Of a DNA stretch of 64,000 bases, positions 1-64,000 are shown piece by piece. Made by a program: the position numbers and the translations under genes. The DNA comes from Marivirga harenae (GTDB lineage: Bacteria; Bacteroidota; Bacteroidia; Cytophagales; Cyclobacteriaceae): positions 1,881,501 through 1,945,500 of the forward strand of contig NZ_CP130565.1 in NCBI RefSeq assembly GCF_030534335.1, read 5' to 3'. Position 1 is the first letter of the stretch, and every line of letters starts with the position of its first letter. The notes beneath the pieces are model-generated. The model searched no databases. It worked only from the letters and a program-made list of their open reading frames with translations, and was not told where the DNA came from.

Positions 1-267
1 ATGCCTGATTTTCACCGAATGGATTTAGGCCTGACTTACGAATTAAAAAGTAGATGGAAGCGCTATGATCACGAGATTAATGTTTCTTTCTATAATGTAT
101 ATAACCGTAAAAATCCATTTTCTATAGAATTCAGAGAGGTCAATAACAATGATCCAAATTTCAGTGAATCTCAAGATGGTCCGATAACGAGTACTAGACC
201 TGCTGCAGTAAAAACTGCTTTGTTTGGCATTATTCCTTCCATCACCTATAACTTTTCTTTTAACTAA
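1..267 (+). CDS. TonB-dependent receptor, C-terminal fragment (5' end outside window)
   Basis: The frame is open from the first base, so this is the 3' end of a larger gene; the ATG at base 1 is probably internal. The 88 residues look like the last beta-strands of an outer-membrane TonB-dependent receptor: a YNVYNRKNPF turn typical of these barrels, and a final strand, IPSITYNFSFN, ending in an aromatic/Asn pattern as barrel proteins do. The stop codon overlaps the ATG of the next gene (TAATG), and the next product is a DUF4249 lipoprotein. DUF4249 genes commonly follow a carboxypeptidase-regulatory/TonB receptor gene in Bacteroidota, which supports the call. The ligand cannot be told from this fragment. 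Confidence 0.8.
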   Translation: MPDFHRMDLGLTYELKSRWKRYDHEINVSFYNVYNRKNPFSIEFREVNNNDPNFSESQDGPITSTRPAAVKTALFGIIPSITYNFSFN

Positions 268-1130
268 TGAAAGCGAGCAGAAACAAAATATTAAGCCTTC
301 TTTTAGCGGTATTAGTGAGCTGGTCTTGTCAAGAAATTATCGATTTGGATTTGGAACAGTCAGAACCTAAGTTGGTCATTGAAGGCAGGTTGGTCAATGA
401 GAGATCGTTTCAGAAAGTAAAAATTTCAGAGAGCTTAAATTATTATGATACTAGCGGCTTGTCACCTTTTACCCAGGCCGAGGTTAGTTTACTGGATAGT
501 GACTACAACGTAATCGATGAATTTGTTTATTATAGTGAAGACAGTGCTTATAGATCTAACAGACCGATAGAGCTTTCTGTAGGACAAGAATACATTCTTC
601 AAATTGAAGCTAAAGGTGAATTGTTAGAGGCAAAAGGTGAAATTTTAGAGAATGCCACTTTGGATTCTTTGTATTATTTATCAGCTGAAGAATTAAATAG
701 TTTAGGTCAACCTGCCTTCGGGGACGGGTTCTTCATGTTTGTGAACGGAAAATTGAATAATGAAGGAATTGAATATTTTAAGCTTGATGTAATCGTAAAT
801 GATACCCTTCAAAATTCTAGAGGGGATTTGTCAAACTCTGTTTTAACGTCAGAATTTTTTGGTAAAGAGTTTAGTGCATTACCAATTCCTGGTTCGTTCG
901 AAGAGGAGGATTCTGTTGGATTGGAGCTTTACACAATAAATGAGGACGTCTACCAGTATTATGTTGAGTTTATTAATCTGCTATTTAACGATGGAGGGGT
1001 TTTCAGTCCACCACCAGTGAATCCGACATCTAATATAAAGAACATAACAAACCCTGAAAATAAACCTTTAGGATTCATTCAATTTAGCTCAATTCAAAGG
1101 AGAAGTATCGTAATAAAAGCTAGAGAATAA
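267..1130 (+). CDS. DUF4249 family lipoprotein
   Basis: A 287-residue protein with an N-terminal signal peptide and a lipobox ending LVSWSC (Cys about residue 21), so it should be lipidated and exported. The mature start EIIDLDLEQSEPKLVIEGRLV matches the usual DUF4249 opening, where a short acidic stretch precedes the first beta-strand. The start overlaps the upstream TonB receptor stop by one base, so the two are translationally coupled. DUF4249 proteins are of unknown molecular function and are regularly paired with a TonB-dependent receptor. By analogy with SusD it may act as an accessory surface lipoprotein, but that is inference. Length is somewhat short for the family. Confidence 0.8.
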   Translation: MKASRNKILSLLLAVLVSWSCQEIIDLDLEQSEPKLVIEGRLVNERSFQKVKISESLNYYDTSGLSPFTQAEVSLLDSDYNVIDEFVYYSEDSAYRSNRPIELSVGQEYILQIEAKGELLEAKGEILENATLDSLYYLSAEELNSLGQPAFGDGFFMFVNGKLNNEGIEYFKLDVIVNDTLQNSRGDLSNSVLTSEFFGKEFSALPIPGSFEEEDSVGLELYTINEDVYQYYVEFINLLFNDGGVFSPPPVNPTSNIKNITNPENKPLGFIQFSSIQRRSIVIKARE

Positions 1131-1305
1131 TTATTTCTATTGCTTGAACTTTTGTTGATTGTTATTCGCGAATTTTGTCCATTGGTTTTTCCACTATTAA
1201 TTTAATATTGAGTCTTTTTTAAAGGAATGTTACTATAGTTGTAATAAGTCTAAAAATCTTTTCAATTGTTTAACAGGCACTTAAACATGGAATAATAATC
1301 AATGA

Positions 1306-1332
1306 TGACCTTTAAGAAACCAATAAAGGTCA
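1306..1332 (+). promoter_or_regulatory. 9-bp stem hairpin reaching the start codon of the phosphoesterase gene
   Basis: TGACCTTTA (1306-1314) and TAAAGGTCA (1324-1332) are perfect reverse complements separated by a 9-base loop. The last base of the stem is the A of the ATG at 1332. Two further in-frame ATGs (1302, 1305) sit at its 5' foot. As RNA it could hide the start codon; as DNA it could be an operator. No function is shown. Confidence 0.4.
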
Positions 1333-2162
1333 TGATAACACACTATAAAACTTTAGTCATATCTGACGTGCATCTTGGCACCAAAGGATCCAAAGCGAAA
1401 GAACTTGTCAAATTTCTCAAGCAATGTAGCTGCGACCGATTAATTCTCAATGGAGATATTATTGACGGTTGGCAACTAAAAAAGTATGGCACCTGGAAAA
1501 GGAAACACACCCGTTTTTTCAATAGAATTCTTAAAATGATTGAGGATCATAAAACCGAAGTGATTTATTTAAGAGGAAACCACGATGATTTTTTGGACCA
1601 AGTACTTCCATTCAAAGTTGGAAATTTGACCATTACGCGTGATATAGTAATTGAGAGTAATGGTAAGAGGTTTTATGTTGTACATGGTGATATTTTTGAT
1701 TCTATTACTACAAATCTTAAATGGATAGCTAAATTAGGAGATGCAGGTTATACATTTTTGTTGTGGGTCAATTCTCAATACAATCAATATAGAAGGAAAA
1801 AAGGTCTGCCCTATTACTCTCTAAGCCAAGTAGTGAAATCAAAAGTGAAATCTGCAGTTTCTTATATTGATGATTTCGAAAAACAACTTGCAGAAATAGC
1901 AAAAATAAAGAACTGCGATGGAATCATATGTGGACATATTCACCAAGCTGCATTAAAGGAAATTAATGGTTTAATATATATGAATTCAGGTGACTGGGTT
2001 GAAAGCATGAGTGCACTAGGTGAAGACAAAGAAGGAAACTGGTCTTTGGTATACTATGCGGACACATCAGATTATATATCAAATCATAAAAAGATGGGTA
2101 AGATTAATATAAAGGAAATAACTGAATCGGAAGAATTAAACTTACGAAAAAAGACTGCATAA
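1332..2162 (+). CDS. UDP-2,3-diacylglucosamine diphosphatase-like metallophosphoesterase
   Basis: A calcineurin-like metallophosphoesterase. Metal-binding motifs are visible in order: SDVHLG (D-x-H), NGDIIDG (GD), RGNHDD (GNHD), VHGDIF and CGHIHQA (GHxH). This layout and length (about 276 residues) match the LpxH/LpxH2 group that removes UMP from UDP-2,3-diacylglucosamine in lipid A synthesis, and many Bacteroidota carry such a second copy. The start was set at the third in-frame ATG (1332), because MITHYKTLVISDVHLG is the usual N-terminus; ATGs at 1302 and 1305 would add ten residues. The next gene follows by 33 bases and is a kinase-like protein, so the two are probably co-transcribed. The exact substrate is not proven. 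Confidence 0.75.
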   Translation: MITHYKTLVISDVHLGTKGSKAKELVKFLKQCSCDRLILNGDIIDGWQLKKYGTWKRKHTRFFNRILKMIEDHKTEVIYLRGNHDDFLDQVLPFKVGNLTITRDIVIESNGKRFYVVHGDIFDSITTNLKWIAKLGDAGYTFLLWVNSQYNQYRRKKGLPYYSLSQVVKSKVKSAVSYIDDFEKQLAEIAKIKNCDGIICGHIHQAALKEINGLIYMNSGDWVESMSALGEDKEGNWSLVYYADTSDYISNHKKMGKINIKEITESEELNLRKKTA

Positions 2163-2195
2163 TTATTTATTTCTGAAAAGGCTTTATATTCGAAT

Positions 2196-3251
2196 ATGGC
2201 TTTAATCAGTAAAAAGAAAAAAATATTTCCTGTAAGTGACCATTTGATGAAGTATCTAAAAAATCATGGTCGTCAATTGGATATCCCTATTAAGTATGAT
2301 GATTTAACACGAGCAAATAATGCCATTCCGCTCTATGACAGCGAAGATAAAGATACGCTCTGGGAAACATTGTTTTTCCCACAAGATGATATGAAGCATA
2401 TCTACTATGGTCTAAAAAATATATATGCTATTCTCAAAGCAGACGGTGATTTGTCTGTAATGGAGCATCTTTATGTTGATAGAGTGGATGCATGTACATA
2501 TGGAAATACGTATCCTTTCCGTGTCAGAATAGTCAATAAAATCAACGACAATTTTGATTACTTCTATATCAAAAAAGCCGATGCCTCCAGAATTTATGGA
2601 TTGGAATTAGAGCATTTATTGTCGCCCAATAGGATGAGTTATATTGTAAATGGTGCGACATTAATCGAGGAACATATTCCTGGTATTCCTGGCGACCAGT
2701 TTATAAAAAACTATATGGATGATGCTAAATTAAACAAAATTAGACTGGCAAAAGAATTTGTGAAATTCACTGAAAGATGTTTTGTACGTTTATTGGGTGA
2801 TATGCATTCTAGTAATTTTGTAATAGATATTACCCCTGATTTTGAAGAAATCCACTACAGAATTAAATCTATAGATTTTGATCAACAATCTTATGAGGGT
2901 CGGAAAGCTGTGTATATGCCTCAGTACTTCAAACAAAACAACCCTATTATTGAATTAGGCCTTGAGCTAATGACGCCTGCAACTGTCAAGCAATATCAAA
3001 AAGAGGAACGATCCCTGATTGTAAATAGGATGAAAGCATCAGATCATAATCTGAAGGAGCTGATGAGAGCTATGAAAAAAGATAAATTAACAACCCCTGA
3101 AAATTTGAAAAATCTCAAAGCGGAACTTGCTGAACACTACAAGCACCAGGAGTTTAATAATTGCAAAAGCATGGGAGAAGTGGTAGCAGTAAGCTTAACC
3201 TATCTGAAAGAACATAATAATTTAACGAATCAAAACAATTTTTTGAGCTAA
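2196..3251 (+). CDS. Atypical kinase-like protein of unknown function
   Basis: A 351-residue soluble protein with no signal peptide. Around residues 200-235 it carries RLLGDMHSSNFVIDI followed by YRIKSIDFDQQ. This resembles the catalytic loop (H-x3-N) and metal-binding D-F-D of kinase-fold phosphotransferases such as aminoglycoside phosphotransferase or HipA-like enzymes. Upstream, YFYIKKADASR could supply the ATP-contacting lysine. No named family was recognised, so the enzymatic role is inferred from these motifs only. It lies 33 bases after an LpxH-like gene. Its 3' end overlaps by 30 bases the 3' end of the convergent DUF3857 gene. Substrate unknown. Confidence 0.55.
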   Translation: MALISKKKKIFPVSDHLMKYLKNHGRQLDIPIKYDDLTRANNAIPLYDSEDKDTLWETLFFPQDDMKHIYYGLKNIYAILKADGDLSVMEHLYVDRVDACTYGNTYPFRVRIVNKINDNFDYFYIKKADASRIYGLELEHLLSPNRMSYIVNGATLIEEHIPGIPGDQFIKNYMDDAKLNKIRLAKEFVKFTERCFVRLLGDMHSSNFVIDITPDFEEIHYRIKSIDFDQQSYEGRKAVYMPQYFKQNNPIIELGLELMTPATVKQYQKEERSLIVNRMKASDHNLKELMRAMKKDKLTTPENLKNLKAELAEHYKHQEFNNCKSMGEVVAVSLTYLKEHNNLTNQNNFLS

Positions 3252-5123
3252 GGTATCCGTGATTTCTTGCATGAAAGTTTTAATTACCACGTATTCATCT
3301 GGCATGTAAATGACTTTATCATAGTTAATACTATACTCAATTTTCAATGTATCCCCCATTTTTTTGCATTGGTACATCAATTTTCCTTTCCCATCTGGAA
3401 GTGCTACATTTTTTTCGGAAGGAAATTCCAATACCGTCCAACCCTCAGGGATGGAATAGGAATAGCTAGCTTTTCTAACTAATGGAGTGTACAAAGTTAA
3501 AGGATTTTGTCTTTTTTCAGCTTGAAGTGGATTCTCAGGGAATTCATTGAAAACAATAGGTTGAATTTCCATATAGTTTTTTGCAATTGAATCTGCAGGT
3601 CTAGCAAAAGACAAATACTCTTTTATAATTTTAGATTCTTCAAATTGATCATTTACCTCATGTTTCTTAATGTTCCAATCCATATTTTGAAATATGGTTT
3701 CAATGAGGTAGTCGTTGTAAGTTCTATTGTTGTTTAGAAAACGGGAGTCGAAATTATATACAGCATAGCCTTCTCTTTTAACCTCATATTCACCATTGAT
3801 TGTGGCAGAATCTGAGATAACGAATTCTGCTGTTATCATTTCCTTGTCTTCATGGTCAAAGCTTAAGGGAACAAAGCCAGGTGCATCTTGAGAAATGACT
3901 AAGCCGCCATTGTTTACATAATCAGGAGGAAGCATATTGAACAATAAATCCTTTTCAGATGCATCCATAAAATAATTATCCCCATTATACCTAACCATAC
4001 TTATATATGTATCGAATAATTCGAAATTTGGATTATCAGGATATGTAGGTCTGTTGGAAATTGTGCTCAAAGCAACCAAATAGGCATCGAATCCAGACTG
4101 GTTCAGCATTTTGGTTAATATCATATTTATTTGTTGTGGAGTACCTTTTCTAGCTCTGTAAGCTTCCTCCAAGCTTTTATCTCCGTATGTTAAATCTATA
4201 TTGAAGTTATTTCTAATGAAGAAATAAAACCCTTTTATGACATCCATTTTAAGTAATTGTGGGTGGTAGATCCGGTCAATTTCTCTTTGTAAGTAGCTGC
4301 TTTTTGAGTAAACGTCTTTGAAGAATGGAGCGCCAGCCCAATTAAATGCTAGTTCCTCATAATTCTGTGGCAACAAAAATTCGGTATTCTGTCTAGGAAG
4401 GGTATATTCTGCCAATTCAAATTTCAATTTGGAAACAAAATAGTCGTATCCCGGAACGTCATTTTCTTGCACGTAGGCAGGAATACTATCCATTTGATAA
4501 TTCTCAATCAAGATGTCTGTTTGTTTGTCGTTGATCATTTTTTTAACAGTTTTCCTGCTAAAGTCATTTAAATTCAATAGACCTTCCAAATACTTGTAGA
4601 AGAGTAAATAATTAGGAGTTTCAGTAGTGTAAATTGATTTTAAGACTGGTATGTCATTTTGAAAATACCACGTATTCAGCTCTTGCCAATCAGCAATCTT
4701 TATTTGATAGGAGTATTCAATAATACTTCCAACTTTCGCATTGGGTAACGAAAAATAATTTTCCACTATCCCATTATTTACCTTTTTCTTAATAGTGGCA
4801 GAATTTAAACTGTCAATAACTAAAGAATCATTTGCCCCTAGATTATAGGTTTGTCCTTTTATAGACAGCAATGAATCACTTTCACTGTATGGAATCATTA
4901 CATTTGCCCAGCTAAGTCCAGATTCTTTTAAGATTTCTATTTTTGTAGTGTGTGTAAAAATGAGTTCAAAATCTTCGTTATAGACACTTTGTCCGCTGTC
5001 TAGTAAGATGATTGCTTCGGCTCCTAATCCAAATGCAGAATCTGAGGATTGATCTTTTTCTTGAGCAAAAATTTGTAAGCAAAGTAAAATGGAAAGAAAA
5101 ATAGTAAGAATTATTTTCTGCAT
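3222..5123 (-). CDS. DUF3857 / transglutaminase-fold exported protein
   Basis: A 633-residue protein with a Sec signal peptide (hydrophobic stretch ending IFAQ). The first half matches DUF3857 (an immunoglobulin-like beta region with SLPNAKVGSIIEYSYQIK). The middle (about 290-400) follows the transglutaminase core pattern, but where active enzymes have the Gx(C) nucleophile this one reads RKGTPQQINM with no Cys. The histidine position also looks replaced (LFDTYISMV); only the Asp-like NYFMDAS remains. It is therefore probably a non-catalytic member, as is common for DUF3857 proteins in Bacteroidota. Function unknown, likely periplasmic or outer-membrane associated. Its last 30 bases overlap the convergent upstream gene. 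Confidence 0.75.
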   Translation of the reverse strand: MQKIILTIFLSILLCLQIFAQEKDQSSDSAFGLGAEAIILLDSGQSVYNEDFELIFTHTTKIEILKESGLSWANVMIPYSESDSLLSIKGQTYNLGANDSLVIDSLNSATIKKKVNNGIVENYFSLPNAKVGSIIEYSYQIKIADWQELNTWYFQNDIPVLKSIYTTETPNYLLFYKYLEGLLNLNDFSRKTVKKMINDKQTDILIENYQMDSIPAYVQENDVPGYDYFVSKLKFELAEYTLPRQNTEFLLPQNYEELAFNWAGAPFFKDVYSKSSYLQREIDRIYHPQLLKMDVIKGFYFFIRNNFNIDLTYGDKSLEEAYRARKGTPQQINMILTKMLNQSGFDAYLVALSTISNRPTYPDNPNFELFDTYISMVRYNGDNYFMDASEKDLLFNMLPPDYVNNGGLVISQDAPGFVPLSFDHEDKEMITAEFVISDSATINGEYEVKREGYAVYNFDSRFLNNNRTYNDYLIETIFQNMDWNIKKHEVNDQFEESKIIKEYLSFARPADSIAKNYMEIQPIVFNEFPENPLQAEKRQNPLTLYTPLVRKASYSYSIPEGWTVLEFPSEKNVALPDGKGKLMYQCKKMGDTLKIEYSINYDKVIYMPDEYVVIKTFMQEITDTLAQKIVLIR

Positions 5124-5255
5124 ATTGAATCTAATTTATTGAGATATATCAAATATTAAAAGTCAGAATATTACTAGCAATTATTATTCCAATTGCAATT
5201 TAACATTATTTAATACGGTTAATAAAGCTTTACGTTTGCTTGATCGGAATTACAA

Positions 5256-5960
5256 CTAAAATATACTTTTTAACTGACTCAAACAATCTACTTCATGGGT
5301 TACACTAGATTTATGTTCTTGTTTTTTGGGATTGTAATAGACAGTATCCATTCCGAAATTTCTAGCTCCCATGATATCGGTTTGAAGATTGTCTCCAATC
5401 ATAATACTTTCATTTTTCCTTGCTTCCGCTTTATCGATTGCAAATTTAAAAATAGAAGACATGGGCTTTTTGTAACCGGCACTATCTGAGGTCACAACAG
5501 TTGAGAAATATGTATTTAATCTGGATTTTTCTAGTTTAAGTCTTTGAACATCAGTAAAACCATTAGTCAAAATATGAAGTTGGTAATTATCTTTGAGGTA
5601 ATCAAGGACTTCAAATGTATATGGCATTAAATGTGGTTTTGTAGGACATAACATCAAATATTCGTCAGATAATTGGTCACTCAATTTCCTATCATCGATT
5701 TCGAACTGATTCAATATTCTCAGAAACCTTTGCTCCCTAATTGTGTCTCTCGATATTTTGCTTTTGTTAAAATCACTCCAAAGTGATTGGTTTACTTGTT
5801 CAAAACATAGATTGAAATGATCACAACTGTCGATTCCTAGTTTGTTGAGTTGATATTTTAGAAATAGTTCACCTAAAGCCTCATTTGAATTTTTTTCATA
5901 ATCCCAAAGCGTATGATCTAAATCAAAAAAAATATGTTTGTATGATTTTATTTCACCCAT
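5256..5960 (-). CDS. YjjG-family HAD hydrolase (noncanonical pyrimidine nucleotidase)
   Basis: A 234-residue HAD-superfamily phosphatase. Motif I is FFDLDHTLWD, with the D-x-D-x-T nucleophile near the N-terminus; motif II is around ILTNGF; motif III Lys lies in GYKKPMSS; motif IV is MIGDNLQTDIMGA. The LWDYEKN signature and the length fit the YjjG group, which dephosphorylates pyrimidine nucleotides, including damaged ones. The N-terminus overlaps the end of the ArsR-like regulator gene by 13 bases, so the two form one minus-strand operon with the regulator first. The nucleotidase role is from family knowledge. Confidence 0.8.
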   Translation of the reverse strand: MGEIKSYKHIFFDLDHTLWDYEKNSNEALGELFLKYQLNKLGIDSCDHFNLCFEQVNQSLWSDFNKSKISRDTIREQRFLRILNQFEIDDRKLSDQLSDEYLMLCPTKPHLMPYTFEVLDYLKDNYQLHILTNGFTDVQRLKLEKSRLNTYFSTVVTSDSAGYKKPMSSIFKFAIDKAEARKNESIMIGDNLQTDIMGARNFGMDTVYYNPKKQEHKSSVTHEVDCLSQLKSIF

Positions 5961-6331
5961 TTTTTACTGTGTAGTTTGTTTAAAGCTAATGCTCTATTGG
6001 AGTACATCACTTTAAAGGTTTCTAAATCTTTCTGTAATTGCTGATCTTTTTCTACAAATTTTAAAGTCTGCGCTAATAAATCTTTTACTTCTTCTTTAAC
6101 ATAATAGAACACCCACTGGTCTACCTTCTTAGAGTTCAAAACGCCATTATTCTTTAAGTAAGAAATGTGTCGCGATGTTTTGGCTTGCGTAAAATCTAAA
6201 ATTAACTCTAAATCAGATATGCACATTTCCTGATTTTGGTGAACCAGAAATAGAACACGCAAGCGTGAGTCGTCCGATAAACATTTATAAAATTGTACAC
6301 TGAAGTTTAAAGTAAAATTCTTTAGCCTCAT
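5948..6331 (-). CDS. ArsR-like winged-helix transcriptional regulator
   Basis: A 127-residue protein with an ArsR/SmtB-type winged helix: YKCLSDDSRLRVLFLV (helix 1-2), CISDLELILDFTQAKTSRHISYLKNNGVLNSKK (recognition helix and turn) and a beta-wing DQWVFYYV. One Cys (CISDLE) sits where metal-sensing members have a CxC pair, so classical metal sensing is not evident. A lysine-rich tail follows. It is the first gene of an operon with the overlapping YjjG-like nucleotidase. The 205-base divergent gap upstream holds a 6-bp inverted repeat (TAGTTT 6441-6446, AAACTA 6451-6456) that could be an operator; this is speculative. Confidence 0.75.
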   Translation of the reverse strand: MRLKNFTLNFSVQFYKCLSDDSRLRVLFLVHQNQEMCISDLELILDFTQAKTSRHISYLKNNGVLNSKKVDQWVFYYVKEEVKDLLAQTLKFVEKDQQLQKDLETFKVMYSNRALALNKLHSKKWVK

Positions 6332-6522
6332 AGAACCTAGATAGTTAGCAAGGTAAAAGTAATAAAGGAATAATGAACTTTTGCATCTATTTAATAATTA
6401 TCATTCTTATAACTATAGCTTAACTAATACGTTATCAATTTAGTTTTAGTAAACTAGAATAGGTATTTTGAAGGTGTTACTAAGCACTGGAAGATATATT
6501 TCTAGAATTCGCTTTAATCCAT

Positions 6523-6530
6523 TATATTTG
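6523..6530 (+). promoter_or_regulatory. Putative Bacteroidota -7 promoter element
   Basis: TATATTTG matches the Bacteroidota sigma-A consensus TAnnTTTG. It ends seven bases before the ATG at 6537, so the leader would be very short or absent. No clear -33 TTG lies at the usual distance. Confidence 0.35.
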
Positions 6531-6536
6531 TAGTGA

Positions 6537-7172
6537 ATGAAGATTAATAAAGCCATATTATTATTTTGTTTAGTAATTGTACCCTTTCTATCTTATGCTC
6601 AAGAAGAGACGGAGGAAGACCGGGTGATTCAATTTACGGGAGTTGTTTTAGATCAAGACAGTGCCAGTGTTCCTGGAGTCCATATATATACCCCAGTCTT
6701 TGGAAGAGGAACATCCACAAATCAGTATGGTTTTTTCTCTATGCCTGCTTTAGAAGGTGATAGTTTAGTAATTAGTGCAGTGGGTTTCAAAAAGGCCACA
6801 TACATCGTTCCCAAAATAAAGACATCTACATTAAAAGTAATATTTCAACTTGAATCTGATACAGAAATGCTTAATGAGGTTCAGGTTTACAATTTGCCAC
6901 CTACTGCGGAAGCTTTCAAGAAAGCGCTTCTTGCTGTAAGACTGCCAGATGATTATGACAATATGAACAGAAATCTTGATCCTGCAACTTTGCAAGAAAT
7001 GTATAAATCCTTGCCTGCTGATGGCTCCATGAACCATCGTTGGTTTGTTCAGCAACAAGCATTTTACGATCAGACCAGAAGTTCTGTGAGAATAAATCCA
7101 CTTCTTAATCCAATGTCTTGGGTTGAAATATTTAGAGCTATAAAAAGAGGAGACTTTCAGAACAATGATTAA
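6537..7172 (+). CDS. Exported carboxypeptidase-regulatory-like domain protein
   Basis: A 211-residue protein with a signal peptide ending LSYAQ. Residues of about 30-115 form a CarboxypepD_reg-like beta-sandwich: FTGVVLDQDSASVPGVHIYT, then GRGTSTNQYGFFSMPALEGD and SAVGFKKATY. This is the same module found at the N-terminus of SusC proteins, but here it stands alone. The C-terminal 90 residues are not recognised and are predicted helical. Such stand-alone proteins are common in Bacteroidota and of unknown role, probably in the periplasm. It is preceded by a TAnnTTTG element and followed by a 214-base gap, so it is probably monocistronic. Confidence 0.7.
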   Translation: MKINKAILLFCLVIVPFLSYAQEETEEDRVIQFTGVVLDQDSASVPGVHIYTPVFGRGTSTNQYGFFSMPALEGDSLVISAVGFKKATYIVPKIKTSTLKVIFQLESDTEMLNEVQVYNLPPTAEAFKKALLAVRLPDDYDNMNRNLDPATLQEMYKSLPADGSMNHRWFVQQQAFYDQTRSSVRINPLLNPMSWVEIFRAIKRGDFQNND

Positions 7173-7386
7173 CTCCTCTATCAGAGCTTAATTATTTCTA
7201 TGAGTTTTTGATGAATTTTGGGAAATCCTGTATTTTTCAAATTTGAATTTATCTGTACCTTTTAATTGAACTCCACTAAGTAATTTTAATATAAATTTAG
7301 TTTCTTGCTGAAGCACTTATTTGGAAATATCGTCCATAATAGGTCAATTATTTTTTTAAATGGTAGCTTTCTGTTTATTTTAAGAA

Positions 7387-9240
7387 TTGAAATGCTTTTA
7401 TAGCTTGAAAAAAATTCTCGTCATATCATCCATCTTGTACCTAAGCACGTTTATTTTAGGTGCACAGTCATTTGAGGAAATTCTTGAAAAGGGATCAGGG
7501 AAGGTTAAAGTTTATTATTACCCAATTGAACCTTTTATTTATCAAGATGAAATTGGGAATTTACTAGGAATAGAAAAGGAAATGATGGATTCATTTCTTC
7601 GGTTTATTGAAAAAAAGTATTCTGTTAAACTTTTTGTAGAATGGGAGCAAGTGCCCACCTTCGATTCTGTATTTGATTATGTCAATAAATCAATGATTCC
7701 AGCATTTGGGGTATCAGTAATTTCAAAAACAAAAGAGCGTTCAAAATTAGTTGGCTTTTCTTACTCATATATGCCGGATGTTAGTGTTTTTATTACGCAT
7801 CTGTCAGTTCCTCCATTAGAAGACGGTAGTAATTTAAGGACGCACATTGACGGCTATGAGGCAGCTACTATGTCCAGCACCACCTATGAAGATGATTTGA
7901 ACGAGCTTAGTAATCAATATGAATTGAATTTAAATTATGTTGATGTGCCAAATGATGAGGATATTATTCGATTGGTGAGCAGAAATAAGGAGATGGTTGG
8001 CTACGTTGGTTTACCATTTTATGTAATCGAAATTGCCAAGGGTCACCCTGTTAAGAGACACAGTAAATTCCAGGTCAAAAGAGATGGATATAGATTTGTT
8101 TATCAGTTAGGTAATGGACTTGATAAACCTGTAAAAAATTATTTTGAAAGTTACTTGTATAGAGCAGAAGCGGATAAAATTATTAGGAGATACCTAGGGA
8201 ATGATTATTCAGAATTGATTTGGGGTTTGGCTGGAGATAATATTACAGGTAGTGCCGATGAAATTGCATTTTTGAACAAAGAGAAAGAAATTCAAAGTCA
8301 AAGTTTGATGGCTTCTGAAAAGCAAAAAGAATTACAATGGACCATCATTTTATCTGTTAGTTTTGGATTACTTTTTGTTACTATTATAGTTTTTTTATTG
8401 ATAAGATCTAATCGCATTCGTGAAAGGGACAATGTACTATTGACAGAGAAAAGTGAACAATTAGAAGAATTGTTGTCTGAATTGAACAGGAGTAAAGATG
8501 AATTGTCCCATCAAAGGCAACTTTTGCAGAAAAAGAATAAGGAATTAACAGATATAAATAAGCAGAAAGACGATTTAATTGGAATTGTAGCTCATGATTT
8601 AAAAAGTCCCATCAATCAAATGAATGGGTTAATAACAATTTTGGGATTTAAAAGTGAGAAGTGGGATAAAGAAGAGGTTCAGATTTTTGAAAAACTTGAG
8701 AATTCCAACCATCATCTAAAGGAGTTGGTTGAGCGTATCTTAGACTTGGAATCCATTCAGAAAAGGAGCCTCAATTATAAAGTTAAAACCGTTGATTTAG
8801 CTAATATTTTAATGGAAACTGTATCCGAATTTAGAGAAAAAGCGGAGTCTAAAAATATTTCAATTGATACAAGCCAAGTTCTCCATGGGAAAACTGTCAT
8901 GGTAGATTCTTTTTTTCTAAAACAAGTTTTTGAGAACTTAGTGAGCAATGCTTTGAAATTTTCTCCATTTGGGAGCAAAGTTGTAATTGGGAGCGAAACA
9001 CATCACGAATATCATCATGTTTTCGTCAAGGACGAAGGACCAGGCATATCTGAAAAAGATAAAGTAAAATTATTTTCTAAATACATGACCTTGTCTGCTA
9101 AACCAACCGGAGATGAGACTTCCACAGGGCTTGGCTTGTCCATAGTCAAAAAGTATGTAGAGGAAATGAACGGAAGTGTGTGGTGTGAAAGTGAATTGGG
9201 TAAAGGGGCCAAGTTCATCGTGGCATTTCCAAAAATATAA
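7387..9240 (+). CDS. Membrane sensor histidine kinase with periplasmic solute-binding (SBP_bac_3-like) sensor
   Basis: A 617-residue protein. After a signal peptide (ending LGAQS), residues of about 30-275 resemble a family-3 periplasmic solute-binding domain (KVKVYYYPIEPFIYQDEIGN, then EKEMMDSFL). A single membrane helix lies at about 315-337, then a coiled coil (340-395), then a HisKA domain with the phospho-acceptor His403 in VAHDLKSP. The HATPase_c domain keeps the N box (ENLVSNALKF), G1 (DEGPGIS) and G2 (TGLGLSIVKK). It should therefore be an active autokinase sensing a small solute. No receiver or regulator gene is adjacent, so its partner is unknown. A histidine-phosphatase-fold lipoprotein gene follows 20 bases downstream. 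Confidence 0.85.
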   Translation: MKCFYSLKKILVISSILYLSTFILGAQSFEEILEKGSGKVKVYYYPIEPFIYQDEIGNLLGIEKEMMDSFLRFIEKKYSVKLFVEWEQVPTFDSVFDYVNKSMIPAFGVSVISKTKERSKLVGFSYSYMPDVSVFITHLSVPPLEDGSNLRTHIDGYEAATMSSTTYEDDLNELSNQYELNLNYVDVPNDEDIIRLVSRNKEMVGYVGLPFYVIEIAKGHPVKRHSKFQVKRDGYRFVYQLGNGLDKPVKNYFESYLYRAEADKIIRRYLGNDYSELIWGLAGDNITGSADEIAFLNKEKEIQSQSLMASEKQKELQWTIILSVSFGLLFVTIIVFLLIRSNRIRERDNVLLTEKSEQLEELLSELNRSKDELSHQRQLLQKKNKELTDINKQKDDLIGIVAHDLKSPINQMNGLITILGFKSEKWDKEEVQIFEKLENSNHHLKELVERILDLESIQKRSLNYKVKTVDLANILMETVSEFREKAESKNISIDTSQVLHGKTVMVDSFFLKQVFENLVSNALKFSPFGSKVVIGSETHHEYHHVFVKDEGPGISEKDKVKLFSKYMTLSAKPTGDETSTGLGLSIVKKYVEEMNGSVWCESELGKGAKFIVAFPKI

Positions 9241-9260
9241 ACCATTTAAAAATAAACTAT

Positions 9261-9755
9261 ATGAGAATTATTGTAGTAATAATTTTGCTAAGCTTTTTGG
9301 CTACAGCTTGTAATAATGAAAATGAAAACAAAGTCATCTATCTAGTTCGACATGCAGAAAAAGATGTAACCCCTAAAAATGATCCTCCTCTCACCACTGA
9401 TGGCGTAATAAGGTCTGTGGATTTGGCTAGTTGGTTCAATGATATAAAGGTAGATTCAATTTTTTCAACGGATTATGCTCGGACACGTGAGACAGCCGAG
9501 CCAGTTGCGGAGCGTCAGAATCTTCAAATCTCACTATATGAACCCAAGAACTTTGCAACAAAATTAAAAGCATTAAAAGTGGATACTATTTTAGTAATAG
9601 GTCACAGCAATACCATTCTTGAAGAAATAGAAGCGTTGGGTTTTGAAAAGCCACAAAAGGAAATCAAAGAAAGTGAATATGATAAAATTTTTGAGTTAAG
9701 ATTTGCTTCAGGCGAGGTTATTACCCACAGCTATGGATCAAAATATAAAGAATAA
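9261..9755 (+). CDS. Histidine phosphatase (SixA/phosphoglycerate-mutase-like) lipoprotein
   Basis: A 164-residue protein with a lipobox ending FLATAC (Cys17), so it is exported and lipidated. The branch-1 histidine phosphatase RHG-type motif is present as LVRHAEKD, the second conserved Arg lies in DYARTRETAEP, and the catalytic His reappears as VIGHSN. Length fits small SixA-like members. SixA in enterobacteria dephosphorylates a phospho-His protein in the cytosol; this one is predicted outside the cytoplasm, so its substrate must differ. It follows the histidine kinase gene by 20 bases, suggesting co-transcription. Substrate unknown. Confidence 0.75.
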   Translation: MRIIVVIILLSFLATACNNENENKVIYLVRHAEKDVTPKNDPPLTTDGVIRSVDLASWFNDIKVDSIFSTDYARTRETAEPVAERQNLQISLYEPKNFATKLKALKVDTILVIGHSNTILEEIEALGFEKPQKEIKESEYDKIFELRFASGEVITHSYGSKYKE

Positions 9756-9791
9756 TTTCAAACATTTTGTGTCTAAATTGATTTTGATTTC

Positions 9792-10241
9792 ATGCACTTA
9801 AGACTCAAAACTAAAGTCAACCAAGACTTTTTATCGGTAAAAAGCGGATTTGATGAAAAACTGTTTTTATCCTTGAATCCTCCTTTTCCACCAGTTAACC
9901 TAAAGGAGTTTGGAGGTTGTGAAACAGGTGATAGGGTGCATCTCGAACTGAATTTTATTTTTTTTAAACAGGATTGGATTAGCAAAATAACTTTTGATAA
10001 TACCTCAGATTCTGTTTTTGAATTTGTAGATGAAGGCATCAAGTTACCATTCTTTTTAAAATCATGGAAGCATCATCATGTGGTTGAGAAAATCGATGAA
10101 AATGAATCTAGTATCATAGATGATATTGAATTTAAATCACCATCCATATTAATGGATTACTTATTGAAGCCTGTTTTGTGGCTTCAATTTGCTTATCGGA
10201 AGCCCATTTACAAGAAGATATTTCAGGCTGTGGGTGCATAA
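9792..10241 (+). CDS. SRPBCC-like (START-fold) ligand-binding domain protein
   Basis: A 149-residue cytosolic protein without signal or membrane segment. The pattern MHLRLKTKVNQDF, NPPFPPVNLKEFGGCETGDRVHLEL and SWKHHHVVEKIDENESSIIDDIEFK fits uncharacterised SRPBCC-superfamily proteins in Bacteroidota (a beta-grasp round a long C-terminal helix holding a hydrophobic cavity). The C-terminal helix (YLLKPVLWLQFAYRKPIYKK) is consistent. The ligand is unknown. It follows the lipoprotein phosphatase gene by 36 bases and may belong to the same transcript. Confidence 0.6.
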   Translation: MHLRLKTKVNQDFLSVKSGFDEKLFLSLNPPFPPVNLKEFGGCETGDRVHLELNFIFFKQDWISKITFDNTSDSVFEFVDEGIKLPFFLKSWKHHHVVEKIDENESSIIDDIEFKSPSILMDYLLKPVLWLQFAYRKPIYKKIFQAVGA

Positions 10242-10316
10242 AACACAGATTAATCCCTCATATGTTCTCTACTAATAGCAAATATTTATAATTTTGCTTA
10301 TTATGTTAATAAAACT

Positions 10317-11615
10317 ATGAGGGGCAAGCTACTATTCGGCATATTGTTATTTTTTTTTAGTACACTCGAGCTTTCGGCAAGTTCGGTAACATTTAAGCAT
10401 AAAGAAAATTTCAAAATCAAGCTTCAGGATCCAACTTATCCTCAATTAATAAGCTATTTTCCAAAATTTGCGTACCCAACCTCCACAGAATTTCAATTAG
10501 TAGGAATGGATTTTCATTTCTATTTATTGAGTCTGAATGATACTCAATACTATTTATGGATTAAAGACATAAACTTGGATTTTGAGATTGAAGTATCACA
10601 GCCTGAAAGGAATGACCAAGACATCTTGATCGTGTCAGTAGAAAAGTGGCGATCTGGAAATCTTAGTTTAAGCAATTCTAAACTTAAGAAACTCAATAGT
10701 ATAGACCTTTATTATTCGAAAGCTTTAGATAGCATAGAACATTTAGCTTTAAGTGATGATAAATATGGAGCTGAAACCGGCTATAATACTACGGTATGGA
10801 GTCATAGGTCTGCTAAGCGTTTATTTAATTTTGCTATAGAGAATTATAATCAGGAGTTTGAGGAAAATATAGTGGGATATTCATCCAAGTATGTCAAGTA
10901 TTGGCAATTGATGTATAAATTATTTTATCAATATTTTCATACCAGTGCTTTTAAAGGATTGAAGAAAATTGAAATGAAATCAGAAATAGAGTCTGATTTT
11001 GGGGAGCCCGAATCAAATGCCTTGGTTTTTTATCATTTCTTTAGAATCGGACTGCCTTTATCCGAATTAGAAGAGAATTACCAATTACTTAAAGGTGATT
11101 TAAGTGATAGGGAAAAAAACATAGTTCAGGAACTGATCCAAATGCAAAAGTTAAAGGAGCTATCTGTTCGATCCGAAATAGATTTTATTTTTGGAATTGA
11201 CATAGACGGAGCAATGGAGAACTATATTTCCCGTGATTCATCTGAAAGGTCGTATTTACTAGTTTTTTGGTCAATCTGGGATACAGACATAGCCCACGAA
11301 TTTAATTTGTTAGAAGATTTAAAACTAGAAGTAAAGGACAATTTCAGATTCGTGCATATCTGTATTGATGCTTACGAAGTGCCTGAAAAAACCAAAGCAT
11401 TTATTTATCAAAATAGGATAAGAGGTCATCATTTATTACCCGAACAATCTAATGCCTTTAGAAAAAGTAGATATAAAAATGACTTAAATATACGGAATTT
11501 CCCATTTTACATAATTTTAGACAAAAAGGGTGAAATTATTGAATCAGAGTCAATGTCATTAATTATCAGTGATCGTCTTGAAGAAAAGTTGATCAAAGCA
11601 GGTGCAAAAAAATAG
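10317..11615 (+). CDS. Exported protein with C-terminal thioredoxin-like domain lacking CxxC
   Basis: A 432-residue protein with a signal peptide (hydrophobic stretch ending LSAS). The N-terminal two thirds are not recognised. The last 130 residues read like a TlpA/thioredoxin fold: SYLLVFWSIWDTDIAHEFNLL in place of the usual FWATWCxxC strand-helix, then FRFVHICID, and the cis-Pro region IRNFPFYIILDKKGEI. The catalytic CxxC is replaced by I-W-D-T, so it should not do thiol-disulfide chemistry. Bacteroidota often have TlpA-like proteins of this layout in the periplasm. Its stop codon is inside the stem of the shared terminator at 11611-11639. Role unknown. Confidence 0.6.
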   Translation: MRGKLLFGILLFFFSTLELSASSVTFKHKENFKIKLQDPTYPQLISYFPKFAYPTSTEFQLVGMDFHFYLLSLNDTQYYLWIKDINLDFEIEVSQPERNDQDILIVSVEKWRSGNLSLSNSKLKKLNSIDLYYSKALDSIEHLALSDDKYGAETGYNTTVWSHRSAKRLFNFAIENYNQEFEENIVGYSSKYVKYWQLMYKLFYQYFHTSAFKGLKKIEMKSEIESDFGEPESNALVFYHFFRIGLPLSELEENYQLLKGDLSDREKNIVQELIQMQKLKELSVRSEIDFIFGIDIDGAMENYISRDSSERSYLLVFWSIWDTDIAHEFNLLEDLKLEVKDNFRFVHICIDAYEVPEKTKAFIYQNRIRGHHLLPEQSNAFRKSRYKNDLNIRNFPFYIILDKKGEIIESESMSLIISDRLEEKLIKAGAKK

Positions 11616-11639
11616 CTCTACAATTATTGTAGAGCTATT
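11611..11639. terminator. Bidirectional intrinsic terminator between two convergent genes
   Basis: A perfect 13-bp stem (AATAGCTCTACAA, 11611-11623; TTGTAGAGCTATT, 11627-11639) closes a three-base loop. Upstream, seven A bases give a U-run for the minus-strand ftsH transcript; the plus side has a short T-rich stretch. It lies exactly between the convergent ends of the thioredoxin-like gene and ftsH. Confidence 0.75.
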
Positions 11640-11660
11640 ACTTTTGAGATAAATGGATTC

Positions 11661-13742
11661 CTACTTATCCTCTTTTTTATTTTCTGTGTTTGAAGATTCG
11701 GAGGTAGTTTCTTCAGCTACAGCTTCATCTTTTTTTGATTCTCCTTCTTTCTTTTCCTGATCTAATTTTTCTTGCTTTTTACCATTGGTATATGCTTCAT
11801 AAGTTGTTTGTTGAGCAAATGGTCTTTTACCAATTAATTTCTCTAAATCAGATTGGAAAATTATTTCCTTCTCAAGAAGTTGCTGTGCTAAAATTTCCAA
11901 CTTGTCTCTTTTTTCTGTCAAGAGCTTTTTAGTTGTTACATAAGCTTTGGCTATTAATTTATTAACCTCTTCGTCAATTACCTTAGCAGTATCTTCAGAA
12001 TACGGTTTCGTAAATTTATAATCACCACCGTCTTTAGAGTCATAGAAAGAAACATTACCGATTTTATCGTTCATACCGTAAACGCTTACCATGCTGTAAG
12101 CCATTTTGGTAATTCTTTCTAAATCACTTAAAGCTCCAGTAGAAATTTTACCAAAAACTATTTCCTCTGCTGCACGACCACCAAGAGCCATACACATTTC
12201 ATCAAATAATTGTTCTGTTTGATGTAAGAACTGTTCTTTAGGTAAATATTGAGCATATCCCAAAGCTGCAATTCCTCTTGGTACAATACTAACTTTCACC
12301 AATGGATCTGCATGCTCTAAGAACCATCCTGCAACAGCATGCCCCGCTTCATGGTAAGCAACAATTTTCTTTTCTTCTGGAGAAATGATTTTATTTTTCT
12401 TCTCGAGACCACCAATAACTCTATCGATAGCATCTTGGAAGTCATCCATATCAACTGCTTTCTTATTTCGTCTTGCGGCAATTAAAGCAGCTTCATTACA
12501 AACATTAGCTATTTCAGCTCCGGCAAAGCCAGGAGTTTGCGCAGCTAATTTCTTCGCGTCCATTTCCTTACTTACCTTTAATGGGCCCAAATGAACTTTG
12601 AAAATAGCCTCTCTTCCGATAATATCTGGCTTATCTATACTTACTTGTCTATCAAACCTTCCTGGTCTCATTAAAGCAGAATCCAGTACGTCTGGTCTGT
12701 TTGTTGCAGCTAAAATGATAACCCCTGAGTCAGTAGAGAAACCATCCATCTCCACTAATAAGGAATTTAAGGTATTTTCTCTCTCATCATTTGAACCCGG
12801 CATTCTTCCACCACCTCTAGAGCGACCAATTGCATCGATTTCGTCAATAAAAACGATACAAGGAGCTTTTTCCTTGGCTTGTTTGAATAAATCCCGTACT
12901 CTAGCCGCACCAACACCCACAAACATTTCTACGAAATCAGAGCCTGATAAAGAAAAGAAAGGAACTTCAGCTTCACCAGCAACTGCTTTTGCTAGTAAAG
13001 TTTTTCCAGTACCCGGAGGGCCTACCAATAATGCACCCTTAGGTATTTTTCCGCCAAGCGTTGTGAATTTGGAAGGGTTTTTTAAGAATTCTACTATCTC
13101 TGCGACTTCTTCTTTTGCTTCGTCTAGTCCGGCTACATCTTTAAAAGTAATTTTAACTTTATTTTCCGCGTCAAATAATGCTGCTTTGGATTTGCCGATA
13201 TTGAAGATTTGGCCACCAGGTCCACCCTGCCCGGACATTCTTCTCATTAAGAACCATACACCAAATAATAAAAATATTAAAAAGCCATAGCTCCAAAACA
13301 TTTCCGACCATTGGGTTCTTTCTTCTACCTCATAACCAATTCTGTCCCCTTCGGGAACTTGGCTTTCAAGCTGAGCAAAGTTTTTATCGAAGATATCTAA
13401 ACTAGGAATTTCAAAAGAATAGTGCGGACCTTGTTGATAATTCCAAGGATTACTATTCTCTAACTCCTGGATATATTTTGAATTTTGGAGTGCTTCTTCT
13501 TTAAGGAAGACTTCAACTATTCCTTGATTTTTGAGCAATAAGACTTTTTTTACATCATTACTCAAATACATTCTTTCGAATCTTTTTTCAGATATTTTAA
13601 TAGCACTACTGCTGCCACTAAACATGGATATACCAAAAACCACTGAGATCAAAATAATAATTACCCAAATTTGATAATTAGGCTTTTGAGGGGGTTTAGG
13701 TATGATTTTTTTTCTTTTGTTATCTTTTGGTGTTTCTGCCAT
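11661..13742 (-). CDS. ftsH: ATP-dependent zinc metalloprotease FtsH
   Basis: A 693-residue membrane AAA+ protease that degrades membrane and short-lived cytosolic proteins as a hexamer. Two transmembrane helices (about 24-41 and 150-167) flank a periplasmic domain. The AAA domain has Walker A GPPGTGKT (241-248), Walker [10 protein letters not shown] (about 296-304) and an arginine-finger region MRPGRFDRQ. The M41 peptidase has the zinc motif HEAGH (464-468). A charged, low-complexity Glu/Lys tail follows. Length and motif order are normal. It lies downstream of rsfS on the same strand, 66 bases apart, a neighbourhood seen widely in Bacteroidota, and ends at a strong shared terminator. Confidence 0.97.
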
Positions 13743-13808
13743 TACTTTTTACTATTACAATGCTGCTAGCATAACGTTAGCATTTAGCATTATGTTTATG
13801 ATAATTTT

Positions 13809-14162
13809 TTATACATTTTCAACCTCGATGATTTTTGCATCGCCCCAAAGATTTTCTAGGTCATAATGTTCTCTTTTGTCTTTTTTGAAAACGTGGGCGA
13901 CAACGTTTACAAAGTCAATGAGAATCCATTCTCTATTGTTTTTTCCTTCCGACTTCCAAGGGTTCTCTTGTGTTTCTTTGTATACGTATTTTTCTATAGA
14001 TTCTGAAATCGAATCTGCCTGAGTATCAGAAGTAGCTGAACATATAACAAAGAAATCAGCTACTGCGTTTTTCACTTCCGATAAATCTATGATGGTGATG
14101 TCTTGAGCTTTTCTCTCCTGCATTCCCTGCACCACTAAGTTACTTAAAGCCTCTGAATTCAT
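13809..14162 (-). CDS. rsfS: Ribosome silencing factor RsfS
   Basis: A 117-residue protein of the RsfS/Iojap family, which binds ribosomal protein L14 and blocks subunit joining when nutrients are scarce. Conserved stretches are visible: DITIIDLSEVKNAVADFFVICSATSDTQADSI, NPWKSEG (usual form PxxxEG) and WILIDFVNVVAHVF followed by YDLENLWGDAK. Length is typical. It is transcribed towards ftsH and divergently from birA, with only 59 bases between the two start codons, so the two promoters must lie close together or overlap. Confidence 0.95.
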   Translation of the reverse strand: MNSEALSNLVVQGMQERKAQDITIIDLSEVKNAVADFFVICSATSDTQADSISESIEKYVYKETQENPWKSEGKNNREWILIDFVNVVAHVFKKDKREHYDLENLWGDAKIIEVENV

Positions 14163-14221
14163 TAATTATTTTTTGGTTTCAAATCAAAAATGTTTATTTG
14201 CTGTAAATTTAATAAATAATA

Positions 14222-14992
14222 TTGCATAAAATCTTTGCCAATACTTTATTTATAGGGAAACAAGTGATTTCTCTGCCAAGCTGTCATTCCACTAATGATT
14301 TGATGGCACAAATGTCTGCCAAAAATCAACTTCATGAAGGTGCAATTATCATCACAGATCACCAAACAAAGGGTAAGGGACAAAGAGGAAATACTTGGAA
14401 TTCGCCACAAGGCGAGAATTTAACTTTTTCCGTTTATTTTAAACCAAAATTTTTGAAGCCTTCTCAGCAATTTGAGTTGAATCGAATGGTGTCTTTAGCA
14501 CTTTTGGATGTGTTAAAAAGACTTGTTCCTAACGCAAACTTGTTTGTAAAATGGCCTAATGATCTTATTGTTAACAAGAAAAAGATTGCCGGGATTCTAA
14601 TTGAAAACTCCATTAACCAAAACAGCATTTCGGAAAGCATAGCTGGAATTGGGTTAAATGTGAACCAGAGAGATAACCTTTTATCAACTGCTACTTCCTT
14701 AGCTTCTCATACTCAAAGGACTTGGGATTTAAACCAGCTTTTGCTTGAAGTTGCCCAAAGAATAGAGCATTACTATTTAATTTTGAGAGGAGGTGATTTC
14801 CGATTGATTCATGAGCTTTACGAGGCCAATTTGTATTTGAAGGATAAGGTGGCTTTTTATGAAGATTCGGTAAGTAAATTCAACGGAATTATACGGAAAG
14901 TTCATCCTGACGGAATTTTAGAAATTGAAGATGATAGTGGGATTTTCAAGAAATACCAGTTCAAAGAAGTCCGCTTATTGTCAAACCATTAA
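14222..14992 (+). CDS. birA: Biotin--[acetyl-CoA-carboxylase] ligase
   Basis: A 256-residue biotin protein ligase that activates biotin with ATP and attaches it to the carboxyl carrier protein. Visible motifs are the biotin/ATP loop GKGQRGNTWNSP, the catalytic KWPNDLIVNKKKIAGILIE and a short C-terminal SH3-like domain. There is no N-terminal helix-turn-helix, so it is a class I, non-regulatory enzyme. The start is a TTG at 14222: the only upstream ATG nearby (14190) runs into a stop, and the sequence MHKIFANTLF looks like the usual Bacteroidota N-terminus. A biotin carboxylase gene begins at the right edge of the window, a likely pathway partner. Confidence 0.92.
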   Translation: MHKIFANTLFIGKQVISLPSCHSTNDLMAQMSAKNQLHEGAIIITDHQTKGKGQRGNTWNSPQGENLTFSVYFKPKFLKPSQQFELNRMVSLALLDVLKRLVPNANLFVKWPNDLIVNKKKIAGILIENSINQNSISESIAGIGLNVNQRDNLLSTATSLASHTQRTWDLNQLLLEVAQRIEHYYLILRGGDFRLIHELYEANLYLKDKVAFYEDSVSKFNGIIRKVHPDGILEIEDDSGIFKKYQFKEVRLLSNH

Positions 14993-15043
14993 GCTTTTTA
15001 TCCAATAAATTCTTAGTCTCTTTATTTATTAAAACTAATGTGG

Positions 15044-15051
15044 TAATTTTG
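15044..15051 (+). promoter_or_regulatory. Putative -7 promoter element for ahcY
   Basis: TAATTTTG fits TAnnTTTG and lies 39 bases before the ahcY ATG. The -33 position is T-rich but has no clear TTG. Weak call. Confidence 0.35.
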
Positions 15052-15090
15052 TGTTGCTTTAATCAAATCACAAGAAGAAAATAAGTTAAG

Positions 15091-16392
15091 ATGATAGATA
15101 CACAGAATTACAAAGTAAAAGACATTTCCCTTGCTGCTTGGGGAAGAAAAGAGATTACACTTGCAGAGGCTGAAATGCCAGGATTGATGGCTTTAAGAGA
15201 AGAATATGGAAAAGAACAGCCATTGAAGGGTGCTAGAATCGCTGGTTGTTTGCATATGACTATTCAAACGGCTGTTTTGATTGAAACCTTAGTGGCTTTA
15301 GGTGCTGAAGTGACTTGGAGTTCTTGTAATATATTTTCAACTCAAGATCAAGCTGCAGCTGCTATTGCTGCTGCTGGTATTCCTGTTTATGCTTGGAAGG
15401 GCATGACTGAGGAAGAGTTCAACTGGTGTATAGAGCAAACACTTTTCTTTGGAGAAGATAAAAAGCCTCTAAATATGATATTGGATGATGGTGGTGATTT
15501 GACCAATATGGTTTTAGATAACTATCCTGAATTAGCAGATGGTATTAATGGTCTTTCAGAAGAAACTACTACAGGAGTTCATAGATTATATGAGCGTATG
15601 AAGAAAGGTACACTTCCAATGCCTGCAATTAATGTTAATGATTCTGTTACTAAATCTAAATTTGACAACAAGTATGGTTGTAAAGAATCGTTGGTGGATG
15701 CTATCAGAAGAGCAACTGATGTGATGATGGCCGGAAAAGTAGCTGTTGTTGGTGGATATGGAGATGTTGGAAAAGGCTCTGCTGCGTCCTTAAGAGGTGC
15801 TGGGGTGAGAGTTATAGTTACAGAAATTGACCCGATTTGTGCCCTTCAAGCTGCTATGGACGGATTTGAGGTAAAGCCAATGAAGAAAGCAGTTCCGGAA
15901 GCTGACATTATTGTTACTGCTACCGGCAACAAGGATATCATTACTTCTGATTTATTTGAAGCGATGAAAGATAAAGCTATTGTTTGTAATATTGGTCACT
16001 TCGATAATGAAATTGATGTAGATTGGTTACATAAAAATGCGGAGTGGGACAATATCAAACCACAAGTTGATTTAGTTACTATGAAAAACGGTAAGCAAAT
16101 TATACTTCTTGCCGAAGGTAGATTGGTAAACCTTGGTTGTGCTACAGGTCACCCGTCATTTGTAATGTCTAATTCATTTACAAATCAAACATTGGCTCAA
16201 ATCGAATTGTGGACTCGTAAAGATAATTATGAGAATGCTGTTTATATGTTGCCTAAGCACTTAGATGAAAAAGTTGCAGCATTGCACTTGGCTAAAATTG
16301 GAGTAGAACTAGATTCTTTAAGCAAAGACCAAGCAGATTACATTGGAGTTGAGGTTGAAGGACCATTTAAACCAGAGTATTATAGATATTAA
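15091..16392 (+). CDS. ahcY: Adenosylhomocysteinase
   Basis: A 433-residue S-adenosylhomocysteine hydrolase that splits SAH into adenosine and homocysteine, relieving product inhibition of methyltransferases. The N-terminal catalytic domain carries [16 protein letters not shown] and [11 protein letters not shown]. The Rossmann NAD domain has [12 protein letters not shown] followed by VTEIDP. The C-terminal extension [11 protein letters not shown] and the Lys/Tyr tail KPEYYRY complete the tetramer's NAD pocket. Length is normal for the bacterial form. It sits alone, with a TAnnTTTG element upstream and a strong terminator after it. Confidence 0.97.
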
Positions 16393-16418
16393 GATATTCA
16401 TGCTTAATTAACCATTAG

Positions 16419-16451
16419 AAGAGACTAAATTAGAAGTTTAGTCTCTTTTTT
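16419..16451 (+). terminator. Intrinsic terminator of ahcY
   Basis: AAGAGACTAAA (16419-16429) pairs perfectly with TTTAGTCTCTT (16437-16447) over a 7-base loop and runs into six T bases. It lies 27 bases after the ahcY stop. Confidence 0.85.
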
Positions 16452-16491
16452 GTTTTATAACTAATTTGAAAAGGGAAGAAAAAAGTAATGT

Positions 16492-17625
16492 ATGAATAGG
16501 TTGATTTCTTATGTTCATTCGGTAGATATTACCTCCATGTCACCATCAGTTAATTTTGTGTTTTACAATGCTTTGTCAATTGCTGAAAAAGGTCAAGAAA
16601 TCAACCTTTATGTTAGAAGTGGGTCAAGTCAGCCCATTAGACCGTATTTAGAAGATAGGTTTAATACAATTATTCCAGAGAATCTTAAGATTCGAACCTT
16701 CAAAAGGCAGAAGTTCTCTATTTTCTTTTATTTATTTTGTATTCTAAATCTTTCTAGGAATAAATCTCAACAACTGATAATTACAAGGACATTAGGTTTT
16801 TTACCCTATCTGGTTACTCTCAAAAAATCGAACTGGAAAGTTTATTTTGAGACGCATGATTTTTATACCGACCTAAAGGTAAGAACTGATCTGAATTCCA
16901 ATCGTCTGGCAAGAAAGCAGAAATTAGAGAAATTATTTCTGAAAAAACTGGATGGGATTATTTGTTTAAGCAATGTTCAAAAGCAAGTTTTTAGAAAATA
17001 TTATCCCCACCAATCTATTAATGTATTTCACACTGGATTAATCATTAGGGACAAGAAGAAACCGACAATTGACCAAAAATATTTGGTGTATGTAGGTTCT
17101 CTAGATGCATTAAAAGGTATTTCCAATATATTTAAACTTTCAGAATACCTCGATGAGTCAATAAAAATTAAGATTATTGGAGGTAAATCAAAAGCTGAGA
17201 TTGCTAAAGTTGAATCGCAAATCACGCAGAAGAGATTGGATAACAAACTTGAGATCACGGGTTGGTTAGATAAGAAGGAATTACATCATCTCCTCCAAAA
17301 TGCTCAAGCAGGTCTTTTGCCACTAATGGATAATTTTTTTAATCGATATTTAACAGTTCCTTTAAAACTGCTGGACTATTATTCATTTAATTTGCCAGTA
17401 TTTGCTACCAAATTACCATCTTTGGAAGAGTTCATTGAAAATGCTAATACCGGTTTATTCGTTGATTGGGAAAAGCCAGAACAGGCGGCTCGAGAAATTG
17501 AGTCTTTTTTAGGTAATCAGGATAAGATGGAGAATGCTAGGCGAGAGCTGAAGGATGTCGCATTATCATTAAGCTGGGAAACTAGAGCCCAAAAACAAAT
17601 AGACTTACTAGAAGAAATATTTTAA
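16492..17625 (+). CDS. Glycosyltransferase family 4-like protein
   Basis: A 377-residue GT-B fold glycosyltransferase. The C-terminal half shows the nucleotide-sugar domain: YVGSLDALKGISN (start of the donor domain), ITGWLDKKELHHLLQNAQAGLLPL and LKLLDYYSFNLPVFATKLPSLEEFI, where an E-x7-E type motif would fall. The N-terminal half is divergent. It probably adds a sugar in synthesis of a surface polysaccharide or glycolipid. A methyltransferase-like gene follows after 8 bases in the same operon. Donor and acceptor cannot be read from the sequence. Confidence 0.8.
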   Translation: MNRLISYVHSVDITSMSPSVNFVFYNALSIAEKGQEINLYVRSGSSQPIRPYLEDRFNTIIPENLKIRTFKRQKFSIFFYLFCILNLSRNKSQQLIITRTLGFLPYLVTLKKSNWKVYFETHDFYTDLKVRTDLNSNRLARKQKLEKLFLKKLDGIICLSNVQKQVFRKYYPHQSINVFHTGLIIRDKKKPTIDQKYLVYVGSLDALKGISNIFKLSEYLDESIKIKIIGGKSKAEIAKVESQITQKRLDNKLEITGWLDKKELHHLLQNAQAGLLPLMDNFFNRYLTVPLKLLDYYSFNLPVFATKLPSLEEFIENANTGLFVDWEKPEQAAREIESFLGNQDKMENARRELKDVALSLSWETRAQKQIDLLEEIF

Positions 17626-17633
17626 TTAGGTAG

Positions 17634-18332
17634 ATGAATATTATCAGGAAAAAAATACTCAAACAACAGCAGTTATTAGAAGACATCTATGCAGATAGTC
17701 TTGTTTTGCAGCAACTGCTAAAGGGTTTTAAAACCTATATACCATGGACACAGTATGCGATTAGACCATTTGCCATATCCATCGTACTGAATGACCTCAT
17801 TTTAAACAATAGGAAATATTATTTAGAGTTTGGCTCAGGTGTATCCACCTTTTTAGCTGCAAAACTGGTCCAGTTAAACAGCCTTGATTGTAAAATTGTT
17901 TCTGTCGAACACGATGATGCATGGTTACAAATTGTGAAAGATACATTAGAAAAAGAGGGGTTAGCTCATCTCGTTGAATTGGTACATGTGCCCTTAAGAA
18001 GTCAAGAAAACGAGTTGATTTCTAAAACAGTAAACTGGTATGATAGAGAGGACTTAAAGTTCAAATTGCCCAACTACCAGTATGATGCAATTTTGGTAGA
18101 TGGCCCTCCTGGTGAAAAGAAAATGAATCGTTTTCCTGCCATAGAGTTTTTAAATGATCATTCACTTTTAGCTTCAGATTTGGTTGTTTATTTAGACGAT
18201 TTCAATCGACTTGAAGAAAAGAAAATCGTCAAGTATTGGGAAGAAATACTAAATATCAAATTTGATTCTGTACTAAATAAAATTGCAATTGGTACTAAAG
18301 GGAAAGGCTTTAAAGTAAGATTGCATAATTAA
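17634..18332 (+). CDS. Class I SAM-dependent methyltransferase-like protein
   Basis: A 232-residue protein with a Rossmann-type SAM fold: motif I YYLEFGSGVSTFLAAKL, an acidic post-I CKIVSVEHDDAW, and motif IV AILVDGPPGEKKMNRFPA. The DGPPG stretch resembles the methyltransferase-24-like proteins found in polysaccharide clusters. It probably modifies a sugar or lipid intermediate, but the substrate is unknown. It lies 8 bases after a glycosyltransferase gene and converges with the minus-strand glycan operon. Confidence 0.65.
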   Translation: MNIIRKKILKQQQLLEDIYADSLVLQQLLKGFKTYIPWTQYAIRPFAISIVLNDLILNNRKYYLEFGSGVSTFLAAKLVQLNSLDCKIVSVEHDDAWLQIVKDTLEKEGLAHLVELVHVPLRSQENELISKTVNWYDREDLKFKLPNYQYDAILVDGPPGEKKMNRFPAIEFLNDHSLLASDLVVYLDDFNRLEEKKIVKYWEEILNIKFDSVLNKIAIGTKGKGFKVRLHN

Positions 18333-18385
18333 GAGCTAATTAGGCTTCTCTTGATAAATGAAAACGGCTGGTAAAATTGACTTCA

Positions 18386-18410
18386 CTAAAAAAAAAAGAG
18401 GCTTTTTTAG
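18386..18410. terminator. Weak A/T hairpin between convergent glycan genes
   Basis: CTAAAAAA (18386-18393) and TTTTTTAG (18403-18410) can pair over a 9-base loop. The stem is nearly all A-T, so termination would be weak in either direction. The rest of the 210-base gap shows nothing clear. Confidence 0.35.
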
Positions 18411-18542
18411 AGTATTGAATTATGCTCAAAACCTCAAAATTTACTATTTTCGCTAGCATTCGGGGTTGTATAGTTTCAGCACAAAATAGAATGCCGAATT
18501 ATATTGGGTAGCTTTTTGTCCTTTTTTTCATGAGTTCCCTAA

Positions 18543-19640
18543 TTACTTAGATGCCTTAATTTCTTGGTATAAATTAAGGTATTTTTCAGCCATCACTTTT
18601 GTATTAAACTTCAATGAATATTCATAAGCATTATGGATCAGTTGATCCTGAAGCTTTTCATCTTTTTTCAATTCAAAAAGGTTTTCGGCTAAACTTTTAG
18701 AGTCTTTTACCTCAGCAATAAGACCAGTATCTAAATTTTTGACCAATTCGGGAATACCACCTGCCTTGGTGCCTACTACAGGTACTTTTGCCGCAAAAGC
18801 ATCTATTACACTAGTACCTAGGCCTTCTGTCTTTGAACTAATGAAAAAGATGTCTAACGAAGGCAAGACCTCTTCTATATTCTTTAGAAATCCAGTGAAA
18901 ATAAAGTAATCTTCTAGTTTAAGTTTCTTAATGTAATCTTTGATTTCACGTTCCAGTTCGCCTTTTCCTATGATGAAAAACTTCACTTTTTTATCGAAAT
19001 TTTGGATATAATAATAGGCACTGTCCACAAAAGTAAAATAATCTTTATGAGGAGCTATCGCACTTGTGTTTCCGATTAAGGTGATGTCATCAGCAATTTT
19101 ATATTGCTTTCGAAGAAAATCATTTCCAATGTGGGCTTCAAATTTTTTATGATTGATAGCACTGTAAATAGTCACACATTTTTCTGGCTGCTTGGTGGTT
19201 CTTATTACTATTTCTCTTATTGCATCAGAAACGCAGGCGATCTTTTTAATTTTAGGAAATGTGTATTTGTGCTTCGAAAAGAAGTTATTTTTCAATTCAA
19301 AATCTACTCTTCTCGTTAATACCACGGGCGTTTTATTACCTAACAGATACGATAAGTAGGCAGTGCCATGAGAATGCGAACTATGTACGTGTACTATGTC
19401 AATTGATAATTCATGACATAATTTTTTTAACCCAATCCCTGATTTGAAATCAGTGGAATTTTTCATGTTGAGAGGGTAGTGTTGCCATCCTTTTTCAATG
19501 CATAGTTCTTCGAATTTTGAGTTGGGTTTGCAGGCCACAAGTGGTTCAACTCCCATCTTATCCAATTCTTCAATCAGATAAGCAATTTGCTGCTCTCCTC
19601 CTCGCCAACTAGATTCAGAACTTAGGTGAAGAATTTTCAT
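18543..19640 (-). CDS. Glycosyltransferase family 4 protein
   Basis: A 365-residue GT-B retaining-type glycosyltransferase. The N-terminus MKILHLSSESSWRGGEQQIA is a typical GT4 acceptor-domain opening with the GG(E/Q) loop. The donor domain has TLIGNTSAIAPHKDY, FIFTGFLKNIEEVLPSLDIFF and the E-x7-E region SKTEGLGTSVIDAFAAKVPVVGT, followed by GGIPELV. It probably extends LPS or a capsule-like glycan. It overlaps the upstream GT2 gene by four bases (ATGA type), so the three minus-strand genes 18543-21213 form one operon with the sulfotransferase first. Confidence 0.88.
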   Translation of the reverse strand: MKILHLSSESSWRGGEQQIAYLIEELDKMGVEPLVACKPNSKFEELCIEKGWQHYPLNMKNSTDFKSGIGLKKLCHELSIDIVHVHSSHSHGTAYLSYLLGNKTPVVLTRRVDFELKNNFFSKHKYTFPKIKKIACVSDAIREIVIRTTKQPEKCVTIYSAINHKKFEAHIGNDFLRKQYKIADDITLIGNTSAIAPHKDYFTFVDSAYYYIQNFDKKVKFFIIGKGELEREIKDYIKKLKLEDYFIFTGFLKNIEEVLPSLDIFFISSKTEGLGTSVIDAFAAKVPVVGTKAGGIPELVKNLDTGLIAEVKDSKSLAENLFELKKDEKLQDQLIHNAYEYSLKFNTKVMAEKYLNLYQEIKASK

Positions 19641-20401
19641 TTCTTTGATTTTAATTGCCTGTATTTGGCGTATTTTAAAAATTTTGCCGTAGCTGAAATC
19701 ACGGCAATGCAGAGACCATAAAACCCATCCAAAAATCCCAACTGTAAGATGTATCTTTTAATGAAAATAAAAGGAGGATCGAAAATCATCTTAAAGGTGG
19801 CCGATGACTTTTCATCTGAATTCATAAGCTGACGAGCTGCAATTTCAGAGAATTTATTGACTTGATTAATATGTGCACTTAAGCTTGCAATCGTATAATG
19901 CAACAAATCTGCTTTAAGATTTCCCGCTCGTAAGTCAGTATCTAAAATAACTTTGTCATGTGGATTATTACCGCCCCATTTCCCTATTTTTCTATTCCAT
20001 AACCTAACTTTTCTGTCAGGGTACCAACCGCTATGTTTAATCCATTTCCCACAATAGTTGTTTAACCGCGGCATTGAGTAGGCTTGGAAATCAGTTTGAT
20101 CGAACGATTTAATAGTCTCTATTTCAGTTTTCAAATGATCGCTTAAACATTCATCAGCATCCAAAGAAAGAATCCATTCATGCGCTGCTTGCTCAATGGC
20201 AAAATTTTTCTGTTCAATATGTCCCGGGAATTCATTTTTGATAAATCTGACTTGCTCGTAGGACATACATATAGTCTCTGTTTGATCAGTGGAATGACTA
20301 TCCACCACGACAATTTCATCAGCAACTTCAAGTAGAGACTCTAAGCATCTTTTGATGTTCTGCTCCTCGTTAAAAGTGATTATAGTAGCACTTATCTTCA
20401 T
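19637..20401 (-). CDS. Glycosyltransferase family 2 (WaaE/KdtX-like)
   Basis: A 254-residue GT-A enzyme. SATIITFNEEQNIKRCLESL and EIVVVDSHSTDQT are the nucleotide-sugar strand and loop, and ILSLDADECLS contains the D-x-D metal site. The WYPDRKVRLWNRKIGKWGG stretch resembles the WaaE/KdtX lipopolysaccharide core glycosyltransferase group. A C-terminal hydrophobic segment (LGFLDGFYGLCIAVISATAKF) suggests membrane attachment. Both of its ends overlap its neighbours by four bases, indicating tight translational coupling. The sugar is not known. Confidence 0.85.
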   Translation of the reverse strand: MKISATIITFNEEQNIKRCLESLLEVADEIVVVDSHSTDQTETICMSYEQVRFIKNEFPGHIEQKNFAIEQAAHEWILSLDADECLSDHLKTEIETIKSFDQTDFQAYSMPRLNNYCGKWIKHSGWYPDRKVRLWNRKIGKWGGNNPHDKVILDTDLRAGNLKADLLHYTIASLSAHINQVNKFSEIAARQLMNSDEKSSATFKMIFDPPFIFIKRYILQLGFLDGFYGLCIAVISATAKFLKYAKYRQLKSKK

Positions 20402-21213
20402 GCTGAATATTTTTGAGCAAATTCAATGCATTTTTGCCAATCTTCCTGATAAAATTCTGCTACCCTCTTTTGATGGTTTGCATCAACCAAAGTTTCAGAT
20501 TTAGATTTTGGGATTAGGTTTGCACCGTAAAGCACCAAATGGTTGATGAGCCATTTTGAACGGTAAACAATAAAAGTTATAATTCTATTGGAGTAGTGAG
20601 TTTCTTTATCTTTATTAATGGGACTAAATTTCTTTACCAAACGCAACTGATGATCACTATAGGCCGAATGCTTCGGTTTTAGATTAATGTCAGCGATCGA
20701 ATATTCTGCATTTAAATAATTTGAAATTCGATCTAAAAATTTCTCTGAATTCAGTTTTAAATCCTCATGAAACAGAACTAGCGGTTTTTTAGTAAAGTGA
20801 TCCTTGATAAAATCGAGCATCGGGAAGAAGTATAGATCCTTTTGTTTCCATGCGCCATGATCATTTTCCAAGTCTATAAAGTGATTAAAATTCTGTTTTC
20901 CTCCATTTTTCACATATCTTCTGTATTGTGAGGCAATCCAACTGTCGTGTCTTCTTAAAATAATGATGATGTGAGTGTCTGCAGAAAGCTTAGCTATTTT
21001 TTCTGTTTCAGTGTAGAATTGTCTGTCAAATTCCCTTGAAAAGAGATATCTGTTATGCTCCCCTTTTTTCACTATTTTTGGAAAAAATCTGTAGATGTTT
21101 GAGGGTGTGTAATGAATACCCCTTAATTTTGGAAAAAACCGAGACTGCAAAAAAGTAGATGCGGTTTTACCAAGACCAACATGAAAATATAGTTCTTGAT
21201 TATGGGAATTCAT
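20398..21213 (-). CDS. Sulfotransferase-like protein (PAPS-dependent)
   Basis: A 271-residue protein. The N-terminal HVGLGKTASTFLQ is the 5'-phosphosulfate-binding loop of PAPS sulfotransferases. IIIILRRHDSWIASQYRRYVKNG is the 3'-phosphate-binding region, with the conserved Arg and Ser. It is the first gene of an overlapping operon with a GT2 and a GT4, so it probably sulfates the glycan or lipid they build. A sulfated surface glycan is common in marine bacteria; the acceptor here is inferred. The start has a 231-base divergent region upstream holding short inverted repeats. Confidence 0.75.
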   Translation of the reverse strand: MNSHNQELYFHVGLGKTASTFLQSRFFPKLRGIHYTPSNIYRFFPKIVKKGEHNRYLFSREFDRQFYTETEKIAKLSADTHIIIILRRHDSWIASQYRRYVKNGGKQNFNHFIDLENDHGAWKQKDLYFFPMLDFIKDHFTKKPLVLFHEDLKLNSEKFLDRISNYLNAEYSIADINLKPKHSAYSDHQLRLVKKFSPINKDKETHYSNRIITFIVYRSKWLINHLVLYGANLIPKSKSETLVDANHQKRVAEFYQEDWQKCIEFAQKYSA

Positions 21214-21248
21214 TTATTTCCAAGATTTGTAAGAGAAGATAAACACGA

Positions 21249-21279
21249 AATTACTCAAAATTTAAGAAATTGAGTAATT
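21249..21279. repeat. 10-bp inverted repeat in divergent glycan promoter region
   Basis: AATTACTCAA (21249-21258) and TTGAGTAATT (21270-21279) are perfect reverse complements with an 11-base spacer. A partial third copy, TTGAGTAA, is at 21414-21421. Placement just upstream of the sulfotransferase start suggests an operator; this is untested. Confidence 0.4.
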
Positions 21280-21311
21280 CTATTTTGTCAAGTTCATCAT
21301 AAAGATGAAAT

Positions 21312-21390
21312 CTGTCAGGTTTTAAGAAATTATAGTATTGTAGAACATCACGTTTTATCATCAATATCAGTTACAATCCTGACAGGTTTT
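21312..21390. repeat. Two copies of a CTGWCAGGTTTT repeat
   Basis: CTGTCAGGTTTT (21312-21323) and CTGACAGGTTTT (21379-21390) differ at one base and lie 67 bases apart. The core CTGWCAG is itself palindromic. This may belong to a genome-wide intergenic repeat family or be a regulatory site. Confidence 0.4.
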
Positions 21391-21444
21391 GATAAATGTG
21401 CTAATGTCAAAAATTGAGTAAATAGAATTAAAAATTTAGGCTAG

Positions 21445-22386
21445 ATGAAAATTAGTGGATTTACGATGGTGAAAAATGCAGGTAAACTGTATTACCCAAT
21501 TAAGGAATCAATCGCATCGATATTGGATATAGTCGATGAATTTGTAGTGGCCTTGGGTGATTGTGATCCAGATGATAATACAAGAGAGCTAATATTGTCC
21601 TTGGGAAGTCCTAAAGTCAAAATTATAGATACTGTTTGGGATACGGAAAAATTTCCGAAAGGAATGGAAAATGCTCATCAGACAGATATTGCAAAAGAAG
21701 CATGCTCCGGAGATTGGCTTTTCTATCTGCAAGCAGATGAGCTTATACATGAAAAATACCATACTGAAGTTGTTGAAAATTGTAAGAAGTATCTGGATGA
21801 TGAGCGCGTAGAGGGGTTTTTGTTCAAATACACCCATTTTTGGGGAGATTACAATCATTATCAGCATGAACATGGTTGGTATCCTTGGGAAATTAGAATT
21901 GTTAGGAATAGAAAAGATATCCATAGCTGGAAATCAGCTCAATCTTTTAGGAGAATCCCAAATTTTGATGGTGTTAATTACAGGGTTAAAGAAGGGACTT
22001 ATAAGTTAGGGGTGAAAAAATTAGACGCCTACATCTACCATTATGGTTGGGTGCGCCCACCAAAATTAATGACAAAAAAATCTGCCTCTTTAAGTCGAAT
22101 TCATTCCAACAAAGTAGATGAAAATGATTTCGAGAAGCCCAAAAACTTTGACTACGGTTATATGTTAAGATTCCCCGAGTTCAAAGGGACTCATCCAAGG
22201 GTGCTGCAGGATTGGATAGAAACTATGGATTGGCAGAATGAATTAAACTTCACAAAAAAAACGAAACAAAAAAGACAAATTTCAAAGACAAAAACCATCA
22301 AAAAGCAATTACTAACTTGGGTTGAAAATAATATCCTCGGGGGCAAGAAGTTATTTACAACTAAAAATTACAAATTAGTAAAGTAA
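21445..22386 (+). CDS. Glycosyltransferase family 2-like protein
   Basis: A 313-residue protein. GFTMVKNAGKLYYPIKESIASIL and DEFVVALGDCDPDDNTREL are a GT-A opening with an unusual GDCDPDDNT loop. FYLQADELIHEKY replaces the classic LDADE by LQADE, keeping an Asp and Glu for metal binding. The centre (YTHFWGDYNHYQHEHGWYP) is rich in His and aromatic residues. The C-terminus is very lysine-rich. It is divergent from the sulfotransferase operon and likely acts in the same glycan pathway. The retained acidic motif suggests activity, but the sugar is unknown. Confidence 0.7.
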   Translation: MKISGFTMVKNAGKLYYPIKESIASILDIVDEFVVALGDCDPDDNTRELILSLGSPKVKIIDTVWDTEKFPKGMENAHQTDIAKEACSGDWLFYLQADELIHEKYHTEVVENCKKYLDDERVEGFLFKYTHFWGDYNHYQHEHGWYPWEIRIVRNRKDIHSWKSAQSFRRIPNFDGVNYRVKEGTYKLGVKKLDAYIYHYGWVRPPKLMTKKSASLSRIHSNKVDENDFEKPKNFDYGYMLRFPEFKGTHPRVLQDWIETMDWQNELNFTKKTKQKRQISKTKTIKKQLLTWVENNILGGKKLFTTKNYKLVK

Positions 22387-22470
22387 GCTTTTAGATGAGC
22401 GCTTAAAAACATAACCTTCTCACTAATTTTTGGTTATATACAATAATTAAACTATTCTGTGGGAGAGCGC

Positions 22471-23043
22471 ATGTCATACGAAAGCAAAGATAAAAAAAGA
22501 GTATTCAATGGGGAATTCATGCCTCATATTGATGCGATGTATAATTTCGCCTTTAGGCTTACTCTAGATGAAGATGATGCCAAGGATTTGGTACAGGAAA
22601 CCTTCATGAAAGCTTATAGATTTATTAATTCTTTTGAAACGGGAACCAATGCCAAAGCTTGGCTGTTTCGAATCTTGAAGAACAGCTTTATAAACAATTA
22701 CAGAAAGAAAAGTAAACAGCCGAACAAAGTTGACTATCAGGAGGTAGAAACCTTTTACAATTCTGATTCTGTAAATGAAAATATAACAACGGATTTGAGA
22801 GTTGAAACTGTTCAACATTTAATTGGAGATGAAATTACCAATGCACTGAATTCATTGGACGTGGATTTCAGAACAGTTATAATATTGTGTGACTTAGAGG
22901 GCTTTACTTATGAGGAAATGGCTAAAATCTTAGATATACCAATTGGCACAGTAAGAAGCAGGTTACACAGAGCAAGAAATTTATTAAAAGAGAAATTGAA
23001 ACAGTATGCTAGTTCCTTAGGCTATAAGGATAAGCGAAAATAA
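22471..23043 (+). CDS. RNA polymerase sigma-70 family factor (ECF-like)
   Basis: About 190 residues with only sigma regions 2 and 4. Region 2 is MPHIDAMYNFAFRLTLDEDDAKDLVQETFMKAYRFI, with the usual DLVQETF motif. Region 4 is LDVDFRTVIILCDLEGFTYEEMAKILDIPIGTVRSRLHRARNLL. ATG 22471 was preferred over the in-frame GTG at 22459, as MSYESKD leads straight into region 2. Directly downstream (72 bases) is a small zinc-finger anti-sigma gene, then gmk and nadD, all on one strand. It should direct a stress or envelope regulon under control of the anti-sigma factor. Confidence 0.9.
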   Translation: MSYESKDKKRVFNGEFMPHIDAMYNFAFRLTLDEDDAKDLVQETFMKAYRFINSFETGTNAKAWLFRILKNSFINNYRKKSKQPNKVDYQEVETFYNSDSVNENITTDLRVETVQHLIGDEITNALNSLDVDFRTVIILCDLEGFTYEEMAKILDIPIGTVRSRLHRARNLLKEKLKQYASSLGYKDKRK

Positions 23044-23115
23044 TTGAAACAGATTTTTTGTAGAAAGAAACATTCGGCATATTTGCATTAGAAAGCTAAC
23101 AGCCAAAATTTTTTA

Positions 23116-23376
23116 ATGAATAAGCAAACCATGGAAGTTGAGCAAAACCAAGCGTGTACAGAATTGCTACAATTAGTAATAGACGGACAAGCAACAGCAG
23201 AGCAACATCAAGAATTAATGAAGCATTTGGAACGCTGCGAAGAGTGCCGTGAAGAATATCTGCTGAGTAAGTCAATTACAGACAGCCTCAAAAACCATAT
23301 CAAACCCAATTATTCTCCTAACGGTTTAGCAAACACAATTCAAAGTAAGATTTCTGAAACAGCCTCATTAAAATGA
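23116..23376 (+). CDS. Small soluble zinc-binding anti-sigma factor (ZAS type)
   Basis: An 86-residue protein with no membrane helix. It has the ZAS signature H37-x3-C41-x2-C44 in [12 protein letters not shown], with Cys14 as a plausible fourth ligand 23 residues before the His. This is the domain of ChrR/RsrA-like anti-sigma factors, which bind an ECF sigma factor and often release it on redox or metal stress. Its gene follows the sigma factor and its end overlaps the gmk start by four bases (ATGA). Function is inferred from the motif and context. A start at Met6 (23131) is also possible. Confidence 0.75.
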
Positions 23377-23948
23377 AGAAGAAGGGTAAAGCCATTATCT
23401 TTTCTGCTCCCTCTGGCTCAGGAAAAACCACCATTGTTCAGTATTTATTAGATACAAATCCTAAGTTGGGTTTTTCAATATCAGCCTGCACTCGCGATAA
23501 AAGAGGCAGAACTGAAGTTGATGGGGTGGACTACTATTTCCTTACCGTTGAAGAGTTTAAAAGACGGATTGATAAAGATGAGTTTGTAGAGTGGGAAGAG
23601 GTGTATGAAGGAAATTTCTACGGAACGCTGAAAAAAGAAGTTCAAAGGATTTGGGATGCTGGCAAAGCTGTAATTTTTGATGTGGACGTTAAAGGTGGAT
23701 TAAAACTAAAAAAATATTTTGGTGAAGATGCATTGGCGGTCTTCGTTAAAGTGCCTTCCATAGAAGTATTGGAAGAAAGATTAACAAATCGAAATTCTGA
23801 ATCTTCATCTAGCTTATCACAAAGACTTTATAAAGCTAAGTTTGAAATGACTTTTGAAAAGGAGTTTGATGTTACCCTAGTAAATGAAGATTTAGAAACG
23901 TCACTTCAAAAGGCAGAGGACATGGTGTCGGGCTTTATTGAAAAATAA
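23373..23948 (+). CDS. gmk: Guanylate kinase
   Basis: A 191-residue guanylate kinase (GMP + ATP to GDP + ADP). The P-loop is [13 protein letters not shown]. The GMP-binding region includes [28 protein letters not shown], then [20 protein letters not shown], and [14 protein letters not shown] is the usual core. Length is normal. The start overlaps the anti-sigma gene by four bases, and nadD begins four bases after the stop, so expression is probably coupled. Confidence 0.96.
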
Positions 23949-23952
23949 ACTC

Positions 23953-24531
23953 ATGAGTAAAAATGTAGGTCTATTCTTTGGTTCTTTTAATCCGATACAT
24001 GTCGGACACCTGATCATTGCAAATACCATGTTGGAGGAGCCCGATGTGGATGAAGTTTGGTTCGTGGTCTCGCCTCAAAGTCCTTTCAAAAAACAGAAAT
24101 CTTTAGCTCATGAATTTGACCGCTATGATTTGGTGCAATCAGCCATTGCTGATAATTTCCAAATGAAAGTGACTGACATAGAATTTAATATGCCAAAGCC
24201 TAGTTACACGAGCGATTCCTTAGCCTATTTGACCGATCAAAACCCCAATCACCATTTTAAATTAATAATTGGGGAAGATAATTTAAAAAGCTTTCCTAAG
24301 TGGAAGAACAGCGAAGTCATTTTGAGGGACTATGGATTGTTGGTTTATCCTCGTCCCAACGCGAAAAAATCAGATTTGGATGAACATGAAAATGTACGTT
24401 TTGTCGAGGCACCGATGATGGATATTTCAGCTACCTTTATTAGGAAGTCTATAAAAAATAATCGTTCAGTGAAATATTTAGTCCCTGAAGAGGTTTTAGA
24501 TAGGATAAAAGGAAAAAAGCTTTACATATAA
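23953..24531 (+). CDS. nadD: Nicotinate-nucleotide adenylyltransferase
   Basis: About 192 residues. NadD adenylates nicotinate mononucleotide in NAD synthesis. The nucleotidyltransferase HxGH motif lies in FGSFNPIHVGHLI, and the C-terminal ISATFIRKSIKNN corresponds to the ISSTxIR motif. ATG 23953 was chosen; the in-frame TTG at 23938 would overlap gmk and add five residues not seen in the family. It is co-transcribed with gmk. Last gene before an unrelated DUF5686 gene 69 bases on. Confidence 0.94.
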   Translation: MSKNVGLFFGSFNPIHVGHLIIANTMLEEPDVDEVWFVVSPQSPFKKQKSLAHEFDRYDLVQSAIADNFQMKVTDIEFNMPKPSYTSDSLAYLTDQNPNHHFKLIIGEDNLKSFPKWKNSEVILRDYGLLVYPRPNAKKSDLDEHENVRFVEAPMMDISATFIRKSIKNNRSVKYLVPEEVLDRIKGKKLYI

Positions 24532-24600
24532 TCTTTTTCAATTAAGCTTCTATTAACAAGCTTTACTTTAATATCTTGACCCTTCATTTGAACCCACAAT

Positions 24601-27273
24601 ATGAAAAAACTATTTACCGCCTTTATTTTAGTAGGTTTAATATTTCAAATCAAAGCCCAGGGTGTCCGAGGAGTTGTTTATGGTGATGATGGAGAGCCCC
24701 TGCCTTTTGCAACTATCTATGTTGAGGAAACTGGTTCAGGTACGTCCACAAATCAGGAAGCTTACTACGAATTACAATTACAAGCAGGAGACTACACACT
24801 TCAATTTAAGTTTGTCGGTTATGAAACGGTAAGGAAGGAGATAACTGTAAAAAATGAGAATAGCCGGCTGGATGTGGTTTTACCAAAACAAAGTCTGCTG
24901 TTGGATGAGGTAACCACAACGGCCAAAGCAACTGATCCTGCGAATTGGATGATGAGAAAAGCTATAGCCAAAAGCAGTTATCATCGTCAGCAGATTGATG
25001 CCTATGCGGCAACAGTTTATGTGAAGGGCAAGGGTAGAGTGACCGACATTCCATTTTATTTGACAGGAATGCTAAAAAAGGAGGGAATTGATACGGAAAC
25101 TATGATCATAACTGAGTCTGTTAGTGAGGTGAGTTATCGAAGACCCAATCAGTTTTCTGAAAAAGTGATCTCAGTTTATGCTTCAAAAAAGACCGATTTT
25201 AATGCAAACCCCATGCGATTCATAGCGGGTAGTTTTTATCAAGATGAAATTGCATCTGTCATTTCACCTCTTTCTTCCAAAGCATTTCGTTATTATCGAT
25301 TCAAGCATTTAGGAGCTTTTATGGATGGTGAATATTTAATTAATAAAATTAAAGTAATACCCAAAGTACCAGCTCCTAATGTGTTTGAGGGTGAAATTCA
25401 ATTGGTTGAAGAGGATTGGGCCCTATTCAGAGTGGACTTGGATGCACAAATTGAGTTAGGAATTAAGGTCAGAATCCAGCAAGTCTACCAAAATATTAAT
25501 GAATTAGCTTGGATGCCTATAACGCACCAATTTGATGTGGATGGTAAATTAATGGGAGTAGGCTTTGAAGGGAAGTATTTGGCCTCCATGAGTAAGTATA
25601 AAATTGAGTTAAATCCGGCATTACCAAGAAATATCAAGATTTTAGATAAGGATGATGCCGAGCAGGGTAAAATGACAGAAGAAATTATTGTTGAGGCAAA
25701 TGAACTGGTAAAGTCAGAAAAGAAGGGAAAGGTTGTGGTGAAATCTGAGGACTTAGCAGACATCATGAAAGATTATAAAAAAGCTCAACAAGATTCCTTG
25801 GCTAAGCAAGACATCATTGGGGTATATGATTATAAAGTTGATTCCTCTGCCTTTAATCAAGATTCCAATTTTTGGGCTCAAATCCGTCCTATTCCACTAT
25901 CTACTGATGAAACCAGAGGCTATGCCAAGATTGACAGTTTAAATACTCTAATTGAAGAAGATCTATCGAAAGATTCTGTTAAGTCTGCTAGGAAATCATC
26001 TTTTCAAATTACTGATATTTTAGTTGGGGGAGATTATAGATTAGATAGCGCAAGTAAACTTTACTTTAAAATTTACAATCCCTTTCTCAATATTCATTAC
26101 AACACAGTGGAAGGCTTTAATATTGATTACAGCATAGGTTTGAAAAAGTTTATCCCTATTAAGCACGATACTACTCAAAGGAACGATGAAATTGACAGAA
26201 GTTATTACAATTGGAGGTCTTATGCGTTATTAAAGCCTACAGTAAGATATTCAGTTGCTCGCAATAAATTTATTGGGAAAATCCTGGCCAAATATCAATT
26301 CAAAACAGGTGATATATCCTTTAGGGTAGGACGTTATGTAGAACAATTCAACGATGCCCCTGCCGTTTATCCACTACTCAACACAAGCTTCTCGACAATA
26401 TGGGAGCAGAATTTCATGAAGCTGTATGAAAAGGATTTTATGAAACTAAATTATGAAAGAAGATTCTCTACGAAATTTGAGATGTCTGCTGAATTGGAGT
26501 ATGAGGAACGAAACAGGCTAAATAATAATGCAGATTTCAGATTAATTGACTGGAGACGGGAATTTACGCCTAATTTTCCCGTTAATATCAATCCTGTTGA
26601 TGATTTTGACGGACAAACGGCATTAACTGCAAATGTTAAATTTTATTATAAGCCGTTTGTAAAGTATGTGATTAGAAACGGAGTGAAGCGACCCGTGACC
26701 CAAAGACCTACACGCTTTTCTCTTGAGTATTATAAAGGCTTTAAAAATCTTGCAGGAAGCAATGTGGATTTTGATCGATTGGTAGTTGGATATAAGGATG
26801 AGTTTGATTTTGGTGCTAAAGGCAAGACTTATTTTAATACTAATATTGGCGCATTTCTCAATAATAGTAGCTTAGGCTTTATGGATTATGCTCATTTTCC
26901 TGGAAATCGAGCATTTATAACTCAAAACGATCCTGTAGAATCCTTTAGATTATTGGATTACTACAGGTTTAGTACCGATCAGTTTTATGCACAAAACTTC
27001 ATTTTTCATCGGTTTAGGAAATTATTAATAACACAAATCCCTGCTACGCGCTTTTTGGGTCTTAAAGAGGGAGCTTTCTTAAACTACCTTTACACACCAG
27101 ATAGTAACAATTATGCAGAGCTAGGTTACTCTTTGGATGGTATTTTGAAGTTTTTCCGTATTGAAGTGGCTACTCAATATGAAAATATGAAATATAAAGG
27201 TTGGGGAATCAGAGTCGGGATATCTACTAGTCTGGGAGGAAATATATCTGTCAATGTGCAAGATGATGAATAA
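24601..27273 (+). CDS. DUF5686 family outer-membrane protein with carboxypeptidase-regulatory N-terminus
   Basis: An 890-residue protein with a signal peptide ending IKAQG. Residues of about 20-105 are a CarboxypepD_reg-like domain (VVYGDDGEPLPFATIYVEET, TSTNQEAYYELQLQAGDY). The remaining 780 residues match the DUF5686 pattern, ending in repeated amphipathic strands and VGISTSLGGNISVNVQDDE, consistent with an outer-membrane beta-barrel. Such proteins are widespread in Bacteroidota; the function is unknown. It stands alone between nadD and a convergent TPR histidine kinase gene whose end lies four bases away. Confidence 0.8.
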   Translation: MKKLFTAFILVGLIFQIKAQGVRGVVYGDDGEPLPFATIYVEETGSGTSTNQEAYYELQLQAGDYTLQFKFVGYETVRKEITVKNENSRLDVVLPKQSLLLDEVTTTAKATDPANWMMRKAIAKSSYHRQQIDAYAATVYVKGKGRVTDIPFYLTGMLKKEGIDTETMIITESVSEVSYRRPNQFSEKVISVYASKKTDFNANPMRFIAGSFYQDEIASVISPLSSKAFRYYRFKHLGAFMDGEYLINKIKVIPKVPAPNVFEGEIQLVEEDWALFRVDLDAQIELGIKVRIQQVYQNINELAWMPITHQFDVDGKLMGVGFEGKYLASMSKYKIELNPALPRNIKILDKDDAEQGKMTEEIIVEANELVKSEKKGKVVVKSEDLADIMKDYKKAQQDSLAKQDIIGVYDYKVDSSAFNQDSNFWAQIRPIPLSTDETRGYAKIDSLNTLIEEDLSKDSVKSARKSSFQITDILVGGDYRLDSASKLYFKIYNPFLNIHYNTVEGFNIDYSIGLKKFIPIKHDTTQRNDEIDRSYYNWRSYALLKPTVRYSVARNKFIGKILAKYQFKTGDISFRVGRYVEQFNDAPAVYPLLNTSFSTIWEQNFMKLYEKDFMKLNYERRFSTKFEMSAELEYEERNRLNNNADFRLIDWRREFTPNFPVNINPVDDFDGQTALTANVKFYYKPFVKYVIRNGVKRPVTQRPTRFSLEYYKGFKNLAGSNVDFDRLVVGYKDEFDFGAKGKTYFNTNIGAFLNNSSLGFMDYAHFPGNRAFITQNDPVESFRLLDYYRFSTDQFYAQNFIFHRFRKLLITQIPATRFLGLKEGAFLNYLYTPDSNNYAELGYSLDGILKFFRIEVATQYENMKYKGWGIRVGISTSLGGNISVNVQDDE

Positions 27274-27277
27274 TGGT

Positions 27278-29425
27278 TTAAATGACCTTAGGTAATTCTA
27301 TTTCAAAAACTGTGTGAGTATGGTCCTCTGGATGGATATTGAAATTTCCATTTAATTTTTGAATACATTGCTTTACTGTGTATAGGCCGATGCTGATATT
27401 CTCAAATTCATTCTGGGCTTTAGAAAAGCCTTTCATCAGTTTGTTACTTTCCTCGTCAATCAACTTTAGATCAAATAATTTAAAGATCATGCTGATGCTT
27501 TGCGGTTGATGAGTAATGGAGAATTGCATTTTATAGTCACTTAGATTCTCGCTCTTCATGAACTGGATTGAGTTTTGTAAAATATTGAACACTATCAGCT
27601 TAATGATGGACTCATCAGAGTAGAATAAGAAGCTATTCTCAATGTCGATGCTGAGATCGAATTTCCTTATATTCTCAATATAAATTACTTCATTAAAGGC
27701 TTCCTGCACAATAGTTCTAAAATCTATTTGGGTGTTTTCAAGCGTTTTGTCATGTAATTCACCAATTAATTTTAGTTCTTCAATAATTACATTCAATCTC
27801 ATAGCTGCTTTATCCAGCATACTAAAATAATTCAAGGCTTTGGCATCTTCTACATCTCGTAGGGCTAGGTTGCAAATACCCATCAATCGTACTATTGGCC
27901 CTTTTATATCATGGGAAGATTTGTAAATAAAATTATCAAGTTCTAAACTGGTGGATCTTAGCCTGTCATTGACCGTTTGTAGTTCTATATTACGCTGATC
28001 AACAGTCCCCGCTAATTGTTCATTTAAGATTTCGAGCTCATCTTTTTGTTGACTTATCACATTTTTTGCTTTCTCTAACTCCTTTAAATTCAGTTCTAAA
28101 TACTCCTTTTGTGATTCTATTTCCTCTTTTTGAGCCTCAACCTTATCATTTTGCTTTTTAAGCGTATTATTTATTTTTTTATTTCTCTGGAAGATTAAAA
28201 CCAATAAAATTGAAAAGGGAGTTATTAATACGAGTAGAGAGATGTAAACCAAATTTTGAAATTCCTGTTCCTTTAATGCAATTTCACTTTCTTGCAATCG
28301 CATTGTGTTTTCATTTTCTGTTAATTTTAACGGAGTTAAACTCAAGTTTCTCCTTAGTACATTTACATACAATGAGTCTTTGAGTTTTCCGTTCATCCTC
28401 AACAGATCATTTGCTTTTTCAAGATTTCCCGATTTTTGATGAATCATTGCCTCGATTTCATGAATTTTTATGACTAAATCCTTTGCTTTAATTTTAGTAG
28501 CTATGGAATCACTTTTTTTCAATAAAGCTAAAGACTTTTCTGATTCGCTTTGCATAAAAGATAGTTTTGCCAACCACAGATAGATTTCACCCATGCCTTT
28601 TTGGTCTTTGATGGATTTTCTGATTTCAAAAGATCTATTGAGGTAATAGACAGCTGAATCGTATTGTTCCTTGAAAAGCATGACCTGGCCCATTCCATAA
28701 AGAGAGACAGCATGCCAATTTCTATTTTCATAGTTTTCCATATGTTGTAAGGAAGATTTAAAATACATTTCGGCTTTTTCGAATTCAAATTGTTGAAGGT
28801 GGGTGTTCCCAATGTTATTTTGGGAATATATTATTAAATCGTAATCGTTATTTCTTTGAGCCACCTGAAGCCCTTTCCGGAGGTAATGATGGGCGCTGTC
28901 GAACATTAGCGCCTTCTGATAAACTAAGCCGATATTGTTCAATGTATGTTCTAAACCATATTTCACGCCTATTTTTTTCTTCATTTCATAGGATCGTATT
29001 AAATACTCCAATGCATTCTGATAGTTTCCGAGACTGATATTTACAAATCCTATATTGTTTAAGGCATTGTGCATTAAGATAGAGTCGTTAAGTTGACTGG
29101 CTATTTCCAAAGCTTGGATGTTATATTGCAATGCTTTTTCGAATTCACCTTTATAATTATATGTACCTCCTAAAAGCCTTAAAGACTTGGAAATATTGAC
29201 TTGATCATTTAATTTATTGGAAATAAAAAGTGCTTGTTCAGCATACTTTAGAGCGGAATCTGGCTGATTTAACCAGTTTTCAAATATTAGTAAGTGGAGG
29301 ATCTCAATTTTTTTTTGCTCATCGGAGTTTGATAATTGCAGTCTCAGACTATCAGTTTTATGTGCATTGACCAATTGAATATTTATCAATGTAACTATGA
29401 TGGTATATAAAAGTCTGACTTTCAA
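27278..29425 (-). CDS. TPR-domain histidine kinase-like protein with degenerate ATP site
   Basis: A 715-residue protein. Signal peptide to about residue 21; tetratricopeptide repeats over about 45-350 (repeated YxxxG/NNIGxV units); membrane helix about 391-412; long coiled coil 415-500; then a HisKA-like helix with His505 in SSHDIKGP. The ATPase part keeps an N-box-like NILQNSIQFM, but the G1 motif DxGxG is absent: that region reads MIFKLFDLKLIDEE. A G2-like SIGLYTVKQC remains. ATP binding may be lost, so it could be a pseudo-kinase, or the motif has diverged. No regulator is adjacent. Its 3' end lies four bases from the DUF5686 stop. Confidence 0.8.
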   Translation of the reverse strand: MKVRLLYTIIVTLINIQLVNAHKTDSLRLQLSNSDEQKKIEILHLLIFENWLNQPDSALKYAEQALFISNKLNDQVNISKSLRLLGGTYNYKGEFEKALQYNIQALEIASQLNDSILMHNALNNIGFVNISLGNYQNALEYLIRSYEMKKKIGVKYGLEHTLNNIGLVYQKALMFDSAHHYLRKGLQVAQRNNDYDLIIYSQNNIGNTHLQQFEFEKAEMYFKSSLQHMENYENRNWHAVSLYGMGQVMLFKEQYDSAVYYLNRSFEIRKSIKDQKGMGEIYLWLAKLSFMQSESEKSLALLKKSDSIATKIKAKDLVIKIHEIEAMIHQKSGNLEKANDLLRMNGKLKDSLYVNVLRRNLSLTPLKLTENENTMRLQESEIALKEQEFQNLVYISLLVLITPFSILLVLIFQRNKKINNTLKKQNDKVEAQKEEIESQKEYLELNLKELEKAKNVISQQKDELEILNEQLAGTVDQRNIELQTVNDRLRSTSLELDNFIYKSSHDIKGPIVRLMGICNLALRDVEDAKALNYFSMLDKAAMRLNVIIEELKLIGELHDKTLENTQIDFRTIVQEAFNEVIYIENIRKFDLSIDIENSFLFYSDESIIKLIVFNILQNSIQFMKSENLSDYKMQFSITHQPQSISMIFKLFDLKLIDEESNKLMKGFSKAQNEFENISIGLYTVKQCIQKLNGNFNIHPEDHTHTVFEIELPKVI

Positions 29426-29735
29426 ATCAATAACGTTATTTACTTAGTGCCAATTAATATAATAAATAAATTGATGATATAATAGTTATTAATTACAGCT
29501 GTATACGGAAGAGCATTTTAATAGATGTAATATGGTTGGGGTAATTGTGTTCTTGTTATTCTCTCACAGAAAGAAGTGCTAAATCTTACAGTTGATTAGG
29601 CTATTAGTCATATAGCGTGTTTAAGAATACCCTCTGTAATAAGTGGAAGTGGAGTTTAGATTTATTAATTTAGAGTTATAAAAAAAGCCCTTCAATAGAA
29701 TTGAAAGGCTTTGAATACAATTTTTTTAATGAGAC
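29426..29735. other. 310-base intergenic region
   Basis: It holds the promoter side of the TPR histidine kinase and, at 29684-29712, the terminator of the rplU-rpmA operon. No open reading frame, tRNA or repeat was recognised. Confidence 0.5.
29684..29712 (-). terminator. Intrinsic terminator of rplU-rpmA
   Basis: AAAGCCCTTCAAT (29684-29696) pairs with ATTGAAAGGCTTT (29700-29712) with one G-T wobble and a three-base loop. On the minus strand it is followed by seven U bases. It starts about 24 bases after the rpmA stop. Confidence 0.85.
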
Positions 29736-29993
29736 CTAATTAACCGGTTCAATGGAAACGTAAGATCTATCTTTTTTGCCTCTTTTAAATTGAACCACTC
29801 CATCAGTAAGTGCAAATAAAGTATGGTCTTTTCCCATACCCACGTTATTGCCCGGGTGATGAGCAGTACCACGCTGACGAACCAATATGTTTCCTGCTAT
29901 TGCAGCTTGGCCACCATATATTTTCACACCTAATCGTTTACTTTCCGACTCTCTTCCGTTTTTGGAACTACCCGCTCCTTTTTTGTGTGCCAT
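29736..29993 (-). CDS. rpmA: 50S ribosomal protein L27
   Basis: An 85-residue protein beginning [20 protein letters not shown], the textbook bL27 N-terminus that reaches the peptidyl-transferase centre. It continues with [17 protein letters not shown] and [13 protein letters not shown]. There is no Firmicutes-type cleavable N-extension. It follows rplU by 8 bases, the standard L21-L27 pair, and ends at a strong terminator. Confidence 0.98.
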
Positions 29994-30001
29994 GGTTTAT
30001 A

Positions 30002-30313
30002 TTATTTTGAAATTTTTTCGATTAAAACTTTTGTGAAATCTTGACGATGTCCATTTCTTTTTTTGTAGCCCTTTCTTCTTTTCTTCTTGAATACGACTAC
30101 TTTATCGCCTTTAACATGACCAAGGATTTTCCCTGATACCTTAGCGCCCTTTACTAAAGGTGCACCTACTTCGACTTTTCCATCATTGTCTACTAACAAT
30201 ACTTTGTCGAACTCTACGGAAGCGCCATCTTCACCCTCCATCTTTGGAGCGTAAACGAACTGGTCTTGCGTTACTTTGAACTGCTTTCCGGCTATGTTTA
30301 CAATTGCGTACAT
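30002..30313 (-). CDS. rplU: 50S ribosomal protein L21
   Basis: A 103-residue protein starting MYAIVNIAGKQFKV, the conserved bL21 N-terminus. The ATG at 30313 was chosen; an in-frame ATG at 30349 would add twelve unrelated residues. The C-terminal KKKRRKGYKKRNGHRQ is the basic rRNA-binding tail. A well-formed promoter lies 45 bases upstream and rpmA follows directly. Confidence 0.97.
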   Translation of the reverse strand: MYAIVNIAGKQFKVTQDQFVYAPKMEGEDGASVEFDKVLLVDNDGKVEVGAPLVKGAKVSGKILGHVKGDKVVVFKKKRRKGYKKRNGHRQDFTKVLIEKISK

Positions 30314-30357
30314 TGAAATAATTGTTTTATAAAGTATACTATTTCCCAAAAGGAATG

Positions 30358-30389
30358 CAAATATAGTGATTTTATTTATAGTTACAAAA
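30358..30389 (-). promoter_or_regulatory. Bacteroidota sigma-A-type promoter of rplU-rpmA
   Basis: Read on the minus strand: TTTTG (30389-30385), 19 bases, then TATATTTG (30365-30358). This fits the -33 TTG / -7 TAnnTTTG consensus with normal spacing, and is the clearest promoter in the window. The start codon at 30313 lies about 45 bases downstream. Confidence 0.65.
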
Positions 30390-30604
30390 GCTTATCTATT
30401 ATGAGCGGTATTTTATCACTCAATCGTTCTACACATTTATTAAGCAATTATATCTTCGCTTTAATTAGGCTGAAATGCAAGCAGTATAAGCTATTTATTA
30501 GCTTTAAATTAATATTATATCTTATTAGGTGCTTGATCTGCTTGCTTAGTGTGCTTGAAATGCTTTATTTTGTATAGTAAAGACAACTATAAAATATCGG
30601 ACAA

Positions 30605-31111
30605 ATGAAGGTAAACATTCCTGAGAAATATACTGACTTATATATAAAGGCTTTAGGTGATAAAAAAAAGGCTTTGCAAATGAAAATCAATCAATTTAAA
30701 GCCGAGATCGAGGAGATTGATAGCCATCTTTCTAACCTGGTGAATCTCCCTCTATTTCAGGAAAATGAGACGCAGAATTTATTGCATCAAAAAACAAATG
30801 CTTACCATGATCAGTGGGCTTGGACTAAGAAAATCGCCTATTTTATCGATTTTAAGCGGAAATTGGTGAAGACCAATGAAGTTGTGGATTTTATCATGGA
30901 AAAGGAAGCTGATCTCAATAAATCTAAAGTAAGAAGCTCAGTTTCAGCTGCATTATCTAATAAAATGAAGAAGGGAGTTTATCGTAAATTTGAAGACCCC
31001 GTTTCGGGCAACACATATTACGGTCCAGTCGCTTTTTTCTTAAATCAGCATGAACCGCAAATCGAATTTATGCCTGAAGACCTGAAAGAGAGGTTGTTGT
31101 ATAATAATTAA
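30605..31111 (+). CDS. Hypothetical coiled-coil plus winged-helix-like protein
   Basis: A 168-residue cytosolic protein not recognised as a named family. Residues of about 15-50 form a charged coiled coil (KKKALQMKINQFKAEIEEIDSHL). From about 75, WTKKIAYFIDFKRKLVKTNEVVDFIMEKE and KSKVRSSVSAALSNKMKKGVYRKF look like a winged helix of the HARE-HTH/restriction-associated type, with the wing at NTYYGP. It could bind DNA, but this is inferred from pattern only. It lies alone between the ribosomal protein operon and nrdB. Confidence 0.6.
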   Translation: MKVNIPEKYTDLYIKALGDKKKALQMKINQFKAEIEEIDSHLSNLVNLPLFQENETQNLLHQKTNAYHDQWAWTKKIAYFIDFKRKLVKTNEVVDFIMEKEADLNKSKVRSSVSAALSNKMKKGVYRKFEDPVSGNTYYGPVAFFLNQHEPQIEFMPEDLKERLLYNN

Positions 31112-31166
31112 GGATGTAATAAAGCGGTTCTACTGGCATTTTTTTAAAGGCTAATTTGCTTGTGCT

Positions 31167-31175
31167 TGTGGAAAA
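31167..31175 (-). promoter_or_regulatory. DnaA-box-like site
   Basis: Reads TTTTCCACA on the minus strand, matching the relaxed DnaA box TTWTNCACA. It lies 307 bases before the nrdB ATG. Confidence 0.4.
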
Positions 31176-31274
31176 CTTTTGCAACTTTTTTTAATGATTG
31201 AATACAGCCGAAATTCCCCTAAGTATTGATGAGATAAAAGTATATAAAGAACTAAGAATCAAGTAAATATGTAC

Positions 31275-31283
31275 TTATCCACA
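31275..31283 (+). promoter_or_regulatory. DnaA-box site (perfect TTATCCACA)
   Basis: TTATCCACA is the strongest consensus DnaA box. A near-mirror, CTGTCCATAA (31289-31298), sits just after it, making a partial palindrome with TTATCCACAG. In E. coli DnaA binds the nrdAB promoter, so the position is meaningful. Confidence 0.5.
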
Positions 31284-31481
31284 GCTTGCTGTCCATAACT
31301 TTTAGACCTTTGATTTTTCAGCTTTCTTCCTAATATTTGTAAGCACAGCCAAGAAAATAGGGAAGAGAAAAAAGATTTTTGACTGCGTAATTTTTTCTAT
31401 CTGCTTTAGTAAGAATTCATTAGCCTAAACCACCCTGTTTTCTTTGAAGAATTTATTAAGTAACTAAAAAATATTTCAAAG

Positions 31482-32477
31482 ATGAGTGAAGTAACCACAT
31501 TCCAAGACGAACCAATTTTGAAGGAGAACAAAGACCGCTTTGTTTTATTCCCTATACAACATAAGGATATATGGGAATTTTATAAGATGGCGGAAGCTAG
31601 CTTTTGGACGGCTGAAGAAATTGATCTGAGTCAGGATATGAAGGATTGGGAAAACCTAACCGAAGGAGAAACACACTTCATAAAACACGTATTAGCATTC
31701 TTTGCTGCAAGTGATGGTATCGTAAACGAAAATTTAGCAGAGAATTTTGTAGCTGAAGTTCAATATACTGAGGCCAAGTTTTTTTACGGGTTCCAAATTG
31801 CAATGGAGAATGTGCACTCTGAAACCTACTCTCTTTTAATTGACACTTATGTGAAAGATAATAAAGAGAAAAGCAGTCTTTTCAATGCCATTGATACGAT
31901 GGACTGTGTGAAGAAAAAAGCAGATTGGGCATTACGCTGGATAGATGAAGGAAATTATGCTGAAAGATTAATTGCCTTTGCTGCTGTGGAAGGTATTTTC
32001 TTTTCTGGAAGTTTCTGCTCTATCTTCTGGTTGAAGAAAAGAGGCTTAATGCCAGGTTTGACATTTTCTAATGAGTTAATTTCTAGAGATGAAGGTTTGC
32101 ATTGCGATTTTGCTTGTTTGCTTTATAATGATCATCTGGTAAATAAATTATCGAAAGAGAAAGTGACTTCTATCATCACTGATGCTGTTGAAATTGAAAA
32201 AGAATTTGTGACGGATTCACTACCAGTAAAACTGATTGGAATGAATGCAGATTTAATGTGTCAGTATATCGAATTCGTGGCTGATAGATTATTACAAGAG
32301 TTAAACTGCGATAAAGTGTATGGATCAAGCAATCCATTTGACTTTATGGAAATGATTTCATTGCAAGGTAAAACTAACTTCTTCGAGAAAAGAGTTGGGG
32401 ATTACCAAAAAGCAGGTGTAATGAAAAAAGAAGAAGATAGCGATAAAGCTAAATTCTCTTTGGACGAAGACTTCTAA
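31482..32477 (+). CDS. nrdB: Ribonucleoside-diphosphate reductase, beta subunit (class Ia)
   Basis: A 331-residue R2 protein that holds the di-iron/tyrosyl radical cofactor. [13 protein letters not shown] gives the first iron carboxylate. [13 protein letters not shown] gives Glu109, His112 and the likely radical Tyr116. [18 protein letters not shown] and [15 protein letters not shown] give the remaining ligands. The C-terminal tail SLDEDF is the usual kind of R1-docking peptide. nrdA follows 80 bases on, with a REP-like hairpin between. Gene order B-A is common in Bacteroidota. Confidence 0.97.
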
Positions 32478-32493
32478 GATTTTTCTAGGCGTC

Positions 32494-32513
32494 ATTCCCG
32501 CGAAGGCGGGAAT
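32494..32513. repeat. GC-rich REP-like palindrome between nrdB and nrdA
   Basis: ATTCCCGC (32494-32501) and GCGGGAAT (32506-32513) are perfect reverse complements around GAAG. The surrounding GTCATTCCCGCGAAGGCGGG is much richer in G+C than its neighbourhood and resembles REP-type palindromes seen in many bacterial phyla. No T-run follows, so it is not a terminator. It may affect nrdA expression or be a transposed repeat. Confidence 0.6.
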
Positions 32514-32557
32514 CTCATTAAAACAAATACCTATAACCCCATAAAATAAATAATAGC

Positions 32558-35032
32558 ATGTTAGTTGTAAAAAGAGACGGTAGGAGAGAAACCGTTAAGT
32601 TCGATAAAATTACTGCCCGCATAGAGAAACTATGCTACGGCCTAGATCTTAATTATATTCAGCCAATTGATGTGGCCAGAAAAGTAATTAACGGTATTTA
32701 CGATGGCGTAACTACCCAGGAATTGGATAACCTAGCAGCTGAAACGGCTGCTTCCATGACGGTTAAGCATCCTGACTATTCTAAGCTTTCCGCCAGAATT
32801 GCCATTTCCAATTTGCATAAAACTACAAGTAAGTCTTTCAGCAATACAATGAAAAGACTTTACACTTATGTGGATGCAAAGACAGGACAAAACGCACCTT
32901 TGCTTTCTACTGAAACTTACGGTATCATCAAAAAACATGCGGCTCAATTAGATTCTGCTATTATCTACGACCGTGATTTTGGATATGATTTCTTTGGTTT
33001 CAAGACCTTGGAGCGTTCTTACTTAATGAAAGTGGATGGTAAAATTGTAGAGCGCCCGCAACATATGTTGATGCGTGTAGCTATCGGTATCCATGGGGAA
33101 GATATTGAATCAGCCATCAAAACGTATAATTTGATGTCTGAAAAGTGGTTTACACATGCTACTCCAACACTTTTCAATGCAGGTACTCCTAAACCACAAT
33201 TGTCATCCTGTTTCCTATTGACCATTCAAGAAGATAGTATTGATGGAATTTATGATACTTTAAAGCAAACGGCTAAAATCTCTCAATCAGCTGGAGGTAT
33301 CGGACTAAGCATCCACAATGTAAGAGCAACAGGTTCATACATCAAAGGAACCGGTGGGGTTTCCAATGGTATTGTGCCTATGTTGAGAAACTTTGATATG
33401 ACCGCAAGATATGTTGATCAAGGTGGTGGAAAAAGAAAAGGTAGTTTTGCTATCTACCTTGAACCTTGGCATGCTGACATTTTCGATTTCTTGGATTTGA
33501 AAAAAAATCATGGGAAAGAAGAAATGCGTGCACGTGATTTATTCTACGCCATGTGGATGTCAGATTTATTCATGAAGAGAGTGGAAGCCAATACCGAATG
33601 GACTTTGTTCGATCCGAATGAAGCACCAGGATTGGATGAAGCTTATGGAGATGATTTCGAGAAGCTTTATGAGAAATACGAAAGAGAAGGAAGAGGAAGA
33701 AAAACGGTTAAAGCACAAGAGCTTTGGTTTGAAATCTTAGAATCTCAGATTGAGACAGGTACTCCATATATGTTGTATAAAGATGCGGCTAACAAAAAGT
33801 CGAATCAGAAAAACTTAGGTACAATTAAGTCTTCGAACTTATGTACTGAGATTATGGAATACACGTCTAAGGATGAAGTAGCTGTTTGTAATCTGGCTTC
33901 TATTGCCTTGCCAATGTTTGTGCAGCAAGATGAAAACGGACAGAATTTCTTCGATCATGATAAATTATATGACATTACTTATACAGCTACAGTAAACCTT
34001 AACCGTGTAATCGATGTGAATTATTATCCGGTAAAGGAGGCGAAGACGTCAAATATGAAACACCGACCAATTGGTTTGGGTGTTCAGGGATTAGCCGATG
34101 CTTTCATGTTATTGCGTTATCCATTCGATTCTGAAGAGTCAAGAAAACTGAATAAAGAAATCTTTGAGACCATTTATTTTGCTGCTATGACCGCTTCAAA
34201 AGACTTGGCAATTAAAGAAGGTGCTTACGAAACCTATAAAGGTTCTCCGGTATCTAAAGGAATCTTCCAATTCGATATGTGGAACGTAACACCTACCGAA
34301 AGATGGGATTGGACTACTTTGAAGCAAGAAGTGAAGAAAAACGGTGTGCGTAACTCGCTATTGGTAGCGCCTATGCCTACAGCTTCTACTTCTCAAATCT
34401 TAGGAAATAATGAGTGCTTTGAGCCATATACTTCAAACATCTATACCAGAAGAACATTATCTGGCGAGTTTGTAGTAGTGAATAAGCACTTAATGCGTGA
34501 CCTGATCGAAAGAGGCTTGTGGAATGATAATATGAAGAACAAGCTGATTGCAGCCAATGGTTCAGTTCAGGATATTGCTGAGGTGCCGGCTGATATCAAA
34601 GAATTGTATAAAACAGTTTGGGAGATTTCTCAGAAGTCCATTATTGATATGGCAGCTGATCGTGGCGCATTTATTTGTCAGTCACAGAGTATGAACTTGT
34701 TTATGCAAGATCCTAACTTTGGTAAAATGACTTCTATGCATTTCTACGCTTGGAAGAAGGGATTGAAAACGGGTATGTATTACTTGAGATCTAAAGCGGC
34801 AACAAGTGCAATTCAGTTTACGGTTGATAAGAGTCAGTTGGGTGAGCCGCAACCGGAACAGAAGCCACAGGATATCACACAAAATACGGATACTAAAGTG
34901 ACCAGGCCTAGTAATCCAAGTCCGGGACAAGGACCACAAGCTAGCACTGAAGATGACTTGGCAGCGCTTAAAGCAGCGCAAGTTGCTTGTTCATTAGATA
35001 ACCCTGATGATTGTGAAATGTGTGGGTCTTGA
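32558..35032 (+). CDS. nrdA: Ribonucleoside-diphosphate reductase, alpha subunit (class Ia)
   Basis: An 824-residue R1 protein that reduces ribonucleotides. An ATP-cone lies at about 1-90 ([24 protein letters not shown]), so dATP feedback is expected. Catalytic residues are in place: Cys218 (LSSCFLLT), Asn427/Cys429/Glu431 ([10 protein letters not shown]) and Cys444 (AVCNLAS). The radical-transfer pair YY is in GMYYLRSKA. The C-terminal redox pair is Cys819-x2-Cys822 (DDCEMCGS), after a Pro/Gln/Thr-rich linker. A strong terminator follows. No break or insertion was seen. Confidence 0.97.
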
Positions 35033-35103
35033 TTAGAACCTAGATTCTAGATGTTAGACAAAAGTATTAAAGATAATAAACACACACTGTTTATTCATAA
35101 CCG

Positions 35104-35134
35104 AAAGCCACCTGGGAGACTGGGTGGTTTTTTT
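35104..35134 (+). terminator. Intrinsic terminator of nrdB-nrdA
   Basis: AAAGCCACC (35104-35112) pairs with GGTGGTTTT (35123-35131), with one wobble, and continues into a T-run ending at 35134. It lies about 72 bases after the nrdA stop. Confidence 0.8.
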
Positions 35135-35179
35135 GTTAGTAAGCTACTATTTCCAAATCTCCATATCCTTCCTTAAATT

Positions 35180-35187
35180 TACTTTTG
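35180..35187 (+). promoter_or_regulatory. Putative -7 promoter element
   Basis: TACTTTTG fits TAnnTTTG and lies 21 bases before the ATG at 35209. No -33 TTG at the usual distance. Confidence 0.35.
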
Positions 35188-35208
35188 TATTCACCAAAAC
35201 AGCACCAA

Positions 35209-35901
35209 ATGAAAAAGTATCTGTTTACCGCCCTAGTTGTAACATTAATTGTAGCTCCACTAGCAGTCTGGGCTACTTTAGAGCTGCAGCATCCAAGGAA
35301 GTACTTGGAAGAAACACAAGTGAAAGAAGTAATCCTCCAACAAGATTTTCATGGAGCTAAAGTAGTATTGAACGATGTCTATTTTGTGCATCGAAGGAAC
35401 AAACCCAACCGACCTATTATTGCCTATTATGAAATTCCTGTGGAAATTTCCGCTTTTGTGGATTTGCAACAAATGGCCGTGAGCAGTGATGATAATCAGA
35501 ATATTGAAATCCTATTGCCTGATCCGCAATTAGATGAGCCCAATTTTCAATGGGACAAAGCTGAATTTGAAAGTCTCAGAATGTTGGATTTAGACATTAC
35601 GCTCTTCGAAAACAGAATGGAGGCAGCTATGAAGGAGATTAGAGAGATAGAAGAATCGAGGAAAGATAAAATCACCGAAGCAGCATTAAAGTCTGGCATC
35701 TTGCAGCTTACCAAACTACAATTATCGGAAGTATTTGAAGCTATTTTCCTACCGCTAGATCAAGAAGTGAGCATTCGCTTTGCTGGAGATGAGGAGAAGG
35801 ATGAGTTTGAAAATTCTATAAAAACTTCCAAGGAAATTTTAAGTGATTTGGAAAAGGAATTGATGTCTTTTGATACACAAAAGGATATTGGGATGGAATA
35901 A
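35209..35901 (+). CDS. DUF4230-like membrane-anchored protein
   Basis: A 230-residue protein. A single N-terminal hydrophobic helix (KKYLFTALVVTLIVAPLAVWATL) anchors it, with the rest outside. The mature part has several beta-strands (QDFHGAKVVLNDVYFVHRRN, PIIAYYEIPVEISAFVDLQQM) followed by a charged helix. This loosely resembles DUF4230, but I could not confirm it. ATG 35209 was chosen because MKKYLFTAL opens the signal; the longer frame adds only eight residues. Function unknown. It is followed by a 386-base gap carrying the first GxxExxY-type element. Confidence 0.5.
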   Translation: MKKYLFTALVVTLIVAPLAVWATLELQHPRKYLEETQVKEVILQQDFHGAKVVLNDVYFVHRRNKPNRPIIAYYEIPVEISAFVDLQQMAVSSDDNQNIEILLPDPQLDEPNFQWDKAEFESLRMLDLDITLFENRMEAAMKEIREIEESRKDKITEAALKSGILQLTKLQLSEVFEAIFLPLDQEVSIRFAGDEEKDEFENSIKTSKEILSDLEKELMSFDTQKDIGME

Positions 35902-36015
35902 AACAGCATTTATTTCGGCAAAGCCAAAAATAGTGTTTACTACTAAATAACAAGAGTTGATAAAAGACAAAAATTTTCTTTCAAGAAGGCATAAACTAGC
36001 TAAAGCTGGAAATTT

Positions 36016-36045
36016 TACCACAAAAGAGACCAAAGAACACATAAG
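36016..36045. repeat. Outer left terminal repeat of GxxExxY cassette 1
   Basis: It contains ACCACAAAAGA and AAAGAACACA and ends one base before hairpin 36047-36065. It is inverted relative to 36812-36841, with 24 of 30 positions identical. Confidence 0.55.
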
Positions 36046-36046
36046 A

Positions 36047-36065
36047 AAACAGCCTAAGGCTGTTT
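36047..36065. repeat. Subterminal hairpin, outer left end of cassette 1
   Basis: AAACAGCC and GGCTGTTT are perfect complements around TAA. It starts one base inside the outer left repeat, as hairpins do at the other cassette ends. Confidence 0.6.
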
Positions 36066-36198
36066 GATTCAAGACTATGCCAATTTACAAAGAAAACATA
36101 TTGTTATCTCCTTTTAGGTTGATTCTGTAAGAATGCGATGACTTGACATAAGGTAAAATTAACCACAACTTGTCACGATCAAAATCGGGAAAATAGAT

Positions 36199-36213
36199 AA
36201 AAGAACACAAAAG
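36199..36213. repeat. Inner left half-repeat of cassette 1
   Basis: AAAAGAACACAAAAG matches 14 of 15 bases of the inner half of the cassette 2 right repeat (reverse complement). Two bases later begins the hairpin 36216-36234, the same spacing as the left end of cassette 2. AACCACAA at 36161-36168 could be the displaced outer half. Confidence 0.5.
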
Positions 36214-36215
36214 AG

Positions 36216-36234
36216 GAATTGCCGCTGGCAATTC
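36216..36234. repeat. Inner left hairpin of cassette 1
   Basis: GAATTGCC-GCT-GGCAATTC, a perfect 8-bp stem. The stem is identical to the left hairpin of cassette 2 (59072-59090), only the three-base loop differs. Confidence 0.65.
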
Positions 36235-36287
36235 TTATTTGAATTTTTTCTCTAGTACTTTGAATTGCTGTCAAGAGATTTAATTAA

Positions 36288-36689
36288 TTAAATGAAAAAT
36301 TCATTTACAAAAGTTTTTTGTCCTTCGTTATAAAGATTGTAGACATTGAAATTATATAAAATACCCTTTGGCACCTTCAAAAGCTTCATATATGATAAAA
36401 TTTGGGCATCATGAACCGGTAGCATTTCTTTCACGGCTTTGAGTTCGACACAAATTGATTTTTCCACTAGTAGGTCACATCTTAGATTAGTATCTAAATT
36501 CAATCCTTTGTAATTTACTTCAATTAATCTCTCTGACTGAAAATAAACATTTCGGTTTCTCAATTCATGTATCAGACATTGATGATATACACTTTCTAAC
36601 AGGCCAGGTCCTAATTCCTTATGAACCTCTATTGCAGCACCGTTAATTTTGTAGGTTAATTCTTTTAAAAAAGCTTTTCGGGTATTCAT
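36288..36689 (-). CDS. GxxExxY protein (PD-(D/E)XK nuclease superfamily 3-like)
   Basis: A 133-residue protein. The defining GxxExxY is in ELGPGLLESVYHQ (Gly, Glu, Tyr). Then LRCDLLVEKSICVELKAVKE gives the D and E-x-K core of a PD-(D/E)XK fold, and DAQILSYMKLLKVPKGILYNFN the remaining conserved block. The family is very common, often in many copies per genome, and its function is not settled. Start ATG 36689 (MNTRKAFLKELTYK) was chosen over 36716 because it aligns residue for residue with the second copy's start. The frame is intact. It lies inside an inverted-repeat-bounded cassette. Confidence 0.85.
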   Translation of the reverse strand: MNTRKAFLKELTYKINGAAIEVHKELGPGLLESVYHQCLIHELRNRNVYFQSERLIEVNYKGLNLDTNLRCDLLVEKSICVELKAVKEMLPVHDAQILSYMKLLKVPKGILYNFNVYNLYNEGQKTFVNEFFI

Positions 36690-36788
36690 TAAATTTAACT
36701 TAGGTTGAAATACCATATAAATTCATAAGGTTGTCTTATAGAGTAAATACTAAAGTATATTAATTAGTATTGATTAACAAATTATTAT

Positions 36789-36811
36789 AAAATTTACTTA
36801 AGGTAAATTTT
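36789..36811. repeat. Subterminal hairpin, right end of cassette 1
   Basis: AAAATTTAC (36789-36797) and GTAAATTTT (36803-36811) are perfect complements over TTAAG. It ends exactly at the first base of the right repeat. Confidence 0.65.
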
Positions 36812-36841
36812 CTGTTGTGCTCTTTTTTATCTTTTGTGGTA
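36812..36841. repeat. Right terminal repeat of GxxExxY cassette 1
   Basis: Read on the minus strand it starts TACCACAAAAGATAAAAAAG and continues GAGCACAAC. It is the inverted partner of 36016-36045 and abuts the hairpin at 36789-36811. Confidence 0.55.
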
Positions 36842-36974
36842 TTTATTTAATTGCGGTGAAATGAAATTTGATGACATTTAAGTTACATCTCCTAAGTTAG
36901 TTTAAGACTGGGAATCAAAACCTATGTAGCAACATGTAATTTAAATATGCGTTTAAATTCTTAAAAGTTTTTAC

Positions 36975-37583
36975 ATGAAAAATCATACTATTGAAGATAA
37001 AAATATCAGCGCTCAAGAACAATTGGAACTGCTGAAAAAGCGAAGAAGCACAGTTGCTTTTTCTGATCAAGAGGTGACAAAGAACCAATTGGAAGAAATA
37101 TTTGAAGCTACGCGCTGGGCAGCCTCTTGTTTCAATGAACAGCCTTGGCGATTTATTGTAGCTAAAAAATCTCATCATGAGCTTTTCAATAAGGTTTTAA
37201 GCGGAATTAATGAAAATAATCAAACTTGGGCAAAAAATGCGCCCGTGCTGATGCTGACTTTTGCTAAAAAGACGTTTGAAAAGAATGATAAACCCAATAT
37301 GCACCACATGCACGACCTAGGCTTAGCCGTTGGGAATATGTCTGCTCAAGCCACCGCTATGGGCTTATATTTACATCAGATGGCAGGAATTGTAAGGGAT
37401 AATATCCAACGGGATTTTGATATTCCCGATGATTATGAAATTGTTTCCGGTATTGCTTTGGGATATAAATTGGAGATAAAAGATGTGCCTGAAGAATTAC
37501 AGGCGAGAGAATCCAAAGAGCGTGCTAGAAAAGCTATTTCTGAAATTGTATTTGATGGCAACTGGGGAGAAAGTTCATTTTAA
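36975..37583 (+). CDS. Nitroreductase family protein
   Basis: A 202-residue FMN-dependent nitroreductase-like enzyme. KKRRSTVAFSDQEVTKNQLEEIFEATRWAASCFNEQPWRFIVA is the typical N-terminal FMN-binding region (arginine-serine and an asparagine/glutamine-Pro-Trp-Arg strip). The C-terminal part has MSAQATAMGLYLHQMAGI and a late GIALGYK. It probably reduces nitro groups or quinones with NAD(P)H. A VOC protein gene follows by 10 bases, suggesting a two-gene detoxification unit. The true substrate is not known. Confidence 0.85.
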   Translation: MKNHTIEDKNISAQEQLELLKKRRSTVAFSDQEVTKNQLEEIFEATRWAASCFNEQPWRFIVAKKSHHELFNKVLSGINENNQTWAKNAPVLMLTFAKKTFEKNDKPNMHHMHDLGLAVGNMSAQATAMGLYLHQMAGIVRDNIQRDFDIPDDYEIVSGIALGYKLEIKDVPEELQARESKERARKAISEIVFDGNWGESSF

Positions 37584-37593
37584 AATCTAGATT

Positions 37594-38082
37594 ATGAAAG
37601 ATTACAAAATTCCTCCGCAGACACATATAGGACACGTGCATTTAAAAGTGTCAGATCTCGACAAGGCCTTGGATTTTTATCATGCGCTTTTAGGTTTTGA
37701 AATTATCCAAAGGTTGGGTGATCAGGCCGTCTTTATTTCAGCAGGTGGATACCATCATCATATTGGTCTAAACACTTGGCAAAGCAAAGGTTCGGGCCCT
37801 GCTCCTAAAAAGTATCCTGGATTATTTCATACTGCAATAGTGTATCCAACTAGAAAATCTTTGGCAGAAATCTTCTTGCGGTTACGAGAAGCTAAGTATC
37901 CACTCACGGGTGCAGCCAATCATGGTGTTTCTGAAGCACTATATTTGGATGATCCTGATGGAAATGGAGTAGAACTTTACTGGGACAAGTCAAATGAGGA
38001 TTGGCCGAAAAATGCTGAAGGAGGTATTGATATGTACACACAACCACTCGATTTGAAAGACCTTTTAAGCGAATTGAATTAA
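37594..38082 (+). CDS. VOC-family (glyoxalase/dioxygenase-fold) protein
   Basis: A 162-residue vicinal-oxygen-chelate protein. IGHVHLKVSDLDKALDFYHALLGFEII is the opening beta-alpha unit with the first metal His. HHHIGLNTW and the late DPDGNGVELYWD carry further metal residues (His and Glu). The pattern and length resemble the N-terminal half of catechol-2,3-dioxygenase CatE-like proteins. It follows the nitroreductase by 10 bases and may act with it on an aromatic or electrophilic compound. Confidence 0.82.
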   Translation: MKDYKIPPQTHIGHVHLKVSDLDKALDFYHALLGFEIIQRLGDQAVFISAGGYHHHIGLNTWQSKGSGPAPKKYPGLFHTAIVYPTRKSLAEIFLRLREAKYPLTGAANHGVSEALYLDDPDGNGVELYWDKSNEDWPKNAEGGIDMYTQPLDLKDLLSELN

Positions 38083-38193
38083 AAAGCTAGACTTATGATT
38101 GTCCAGCAATTTAAGACTAAATAAAAATCTTGATCAATTCCAATTTTATAGAACTACCCGGCCCAAAATCAAAATTCTGGTTATATTTAGGCT

Positions 38194-40032
38194 ATGATTT
38201 TCCTTTCATTACTTATTTCATTATTCATTTCCGATCCCTTGAAAGTAACTCAGGATCAAAATGAGATAATTCTTGGTCTGAAAGAATTGCAATCATATGA
38301 GGATAAAAGCAATCAATTAACATTTGCAGATGTGAAGTCTCCATCTTTTGCGGCAAATTTTACCCAGAAACCCAACTATAAACCCGAAGACTATAATAGG
38401 AATTCTACTTATTGGGTAAAATTGAATTTTACGCTTCCAGAGTATGAGGGAAATTATATTTTAGAGTTTTACGATCAAACCATTGATAGCATAAATGTTT
38501 TTATCAGGCAGAATAGAGGAGTGTATCGAAAGTATAATTTGGGTGATTCCTACCCATTCAGTAGTAAATCAATCAAGCACAAGAATTTTGATTTGACGTT
38601 AGATGCCAATAGTGAATATGAAGCTTATATTCAAATAAGGAATTCTCAATATGCTGATATAAGAGTGGCTATAAAGCGGATTGATCGTTTTATACAGTAC
38701 AGTCTCAATGAATACTTTTTGTATGGGATATTTTATGGAATGATTTTAATCATTTCACTGTATAATTTATTGATTTATCTGGCTATCAGAGAGATAAAGT
38801 ATATTTATTATACTTTTTACATTTTGAGTGTGGGTTTTTATGCCCTATGTATTGATGGGATAGCGTACCAATACTTATGGCCTGAACAACCCAATTGGAA
38901 TCAGCTGGCCTATGGCGTTGCCCTGTATTCAATTATTCTTTGGTCATCTATATTTTCCATGCGCTTTTTGAATACTAAAATTAGAGCGCCAAAGCTTCAT
39001 AAATTGATAGTAGCAGTATTGACAGCTCGATCATTACTATTTGTTTACTCATTATTTTTTGATCCCTCTTTATTTAGATTTCGAAATCTGGAGATTATAT
39101 TACTTTCCATCATATTTGTCAGTAGTATTTTTGTTTTTAGAAGAGGATATAAACCGGCTCGTTTCTTTGTTGTGGCGTATGGAATACTATTCCTAGGGTT
39201 TCTGATGCGAGCCCTCATCAATTGGTCGGTAATTCCATTTACTACCTTCAGTTACTATAGTCTTCATATTGGCTTTATATTAGAAATGTTGTTTTTAACC
39301 TTTGCCCTGTCTGATAGGGTAAGAATTTTGAAGGCTAACAGAGACAGGGCCTTAAAAAGGATTGTTACGCAACATGAACAAAATGTAAAAGTGATCAATA
39401 AGATCAACAAAGGGCTAGAAAGGAAGGTGGAGGAAAGAACAAAAGACCTTCATGAGAAAAATATTGAGCTACAAGTTTCAAATGAGCAAATTAATAAGCA
39501 ATCGAGGGAAATCGCTGAAATTAACTCAATGCTTGATCTGGATAATTGGAAACTAAAAAACAATATCAAGAAGATTCAGCGGGAAAGACTACTGAATAAG
39601 AACTTAAATTTTTCTGAGTTTTCAGAAATTTTCACCACCAAAGATCAATGTCTTGAAGTTTTGGCTTCTTTCAAATGGAAAAACGGATACGAATGCCAAA
39701 GGTGTGATAATACTAAGTATCAACTTAATGAAGAGAATCTAGCTAGAAGATGCACTAAATGTGGATACAATGAAAGTCCAACTGCATACACCATTTTTAA
39801 AGGTATTAAATTCGACTTACCCAAAGCTTTCTTTATTGTTTATGCCCATCTCAATGAGGACCGTTATACGTTGGATGAACTAGCACAGATCATGAACATG
39901 AGGAGGAATACCATTTGGGATTTCCAGCGAAAAGTACACGATGAAGTAGAAAATAATGGTAAAGCATATCTCAATAACCTGCTACACTTTGGATATGAAA
40001 GATTAACAAATTTTGTAGAAGTGAAGCGATAA
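38194..40032 (+). CDS. 7TMR-DISM membrane receptor fused to an IS1595-type zinc ribbon and HTH
   Basis: A 612-residue protein with three parts. Residues of about 20-165 form an extracellular 7TMR-DISM beta-sandwich (STYWVKLNFTLPEYEGNYILEF). Residues of about 174-380 hold seven membrane helices, from EYFLYGIFYGMILIISLYNL to LHIGFILEMLFLTFALS. A coiled coil follows (about 395-475). The tail is a zinc ribbon (C501-x2-C504, C520-x2-C523) then YTIFKGIKFDLPKAFFIVYA and a helix-turn-helix, YTLDELAQIMNMRRNTIWDF. That tail is the N-terminal half of IS1595-family transposases, without the DDE nuclease. It probably binds DNA from the membrane. The gene is upstream of susC by 262 bases. Confidence 0.75.
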   Translation: MIFLSLLISLFISDPLKVTQDQNEIILGLKELQSYEDKSNQLTFADVKSPSFAANFTQKPNYKPEDYNRNSTYWVKLNFTLPEYEGNYILEFYDQTIDSINVFIRQNRGVYRKYNLGDSYPFSSKSIKHKNFDLTLDANSEYEAYIQIRNSQYADIRVAIKRIDRFIQYSLNEYFLYGIFYGMILIISLYNLLIYLAIREIKYIYYTFYILSVGFYALCIDGIAYQYLWPEQPNWNQLAYGVALYSIILWSSIFSMRFLNTKIRAPKLHKLIVAVLTARSLLFVYSLFFDPSLFRFRNLEIILLSIIFVSSIFVFRRGYKPARFFVVAYGILFLGFLMRALINWSVIPFTTFSYYSLHIGFILEMLFLTFALSDRVRILKANRDRALKRIVTQHEQNVKVINKINKGLERKVEERTKDLHEKNIELQVSNEQINKQSREIAEINSMLDLDNWKLKNNIKKIQRERLLNKNLNFSEFSEIFTTKDQCLEVLASFKWKNGYECQRCDNTKYQLNEENLARRCTKCGYNESPTAYTIFKGIKFDLPKAFFIVYAHLNEDRYTLDELAQIMNMRRNTIWDFQRKVHDEVENNGKAYLNNLLHFGYERLTNFVEVKR

Positions 40033-40078
40033 TTGCATTATTTTAATATATCCTTAAAATTATTTTCATTGTTTTTTT

Positions 40079-40138
40079 AACAGGAAATCAAAATCAAAGT
40101 ATCGCTTCTTTAGCCTTTATCGAAATATATTTCCTGTT
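40079..40138. promoter_or_regulatory. 10-bp inverted repeat upstream of susC
   Basis: AACAGGAAAT (40079-40088) and ATTTCCTGTT (40129-40138) are perfect reverse complements. A second pair interleaves with them: GAAGCGATA (40023-40031) with TATCGCTTC (40100-40108). They lie between the receptor and susC, so an operator or RNA structure is possible. Untested. Confidence 0.4.
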
Positions 40139-40294
40139 TTTAAAGCGTTATAGAAAGTTGAAAAAAGCCTTTTTTCTCAATTGTATAATATAAAAATATC
40201 TATTTTTTAATTTTGAATTCATAAAAACATTCTCTTAACTTCATTAAAAGTAAGTTGTAGTAGAGGTCGCTCTTAGGGCCTAAAATGTTTTCTT

Positions 40295-43261
40295 ATGAAC
40301 AAAATTATACGATTAGTCTTGTTATTATTTTTCATCGCCAGTTCGTCCATGGCTCAAGTGGAATTAAAAGGAACTGTATCTGATGTTTCTACCAAAGAAG
40401 CTATTCCCGGTGTTTCTATTCAAGTAATTGGAACTGGAAGCGGTACTGTAACTGATCTTGACGGTAATTATAGTTTAACTATTGCAGAAGATGCTTCTTT
40501 GAGATTTTCATTTATTGGTTACAAAACTCAAGAAATAAATGTGAATGGTAGGAGCGTGATTAACATTCAATTAGAAGAAGACATTGAGGCCTTGGAAGAA
40601 GTTGTGGTAGTAGGTTATGGAGCTATCAAAAAAAGCGATTTGACTGGTTCGATTTCTTCTGTAAAGTCAGAAGAGATGATTAAAGCTCCTGCTGCAGATC
40701 CGATGCAGTCTTTGCAAGGGAAGGTAGCTGGATTGCAGGTGTTGAATAGTTCAGGTCAGCCTGGATCAGAGTCAAACGTCCGGTTAAGAGGTATCAATAC
40801 ATTAAATGACAATAGAGTATTATATGTCGTAGATGGGGTCATAATTGAGGGGGGAATCGGATTTTTGAATAGTAATGACATTGAATCTGTGGAGGTTTTG
40901 AAAGATGCTTCGTCCAAAGCAATCTACGGGACGAGAGGTGCTAATGGAGTAATTCTAGTAACAACAAAATCTGCAAAAGAAGGCGAAGGTAGTATTTCTT
41001 TCTCATCCGAATATGGGGTTGAAAGCATTGCTAATAAAATAGGGGTCATGTCAGGACCTGAATTTGCTAATTATATAAATGACGTTAATCCCGGTACATA
41101 TAATAACATTGGAATTCTCCCGGATACCGATTGGCAGGACTTGGTTTTTCAAGATGCGCAACCCGTTCAAACTTATACGCTATCAGCTAAAGGGGCTACA
41201 GAAAAACTTAATTATTACATTTCAGGTGGATATTTCTCGCAAGAGGGTATTGTGCCCAAGTCAGATTTTGAAAGATTTACTTTCAAATTGAATACGAGCT
41301 ACGAAGTAAAGCCCTACTTGACCATTGGGACTAATCTAACGGGGATTAATCTTCAGGCTACTAATCCTCCGGGCGTTGTGAATACTTTAATCAGAGCCTG
41401 GCCAATCAATGCTCCTTATAATAGCGATGACACCTTTGCTGAGGTGGAAGGAAGTAACCCTTTGGCAGCTATTGAATATAATAACTCCTCTAGAAATGAG
41501 TTAAGAGCTTTAGGTAACTTTTATGCGGAATTCTACTTCTTGGAAGATTTTGAATTTAGAACAAGTTATCAGTTTGACTTGAGTAATAGTAAAAACCGTT
41601 CTTTTACTCCAGAATATTTTGTTGCCCCCTTGCAGCAAAATGAAGAAAGTAGTATTAGTGTAGGCTTTGGGGAGAGCAGAAATTGGATATTTGAAAATAC
41701 CCTTTCTTACAATAAGGAATTCGATAAAAGCACAATAAATAGTGTTATTGGATATACCGCTCAGGAAATAAATTCGGAGTTTATAAATGGTGGAAGAAGA
41801 AACTTAATAGGTGTTGACCCAAGCCTTTGGTATTTAAGTGCTGGTGCTGAAGATTTGCAGACCAATTCAAATGGTGGAGGAACTAGTGCTTTAACTTCCA
41901 TTCTATTTAGAACAAACTATGCTTATGATGGTAGATATTTAGCTACTATCACTTTTCGTAGAGACGGTTCATCCCGCTTTGGACAAAATAATAGATACGC
42001 AAACTTTCCGGCTGCTGCATTAGGTTGGAATATTTCAAATGAAGATTTCTATCCGGTTAATTTTATTGTGAATAATTTGAAATTTCGAGCTAGTTATGGT
42101 TTAAATGGTAATCAAAATATTCCGGCAAATGATCAATTCTCTAGAATTGGTTCTGGCGTTAATACAGTTTTTGGTTTTGATGATACCCTAATTAACGGAG
42201 CTTCTTTCGTGGGAAGTCCTGGGAACTCTGATTTAAGATGGGAAACCACTGCAGAATATGATTTAGGCGTTGAATTTGATTTGTTTCAAAGTCGATTAAC
42301 TGGAGAGTTGGATTACTATAATCGTACTACAAGAGATATACTGGTAAATTTAGACTTACCAGGCTATGCCGGTGCTGGGGCATTTGTTCAGAAGAGGTTT
42401 AATGCTGCCACAGTGAACAATAGCGGAATCGAATTTGCATTAAATTGGGTCGATGATATAGGGGAATTCACCTACGGTTTGGGGATTAATGGTTATACCA
42501 ATAAAAACGAAGTACTGAATTTAGGTGAAGATATAGGAGCCTCAGAGCAGATTATCGGTGGAGATTTAGGCAATGGACAAAGAGTTACCTATACTGAGGT
42601 CGGGCAACCGATTGGGTATTTTTATGGCTACAAAGTGGCAGGCGTTTTTCAAAATGAAGAAGAACTAGAGGAATTTCCTCGCTTAAGCCAGCAAAGAGTT
42701 GGTGATTTTATTTATGAGGATGTGAATGGTGACGGAGAATTAAATGATGAGGACAAGACATTTATTGGTTCTTGGATCCCCGATTTTGTTTATGGCTTTA
42801 ACTTTAATGTGGGTTATAAAGGCATTAATGTTTCAGCTGATTTTGCAGGACAAATGGGGAATAGTATTTACAATGGAAAACAAGCTATCAGATTCTCGAC
42901 TCTAAATTTCGAGGATCGTTTCTTAGATAGATGGACTGGCGAGGAAACCTCAAATACTGACCCGAGAGCTTCTCTTTCAGGTATTAATTACCAACCTTCA
43001 GATTATTTTGTGGAGGATGCCTCTTTCCTAAAACTAAGAACAATTACCGTAAATTATCAGATACCACAATCCCTACTCGAGAAGATTAATTTTAGCAATG
43101 CCTCAATTTTCTTTAGAGGAACCAACCTTTTTGTATGGACTGATTACTCAGGATATACTCCAGAGATTGGAAGTGGTAATTCTGCATTAGGCGGTGTGAT
43201 TGACAATGGTATTTACCCAACCACTAGGGTGCTAAGTGGAGGTTTAAATGTGACATTTTAA
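40295..43261 (+). CDS. SusC/RagA-family TonB-linked outer-membrane protein
   Basis: A 988-residue TonB-dependent glycan importer. Signal peptide ends SSSMAQ. A CarboxypepD_reg-like domain follows (about 23-100: VELKGTVSDVSTKEAIPGVS). Next are the SusC signature EEVVVVGYGAIKKSDLTGSI and the plug (PMQSLQGKVAGLQV, VLKDASSKAIYGTRGANGV). The rest is a beta-barrel ending GLNVTF. It pairs with the SusD-like lipoprotein 13 bases downstream. It should import oligosaccharides released at the surface by the GH144 enzyme, in the usual Sus model. Length is typical. No internal break was seen. Confidence 0.96.
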   Translation: MNKIIRLVLLLFFIASSSMAQVELKGTVSDVSTKEAIPGVSIQVIGTGSGTVTDLDGNYSLTIAEDASLRFSFIGYKTQEINVNGRSVINIQLEEDIEALEEVVVVGYGAIKKSDLTGSISSVKSEEMIKAPAADPMQSLQGKVAGLQVLNSSGQPGSESNVRLRGINTLNDNRVLYVVDGVIIEGGIGFLNSNDIESVEVLKDASSKAIYGTRGANGVILVTTKSAKEGEGSISFSSEYGVESIANKIGVMSGPEFANYINDVNPGTYNNIGILPDTDWQDLVFQDAQPVQTYTLSAKGATEKLNYYISGGYFSQEGIVPKSDFERFTFKLNTSYEVKPYLTIGTNLTGINLQATNPPGVVNTLIRAWPINAPYNSDDTFAEVEGSNPLAAIEYNNSSRNELRALGNFYAEFYFLEDFEFRTSYQFDLSNSKNRSFTPEYFVAPLQQNEESSISVGFGESRNWIFENTLSYNKEFDKSTINSVIGYTAQEINSEFINGGRRNLIGVDPSLWYLSAGAEDLQTNSNGGGTSALTSILFRTNYAYDGRYLATITFRRDGSSRFGQNNRYANFPAAALGWNISNEDFYPVNFIVNNLKFRASYGLNGNQNIPANDQFSRIGSGVNTVFGFDDTLINGASFVGSPGNSDLRWETTAEYDLGVEFDLFQSRLTGELDYYNRTTRDILVNLDLPGYAGAGAFVQKRFNAATVNNSGIEFALNWVDDIGEFTYGLGINGYTNKNEVLNLGEDIGASEQIIGGDLGNGQRVTYTEVGQPIGYFYGYKVAGVFQNEEELEEFPRLSQQRVGDFIYEDVNGDGELNDEDKTFIGSWIPDFVYGFNFNVGYKGINVSADFAGQMGNSIYNGKQAIRFSTLNFEDRFLDRWTGEETSNTDPRASLSGINYQPSDYFVEDASFLKLRTITVNYQIPQSLLEKINFSNASIFFRGTNLFVWTDYSGYTPEIGSGNSALGGVIDNGIYPTTRVLSGGLNVTF

Positions 43262-43274
43262 AAAATTATAATTG

Positions 43275-44771
43275 ATGAAGACTTACAAAATATATTCATT
43301 AATCGGTTTGATCGCCTTCTTTCTCATTGTTGGATGTAAAGAAGAATTTCTGGAGAGACCACCGCAAGCAACTTTGGTGGCCGGTAATTTTCCCTCCACT
43401 GCTGAAGAAGCTATTATTGCCACCAATGGTATTTATAATACCTTAAGAATTTGGGGAATTTATTCTGGTGGATTTCCTTTAATCGATATTATGACTGATG
43501 AAATGGTCAAAGGAAGTAATCCGGGAGATGGAGTTCAAGTCTTAAATTTTCAAGACTATACCTTTACTTCAGACGATGGAAATATTGAAACCTGGTATAG
43601 AACATTATACTTAGGGATTAGGAGGTCCTACCTGGTTTTGGAAAAAGTACCTTCTATTGAAATGAATGCGGAGCTCAAAAGCAGATTATTGGGTGAGGCT
43701 CGGTTTTTACGCTCATTTTTTTATTTTTCCTTAGTTCAGGCCTTTGGAGATGTTCCATTAGTTGAGTCATCCGAAGCTCCAGATGGATTGGCAAGAACTG
43801 ATAAAGAAATCATTTATCAGGATATAATTTTCCCTGACTTATTATTTGCTGTAGATAATTTACCTGAGAAGTCAGAATATGCGGATGAAGATGCAGGTAG
43901 GATTACAAAAGGTGCTGCGCGAGCCATGTTAGCAAGAATCCATTTATACAGAAGCGAATTCCCTGAAGCGGCCACTTATGCACTAGAGGTGATTAATTCC
44001 CAGCAATATGACTTGGAAAATGAGTTTCAAATGGCTTTTCGTGTAGCTACGGAACATGGTGATGAGTCTGTTTTTGAGATTGGTGCTGTTGCTGAAAATA
44101 GTTTTGCCTTAGGAGGAAATCAATATGCCAATACGCAGGGGGTAAGAGGAACTCCCAATTGGGGATGGGGCTTTGGTAGGCCGTCATATACCTGGATAGA
44201 GAAATTAAATAATGAAAATGATCCGAGACTGGATGGATCTGTTATCTTTTTAGGCGATGTTATTGATGGAATCACTATTCAAGGTGATGGTACCACACCT
44301 GATACCACTTACGCTGAAGATGGTGCTATAGCTGAAATCGAAACTTACAACCAAAAGGTTTATGCCACAGGAGAATTAGCCGCAGATCGATGGGGGCATA
44401 ATAGAAGAGTGATTAGATATGCTGATGTTTTGTTAATGGCGGCAGAAGCTTTAAATGAAACTGGCAATTCAGCACAAGCATTAAATTACCTGAATGACGT
44501 GAGAGAAAGAGCAAGGGAGGATAATGATCAGATATTGTCAGATATTACTACAACCGATCCAAATCAATTAAGAGAAATTATTTACGAAGAACGCAGCCGA
44601 GAGCTAGCTTTTGAAGGCTTACGTTATTGGGATTTAGTTAGAACTGATCGTGCGGAAGAAATTTTAGGTCCTTTGGGATTTGAAACAGGGAAGCATGAAT
44701 TATTCCCTATTCCGCAATCTGAAATTAACATCTCGGAAGGAAAGATCTCCCAAAACCCAAATTGGAATTAA
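43275..44771 (+). CDS. SusD/RagB-family outer-membrane lipoprotein
   Basis: A 498-residue lipoprotein with a lipobox ending FLIVGC. The next residues are KEEF, an acidic lysine-glutamate start like the surface-export signals described for Bacteroidota lipoproteins. The SusD pattern is visible: FPSTAEEAIIATNGIYNTLR, RLLGEARFLRSFFYFSLVQAFGDVPLV, ARAMLARIHLYRSEFPEAATYA, RYADVLLMAAEALNETGN, and the C-terminal RSRELAFEGLRYWDLVRTD. It caps the SusC barrel and binds the glycan. ATG 43275 was chosen over a TTG three bases upstream. The next gene follows 28 bases downstream. Confidence 0.95.
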   Translation: MKTYKIYSLIGLIAFFLIVGCKEEFLERPPQATLVAGNFPSTAEEAIIATNGIYNTLRIWGIYSGGFPLIDIMTDEMVKGSNPGDGVQVLNFQDYTFTSDDGNIETWYRTLYLGIRRSYLVLEKVPSIEMNAELKSRLLGEARFLRSFFYFSLVQAFGDVPLVESSEAPDGLARTDKEIIYQDIIFPDLLFAVDNLPEKSEYADEDAGRITKGAARAMLARIHLYRSEFPEAATYALEVINSQQYDLENEFQMAFRVATEHGDESVFEIGAVAENSFALGGNQYANTQGVRGTPNWGWGFGRPSYTWIEKLNNENDPRLDGSVIFLGDVIDGITIQGDGTTPDTTYAEDGAIAEIETYNQKVYATGELAADRWGHNRRVIRYADVLLMAAEALNETGNSAQALNYLNDVRERAREDNDQILSDITTTDPNQLREIIYEERSRELAFEGLRYWDLVRTDRAEEILGPLGFETGKHELFPIPQSEINISEGKISQNPNWN

Positions 44772-44799
44772 ATTTTTTACACTTAAAACAAAAACGATT

Positions 44800-46113
44800 A
44801 TGAGAATGCTAAGTAAAATGAAGTATTGGATCGGTGCCTTAATGCTAAGTGCGCTGGTTTTTACAGCTTGTGATGATGAACCGGATGAGGCACCCGATTT
44901 GACTATCACAGCTTTAACTGCAACTGGAACAGACATCACAACTGGTGATGAGGTAACTGTTGATTTAAATGGAGCTACGTCTGCCTCAGACGTTCCGCCT
45001 GATGCTGTATTTGAAATAACATTTGATAGAGAAGTAGATGCGGCAACAGCCACAGCTTCAAATATCACAGTTAGCGATGGAGATAATAATGTTTCCATTT
45101 CTGTATCAGCAAGCGGTAGCGTTGTAACTGTAACCCCAGATGAAGACTTAATTCAGGGGACTGACTACACAGTATCAGTTTCAAGCGCACTTACTGGCGC
45201 TGATGGTGGAGCAGTTACAAATGGCTCAAGAACTTTCGATACAGCTGGTAGACTACCAGTAGTAGCCCCTCAAGAGGCAAGCCAAGTTGCATACTGGAAA
45301 TTTGATGGTGATGCTTCCGATGAGATGGGTAATTTCCAAGATGGAGAGGAAATTGCTATAGAATATCAGGAAGACCGATTTGGTTCCGTTAATAGCACTG
45401 CATATTTTGATGGTGATGCTAGTATAATTGAAGTACCTGCAGCAGCTTCATTATTAGATGATACTGAAAGTTTTACGCTTAGCTTTTGGTTAAAAGTTCA
45501 ACCAGAAGGTCATGTAAATGATAATGGAGATCCAACAGGGATGTTTGTTTTTGGTTTGGGAGCATTTTTCGGGATTCAATATGAAATTTTTGGTTCTTTT
45601 GAAGGTTCCAAATACGCAGTAAGCTATGTAAACGATGAGGGAGTAGAAACTGCTGAAGACATGTTCTATCCAAGTGAAGCTACTGACAATACTAATGGTG
45701 GATGGCAAGGCTGGGATTTCGCAAGAAGTCTTTCTCCAACTCAAATGCAAGACATTATTGTTGACAATTGGTACCATAATGTATTTACATATAATGCTGA
45801 AGAGAAAAAAGGCTATTTGTATTTTGATGGACAATTAATGAAGAGTTTTGATTTCAACTTATGGCCAGAAGGCGATACAAAAAGAACAATCACAGGGGTA
45901 ACTTACAGGGGAGCAGAACCTGAGGTATTTGATGATCTTGCATTCGGATTTATCCATTCCAGAGCAGGTAGTTTATTTGATGATGCCGCTTTTGGAAACT
46001 ACGAGAATCCAAATGCAAACCACTTTAAAGGTTGGTTAGATGATTTCAGAATTATTCATGCAGCATATTCTGAAGACGATGTGACATCTCTTTACGAAGC
46101 CGAAAGACCATAA
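44800..46113 (+). CDS. LamG-domain lipoprotein with Ig-like domain (candidate surface glycan-binding protein)
   Basis: A 437-residue lipoprotein with lipobox ALVFTAC and mature start CDDEPDEAPD, an acidic surface-export-like signal. Residues of about 30-135 form a Big_5/SbsA Ig-like domain (DVPPDAVFEITFDREVDAAT). Residues of about 150-430 are a concanavalin-like LamG domain (VAYWKFDGDASDEMGNF, SFTLSFWLKVQPEG, WLDDFRIIHAAYS). In such loci the third lipoprotein usually binds the polysaccharide at the cell surface. ATG 44800 was chosen; the earlier frame start lies inside susD. A strong terminator follows at 46135-46164. Confidence 0.8.
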   Translation: MRMLSKMKYWIGALMLSALVFTACDDEPDEAPDLTITALTATGTDITTGDEVTVDLNGATSASDVPPDAVFEITFDREVDAATATASNITVSDGDNNVSISVSASGSVVTVTPDEDLIQGTDYTVSVSSALTGADGGAVTNGSRTFDTAGRLPVVAPQEASQVAYWKFDGDASDEMGNFQDGEEIAIEYQEDRFGSVNSTAYFDGDASIIEVPAAASLLDDTESFTLSFWLKVQPEGHVNDNGDPTGMFVFGLGAFFGIQYEIFGSFEGSKYAVSYVNDEGVETAEDMFYPSEATDNTNGGWQGWDFARSLSPTQMQDIIVDNWYHNVFTYNAEEKKGYLYFDGQLMKSFDFNLWPEGDTKRTITGVTYRGAEPEVFDDLAFGFIHSRAGSLFDDAAFGNYENPNANHFKGWLDDFRIIHAAYSEDDVTSLYEAERP

Positions 46114-46134
46114 TAGTTTAATTGTTTTTCATAG

Positions 46135-46164
46135 AGCAGGGGCTGTAAAAAGCCTCTGCTTTTT
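46135..46164 (+). terminator. Intrinsic terminator after susC-susD-LamG genes
   Basis: AGCAGGGGCT (46135-46144) pairs with AGCCTCTGCT (46151-46160), with one wobble, over a 6-base loop and runs into T-rich sequence. It probably divides the import genes from the enzyme genes, allowing different expression levels. Confidence 0.8.
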
Positions 46165-46182
46165 CTTTTAAAAACCAATTCG

Positions 46183-48171
46183 ATGTCATATTCACCTAAG
46201 CCTTTATTATCCTTCCTAGTATTGTTCCTACTAAGTGGAATCTTGGTCTCCTGTAAGGAGGAGCAAGAGCCTGAGGAATTAGGTCTTTTACAATTGAGAA
46301 GTATAAGATTAGGTACCCTTGATTTAGTTGAAGGGGAGGTAACCGAAAATGCTCCATTTGACAAAGGTCTTGTCATTGAATTTACTGATCCATTGGATAG
46401 AAATTCAGCTGAGGAAAACATTAGTATTTCAACTGAAGAGGTTGATTTAGCCTTGAACTTTTCTTATCTGAACGAAGATAAAGCCATATCAGCATTGCCT
46501 GAAAATGACTTTCAAAATAATACTGTTTATACTATAACAGTTGGGACTTTACGTTCTGTAAACAACAAAGAGTTCCCTGGTGGAACCTATCAATTTAAGA
46601 CAGAACAAGGGGAGATAAAATTACTTAGTGTAGAAGTAGATGGTATATCATTACAAAGCACTAACCGAATTGACAACATATCCCTAAATCCTGAAATTAT
46701 CTTGGCTTTTAACCAAATGCTAAATCCTAATACTGATTTTAGCGATTTCATTTCACTTATCAATAAAGGAGCTCGCTTGCCTTTAAGTTTCAACCTTTCA
46801 GAAGACCAAAAAACATTGCAAGTCCAAAGCCAAGAAGAGGCAAGAGATTTGGTTCGATATAACTTTAATATATCGAATGATTTACCAAGTGAAAATGAAT
46901 TTCAATTCTCAGGATTTGACAAAATATTCTATACCCAATTAGACTCTACCTTCAAATTTAACGAACTATCAGATGAAGCGCTTTTAACAAAAGTTCAAGC
47001 CCAAACTTTTAAGTATTTTTGGGATTTTGCCCATCCCAATAGTGGATTAGCTAGAGAGAGAAATACCTCTGGAGATGTGGTGACTATTGGTGGTTCTGGT
47101 TTTGGAGTTATGGCCATTATTGTGGGCATTGAAAGAGGTTTTATCACAAGGCAAGAGGGAATTGATCGACTTGAGAAAATTGTTGATTTTTTATCTCAGG
47201 CAGACCGCTTTCATGGTGTTTGGCCGCATTGGATGAATGGAAATACAGGAAATACGATTCCTTTTAGTGAGTTGGATGATGGTGCTGATTTAGTAGAGAC
47301 CGCTTTTATGATCCAAGGTTTGTTGGCGGTAAGACAATATTTGAATGGATCAAATGCACAAGAACTGGCTATTATTAACCAGATTACTACATTGTGGGAA
47401 GAAGTAGAATGGGATTGGTTTACCAAGGGTGGAGAAGATGTATTGTATTGGCATTGGTCACCCGAAAATGAATGGGCAATGAATCTTCCCATTAGAGGTT
47501 GGAATGAGAGCTTAATAATCTATGTACTTGCTGCTTCTTCCCCTACTCATCCTATTGAAAAATCAGTTTATGATGCTGGTTGGGCCAGAAATGGCGGGAT
47601 CGTTAATGGTACTTCAACTTATGGTATTTCAATGCCAGTAGGGGAAGATAGAGGAGGCCCCCTTTTCTTTGCACATTACTCATTTTTGGGCCTAGATCCT
47701 CGAAACCTTCAAGATCAATACGCCAATTATTGGGAACAAAACCAAGCACATTCTTTAATTAACCAAGCTTATTGCATTGACAACCCCAACAATTTTGTGG
47801 GCTACAGTGAAGCTTCTTGGGGATTAACAGCAAGTGACAATCACGTAGGATATAGCGCTCACTCTCCTGGGAATGATTTAGGAGTAATTACCCCTACTGC
47901 TGCCTTATCATCAATTCCCTATACTCCTGAAGAATCTATGAAAGCTATTAAGCATTTTTATTATTTGTTAGGAGATAGGTTATGGGGCGAATATGGCTTT
48001 TATGATGCTTTTAATGTGACCCAGGATTGGTATGCCAATTCTTATTTAGCTATCGATCAAGGACCGATCATTACTATGATAGAAAATCATAGAACGGCAT
48101 TAATCTGGAATACCTTCATGCAAGATTCAGATGTGCAGAATGGGTTAGATGATTTAGGATTTACTTTTTAA
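46183..48171 (+). CDS. GH144-like lipoprotein (predicted endo-beta-1,2-glucanase), surface-exposed
   Basis: A 662-residue protein with lipobox ILVSC and mature start CKEEQEPEE, a surface-export-like signal. Residues of about 30-255 form two Ig-like domains. From about 265, LLTKVQAQTFKYFWDFAHPNSGLARER opens an (alpha/alpha)6 barrel of the glycoamylase-like/GH144 family. VTIGGSGFGVMAIIVGIERGF, RFHGVWPHWMNG, DDGADLVETAFMIQGLL and WDWFTKGGEDVLYWHWSP follow, with the family's acidic residues. Known GH144 members cut beta-1,2-glucan. It would make the first cut outside the cell. No defect was seen. Confidence 0.85.
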   Translation: MSYSPKPLLSFLVLFLLSGILVSCKEEQEPEELGLLQLRSIRLGTLDLVEGEVTENAPFDKGLVIEFTDPLDRNSAEENISISTEEVDLALNFSYLNEDKAISALPENDFQNNTVYTITVGTLRSVNNKEFPGGTYQFKTEQGEIKLLSVEVDGISLQSTNRIDNISLNPEIILAFNQMLNPNTDFSDFISLINKGARLPLSFNLSEDQKTLQVQSQEEARDLVRYNFNISNDLPSENEFQFSGFDKIFYTQLDSTFKFNELSDEALLTKVQAQTFKYFWDFAHPNSGLARERNTSGDVVTIGGSGFGVMAIIVGIERGFITRQEGIDRLEKIVDFLSQADRFHGVWPHWMNGNTGNTIPFSELDDGADLVETAFMIQGLLAVRQYLNGSNAQELAIINQITTLWEEVEWDWFTKGGEDVLYWHWSPENEWAMNLPIRGWNESLIIYVLAASSPTHPIEKSVYDAGWARNGGIVNGTSTYGISMPVGEDRGGPLFFAHYSFLGLDPRNLQDQYANYWEQNQAHSLINQAYCIDNPNNFVGYSEASWGLTASDNHVGYSAHSPGNDLGVITPTAALSSIPYTPEESMKAIKHFYYLLGDRLWGEYGFYDAFNVTQDWYANSYLAIDQGPIITMIENHRTALIWNTFMQDSDVQNGLDDLGFTF

Positions 48172-48282
48172 AGAGAGTCTATTAGGTAACTACTCGAGGG
48201 AAAATTGTATCTCTTTGATAGTCAGTGTCAAATGATAAATATTTTTAAAATTAATTATTAGATTCCATACAAATAATTTGAA

Positions 48283-49623
48283 ATGAAAAATATACTTTTA
48301 TTAATTACTACGGCATTGCTTTTTTCTTTTTGTTCTTCCCCTCAAAAGGAAAAGGAAGAAAGCACGAATAAAATGGATGATGATTCACTATTGAATTTAG
48401 TGCAATATCAAACTTTCCAGTATTTCTGGGACGGGGCAGAACCTAATTCTGGGCTAGCTAGGGAAAGATTTCACGAGGATGATGTTTATCCTTCAAATGA
48501 TAAGCATATCGTAACTACCGGAGGCTCAGGCTTTGGTTTAATGGCCATCATTGTAGGTGTAGAAAGAGGGTTTGTCGAACGAAATGAAGCGATTGCAAGA
48601 TTTGGAAAGATATTAGATTTTCTGGAAACGGCTGATCGTTTTCATGGAGCTTATCCGCATTGGTTAAATGGTGAAACGGGAGAAGTAAAGGCATTTAGCA
48701 AAAAAGATGATGGTGGAGATTTAGTGGAAACTGCTTTTCTGATTCAAGGACTTTTAACAGTCAGACAGTTTTTAGATTCTTCAATTGCAGCAGAGGAAAA
48801 ACTTGCGCAACGAATTACAAGCATTTGGGAAGGAGTAGAATGGGATTGGTACACAAAAGGTGGAGAAAATGTGTTGTATTGGCACTGGTCGCCTAACCAT
48901 GGCTGGGACATGAATTTCCCAGTCGGAGGCTATAACGAATGCCTAATTATGTATGTGTTGGCAGCCTCTTCTCCAACGCATCCTATAAAGGCCGATGTAT
49001 ATCACAAAGGTTGGGCAAGAGATGGCGCAATTGCTAATGATACAACTGTCTTTGGCTTGCCAACTATATTGGATCATTTCGAACATGCCAATAAAGCTGT
49101 TGGGCCTTTATTTTGGGCTCACTATTCCTATTTGGGTTTAAATCCTAAAAATTTGAATGACAAATACGGCAACTACTGGGATTTGAATAAAAATCATGCA
49201 CTCATTCAATATAGATATGCAGTAGAGAATCCTAATAATTTTGAGGGATATGGAGAAAATATGTGGGGCTTAACCTCCAGCTATTCCATGAGAGGATATG
49301 CTGGACATAATCCTAGTGATGATTTAGGTGTGATTTCTCCAACTGCGGCACTCTCTTCCTTTCCTTATACCCCAAAGGAAAGTATGCAGTTTCTAAAATT
49401 TTTATATGAACCTAAAAGAGATAGTTTGATAGGAAATTTCGGTGCGTATGATGCTTTCTCTTTTGAACATGATTGGTATGTACCTCGCTACTTGGCGATT
49501 GATCAAGGACCAATCCCAGTCATGATTGAAAACCATCGTTCAGGTTTGATTTGGGAGCTGTTTATGCAGAATAAAGAAATTGAAAATGGGCTTTCTAAAC
49601 TAGGGTTTTACTATGAAGAATAA
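48283..49623 (+). CDS. GH144-like lipoprotein, probably periplasmic paralogue
   Basis: A 446-residue glycoamylase-like/GH144 protein, clearly related to the upstream gene but without Ig-like domains. Conserved stretches repeat: LLNLVQYQTFQYFWDGAEPNSGLARERF, TTGGSGFGLMAIIVGVERGF, WDWYTKGGENVLYWHWSPNH and YLAIDQGPIPVMIENHRSGLIW. The lipobox FSFC is followed by SSPQKEKEE, lacking the immediate acidic run, so it is predicted to face the periplasm. It may trim imported oligosaccharides. Its stop overlaps the next esterase gene by 11 bases. Confidence 0.85.
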   Translation: MKNILLLITTALLFSFCSSPQKEKEESTNKMDDDSLLNLVQYQTFQYFWDGAEPNSGLARERFHEDDVYPSNDKHIVTTGGSGFGLMAIIVGVERGFVERNEAIARFGKILDFLETADRFHGAYPHWLNGETGEVKAFSKKDDGGDLVETAFLIQGLLTVRQFLDSSIAAEEKLAQRITSIWEGVEWDWYTKGGENVLYWHWSPNHGWDMNFPVGGYNECLIMYVLAASSPTHPIKADVYHKGWARDGAIANDTTVFGLPTILDHFEHANKAVGPLFWAHYSYLGLNPKNLNDKYGNYWDLNKNHALIQYRYAVENPNNFEGYGENMWGLTSSYSMRGYAGHNPSDDLGVISPTAALSSFPYTPKESMQFLKFLYEPKRDSLIGNFGAYDAFSFEHDWYVPRYLAIDQGPIPVMIENHRSGLIWELFMQNKEIENGLSKLGFYYEE

Positions 49624-50401
49624 GGGGAAATACTTCTTTGGTATTCTTTTGAGCCTTCTGGTATTCAATGCCAGTGGACAAGATAAATCGAGCTTCCTCA
49701 GGGCTGAATTGATTGAAGGGAAAGATACTTTAAGATATAGAATCTTGTATCCTGAAAATTTTGATCCAGCTAAAAAGTATCCTCTTGTTTTGTTTTTACA
49801 TGGAGCAGGCGAAAGAGGAAGCGATAATGAAAAGCAGCTTGTTCATGGTAGTGATCTTTTTCTTGCAAAGGATACTCGTGAGAATTTCCCAGCTGTTGTT
49901 ATTTTTCCACAGTGCCCTAAATCAGAATACTGGGCGAAAGCTGAAATAGTTCGCTCTTCTGAAGGGAACACATTTGATTTTGATTATTCACTTGACCCTC
50001 ATGCTAGTATGCGAATGGTCATGGATTTGGTAAAGAGTTTTAGCCAAAATCACTTCATTGATGAATCAAGATTATATGTGGGTGGCCTTTCCATGGGAGG
50101 TATGGGGACTTTCGAAATACTGCATAGAATGCCGAATACATTTGCCGCAGCATTTGCCATTTGTGGTGCTGGGAATCCTTATTCTGTAGGGAATTACGCC
50201 AAAAAAGTAGATATGTGGGTTTTCCATGGTGCAAAGGATGATGTTGTAGAGCCTTCTTATTCTAAAAATATGGTGAAATCATTAGAGGAAGCAGGAGCTA
50301 ATGTGAAATTCACACAGTATCCTAAGGCTAATCATAATAGCTGGGACCTGGCTTTTGCAGAACCTGAATTACTTAGTTGGTTATTTTCAAATTCAAAATA
50401 G
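49613..50401 (+). CDS. Exported alpha/beta-hydrolase (esterase-like)
   Basis: A 262-residue protein with a signal peptide ending NASGQ. The alpha/beta-hydrolase pattern is clear: oxyanion strand PLVLFLHGAGERGSDNEKQL, nucleophile elbow GGLSMGGMG (Ser), acid in FHGAKDDVVEPS and His in YPKANHNSWDLAF. This resembles the feruloyl/phospholipase-carboxylesterase type often found in polysaccharide loci. It could remove an ester substituent from the glycan. Starts inside the end of the GH144 gene, and the GH3 gene follows 7 bases after its stop, so all three are coupled. Confidence 0.85.
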   Translation: MKNKGKYFFGILLSLLVFNASGQDKSSFLRAELIEGKDTLRYRILYPENFDPAKKYPLVLFLHGAGERGSDNEKQLVHGSDLFLAKDTRENFPAVVIFPQCPKSEYWAKAEIVRSSEGNTFDFDYSLDPHASMRMVMDLVKSFSQNHFIDESRLYVGGLSMGGMGTFEILHRMPNTFAAAFAICGAGNPYSVGNYAKKVDMWVFHGAKDDVVEPSYSKNMVKSLEEAGANVKFTQYPKANHNSWDLAFAEPELLSWLFSNSK

Positions 50402-50408
50402 ATTACAA

Positions 50409-52691
50409 ATGAAATTTTTAATAGTATCCTTTCTTGGTTTTTTGTTGATTTTGGGCAGTTGTACAAATGTTCAGCAAAATGAAAACACTTCTAGTATAGA
50501 CCAAAAAGTAGATTCTTTACTGGCTGTTATGTCCCTGGAAGAAAAAATTGGGCAATTGAACCTGCCTTCCGCTGGAGATGTAAGTACTGGAATTAGTACA
50601 AATAAAGGTATAGCCAAACAAATTAAGGAAGGAAAAGTAGGAGGATTGTTCAATATTAATGGATTGGACAAAATCCGCGAAGTGCAAAAGGTTGCAGTGG
50701 AGGAAAGCCGCTTAGGAATCCCTTTAATAATAGCAAAAGATGTTATACATGGTTATAAAACGACTTTTCCGATTCCTATTGGCCTATCTGCCAGTTGGGA
50801 TATGGATTTGATAGAAAAATCGGCAAGAATAGCCGCTGAAGAAGCCTCTGCTGATGGTATTGCTTGGACTTTTTCTCCCATGACTGATATTTCTAGAGAT
50901 CCACGATGGGGAAGAGTCTCAGAAGGCAGTGGTGAAGATCCCTATTTAGGTGGTCAAATTGCTTCGGCCATGGTGAGAGGTTATCAAGGAGATGATCTAT
51001 CTGCAGCCAATACTTTGTTGGCCTGCGTAAAACATTTTGCGCTTTACGGTGCCTCTGAAGCTGGTAGAGATTATAATACAGTGGACATGGGACGCTTGAG
51101 GATGTATAATGATTATTTCCCGCCTTACAAAGCAGCAGTAGATGCAGGAGTTGGTACTGCTATGGCTTCTTTCAATGAAATAGATGGGGTTCCAGCCACA
51201 GGCAATAAATGGTTGATGACGGATGTACTTCGTTATGCTTGGGACTTTGATGGCTTTGTGGTGAGTGATTACACAGGTGTTAGCGAAATGATTGCCCACG
51301 GAATGGGTGATTTACAACAAGTTTCGGCTTTAGCCATCAATGCAGGAGTGGAAATGGATATGGTAAGTGAAGGCTTTTTAACGACATTAGAAAAATCTGT
51401 AGCAGAAGGCAAGGTTACGGAAGCAACCATAACAAATGCAGCTAGACTGATTTTGAAAGCCAAGTTTCAATTAGGCTTGTTTGATGACCCTTACCGATAT
51501 ATGGACGAAGAACGAGCTTCTCAGGAAATTTTCTCAGCTGAAAACAGAGCAGTTGCAAGAAAAATTGCTGCTGAATCTATGGTTTTATTGAAGAATGATA
51601 AGGCCTTACCGCTTCAAAAAGATGCTAAAATAGCGTTGATTGGTCCATTAGCCAATAATAAAGAAAATATGGTGGGAACCTGGAGTGTTAGCTCGGATAT
51701 CAGCAAATCAGTTTCGATTTATGATGGGATTAAAGAAGTCTCTACTAATCCTGAGAATGTGAAATATGCAAAAGGCTCTAACTTGGTCGAAGATGCTGAT
51801 CTGGAAGAGCGTATTGGCATGTTTGGCAAAAACACTTACCGAGACGACCGACCTGAAGCAGTAATGATTGCTGAAGCAGTGCAATTAGCTAAGAATGCTG
51901 ATGTGGTAGTGGCTGTTTTAGGCGAGGCTTCCGAAAGCTCTGGCGAAAGTTCAAGCTTAACGGATATCAGTATTCCTGATGTTCAGGTGAATTTATTAAA
52001 GGCATTGAAGGCCACTGGGAAAAAAATAGTAGTGGTTTTGTTAAGTGGAAGGCCACTAGTTTTAAATGAAATATTAGAAGATTCAGATGCTATTTTGAAT
52101 GCTTGGTTTCCAGGCTCTGAAGCAGGTTTGGCTTTAGCAGATGTTTTATACGGTGATGTTAATCCATCTGGAAAATTGACCATGACCTATCCTCAAAATG
52201 TAGGACAAATTCCAATTTACTATGCCCATAAAAACACGGGACGTCCTTTGGAAGGAGAATGGTTCCAAAAATTTAAGACCAATTATTTGGATGTTTCTAA
52301 CGAGCCGGAATTTCCTTTCGGGTATGGATTAAGTTATACCAGTTTCTCTTATGATAATTTAAGCTTGAGTTCAGAAAGCATAGGTATGGATGAAAGTTTA
52401 ACCTTATCTGTGGAGGTAACGAATTCCGGAGATCTTACAGGTAAAGAAGTTGTTCAATTATATATCCGTGATTTGGTGGGAACTGTTACGCGTCCTGTTA
52501 AAGAATTAAAAGGCTTTGAAAAAATCGAATTAAAGGCTGGAGAGACTAAAACCATAGAATTTACTTTAAGTAAAAGTGATCTAGGATTCTATCATCAAGA
52601 CATGAGTTTTTATGCGGAACCGGGAAAATTCAAGGTCTTTGTAGGAACTAATTCGGATGAAGTTTTAGAATCAGAGTTTGAATTAAAATGA
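50409..52691 (+). CDS. Glycoside hydrolase family 3 beta-glucosidase-like lipoprotein
   Basis: A 760-residue GH3 enzyme with lipobox LILGSC and a mature start TNVQQNE, without a surface-export signal, so probably periplasmic. Domain order is the (beta/alpha)8 barrel, then a 6-stranded sandwich, then a fibronectin-III-like C-terminus (SLTLSVEVTNSGDLTGKEVVQLYI). The nucleophile is Asp287 in GFVVSDYTGV. VKHFALYGASEAGRDYN and SPMTDISRDPRWGRVSEGSGEDP are typical. GH3 enzymes beside GH144 are known to hydrolyse sophoro-oligosaccharides to glucose. ATG 50409 was chosen, as it starts the signal; the longer frame overlaps the esterase gene. Confidence 0.92.
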   Translation: MKFLIVSFLGFLLILGSCTNVQQNENTSSIDQKVDSLLAVMSLEEKIGQLNLPSAGDVSTGISTNKGIAKQIKEGKVGGLFNINGLDKIREVQKVAVEESRLGIPLIIAKDVIHGYKTTFPIPIGLSASWDMDLIEKSARIAAEEASADGIAWTFSPMTDISRDPRWGRVSEGSGEDPYLGGQIASAMVRGYQGDDLSAANTLLACVKHFALYGASEAGRDYNTVDMGRLRMYNDYFPPYKAAVDAGVGTAMASFNEIDGVPATGNKWLMTDVLRYAWDFDGFVVSDYTGVSEMIAHGMGDLQQVSALAINAGVEMDMVSEGFLTTLEKSVAEGKVTEATITNAARLILKAKFQLGLFDDPYRYMDEERASQEIFSAENRAVARKIAAESMVLLKNDKALPLQKDAKIALIGPLANNKENMVGTWSVSSDISKSVSIYDGIKEVSTNPENVKYAKGSNLVEDADLEERIGMFGKNTYRDDRPEAVMIAEAVQLAKNADVVVAVLGEASESSGESSSLTDISIPDVQVNLLKALKATGKKIVVVLLSGRPLVLNEILEDSDAILNAWFPGSEAGLALADVLYGDVNPSGKLTMTYPQNVGQIPIYYAHKNTGRPLEGEWFQKFKTNYLDVSNEPEFPFGYGLSYTSFSYDNLSLSSESIGMDESLTLSVEVTNSGDLTGKEVVQLYIRDLVGTVTRPVKELKGFEKIELKAGETKTIEFTLSKSDLGFYHQDMSFYAEPGKFKVFVGTNSDEVLESEFELK

Positions 52692-52829
52692 TATAGTTGA
52701 ATGAAATTTTTAATTGTTCCAATTAGAAATTCATTTTTCAGATGGCGAAAACAGGGTTAAAAATCTCTTTTAAGACTTAAAAAGAGGAGCTTAAATTGAA
52801 TGTCATTGAAATGCGAAAACCATGATACT

Positions 52830-54566
52830 ATGAAGAATTTGTGCCTTTTACTTATATCGTTCTGTGTTTTGTCTTGTAATACTGAACAGAATACAGAAAG
52901 TGAAAATACGCGGAAAAGGCCTAATATTATTTTTATTATGGCCGATGATCATGCTGAGCAAGCCATTAGTGCTTATGGGCATGAAATTAGTCAATTAGCA
53001 CCGACTCCAAATATTGATAGGCTTGCAAAAAACGGTGCGATTTTCAATAGTAATTTTTGTACCAACTCCATTTGTGGACCAAGCCGTGCTGTAGTTTTAA
53101 CCGGGAAGCATAGTCACATCAATGGTTTCAGGATGAACGGTGAACGCTTTGATGGCACTCAACAAACTTTGCCCAAATTACTTCAAGCCGCAGGTTATAA
53201 AACAGGAATAGTGGGTAAATGGCATTTGCATGGCTATCCTCAAGGTTTTGATCACTGGAATATCTTGAATGACCAGGGAAATTATTATAATCCACAGTTC
53301 ATTAAAATCCAAGACACGGTCAATATCAATAAAGATAGAATTGATACTACCGCGCATTGGACAACTGATTTGGCAGATACAAGCATCGTAAATGGTTATG
53401 CCACCGATTTGATTACTGATTATGCAGTAGATTATATCAAACAAAACCAAGACAAGGAGGAACCCTTTTTTTTAATGATACATCATAAAGCACCTCATCG
53501 AAATTGGATGCCTGCTTTAAGACATCTCAATAAGTATGACGCTGTAAAGTTTCCTTTGCCGGAGAGTTATTTTACGGATCATGATGGTTCCAGGGCCTCA
53601 AAAGAGCAATTGCAAACGATTTACAAAGACATGTATGAAGGGCATGACTTGAAAATGACCAAAGAAAAAGGGAGCCCGGAGTTGGCCTGGAATCCCTGGA
53701 AATCAGATTTTAAACGCATGACTCCGGAGCAGCGTCAACAATGGGATGAAGCATACCAGCCAAAAAATGATGCCTTTCATGAAGCTAATTTATCTGGTCG
53801 AGCATTGGCGGAATGGAAAGGGCAAAGGTATTTGCAGGAATATTTGGCTACGATTGCCTCAGTGGACGAAGGGGTTGGAAGAATATTAGATTATCTGGAG
53901 GCGAATAACCTAAGTGAAAATACCATTGTGGTTTACACATCAGATCAAGGTTTTTATTTGGGTGAAAAAGGATGGTTCGATAAACGGTATATGTATGAGG
54001 AATCATTAAAAATGCCATTACTAATTCAGTACCCAGAAAAGATCAAAGCGGGAACCGTAGTGAATGCTTTAACTCAAAACCTAGATTTTGCCGAGACCTT
54101 TTTAGATTTTGCCGGAGCGGAAGTTCCATCAGACATGCAGGGGAAATCCTTCAAATCTGTTTTAGAGGGGGAAGTGAGCGATCAGGATTTTAGGGATGCC
54201 ATATACTACCATTATTACGATTTTCCTGCTTTCCATATGGTGAAAAGGCATTATGGAGTGCGAACAGATCAATATAAATTGATGCATTTTTATGATGATA
54301 TTGATACTTGGGAACTGTACGATTTGGAAACCGACCCAACAGAAATTAACAATCAGATTGATAATCCTGAATATGATCAAATTGAAGCAAACCTTCGAGT
54401 TAAATTAGATTCACTTCAAAAATTGTATAAAGTGACGGCAAAGGAATTTGAGCCCACGCCTAAAGCGAGAGTAGATAGAGCATATAAGCAGTTTGAAAAA
54501 TTGCGTGGAAATACAGGCACTTCATATGATCCTATTCTTGATAAAGACATAAAATTATGTTTATGA
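52830..54566 (+). CDS. Sulfatase (formylglycine-type) lipoprotein
   Basis: A 578-residue S1-type sulfatase with lipobox CVLSC, likely periplasmic or outer-membrane bound. The metal-binding start is NIIFIMADDHAEQAISAYG. The sulfatase motif Cys82-x-Pro-Ser-Arg (SICGPSRAVVLTGKH) is of the Cys type, needing an activating formylglycine-generating enzyme or anSME. EPFFLMIHHKAPHRNW, YTSDQGFYLGEKGWFDKRYMYEES complete the site. It likely removes sulfate from a glycan; which one is not known. The start ATG 52830 was chosen. The 138-base gap before it suggests a separate transcript from the GH3 gene. Confidence 0.92.
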   Translation: MKNLCLLLISFCVLSCNTEQNTESENTRKRPNIIFIMADDHAEQAISAYGHEISQLAPTPNIDRLAKNGAIFNSNFCTNSICGPSRAVVLTGKHSHINGFRMNGERFDGTQQTLPKLLQAAGYKTGIVGKWHLHGYPQGFDHWNILNDQGNYYNPQFIKIQDTVNINKDRIDTTAHWTTDLADTSIVNGYATDLITDYAVDYIKQNQDKEEPFFLMIHHKAPHRNWMPALRHLNKYDAVKFPLPESYFTDHDGSRASKEQLQTIYKDMYEGHDLKMTKEKGSPELAWNPWKSDFKRMTPEQRQQWDEAYQPKNDAFHEANLSGRALAEWKGQRYLQEYLATIASVDEGVGRILDYLEANNLSENTIVVYTSDQGFYLGEKGWFDKRYMYEESLKMPLLIQYPEKIKAGTVVNALTQNLDFAETFLDFAGAEVPSDMQGKSFKSVLEGEVSDQDFRDAIYYHYYDFPAFHMVKRHYGVRTDQYKLMHFYDDIDTWELYDLETDPTEINNQIDNPEYDQIEANLRVKLDSLQKLYKVTAKEFEPTPKARVDRAYKQFEKLRGNTGTSYDPILDKDIKLCL

Positions 54567-54679
54567 ATTACCTTAGGAATAGTATCAATTTTGACTAATT
54601 TACTGATAAGCATGGGGTTGTAAAGGAGGAGGTGTTGGCTACAAAACATTTAGATTATGAATTTAAGGAAAGACAAAAA

Positions 54680-55639
54680 ATGATAAAATCTAGATTATTC
54701 ATTTTATTAATCTTAGCAATGAGTTTTTCTTCACATTTGAAATCATTAGCTCAGCGTTACGAGAATCAAATCTTCAATGAGGTAGATATTCAAACGCAAG
54801 TTTATTTAGAAACTGATTCTGAAGAATTGAAGCTTGATATTTATCAGCCTAAAAATGATGAAATGGAAAATCGGCCAATTTTGTTATTTGTGCATGGTGG
54901 TGGTTTTGCAGGTGGAGCACGAGATGAATATGCCATTATGGAGTTTTGTAAGAATATGGCAAGAAGGGGAATTGTGGCCGTAAGCATGTCTTATACCTTA
55001 AGCATGAAGGGACAGTCATTTGGATGCAATCAAGCTGCAGAAAATAAAATGAATACTTTTAAGCAAGCAGGATTGGAGATTTCGAAAGCCACAGTGCACC
55101 TTCTTAATCAAGCAAAAGAATTAAAGATAGATCCGTCAAAAATCGTTTTAACAGGCAGCAGTGCAGGAGCTGAAGCAGTTTTGCATGCAGCATTCTGGCC
55201 AGAAGCTAATACCCCACTTCCAGATAATTTCCAATTCGGAGGATTAATTTCAATGGCCGGTGCCATTTATGACCTAGACTTAATTAATAAGAAGACCGCA
55301 ATTCCCATGCAGTTTTTCCACGGAACTTGTGATAATCTAGTTCCTTATGGTACGGCTCCTCATCATTATTGTAATGAATCCGATATTGGCTATTTGTTAC
55401 TGCATGGTGCTGGGAGTATAGTGGAAAAATTGGAAGAGCTAAATAAAGGATATTACTTAGTTACGGGGTGCAACGATAATCATTCCTGGTCTGGAAAACC
55501 TTTTTTTTCATTTCGATCCGAAATTGCAGATTTTGTATATCATGATGTAGTGCTACAAAAACTTCGTCAACATCATCAAGTGATTAAAGAATTCGATTCT
55601 TGTCAATTAGTTGATGCGCCTGATATATGTTTAGATTAG
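54680..55639 (+). CDS. Exported alpha/beta-hydrolase (carboxylesterase-like)
   Basis: A 319-residue protein with a signal peptide ending KSLAQR. The alpha/beta-hydrolase motifs are RPILLFVHGGGFAGGARDEY (oxyanion HGGG), nucleophile elbow LTGSSAGAEAVLHA and FFHGTCDNLVPYGTAPHHY. The acidic and His members of the triad fit the last block and NDNHSW. HGGG proteins of this kind are carboxylesterases or acetyl-xylan-type esterases. ATG 54680 is the likely start; the frame continues upstream to 54632. It is in the group with the sulfatase and phosphatases. Substrate unknown. Confidence 0.8.
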   Translation: MIKSRLFILLILAMSFSSHLKSLAQRYENQIFNEVDIQTQVYLETDSEELKLDIYQPKNDEMENRPILLFVHGGGFAGGARDEYAIMEFCKNMARRGIVAVSMSYTLSMKGQSFGCNQAAENKMNTFKQAGLEISKATVHLLNQAKELKIDPSKIVLTGSSAGAEAVLHAAFWPEANTPLPDNFQFGGLISMAGAIYDLDLINKKTAIPMQFFHGTCDNLVPYGTAPHHYCNESDIGYLLLHGAGSIVEKLEELNKGYYLVTGCNDNHSWSGKPFFSFRSEIADFVYHDVVLQKLRQHHQVIKEFDSCQLVDAPDICLD

Positions 55640-55709
55640 GAAACGAAACCTTAATAATTTAGCAACTCTCAATTACTACTAATTATTGAATATCAATTTA
55701 TTTTTACAG

Positions 55710-56831
55710 ATGAATTCAGAAAAAACGATGAAAAACTTAATTCTGTTAGCGCCAATTTGCTTACTCATCACTGCTTGTAATCCTGTCCAAAAACAAGGAG
55801 ATGGAGCAAATTCCAAGCAAGATTCACCAAATGTAATTTTGATGATAGGTGATGGGATGGGGATGTCACAATTATCATCTGTTTACTATTTCAAGGAGGG
55901 AGAAGTAAATATTTCGAGATTTAAGCATACCGGATTTTCTAGAACTTCATCAGCAACTCAAAAAATCACCGATTCAGGTGCGGCCGGGACGGCTATGGCC
56001 AATGGTGTGAAAACCTATAATGGGGCCATTGGTGTAGATGTCGATACCAATAAGGTTGAAAACCTTGTTAAAATTGTTTCAAGAAGAAATTACAGTACGG
56101 GAATAATAGCTACTTCTACTTTAACTCATGCCACTCCTGCATCTTTTTTTGCGCATTCGGATGCCAGAGGTAAAGAAGATGCAATGGCTGCTCAAATGCA
56201 TAATTCAGAAGTAGATTTTTTTGCTGCCGGAGGATTAAAGCATTTTAACAAACGAAACGATGGAGTAAATTATTTAGATAGTTTAATGGCTTTTGGTTTT
56301 ACAGTTGATACAAGCGCTTTAATAACTAAAGATGAAATATCGGCCGATAAGAAATATGGGTTTTTATTGCAAAATGGCGCTATGCCGAAGAAAATAGACG
56401 GAAGAGACGAATTCTTACCGAATGCAACTTCTTTAGCAATTGAATATTTCAAAAAGATAGAATCCCCCTTCTTTCTCATGGTAGAAGGTTCACAAATTGA
56501 CTGGGGAGGGCATGATAATCATCATGAATACTTAGTGGGAGAGATGAATGATTTTGATGATGCTATTGGTGTAGCATTAGACTTCGCTGAAAAAGAGGGG
56601 AACACTACAGTTGTCGTAACTGCTGATCATGAAACTGGAGGTTATACGCTTAGATCTGGTAAGAATGAAAAAGGTCATACAGATTATAACGTTATTAATC
56701 CTTCATTCTCAACGGGAGGGCATTCTGCAGCAATGGTCCCTGTCTTAGCCTATGGCCCAAATGCAGAAGTATTTACAGGGATTTATGAAAACACTGAAAT
56801 ATTTCAAAAGATTTTAAATTTGACAAAATGA
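55710..56831 (+). CDS. Alkaline phosphatase (PhoA-like) lipoprotein
   Basis: A 373-residue protein with lipobox LLITAC. NVILMIGDGMGMSQLSS supplies the first metal residue. Ser89 in ITDSGAAGTAMANG is the phosphorylated nucleophile. HATPASFFAHSDARG, EGSQIDWGGHDNH and VVVTADHETGGYTL are the other metal ligands. The short form without the large crown insertion is usual in Bacteroidota. It releases phosphate from organic esters. ATG 55728 is an equally good start. Its end overlaps the EEP gene (ATGA), so the two are coupled. Confidence 0.9.
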   Translation: MNSEKTMKNLILLAPICLLITACNPVQKQGDGANSKQDSPNVILMIGDGMGMSQLSSVYYFKEGEVNISRFKHTGFSRTSSATQKITDSGAAGTAMANGVKTYNGAIGVDVDTNKVENLVKIVSRRNYSTGIIATSTLTHATPASFFAHSDARGKEDAMAAQMHNSEVDFFAAGGLKHFNKRNDGVNYLDSLMAFGFTVDTSALITKDEISADKKYGFLLQNGAMPKKIDGRDEFLPNATSLAIEYFKKIESPFFLMVEGSQIDWGGHDNHHEYLVGEMNDFDDAIGVALDFAEKEGNTTVVVTADHETGGYTLRSGKNEKGHTDYNVINPSFSTGGHSAAMVPVLAYGPNAEVFTGIYENTEIFQKILNLTK

Positions 56832-57646
56832 GAAGATTTGCAATTACAATTTTCGCGCTACTCATAGCCGTAGGTTCAAGTGCTCAGACATTTAAAGTCT
56901 GTACTTTCAACATAAAATATGAGAATCCGAAAGAAGGTGTACATCAATGGGATAATAGAAAGGATCAAATTTTGAATTTTATTCAAATAGAGGAACTGGA
57001 TGTTTTTGGTATGCAAGAAGTATTGCACTCTCAAATTGAATTTTTAGAATGTAATTTATTAGAGTATGGACGTTTGGGAGTTGCACGTGATGACGGTAAA
57101 ACTAAAGGGGAGTATTCTCCAATCTTTTATAAAAAGAATAGATTTTCGATTTTGGAGAGTGGCACTTTTTGGCTGTCTCCTAATCCAGAAATTCCGGCTA
57201 AAGCCTGGGATGCAGCTTTGCCAAGAGTTTGCACTTGGGCTAGACTTGCAGACTTAGAATCAAAAGACACCGTTCTATTTCTAAATACTCACTTTGACCA
57301 TGTGGGAAAAGCAGCCAGATCTAATAGCGTAGATTTAATTTTATCGAAAATTCAAGAATTAAATCAAAGTGGAAAAGTGATTCTAATGGGAGATTTTAAT
57401 TTAGAATCACAGTCAGAACCAATAAAGAAAGTGCTCAGTACCCAATTGCATGATGCTTTTGAAACCAAACTAAATTTAGGACCGGTCGGAACTTATAATG
57501 GGTTTAAAATTGGAGAAAATTATAACAGGCGCATTGATTATGTATTCTACAAGGGTTTTACCTCAAAAAGTTATAAGAATTGTAGTCTCAGAATTCAGGA
57601 TACATTTTTGTCAGATCATTTTCCTGTAGTGGTCGTTTTTGAATAA
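56828..57646 (+). CDS. Exported endonuclease/exonuclease/phosphatase-family protein
   Basis: A 272-residue protein with a signal peptide ending GSSAQ. The EEP fold is clear: TFNIKYEN, IQIEELDVFGMQEVLHSQ (Glu), LNTHFDHVG (Asp/His), LMGDFNLESQS (GDFN) and DTFLSDHFPVVV (SDH). This group includes secreted phosphodiesterases, sphingomyelinase-like enzymes and inositol-type phosphatases; the sequence does not decide between them. It overlaps the alkaline phosphatase gene by four bases, so the pair may free phosphate from one substrate stepwise. Exported to the periplasm or beyond. Confidence 0.85.
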   Translation: MRRFAITIFALLIAVGSSAQTFKVCTFNIKYENPKEGVHQWDNRKDQILNFIQIEELDVFGMQEVLHSQIEFLECNLLEYGRLGVARDDGKTKGEYSPIFYKKNRFSILESGTFWLSPNPEIPAKAWDAALPRVCTWARLADLESKDTVLFLNTHFDHVGKAARSNSVDLILSKIQELNQSGKVILMGDFNLESQSEPIKKVLSTQLHDAFETKLNLGPVGTYNGFKIGENYNRRIDYVFYKGFTSKSYKNCSLRIQDTFLSDHFPVVVVFE

Positions 57647-57704
57647 GTAGGCTGAAATTAAATCCAAATTCCCCATCTTTACATATTATTTAGAATTCAA
57701 TTTT

Positions 57705-58898
57705 ATGCAAAGCCCATTACCCATCATCAATCTTAAAAAAGGCAAAGAAAAATCATTGGAACGTTTCCATCCTTGGATATTTTCCGGTGCCATTCATCCG
57801 GTGCCTACTGAAGTAAAGGAAGGAGATTTTGTAGAAATTCAAACGCAGGATAAGCGGTTTATCGGCATTGGCTATTTTCAGGTGGGTTCTATAGCCGTTC
57901 GAATGCTGACATTTCAAAAAGAGGAAATCAATCAGGATTTTTGGAAGAGGAAATTACAATCCGCTATTGAATTAAGAAAAACAGCCAATCTATGGGGAAA
58001 TGCTAAAACAAATGTTTTTAGATTAGTTCATGGAGAGGGTGATGGTTTCCCTGGGCTTATTGTCGATTATTATGACGGCTGTGTGGTTTTTCAAGCGCAC
58101 ACTGTAGGTATGTACCAAATCAAGGAAGTCTTCTTAGAAGCGCTTAAAGAGCTGTTGGGAGATCAATTGAAATCGGTATATGACAAAAGTAATCATACAC
58201 TTCCGTTCAAAGCAGATTTAGAAACTACTGATGCTTTCCTTTATGGGGAAGAAAAAGAAGAATGGCTAGTTAAAGAATATGAAAATACCTTTAATATCAA
58301 TGTTGTAACAGGGCAAAAAACAGGCTTTTTTATCGATCAAAGAGAGAATAGGAAATTGTTGGAACGGTACAGTAAAGGTAAAAAAGTCTGCAATACATTC
58401 TGCTATTCTGGTGGGTTCTCCATTTTTGCCCTGCAGGCAGGTGCAGAATTGGTCCATAGTGTGGACAGTTCTCAAGGAGCTATGGATTTAACTGATCAAA
58501 ATGTGAAATTGAATTTTCCAGATGCTCAAAACCATCAATCTTTTACAGCAGACGTATTTAATTTCTTAAATGAAATGCCTGAGCAATATGATGTAATCGT
58601 ATTGGATCCGCCTGCATTTGCCAAGCACAGAAAAGTATTAAAAAATGGTTTACAGGGCTACAGAACCATCAATGAGAAAGCCATGAAGAATATGAAATCA
58701 GGAGGCGTGCTTTTCACATTTAGTTGTTCTCAAGTGGTGAGCCAAGAACAATTTAGAACTGTTGTTTTTTCTGCCGCTGCTCGTGCTGGGAGAGAAGTGC
58801 AAATTTTGCATCAACTTCACCAACCTGCTGATCATCCAATCAATATTTTCCATCCGGAGGGAGAGTATTTAAAAGGACTGGTTTTGAGGGTGGTTTAA
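57705..58898 (+). CDS. rlmI: Class I SAM-dependent rRNA methyltransferase, RlmI-like (PUA domain)
   Basis: A 397-residue protein. The N-terminal PUA-like domain (about 1-80) reads LKKGKEKSLERFHPWIFSGAIH, the usual RlmI opening, then DFVEIQTQDKRFIGIGYF. The methyltransferase has motif I KVCNTFCYSGGFSIFALQAGA, motif IV VIVLDPPAFAKHRKVL and VLFTFSCSQVV, whose Cys fits a 5-methylcytosine mechanism. Length fits RlmI, which methylates C1962 of 23S rRNA (E. coli numbering). Start is the first ATG after the intergenic gap. It is probably monocistronic. Confidence 0.88.
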   Translation: MQSPLPIINLKKGKEKSLERFHPWIFSGAIHPVPTEVKEGDFVEIQTQDKRFIGIGYFQVGSIAVRMLTFQKEEINQDFWKRKLQSAIELRKTANLWGNAKTNVFRLVHGEGDGFPGLIVDYYDGCVVFQAHTVGMYQIKEVFLEALKELLGDQLKSVYDKSNHTLPFKADLETTDAFLYGEEKEEWLVKEYENTFNINVVTGQKTGFFIDQRENRKLLERYSKGKKVCNTFCYSGGFSIFALQAGAELVHSVDSSQGAMDLTDQNVKLNFPDAQNHQSFTADVFNFLNEMPEQYDVIVLDPPAFAKHRKVLKNGLQGYRTINEKAMKNMKSGGVLFTFSCSQVVSQEQFRTVVFSAAARAGREVQILHQLHQPADHPINIFHPEGEYLKGLVLRVV

Positions 58899-59040
58899 AG
58901 TTGACTTGATTGTAAAGTCAAGAAAAAAGACCTTTATTAATTTCCTTCCTCATTAGCAGCTCTCCTTTTAGGTATTTCCACCTAAAAACCGATTGATAAT
59001 ATTTAAAAATTTATATATTAATCACTTTGTTGTTTGTTTT

Positions 59041-59069
59041 AACCATAAAGTAACAAAAGAAAACAAAAG
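59041..59069. repeat. Left terminal repeat of cassette 2
   Basis: AACCATAAAGTAACAAAAGA followed by AAACAAAAG. It pairs with 59633-59661 (26 of 29 identical as reverse complement). Confidence 0.65.
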
Positions 59070-59071
59070 TT

Positions 59072-59090
59072 GAATTGCCTAAGGCAATTC
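59072..59090. repeat. Left subterminal hairpin of cassette 2
   Basis: GAATTGCC-TAA-GGCAATTC, a perfect 8-bp stem. It is the same stem as 36216-36234, two bases inside the left repeat. Confidence 0.65.
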
Positions 59091-59202
59091 ATAAAGCCAA
59101 ATTGAATGGTATGAATTTTCTATTTAGAAACTGCAGTTTTGGAATAATACATCATAAATAACACATTTGAAATTCTTTGCAATTCAACCGAACCCATAAA
59201 AA

Positions 59203-59613
59203 ATGAAAAATAGTTAGGCCTATCTTAACGAATTAACCTATAAAATTAATGATGCAGCAATTGAAGTCCACAAGGAATTAGGACCAGGTTTATTAGAAAA
59301 TGTGTATCAAAAATGTTTGGCGCATGAACTTCAAAATCGGAATATAGAAATCCAGACTGAAAAAATAATTTCCATTGATTTTAAAGGATTGGAATTGGAT
59401 GTAAATTTAAAATGTGATTTACTAGTTGAGGATACTATTTGCATCGAATTGAAGGCAGTTAAAGAAATAATACCAGTATACGAAGCGCAAATATTGTCTT
59501 ATATGAAACTTTTAAAAGTCCCTAAGGGTATTCTTTTTAATTTTAATGTTTATAACCCTTACAATGAAGGACAAAAGACCTTTGTAAATGAATATTTCAG
59601 CAATATGATTTAA
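59203..59613 (+). pseudogene. GxxExxY protein gene with nonsense codon 5
   Basis: From ATG 59203 the frame reads M-K-N-S-stop-A-Y-L-N-E-L-T, and then continues intact to TAA 59611-59613. It aligns codon for codon with the intact copy at 36.3 kb, whose start is M-N-T-R-K-A-F-L-K-E-L-T; the TAG at 59215-59217 sits where that copy has Lys. The rest keeps LGPGLLENVYQK (GxxExxY), LKCDLLVEDTICIELKAVKE and EAQILSYMKLLKVPKG. Without a downstream ATG before the motif, the product would start only at GTG 59302, missing the first 33 codons of the frame. Probably inactivated, or read through at low level. Confidence 0.75.
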
Positions 59614-59632
59614 AAATAATCTTGATTATTTT
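59613..59632. repeat. Right subterminal hairpin of cassette 2
   Basis: AAAATAAT (59613-59620), CTTG, ATTATTTT (59625-59632); a perfect 8-bp stem. It starts on the last base of the gene's stop codon and ends at the right repeat. Confidence 0.6.
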
Positions 59633-59661
59633 CTTTTGTGCTCTTTTGTTACTTTGTGGTT
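59633..59661. repeat. Right terminal repeat of cassette 2
   Basis: Inverted partner of 59041-59069. Reads CTTTTGTGCTCTTTTGTTAC then TTTGTGGTT on the plus strand. Confidence 0.65.
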
Positions 59662-59694
59662 GAATCAATATGTTCAGAGTTGTAGCTTGCTAAG

Positions 59695-60972
59695 TTATTG
59701 GAAGCTTATCAGATTCCCCTTCACCACCACCTGATAATTTTTTCTACTTCTTTGTTCCATGTAAATTTCTTTGCCCGTTGTCATTTTAGTGATTAATCTT
59801 TCTTCAAAATTTTTGATGGTGATTAATTCTAACCCTTTGTTATAGAAAATAGAAAAGTCTTCTTCTAAATCTTTCATGAGTTGATCTAAGCGGTGCAAAT
59901 CATCGTTTACACAAATTGAGAAAGAAATAGCAGTGTTTTGCATCATATTGATTTTGATATGGTGTTTGTTTAGGGTCTTAAATATTTTCCCGATCAAAGC
60001 CTCTGTTATAAAAGTAAAGTCACTTAACTTAAAAGTAATCAGGCTTTGTTTTTCCTTTATGATAATGCAAGGGGTTCGATGAATCGTTTTACAATCATGG
60101 ATAATTGTCCCACCTTTTTCAGGAGAACTGAAAGAACGCACATGTAAAGGAATGCCAGCATTTGCCAAAGGTTTTATAGTTTTTGGATGGATGACTGATG
60201 CTCCATAATAAGTCATTTCTGCAGCTTCCTGATAGGAGAGTTCTTGGTACAGAACTGCATCTTTAATCTTTTTCGGGTCTCCGTTTAAAATTCCTGGTAC
60301 ATCTTTCCAAATGGTTACCGCTGTTGCACTGGTGCAGTAAGCAAAAATTGCAGCACTGAAATCAGATCCTTCTCGTCCTAAAGTAGTAATTCTACCGTCT
60401 TCAGACTCTCCTAAAAAACCTTGAGTTATAATGAATTGATTTTGCTGGAAGTCTTCATGAACAGCGGTTTCGATTAGTTTTTTTGTTTTTCCCCAGTCCA
60501 CCAGCGCATCCCGGAAACTTTTGTCCGTTTTGATGCAATCTTTAGCTTCAATTTTTGAAATAGTAAGATTCTCACTTTTTAAAAATTCAAATAGAATTGA
60601 GGAGGAAATGATTTCTCCAAATGAAATTATACTATCATAGGACCTATCATAATGAGAATCAGCAACTTCATCAAGTTTCGCCTTTAGCCTACCAAATATA
60701 TCCTTGAGAATTTGGAGTCCATTAGACTCATTGCTGGAGAAAAGGGCTGAAATAATATTTTCATGATACTGAAATAGGTTTTGAATAGCAGCATCAGTTG
60801 ATAGGTCTTGCAACTTCAAGTGCAGTATTTCCTCCAGGGCATTGGTAGTTTTACCCATTGCGGATACTACTATAACTATTTTTTCATTTGGAAATCTTTT
60901 AAGGATTCCCGACATATTGCGAACTGCTTCAGCATCTTTTATAGATGCACCTCCAAATTTAAATACCTGCAT
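59695..60972 (-). CDS. lysC: Aspartate kinase
   Basis: A 425-residue aspartokinase that phosphorylates aspartate at the start of Lys/Thr/Met synthesis. MQVFKFGGASIKDAEAVRN is the K-F-G-G-x-S catalytic opening. IVIVVSAMGKTTNALEEIL and ITTLGREGSDFSAAIFAYCTSATAVTIWKDVPGILNGDPK complete the kinase domain. Two ACT-like domains in the C-terminal third would bind the feedback amino acid. The ATG at 60972 was chosen over the in-frame 60999, which adds nine non-conserved residues. It is divergent from fbp with 77 bases between starts. Confidence 0.92.
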   Translation of the reverse strand: MQVFKFGGASIKDAEAVRNMSGILKRFPNEKIVIVVSAMGKTTNALEEILHLKLQDLSTDAAIQNLFQYHENIISALFSSNESNGLQILKDIFGRLKAKLDEVADSHYDRSYDSIISFGEIISSSILFEFLKSENLTISKIEAKDCIKTDKSFRDALVDWGKTKKLIETAVHEDFQQNQFIITQGFLGESEDGRITTLGREGSDFSAAIFAYCTSATAVTIWKDVPGILNGDPKKIKDAVLYQELSYQEAAEMTYYGASVIHPKTIKPLANAGIPLHVRSFSSPEKGGTIIHDCKTIHRTPCIIIKEKQSLITFKLSDFTFITEALIGKIFKTLNKHHIKINMMQNTAISFSICVNDDLHRLDQLMKDLEEDFSIFYNKGLELITIKNFEERLITKMTTGKEIYMEQRSRKNYQVVVKGNLISFQ

Positions 60973-61049
60973 ATGTTCCTTTTCTGTAAGAATTGGCAAA
61001 ATAAGCTACAATTTTTTCATAATTTAGCGGCAATACAAATAAATATTCC

Positions 61050-62030
61050 ATGCAAACTAAATTAGCCACCTCTGTTGGTATCACTTTAGACCGATTTATT
61101 AAAAAGAAACAAAATGATTTTGCATTTGCATCTGGGGAACTTTCCCAATTGTTGCGAGATATAGCTTTAGCTGGTAAAATCATTCATAGAGAGGTTAATA
61201 GGGCCGGTTTATTGAATATAGGCGGGGCGTTTGGAACCGAGAATATTCAAGGGGAAGAACAACAAAAGCTAGATGTCATTGCTAATATTCGGTTCATAAG
61301 AGCACTCAAAAATGGAGGAGAAGTTTGTGCAATTGTTTCGGAGGAGGATGATGAAATTCTTGATTTGAACAATCAAGATGGAAGATATATCGTAGCGATG
61401 GATCCCTTGGACGGCTCATCGAATATTGATGTAAATGTTTCCATCGGAACCATATTCTCTATTTTTAGACGGGTTTCTCCGGTTGGAAGTAAGGTGACTA
61501 AGGAGGATGTTTTGCAGAAAGGTTCAGAACAAGTGGCAGCAGGATATTTATTATATGGTTCATCAACTATGTTAGTATATACTACAGGAAGAGGTGTAAA
61601 TGGATTTACATATGATCCTTCCCTAGGTGAGTTTTTCTTATCCCATGCAGACATGAAGATTCCTGAAGATGGAAAGATCTATTCTATTAATGAGGGTGGC
61701 TACAGAAGCTTTGAAAAAAAAGTGCAGGATTACATTGAGAATTGTAAAGATAAAAAATATACCGCACGTTACATTGGATCACTTGTTGCAGATTTCCATA
61801 GAAACTTATTGAAGGGAGGGATTTATATTTATCCGTCTACTGAAAAAGCTCCTACAGGAAAGTTGCGACTGAACTACGAATGTAATGCTTTAGCTATGAT
61901 CTGCGAACAAGCGGGAGGAATTGCAACTGATGGAAAAAAGAGAGTATTGGATATACAACCAGAATCACTTCATCAGAGAGTTCCCTTCTATGTAGGGTCC
62001 AAAAAAATGGTTGAGGAGGCCATGAAGTAA
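61050..62030 (+). CDS. fbp: Fructose-1,6-bisphosphatase class I
   Basis: A 326-residue FBPase that makes fructose 6-phosphate in gluconeogenesis. Metal-binding motifs are visible: [12 protein letters not shown] (Glu), [25 protein letters not shown] (DPLDGSSN) and [32 protein letters not shown]. Start [17 protein letters not shown] is the usual N-terminus of the class. It is divergent from lysC and is followed by a 178-base gap with a minus-strand terminator. Confidence 0.96.
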
Positions 62031-62162
62031 TATCTTTTGTTGATACCATTTCCCTTAGCTTGAAGAAAATTACTTTTGCCGATTCTGAAGTTTACTATTG
62101 AGAATATGATTTTTCGTTTTTAGAGATAACATTCCAGACTTCAAGATCTTGGGCATAAAAAA

Positions 62163-62184
62163 AGGCTAACAAGTATGTTAGCCT
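62163..62184 (-). terminator. Intrinsic terminator of the histone H1-like gene
   Basis: AGGCTAAC (62163-62170) and GTTAGCCT (62177-62184) are perfect complements over a 6-base loop. On the minus strand it runs into a U-rich stretch (A-run at 62157-62163). It lies 25 bases after the small gene's stop, and could also stop fbp read-through. Confidence 0.8.
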
Positions 62185-62208
62185 CTTTCGAAATCGTTCA
62201 AATTCTAA

Positions 62209-62385
62209 TTAAGATTTGTTCTTGATATCTTGAACTTCAATTCTGATTTCTTGTGCTAAGTTTTTCAACTCTTGCATTCCTTTTCTTACTCGAGTACCAG
62301 CTGCCTGATTCTCTTTGTCGTAGAATTTTTCAAAATCACCTTCTAGACCCATGATAAGGTCTCTTACTTGTTCGAATCTTTTCAT
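62209..62385 (-). CDS. Short histone H1-like protein
   Basis: A 58-residue protein, MKRFEQVRDLIMGLEGDFEK then FYDKENQAAGTRVRKGMQEL and KNLAQEIRIEVQDIKNKS. This matches the small Hc1/histone H1-like proteins of Bacteroidota, which are thought to bind DNA and contribute to nucleoid structure. It is Lys-rich and probably a long helix. The start follows a T-rich promoter-like region; the terminator at 62163-62184 ends it. It stands alone between fbp and the alpha-oxoamine synthase gene. The role is from the family, not shown here. Confidence 0.85.
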   Translation of the reverse strand: MKRFEQVRDLIMGLEGDFEKFYDKENQAAGTRVRKGMQELKNLAQEIRIEVQDIKNKS

Positions 62386-62487
62386 TCTTATTTTAGTTTA
62401 CGGTTGACTAAATAAATTATTTAATTGAAAGCAATATAGGCAAAAACATATAAAAACAACAATTAGAGTGGTTTTTTTCCGAAAAAA

Positions 62488-63738
62488 TTACTCTTTAAAT
62501 GCTTTTGCGAGCTCATTTTCTCTGTAATGACCCTCTTTTAGCTTATCTTTTATTGCCTCGAATGCTTTAATTGTACGGTCAACATCTTCCAAACTGTGTG
62601 ATGCAGTTGGTATCAATCTTAGTAAAATAGTGTCTTTTGGCACTACAGGATAGATAACAACGGAACAAAATATGCCGAAATTCTCTCTTAGATCGTAGGC
62701 CAAAGCCGCTGCTTCACCAACGGTCCCATTTAACATTACAGGAGTTACTGGCGACTGAGTTAATCCAATACTAAATCCTTTATCTTTCAAGCCACTTTGC
62801 AACGCATCTACTATCTTCCAGAGATTCTTTTTGTGTTCAGGCTGGTCTCGCAACAATTCTAATCTTTTCAATGCACCTTCAACCATCGGCATTGGCAGTG
62901 ATTTCGCAAAAATCTGCGAACGCATATTATATCTTAGAAATTTAACGATATCTGGATCTCCTCCTACGAAGGCACCAATTGAGGCCATGGATTTAGCAAA
63001 AGTACTGAAGTATAAATCTATTTCTTCCATTACGCCTTGCTGCTCAGCTGTTCCAGCGCCAGTCTCTCCCATAGTTCCAAAACCGTGAGCATCATCACAT
63101 AATAAACGGAAATTATATTTTTCTTTCAAAGCAACTACGGATTTCAAATCACCCATTGCCCCGGTCATTCCAAATACTCCTTCGGTAATAACCAATATTC
63201 CGCCACCGGTTTCTTCTGTTAACTTAGTAGCTCTTTGTAATTGCTTTTCTAAGTTTTCAATATCGTTATGTGGGTATACAAATCTTTTGCCCATGTGTAA
63301 TCGAACACCATCCACTATACATGCATGGCATTCAGCGTCATATACAATGGCATCTTTTCTACCTACTACTGCATCGATAATAGAAAGTACACCTTGGTAA
63401 CCGTAATTTAATAGCATTACGTCTTCCTTTTTAATGAAGTCAGCCAGTTGTCTTTCTAATTCTTCATGCTGTGAAGTATTTCCTGACATCATTCTAGCCC
63501 CCATCGGGTATGCTAGACCCCATTTAGCTGCAGAATCAGCATCTGCTTTCCTGATCTCGGGGTGGTTACCCAAGCCCAAATAATTGTTTAAACTCCAGGT
63601 TAAGACTTCTTTTCCTCTAAACTTCATGTGAGGAGATAATTCTCCTTCCAATTTAGGAAACATAAAATAACCTTCTTCTACATTGGAATGCTTACCCAAA
63701 GGTCCACGATCCACCTTCAATTTCTCAAATAAATCCAC
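62488..63738 (-). CDS. PLP-dependent alpha-oxoamine synthase (serine palmitoyltransferase / cysteate acyltransferase-like)
   Basis: A 416-residue type I PLP enzyme. LTWSLNNYLGLGNHPE and GARMMSGNTSQHEELE are the family's opening. His138 (ECHAC) stacks on PLP, CDDAHGFG (Asp215/216, His218) binds it, and Lys249 in FSTFAKSMAS forms the aldimine. Family members condense an amino acid with an acyl-CoA. In Bacteroidota this type makes 3-ketosphinganine (serine), or a sulfonolipid precursor (cysteate). Which one cannot be told here; glycine acetyltransferase (Kbl) is less likely. It is divergent from the biotin carboxylase gene. Confidence 0.82.
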   Translation of the reverse strand: MDLFEKLKVDRGPLGKHSNVEEGYFMFPKLEGELSPHMKFRGKEVLTWSLNNYLGLGNHPEIRKADADSAAKWGLAYPMGARMMSGNTSQHEELERQLADFIKKEDVMLLNYGYQGVLSIIDAVVGRKDAIVYDAECHACIVDGVRLHMGKRFVYPHNDIENLEKQLQRATKLTEETGGGILVITEGVFGMTGAMGDLKSVVALKEKYNFRLLCDDAHGFGTMGETGAGTAEQQGVMEEIDLYFSTFAKSMASIGAFVGGDPDIVKFLRYNMRSQIFAKSLPMPMVEGALKRLELLRDQPEHKKNLWKIVDALQSGLKDKGFSIGLTQSPVTPVMLNGTVGEAAALAYDLRENFGIFCSVVIYPVVPKDTILLRLIPTASHSLEDVDRTIKAFEAIKDKLKEGHYRENELAKAFKE

Positions 63739-63911
63739 GTTTATCTATTTTATTGTATGAATACTATTTCTAATTAAACCTCAAAGGTAACAAAAAAGCC
63801 GTTACCTAAAAAATTGATTCCCTGCTTTTAAGGCTTATTTTTTAGTAAAAAAGACAATTATTATGTAGCATTGTACTTCAATTTTTATTTGATATTGAAC
63901 GACTAATCAAA

Positions 63912-64000
63912 ATGCCGAATATTAAAAAAATCTTAGTTGCTAACAGAGGTGAAATAGCCCTTAGAGTAATGCGTTCTGCACGAGAACTGGGTATAAAAAC
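63912..64000 (+). CDS. Biotin carboxylase / acyl-CoA carboxylase alpha, N-terminal fragment
   Basis: The frame from ATG 63912 reads MPNIKKILVANRGEIALRVM and then RSARELGIK before the window ends. KILVANRGEIALRV is the conserved N-terminus of biotin carboxylase domains (AccC, propionyl- or pyruvate carboxylase). The rest is outside, so the exact substrate is open. It is a potential target pathway for the BirA ligase in this window. Confidence 0.85.
   Translation, partial: MPNIKKILVANRGEIALRVMRSARELGIK

Follow-up and report, generated by a model that had tools for sequence, protein, structure and literature searches.

The protein encoded by nucleotides 38194–40032 on the plus strand of the window, the 64,000-nucleotide stretch of Marivirga harenae DNA analysed here, joins a 7TMR-DISM membrane receptor to the zinc ribbon and helix-turn-helix of an IS1595-type transposase in a single chain of 612 residues, as indicated by its open reading frame, Pfam matches, and an AlphaFold model. 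Very probably, the receptor is embedded in the membrane and regulates transcription of a polysaccharide utilization locus as a one-component protein, which would bind paired sites and most likely activate its targets. The combination of a receptor with a transposase-like head, neighbouring genes for polysaccharide uptake, and a matching pair of sites suggests direct switching from the membrane. A first-pass annotation of the window had proposed the domesticated transposase domain and the control of adjoining genes; the predicted operator, the signalling helix with its ERT motif, the wide occurrence of the family, and the parallel with SusR go beyond it.

The periplasmic sensor of the receptor is a 7TMR-DISMED2 domain formed by residues 31–159 (nucleotides 38284–38670, plus strand), which was identified by Pfam with an E-value of 1.9e-24 and a score of 86.6 bits against a cut-off of 22. 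It is followed by the membrane domain 7TMR-DISM_7TM in residues 173–375 (38710–39318, plus strand; E-value 4.4e-45, 154.6 bits against a cut-off of 29). The structure predicted by AlphaFold from an alignment of 25 proteins has a mean pLDDT of 84.0 and a pTM of 0.61. It contains a beta domain with strands between residues 24 and 162, seven membrane-length helices, and a small C-terminal domain. The last membrane helix continues unbroken as a single helix spanning residues 356–444, and residues 443–468 are poorly defined. The extracellular DISM domain, the seven membrane helices, and the coiled coil described in the first-pass annotation were thus all recovered.

The coiled coil, which follows the membrane domain and precedes the zinc ribbon, belongs to the S-helix type (residues ~400–444; 39391–39525, plus strand). 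S-helices are coiled-coil linkers that connect the sensor with the output of many signalling proteins and carry an ERT signature (PMC1592074). Residue N405 of the receptor corresponds to the S-helix asparagine and E414-R415-T416 to the ERT signature. Residues N405, L408, R415, and T416 are invariant both among 13 and among 25 aligned proteins. The RT pair is present within the S-helix segment of all 80 relatives analysed, and a stricter pattern in 61 of them. Histidine kinase, ATPase, and receiver domains were not found in the receptor by a Pfam scan up to an E-value of 5.

The putative DNA-binding head of the receptor consists of an IS1595-type zinc ribbon with cysteines C501, C504, C520, and C523 and a helix-turn-helix (residues ~471–592; 39604–39969, plus strand), assigned from Pfam family PF12760, the conserved cysteines, and a phylogenetic tree. 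In the whole protein, residues 483–525 match the Zn_ribbon_IS1595 profile with an E-value of 1.2e-4 and 22.4 bits, under the cut-off of 25.4 bits; residues 470–592 searched alone reach 26.0 bits (E-value 9.2e-6), over the cut-off. The profile is matched by all 13 homologous domains scanned, at E-values of 0.1 or lower, the best being 2.1e-8. The positions of the four cysteines had been given correctly in the first-pass annotation, and all four are retained in the 80 relatives, in which K494, W495, T530, F535, and F577 are invariant as well. Transposases of the IS1595 family have a DDE domain and, in the groups of the family except IS1016, an N-terminal zinc finger (PMC8101967). By contrast, the zinc ribbon of the receptor is C-terminal. 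The earlier statement that the DDE nuclease is missing holds, since a Pfam scan up to an E-value of 5 detected no DDE_Tnp_IS1595 domain in the receptor, the open reading frame of which stops ~20 residues past the helix-turn-helix. A profile search for a relative of the C-terminal domain with a solved structure was unconvincing, as its best match, at an E-value of 0.016, was a zinc-binding domain of protein kinase C.

The phylogenetic tree was calculated with the PMSF model from 98 domains aligned over 123 columns, for which the 80 receptors were thinned to 44 and 13 more were added. The 57 receptor domains, together with one membrane-anchored variant that lacks the sensor, form a single clade (95/86). 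The nearest branches to the receptor clade are the stand-alone 137-residue protein L263 and then L264, and other transposases are positioned further out. The tree has a midpoint root and a weakly supported deep fork (86/41), and the small number of columns triggered a program warning. L264, though truncated by the end of its contig, matches both Zn_ribbon_IS1595 (E-value 2.2e-6) and DDE_Tnp_IS1595 (7.5e-20), and the C-terminal domain of the receptor is 39% identical to it across 120 residues. The nesting of the receptor domains, as one clade, among IS1595-like transposases favours a single event in which a receptor acquired a transposase head. Profile and tree together support the derivation of the putative DNA-binding head from an IS1595-type transposase, in agreement with the domestication proposed earlier.

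The protein beside the receptor clade, L263 (L263:1197–1607), is composed of a zinc ribbon and a helix-turn-helix and is possibly a soluble regulator. Genome G470 contains eleven paralogues of IS1595-like transposases (L252–L262). In L252, L256, L258, and L260, other residues (for example, CELGIN and TNGW) occupy the places of the acidic motifs VDE and TDxW, and these proteins look as if they had been domesticated separately.

Relatives of the receptor are encoded by 401 stretches of GTDB contigs, the best 80 of which were analysed. The sensor, S-helix, and zinc ribbon with helix-turn-helix are encoded in one frame in all 80 loci; because these are the best of the 401, the set is biased towards near relatives. 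In a search of 39 genomes, full-length relatives were found in six of the nine other genomes of the same genus, and more distant genomes were also positive. The remaining three genomes of the genus lack a full-length receptor. One of them, G006, retains a sequence corresponding to receptor residues 1–134 only (L015, G006:C1:100648–101049; 71% identity), which contains an internal stop and is apparently what is left of a receptor that was lost. Profile A4, built from the C-terminal domain, has matches at an E-value of 0.001 or lower in at least 128 of 291 genomes from the order and in at least 56 of 395 genomes sampled from the phylum; these tallies include transposases and are based on 15 or 11 first-look candidates scored per genome. 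Some genomes encode several copies of the receptor, with G141 having 14 matches, 12 of them with E-values below 1e-40. Of the 12 strong frames, one is truncated at the end of its contig and another is without a sensor. A variant of 303 residues (L275:5799–6707) has N-terminal hydrophobic segments, a coiled coil, and the same putative DNA-binding domain, and no match to DISM.

The genes downstream of the receptor gene in the window are characteristic of polysaccharide uptake. The predicted targets on the plus strand are a SusC-like TonB-dependent transporter (40295–43261; Pfam CarbopepD_reg_2 and Plug), a SusD-like lipoprotein (43272–44771; SusD_RagB), and a protein with Big_5 and laminin-G domains, the start of which was set at 44800 within a mechanical open reading frame beginning at 44680 (44800–46113). 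The predicted regulon continues in 46183–52691 of the same strand with two Glycoamylase (PF10091) proteins, an alpha/beta hydrolase, and a GH3 enzyme, and the gene of the GH3 enzyme is followed by that of a sulfatase. In 60 of the 80 loci, the receptor gene is directly followed on its own strand by a SusC-like gene, mostly at a distance of 230–300 bp. SusC is two open reading frames downstream in five loci, three of the intervening frames being only 70–96 residues long and possibly not genes. SusC is a divergent neighbour in two loci and absent from the examined flank in 13. Whereas SusC is within 1.5 kb of 65 of the 80 fused receptors, it is that close to none of 15 DISM genes of relatives in which the zinc ribbon and helix-turn-helix are not matched up to an E-value of 1; one of the 15, from the genome of the window, has a SusC-like match slightly more than 1.5 kb away. 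Glycoside hydrolases adjoin or are near the receptor gene in all five of the scanned loci without SusC, which were selected because their neighbours resembled such enzymes. These hydrolases belong to GH81, GH20, GH9, and GH97 in G141 and to GH30 in L056.

The intergenic DNA between receptor and susC genes carries a TGTTATTAAAGCG-like motif, usually in two same-strand copies 64–66 bp apart. The motif determined de novo by expectation maximization from 59 such regions is TTAaTGTTATTAAAGCG.aAAA, with a log-likelihood of 434 at a width of 22, compared with 78 for a single shuffled set. Same-strand pairs with both copies above 7 bits have spacings of 64, 65, and 66 bp in 19, 12, and 10 of 61 regions, respectively, and no other spacing from the range of 25–149 bp recurs in two or more regions. 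A pair scoring above 20 bits is present in 47 of the 61 regions, with the other 14 below this value, compared with none on the opposite strand and none in each of ten Markov-1 controls. When the matrix was replaced by self-matching of at least 13 of 18 positions, 32 of the 61 regions contained a match at 63–67 bp, against 2–13 in ten other 5-bp windows of spacing. In most regions the predicted sites lie ~135–250 bp ahead of the susC start.

The predicted operator in the window consists of a distal copy, TCATTGTTTTTTTAACAGGAAA (40066–40087, plus strand; PWM score 12.9 bits), and a proximal copy, TTCCTGTTTTTAAAGCGTTATA (40131–40152, plus strand; 21.3 bits), which is 65 bp from the distal one and 164 bp ahead of the susC start. 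No single site on either strand of the 64-kb window scores higher than the proximal copy. The pair at 40066–40152, with 34.2 bits, is the best of the window, and no other pair spaced 63–67 bp on either strand comes near its score. In several receptor-susC regions, including those of L046, L058, and L101, the paired sites have sequences similar to GCAAACGTTT and AATCGATT in their vicinity; these resemble LacI-type operators and hint at a second regulator.

The paired motif was also found outside the training set. All five held-out loci with an open reading frame between receptor and SusC have a pair straight after the receptor, with scores of 26.5–40.8 bits and in one case a spacing of 63 bp. 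Among 53 regions upstream of SusC-type genes from the genome of the window and nine relatives, a pair above 20 bits precedes all six SusC genes that adjoin a receptor, some of which are training loci, and only two of the 47 others. Sixty SusC loci had been entered, and seven were left out because they had no hit, lacked the N-terminus, or had too little upstream DNA. The 47 receptor-less rows include two pairs of rows representing the same gene with identical scores (L151/L165 and L152/L154), other TonB receptors, and L319, which has a receptor two genes away. The genomes of the two exceptions, G276 and G309, each have a single receptor-type match among the 15 candidates scored, and it does not adjoin SusC. 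The pair in G309 precedes a susCD locus with enzymes like those of the window (Glycoamylase 66%, hydrolase 56%, and GH3 63% identical), and that in G276 precedes a susCD locus with a Glycoamylase of 54% identity in the stretch examined. The unlinked loci located behind the predicted operator and containing homologues of the window's enzymes are L349, with one Glycoamylase gene, and L351, with Glycoamylase, hydrolase, and GH3 genes. The presence of the pair before window-like loci in G276 and G309, where the receptor is encoded elsewhere, indicates that the sites stay with the target, as is expected of a trans-acting factor. The pattern TGTTTTTNAAGCGNNA has 12 exact matches in nine genomes, seven of them at predicted operators, against three for the backwards-pattern control; exact-match searches of the receptor-bearing genomes G016 and G022 gave none. 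The regulation of adjoining sus-like genes anticipated by the first-pass annotation is therefore supported at the level of sequence, by the position of SusC next to the receptor and by the paired motif that tracks it, and the survey of fusions and of their distances to susC that the annotation had suggested gave the counts reported above.

Scanning with the matrix found no paired motif in most loci lacking SusC or in more distant families, and no pair at the two loci with divergent SusC. L056 is the sole member of the 13 SusC-less loci with a pair above 16 bits after the receptor (18.4 bits), and in L077 the pair is inside the receptor gene. A strong pair of 26.7 bits in L107 (L107:8017–8103), also without SusC, is positioned near a contig end ~4.3 kb from the receptor and possibly marks a second target. 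SusC follows the receptor within 1.5 kb in 17 of 37 further loci, which partly overlap the 80, include one transposase (L232), and are in some cases cut by contig ends; pairs above 20 bits are present in five, all from the family of the window. No pair is present in L233, a locus of the same family in which SusC follows the receptor after 277 bp. An extension of the predicted operator to genus g28 of family f13 (15 loci, five without SusC in the examined flank) was rejected, because the matrix fails there. Expectation maximization of the DNA behind the receptors of this genus (L120–L140, L225, and L227) yielded CGTGTGC.GTAAGTGTATAA, several instances of which have a weak second copy 24–25 bp further on. 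CGTGTGC.GTAAGTGTATAA is a possible variant operator of f13/g28; the related-looking core TGT-N5-AAG[CT]G with its weak 24-bp repeat may be a phylogenetic footprint only. Since the set represents one genus, it does not provide independent evidence.

Distances between operators correlate with those between DNA-binding domains (50 loci; Mantel p 0.001, partial p 0.001). However, the partial correlation is 0.18 with the DNA-binding domain and 0.19 with the sensor, and since operator divergence follows the sensor equally well, a specific co-evolution of operator and DNA-binding domain is not demonstrated. Transposon ends were rejected as a source of the predicted operator. Inspection of related elements from G012, G002, G011, G653, G413, G358, and G409, either for their ends or with the operator matrix, gave no convincing match, the best single scores being 14.8 bits (L191) and 11.3 bits (L287). 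An inverted repeat in L194 resembles the predicted operator and differs from it in internal spacing.

The architecture of the receptor suggests how a signal could reach the DNA. The periplasmic DISMED2 domain would sense a sugar linked to the substrate of SusC and SusD; the DISMED2 domain of NicD has been linked to direct carbohydrate binding (PMC8544897). The resulting change would travel via the seven-helix bundle into the continuous helix predicted by the model, which may become a dimeric S-helix. The S-helix dimer could place or free two heads, each composed of a zinc ribbon and a helix-turn-helix, the binding of which to DNA would depend on zinc. The two heads would then bind the conserved pair of sites, which lie upstream of susC on the same face of the DNA, separated by approximately six helical turns. 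From positions of about −164 and −229 relative to the susC start, the receptor would activate the genes for SusC, SusD, glycoamylases, and the GH3 enzyme. Activation of these genes, rather than their repression, is the most likely outcome by analogy with SusR.

Repression from the same sites is unlikely, but it would differ from activation by its sign alone: unliganded dimers would occupy both sites, and the ligand would release them. The sequence data fit either sign, and pairs of sites can serve repression too. However, sites ~135–250 bp before a gene start, such as those ahead of susC, are further upstream than the usual core promoter. Furthermore, both SusR (PMC3878776) and CadC (PMC7888679) are activators, which argues for activation by the receptor.

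It is quite improbable that the receptor works through a protein partner, in which case its zinc ribbon would contact protein and another regulator would bind the paired motif. Zinc ribbons can mediate contacts between proteins, and a different factor could own the paired motif. Several of the same intergenic regions contain other palindromes such as CAAACGTTTG, which makes further regulators likely, and operator distance tracks the DNA-binding domain no better than the sensor. Nevertheless, the receptor also retained the helix-turn-helix region, its C-terminal domain belongs to a transposase-rooted clade, and no kinase or receiver domain is present in the protein. The pair occurs where the receptor is linked to SusC and is nearly absent at other SusC genes. 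A functionless fusion produced by chance or recently, either by an assembly error or by the insertion of a transposase into a receptor gene, is extremely improbable. The score of the zinc ribbon under the gathering cut-off of Pfam in the whole protein and the absence of a full-length copy from three of the nine other genomes of the genus, one of which has the N-terminal remnant, would fit such an event; the one-frame architecture in all 80 loci, the invariant cysteines, and the conserved neighbourhood argue against it. A receptor that itself binds the paired sites from the membrane thus accounts best for these observations.

The receptor can be compared with several groups of membrane and DNA-binding proteins. 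It shares the DISMED2 sensor and the 7TM domain with NicD (PMC8544897); however, the output of NicD is a GGDEF enzyme, and that of the receptor is a transposase-type DNA-binding domain. Some proteins with the ChiS domain also join 7TMR-DISM to a C-terminal DNA-binding domain (PMC8092284). By contrast, the ChiS domain is a cryptic variant of the helix-turn-helix found in proteobacterial genomes, and the pertinent passages of its description mention no zinc ribbon (PMC8092284). The zinc ribbon and helix-turn-helix region are shared with IS1595-family transposases, which differ from the receptor in having the DDE domain. Transmembrane transcription regulators combine membrane helices and a DNA-binding domain in one chain, as is predicted for the receptor; their survey contains neither “transposase” nor “7TM” in its main text (PMC10269533). 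Hybrid two-component systems are membrane-anchored regulators of many SusC/D loci (PMC3878776); however, the receptor is without the histidine kinase, ATPase, and receiver domains. Among the titles and abstract openings listed in searches of open-licence papers, none describes this fusion or operator. The pairing of sensor and output appears to be new, and the kind of protein, a membrane one-component glycan regulator, is known.

The closest working analogue of the receptor is SusR of Bacteroides, a membrane activator. SusR-like regulators are one-component proteins with a cytoplasmic C-terminal helix-turn-helix, often encoded beside susC and susD (PMC3878776). The predicted direct repeats of SusR are separated by 67 or 77 bp between centres and have been read as binding dimers on one side of the DNA six or seven turns apart (PMC3878776); the operator predicted for the receptor has a similarly long spacing of 64–66 bp. 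In contrast to SusR-like proteins, the receptor has the DISMED2 domain, seven helices, an S-helix, and a zinc ribbon. DUF6377 proteins, which we take to be the SusR family, have by eye one mid-protein membrane segment and a different C-terminal helix-turn-helix. No homology to them was detected: hmmsearch found no match to the zinc-ribbon domain up to an E-value of 10 in 11 DUF6377 proteins, and the hhalign probability was 2.8%. The receptor is best read as a regulator that functions as SusR does, with no homology detected between the two. In the genome of the window, a DUF6377 gene (L293, G000:C1:3385180–3385944) is located just upstream of another SusC, and both types of regulator therefore seem to coexist.

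The receptor and its relatives provide a bacterial example in which the DNA-binding domain of a transposase appears to have become the output of a membrane receptor. They form a recognizable family of regulators, and the operator predicted for the family of the window lets targets in polysaccharide loci be read from sequence. It is reasonably likely that they represent an unnamed class of membrane one-component glycan regulators, in which 7TMR-DISM and an IS1595-type head were joined once, spread through Cytophagales and somewhat beyond, and reached a SusR-like operator geometry independently. If so, long fixed spacing might be general for membrane-tethered regulators of SusC/D loci. The resemblance of the operator geometry to that of SusR, in proteins with no detected homology, raises the question of whether tethering to the membrane favours two distant sites on the same face of the DNA.
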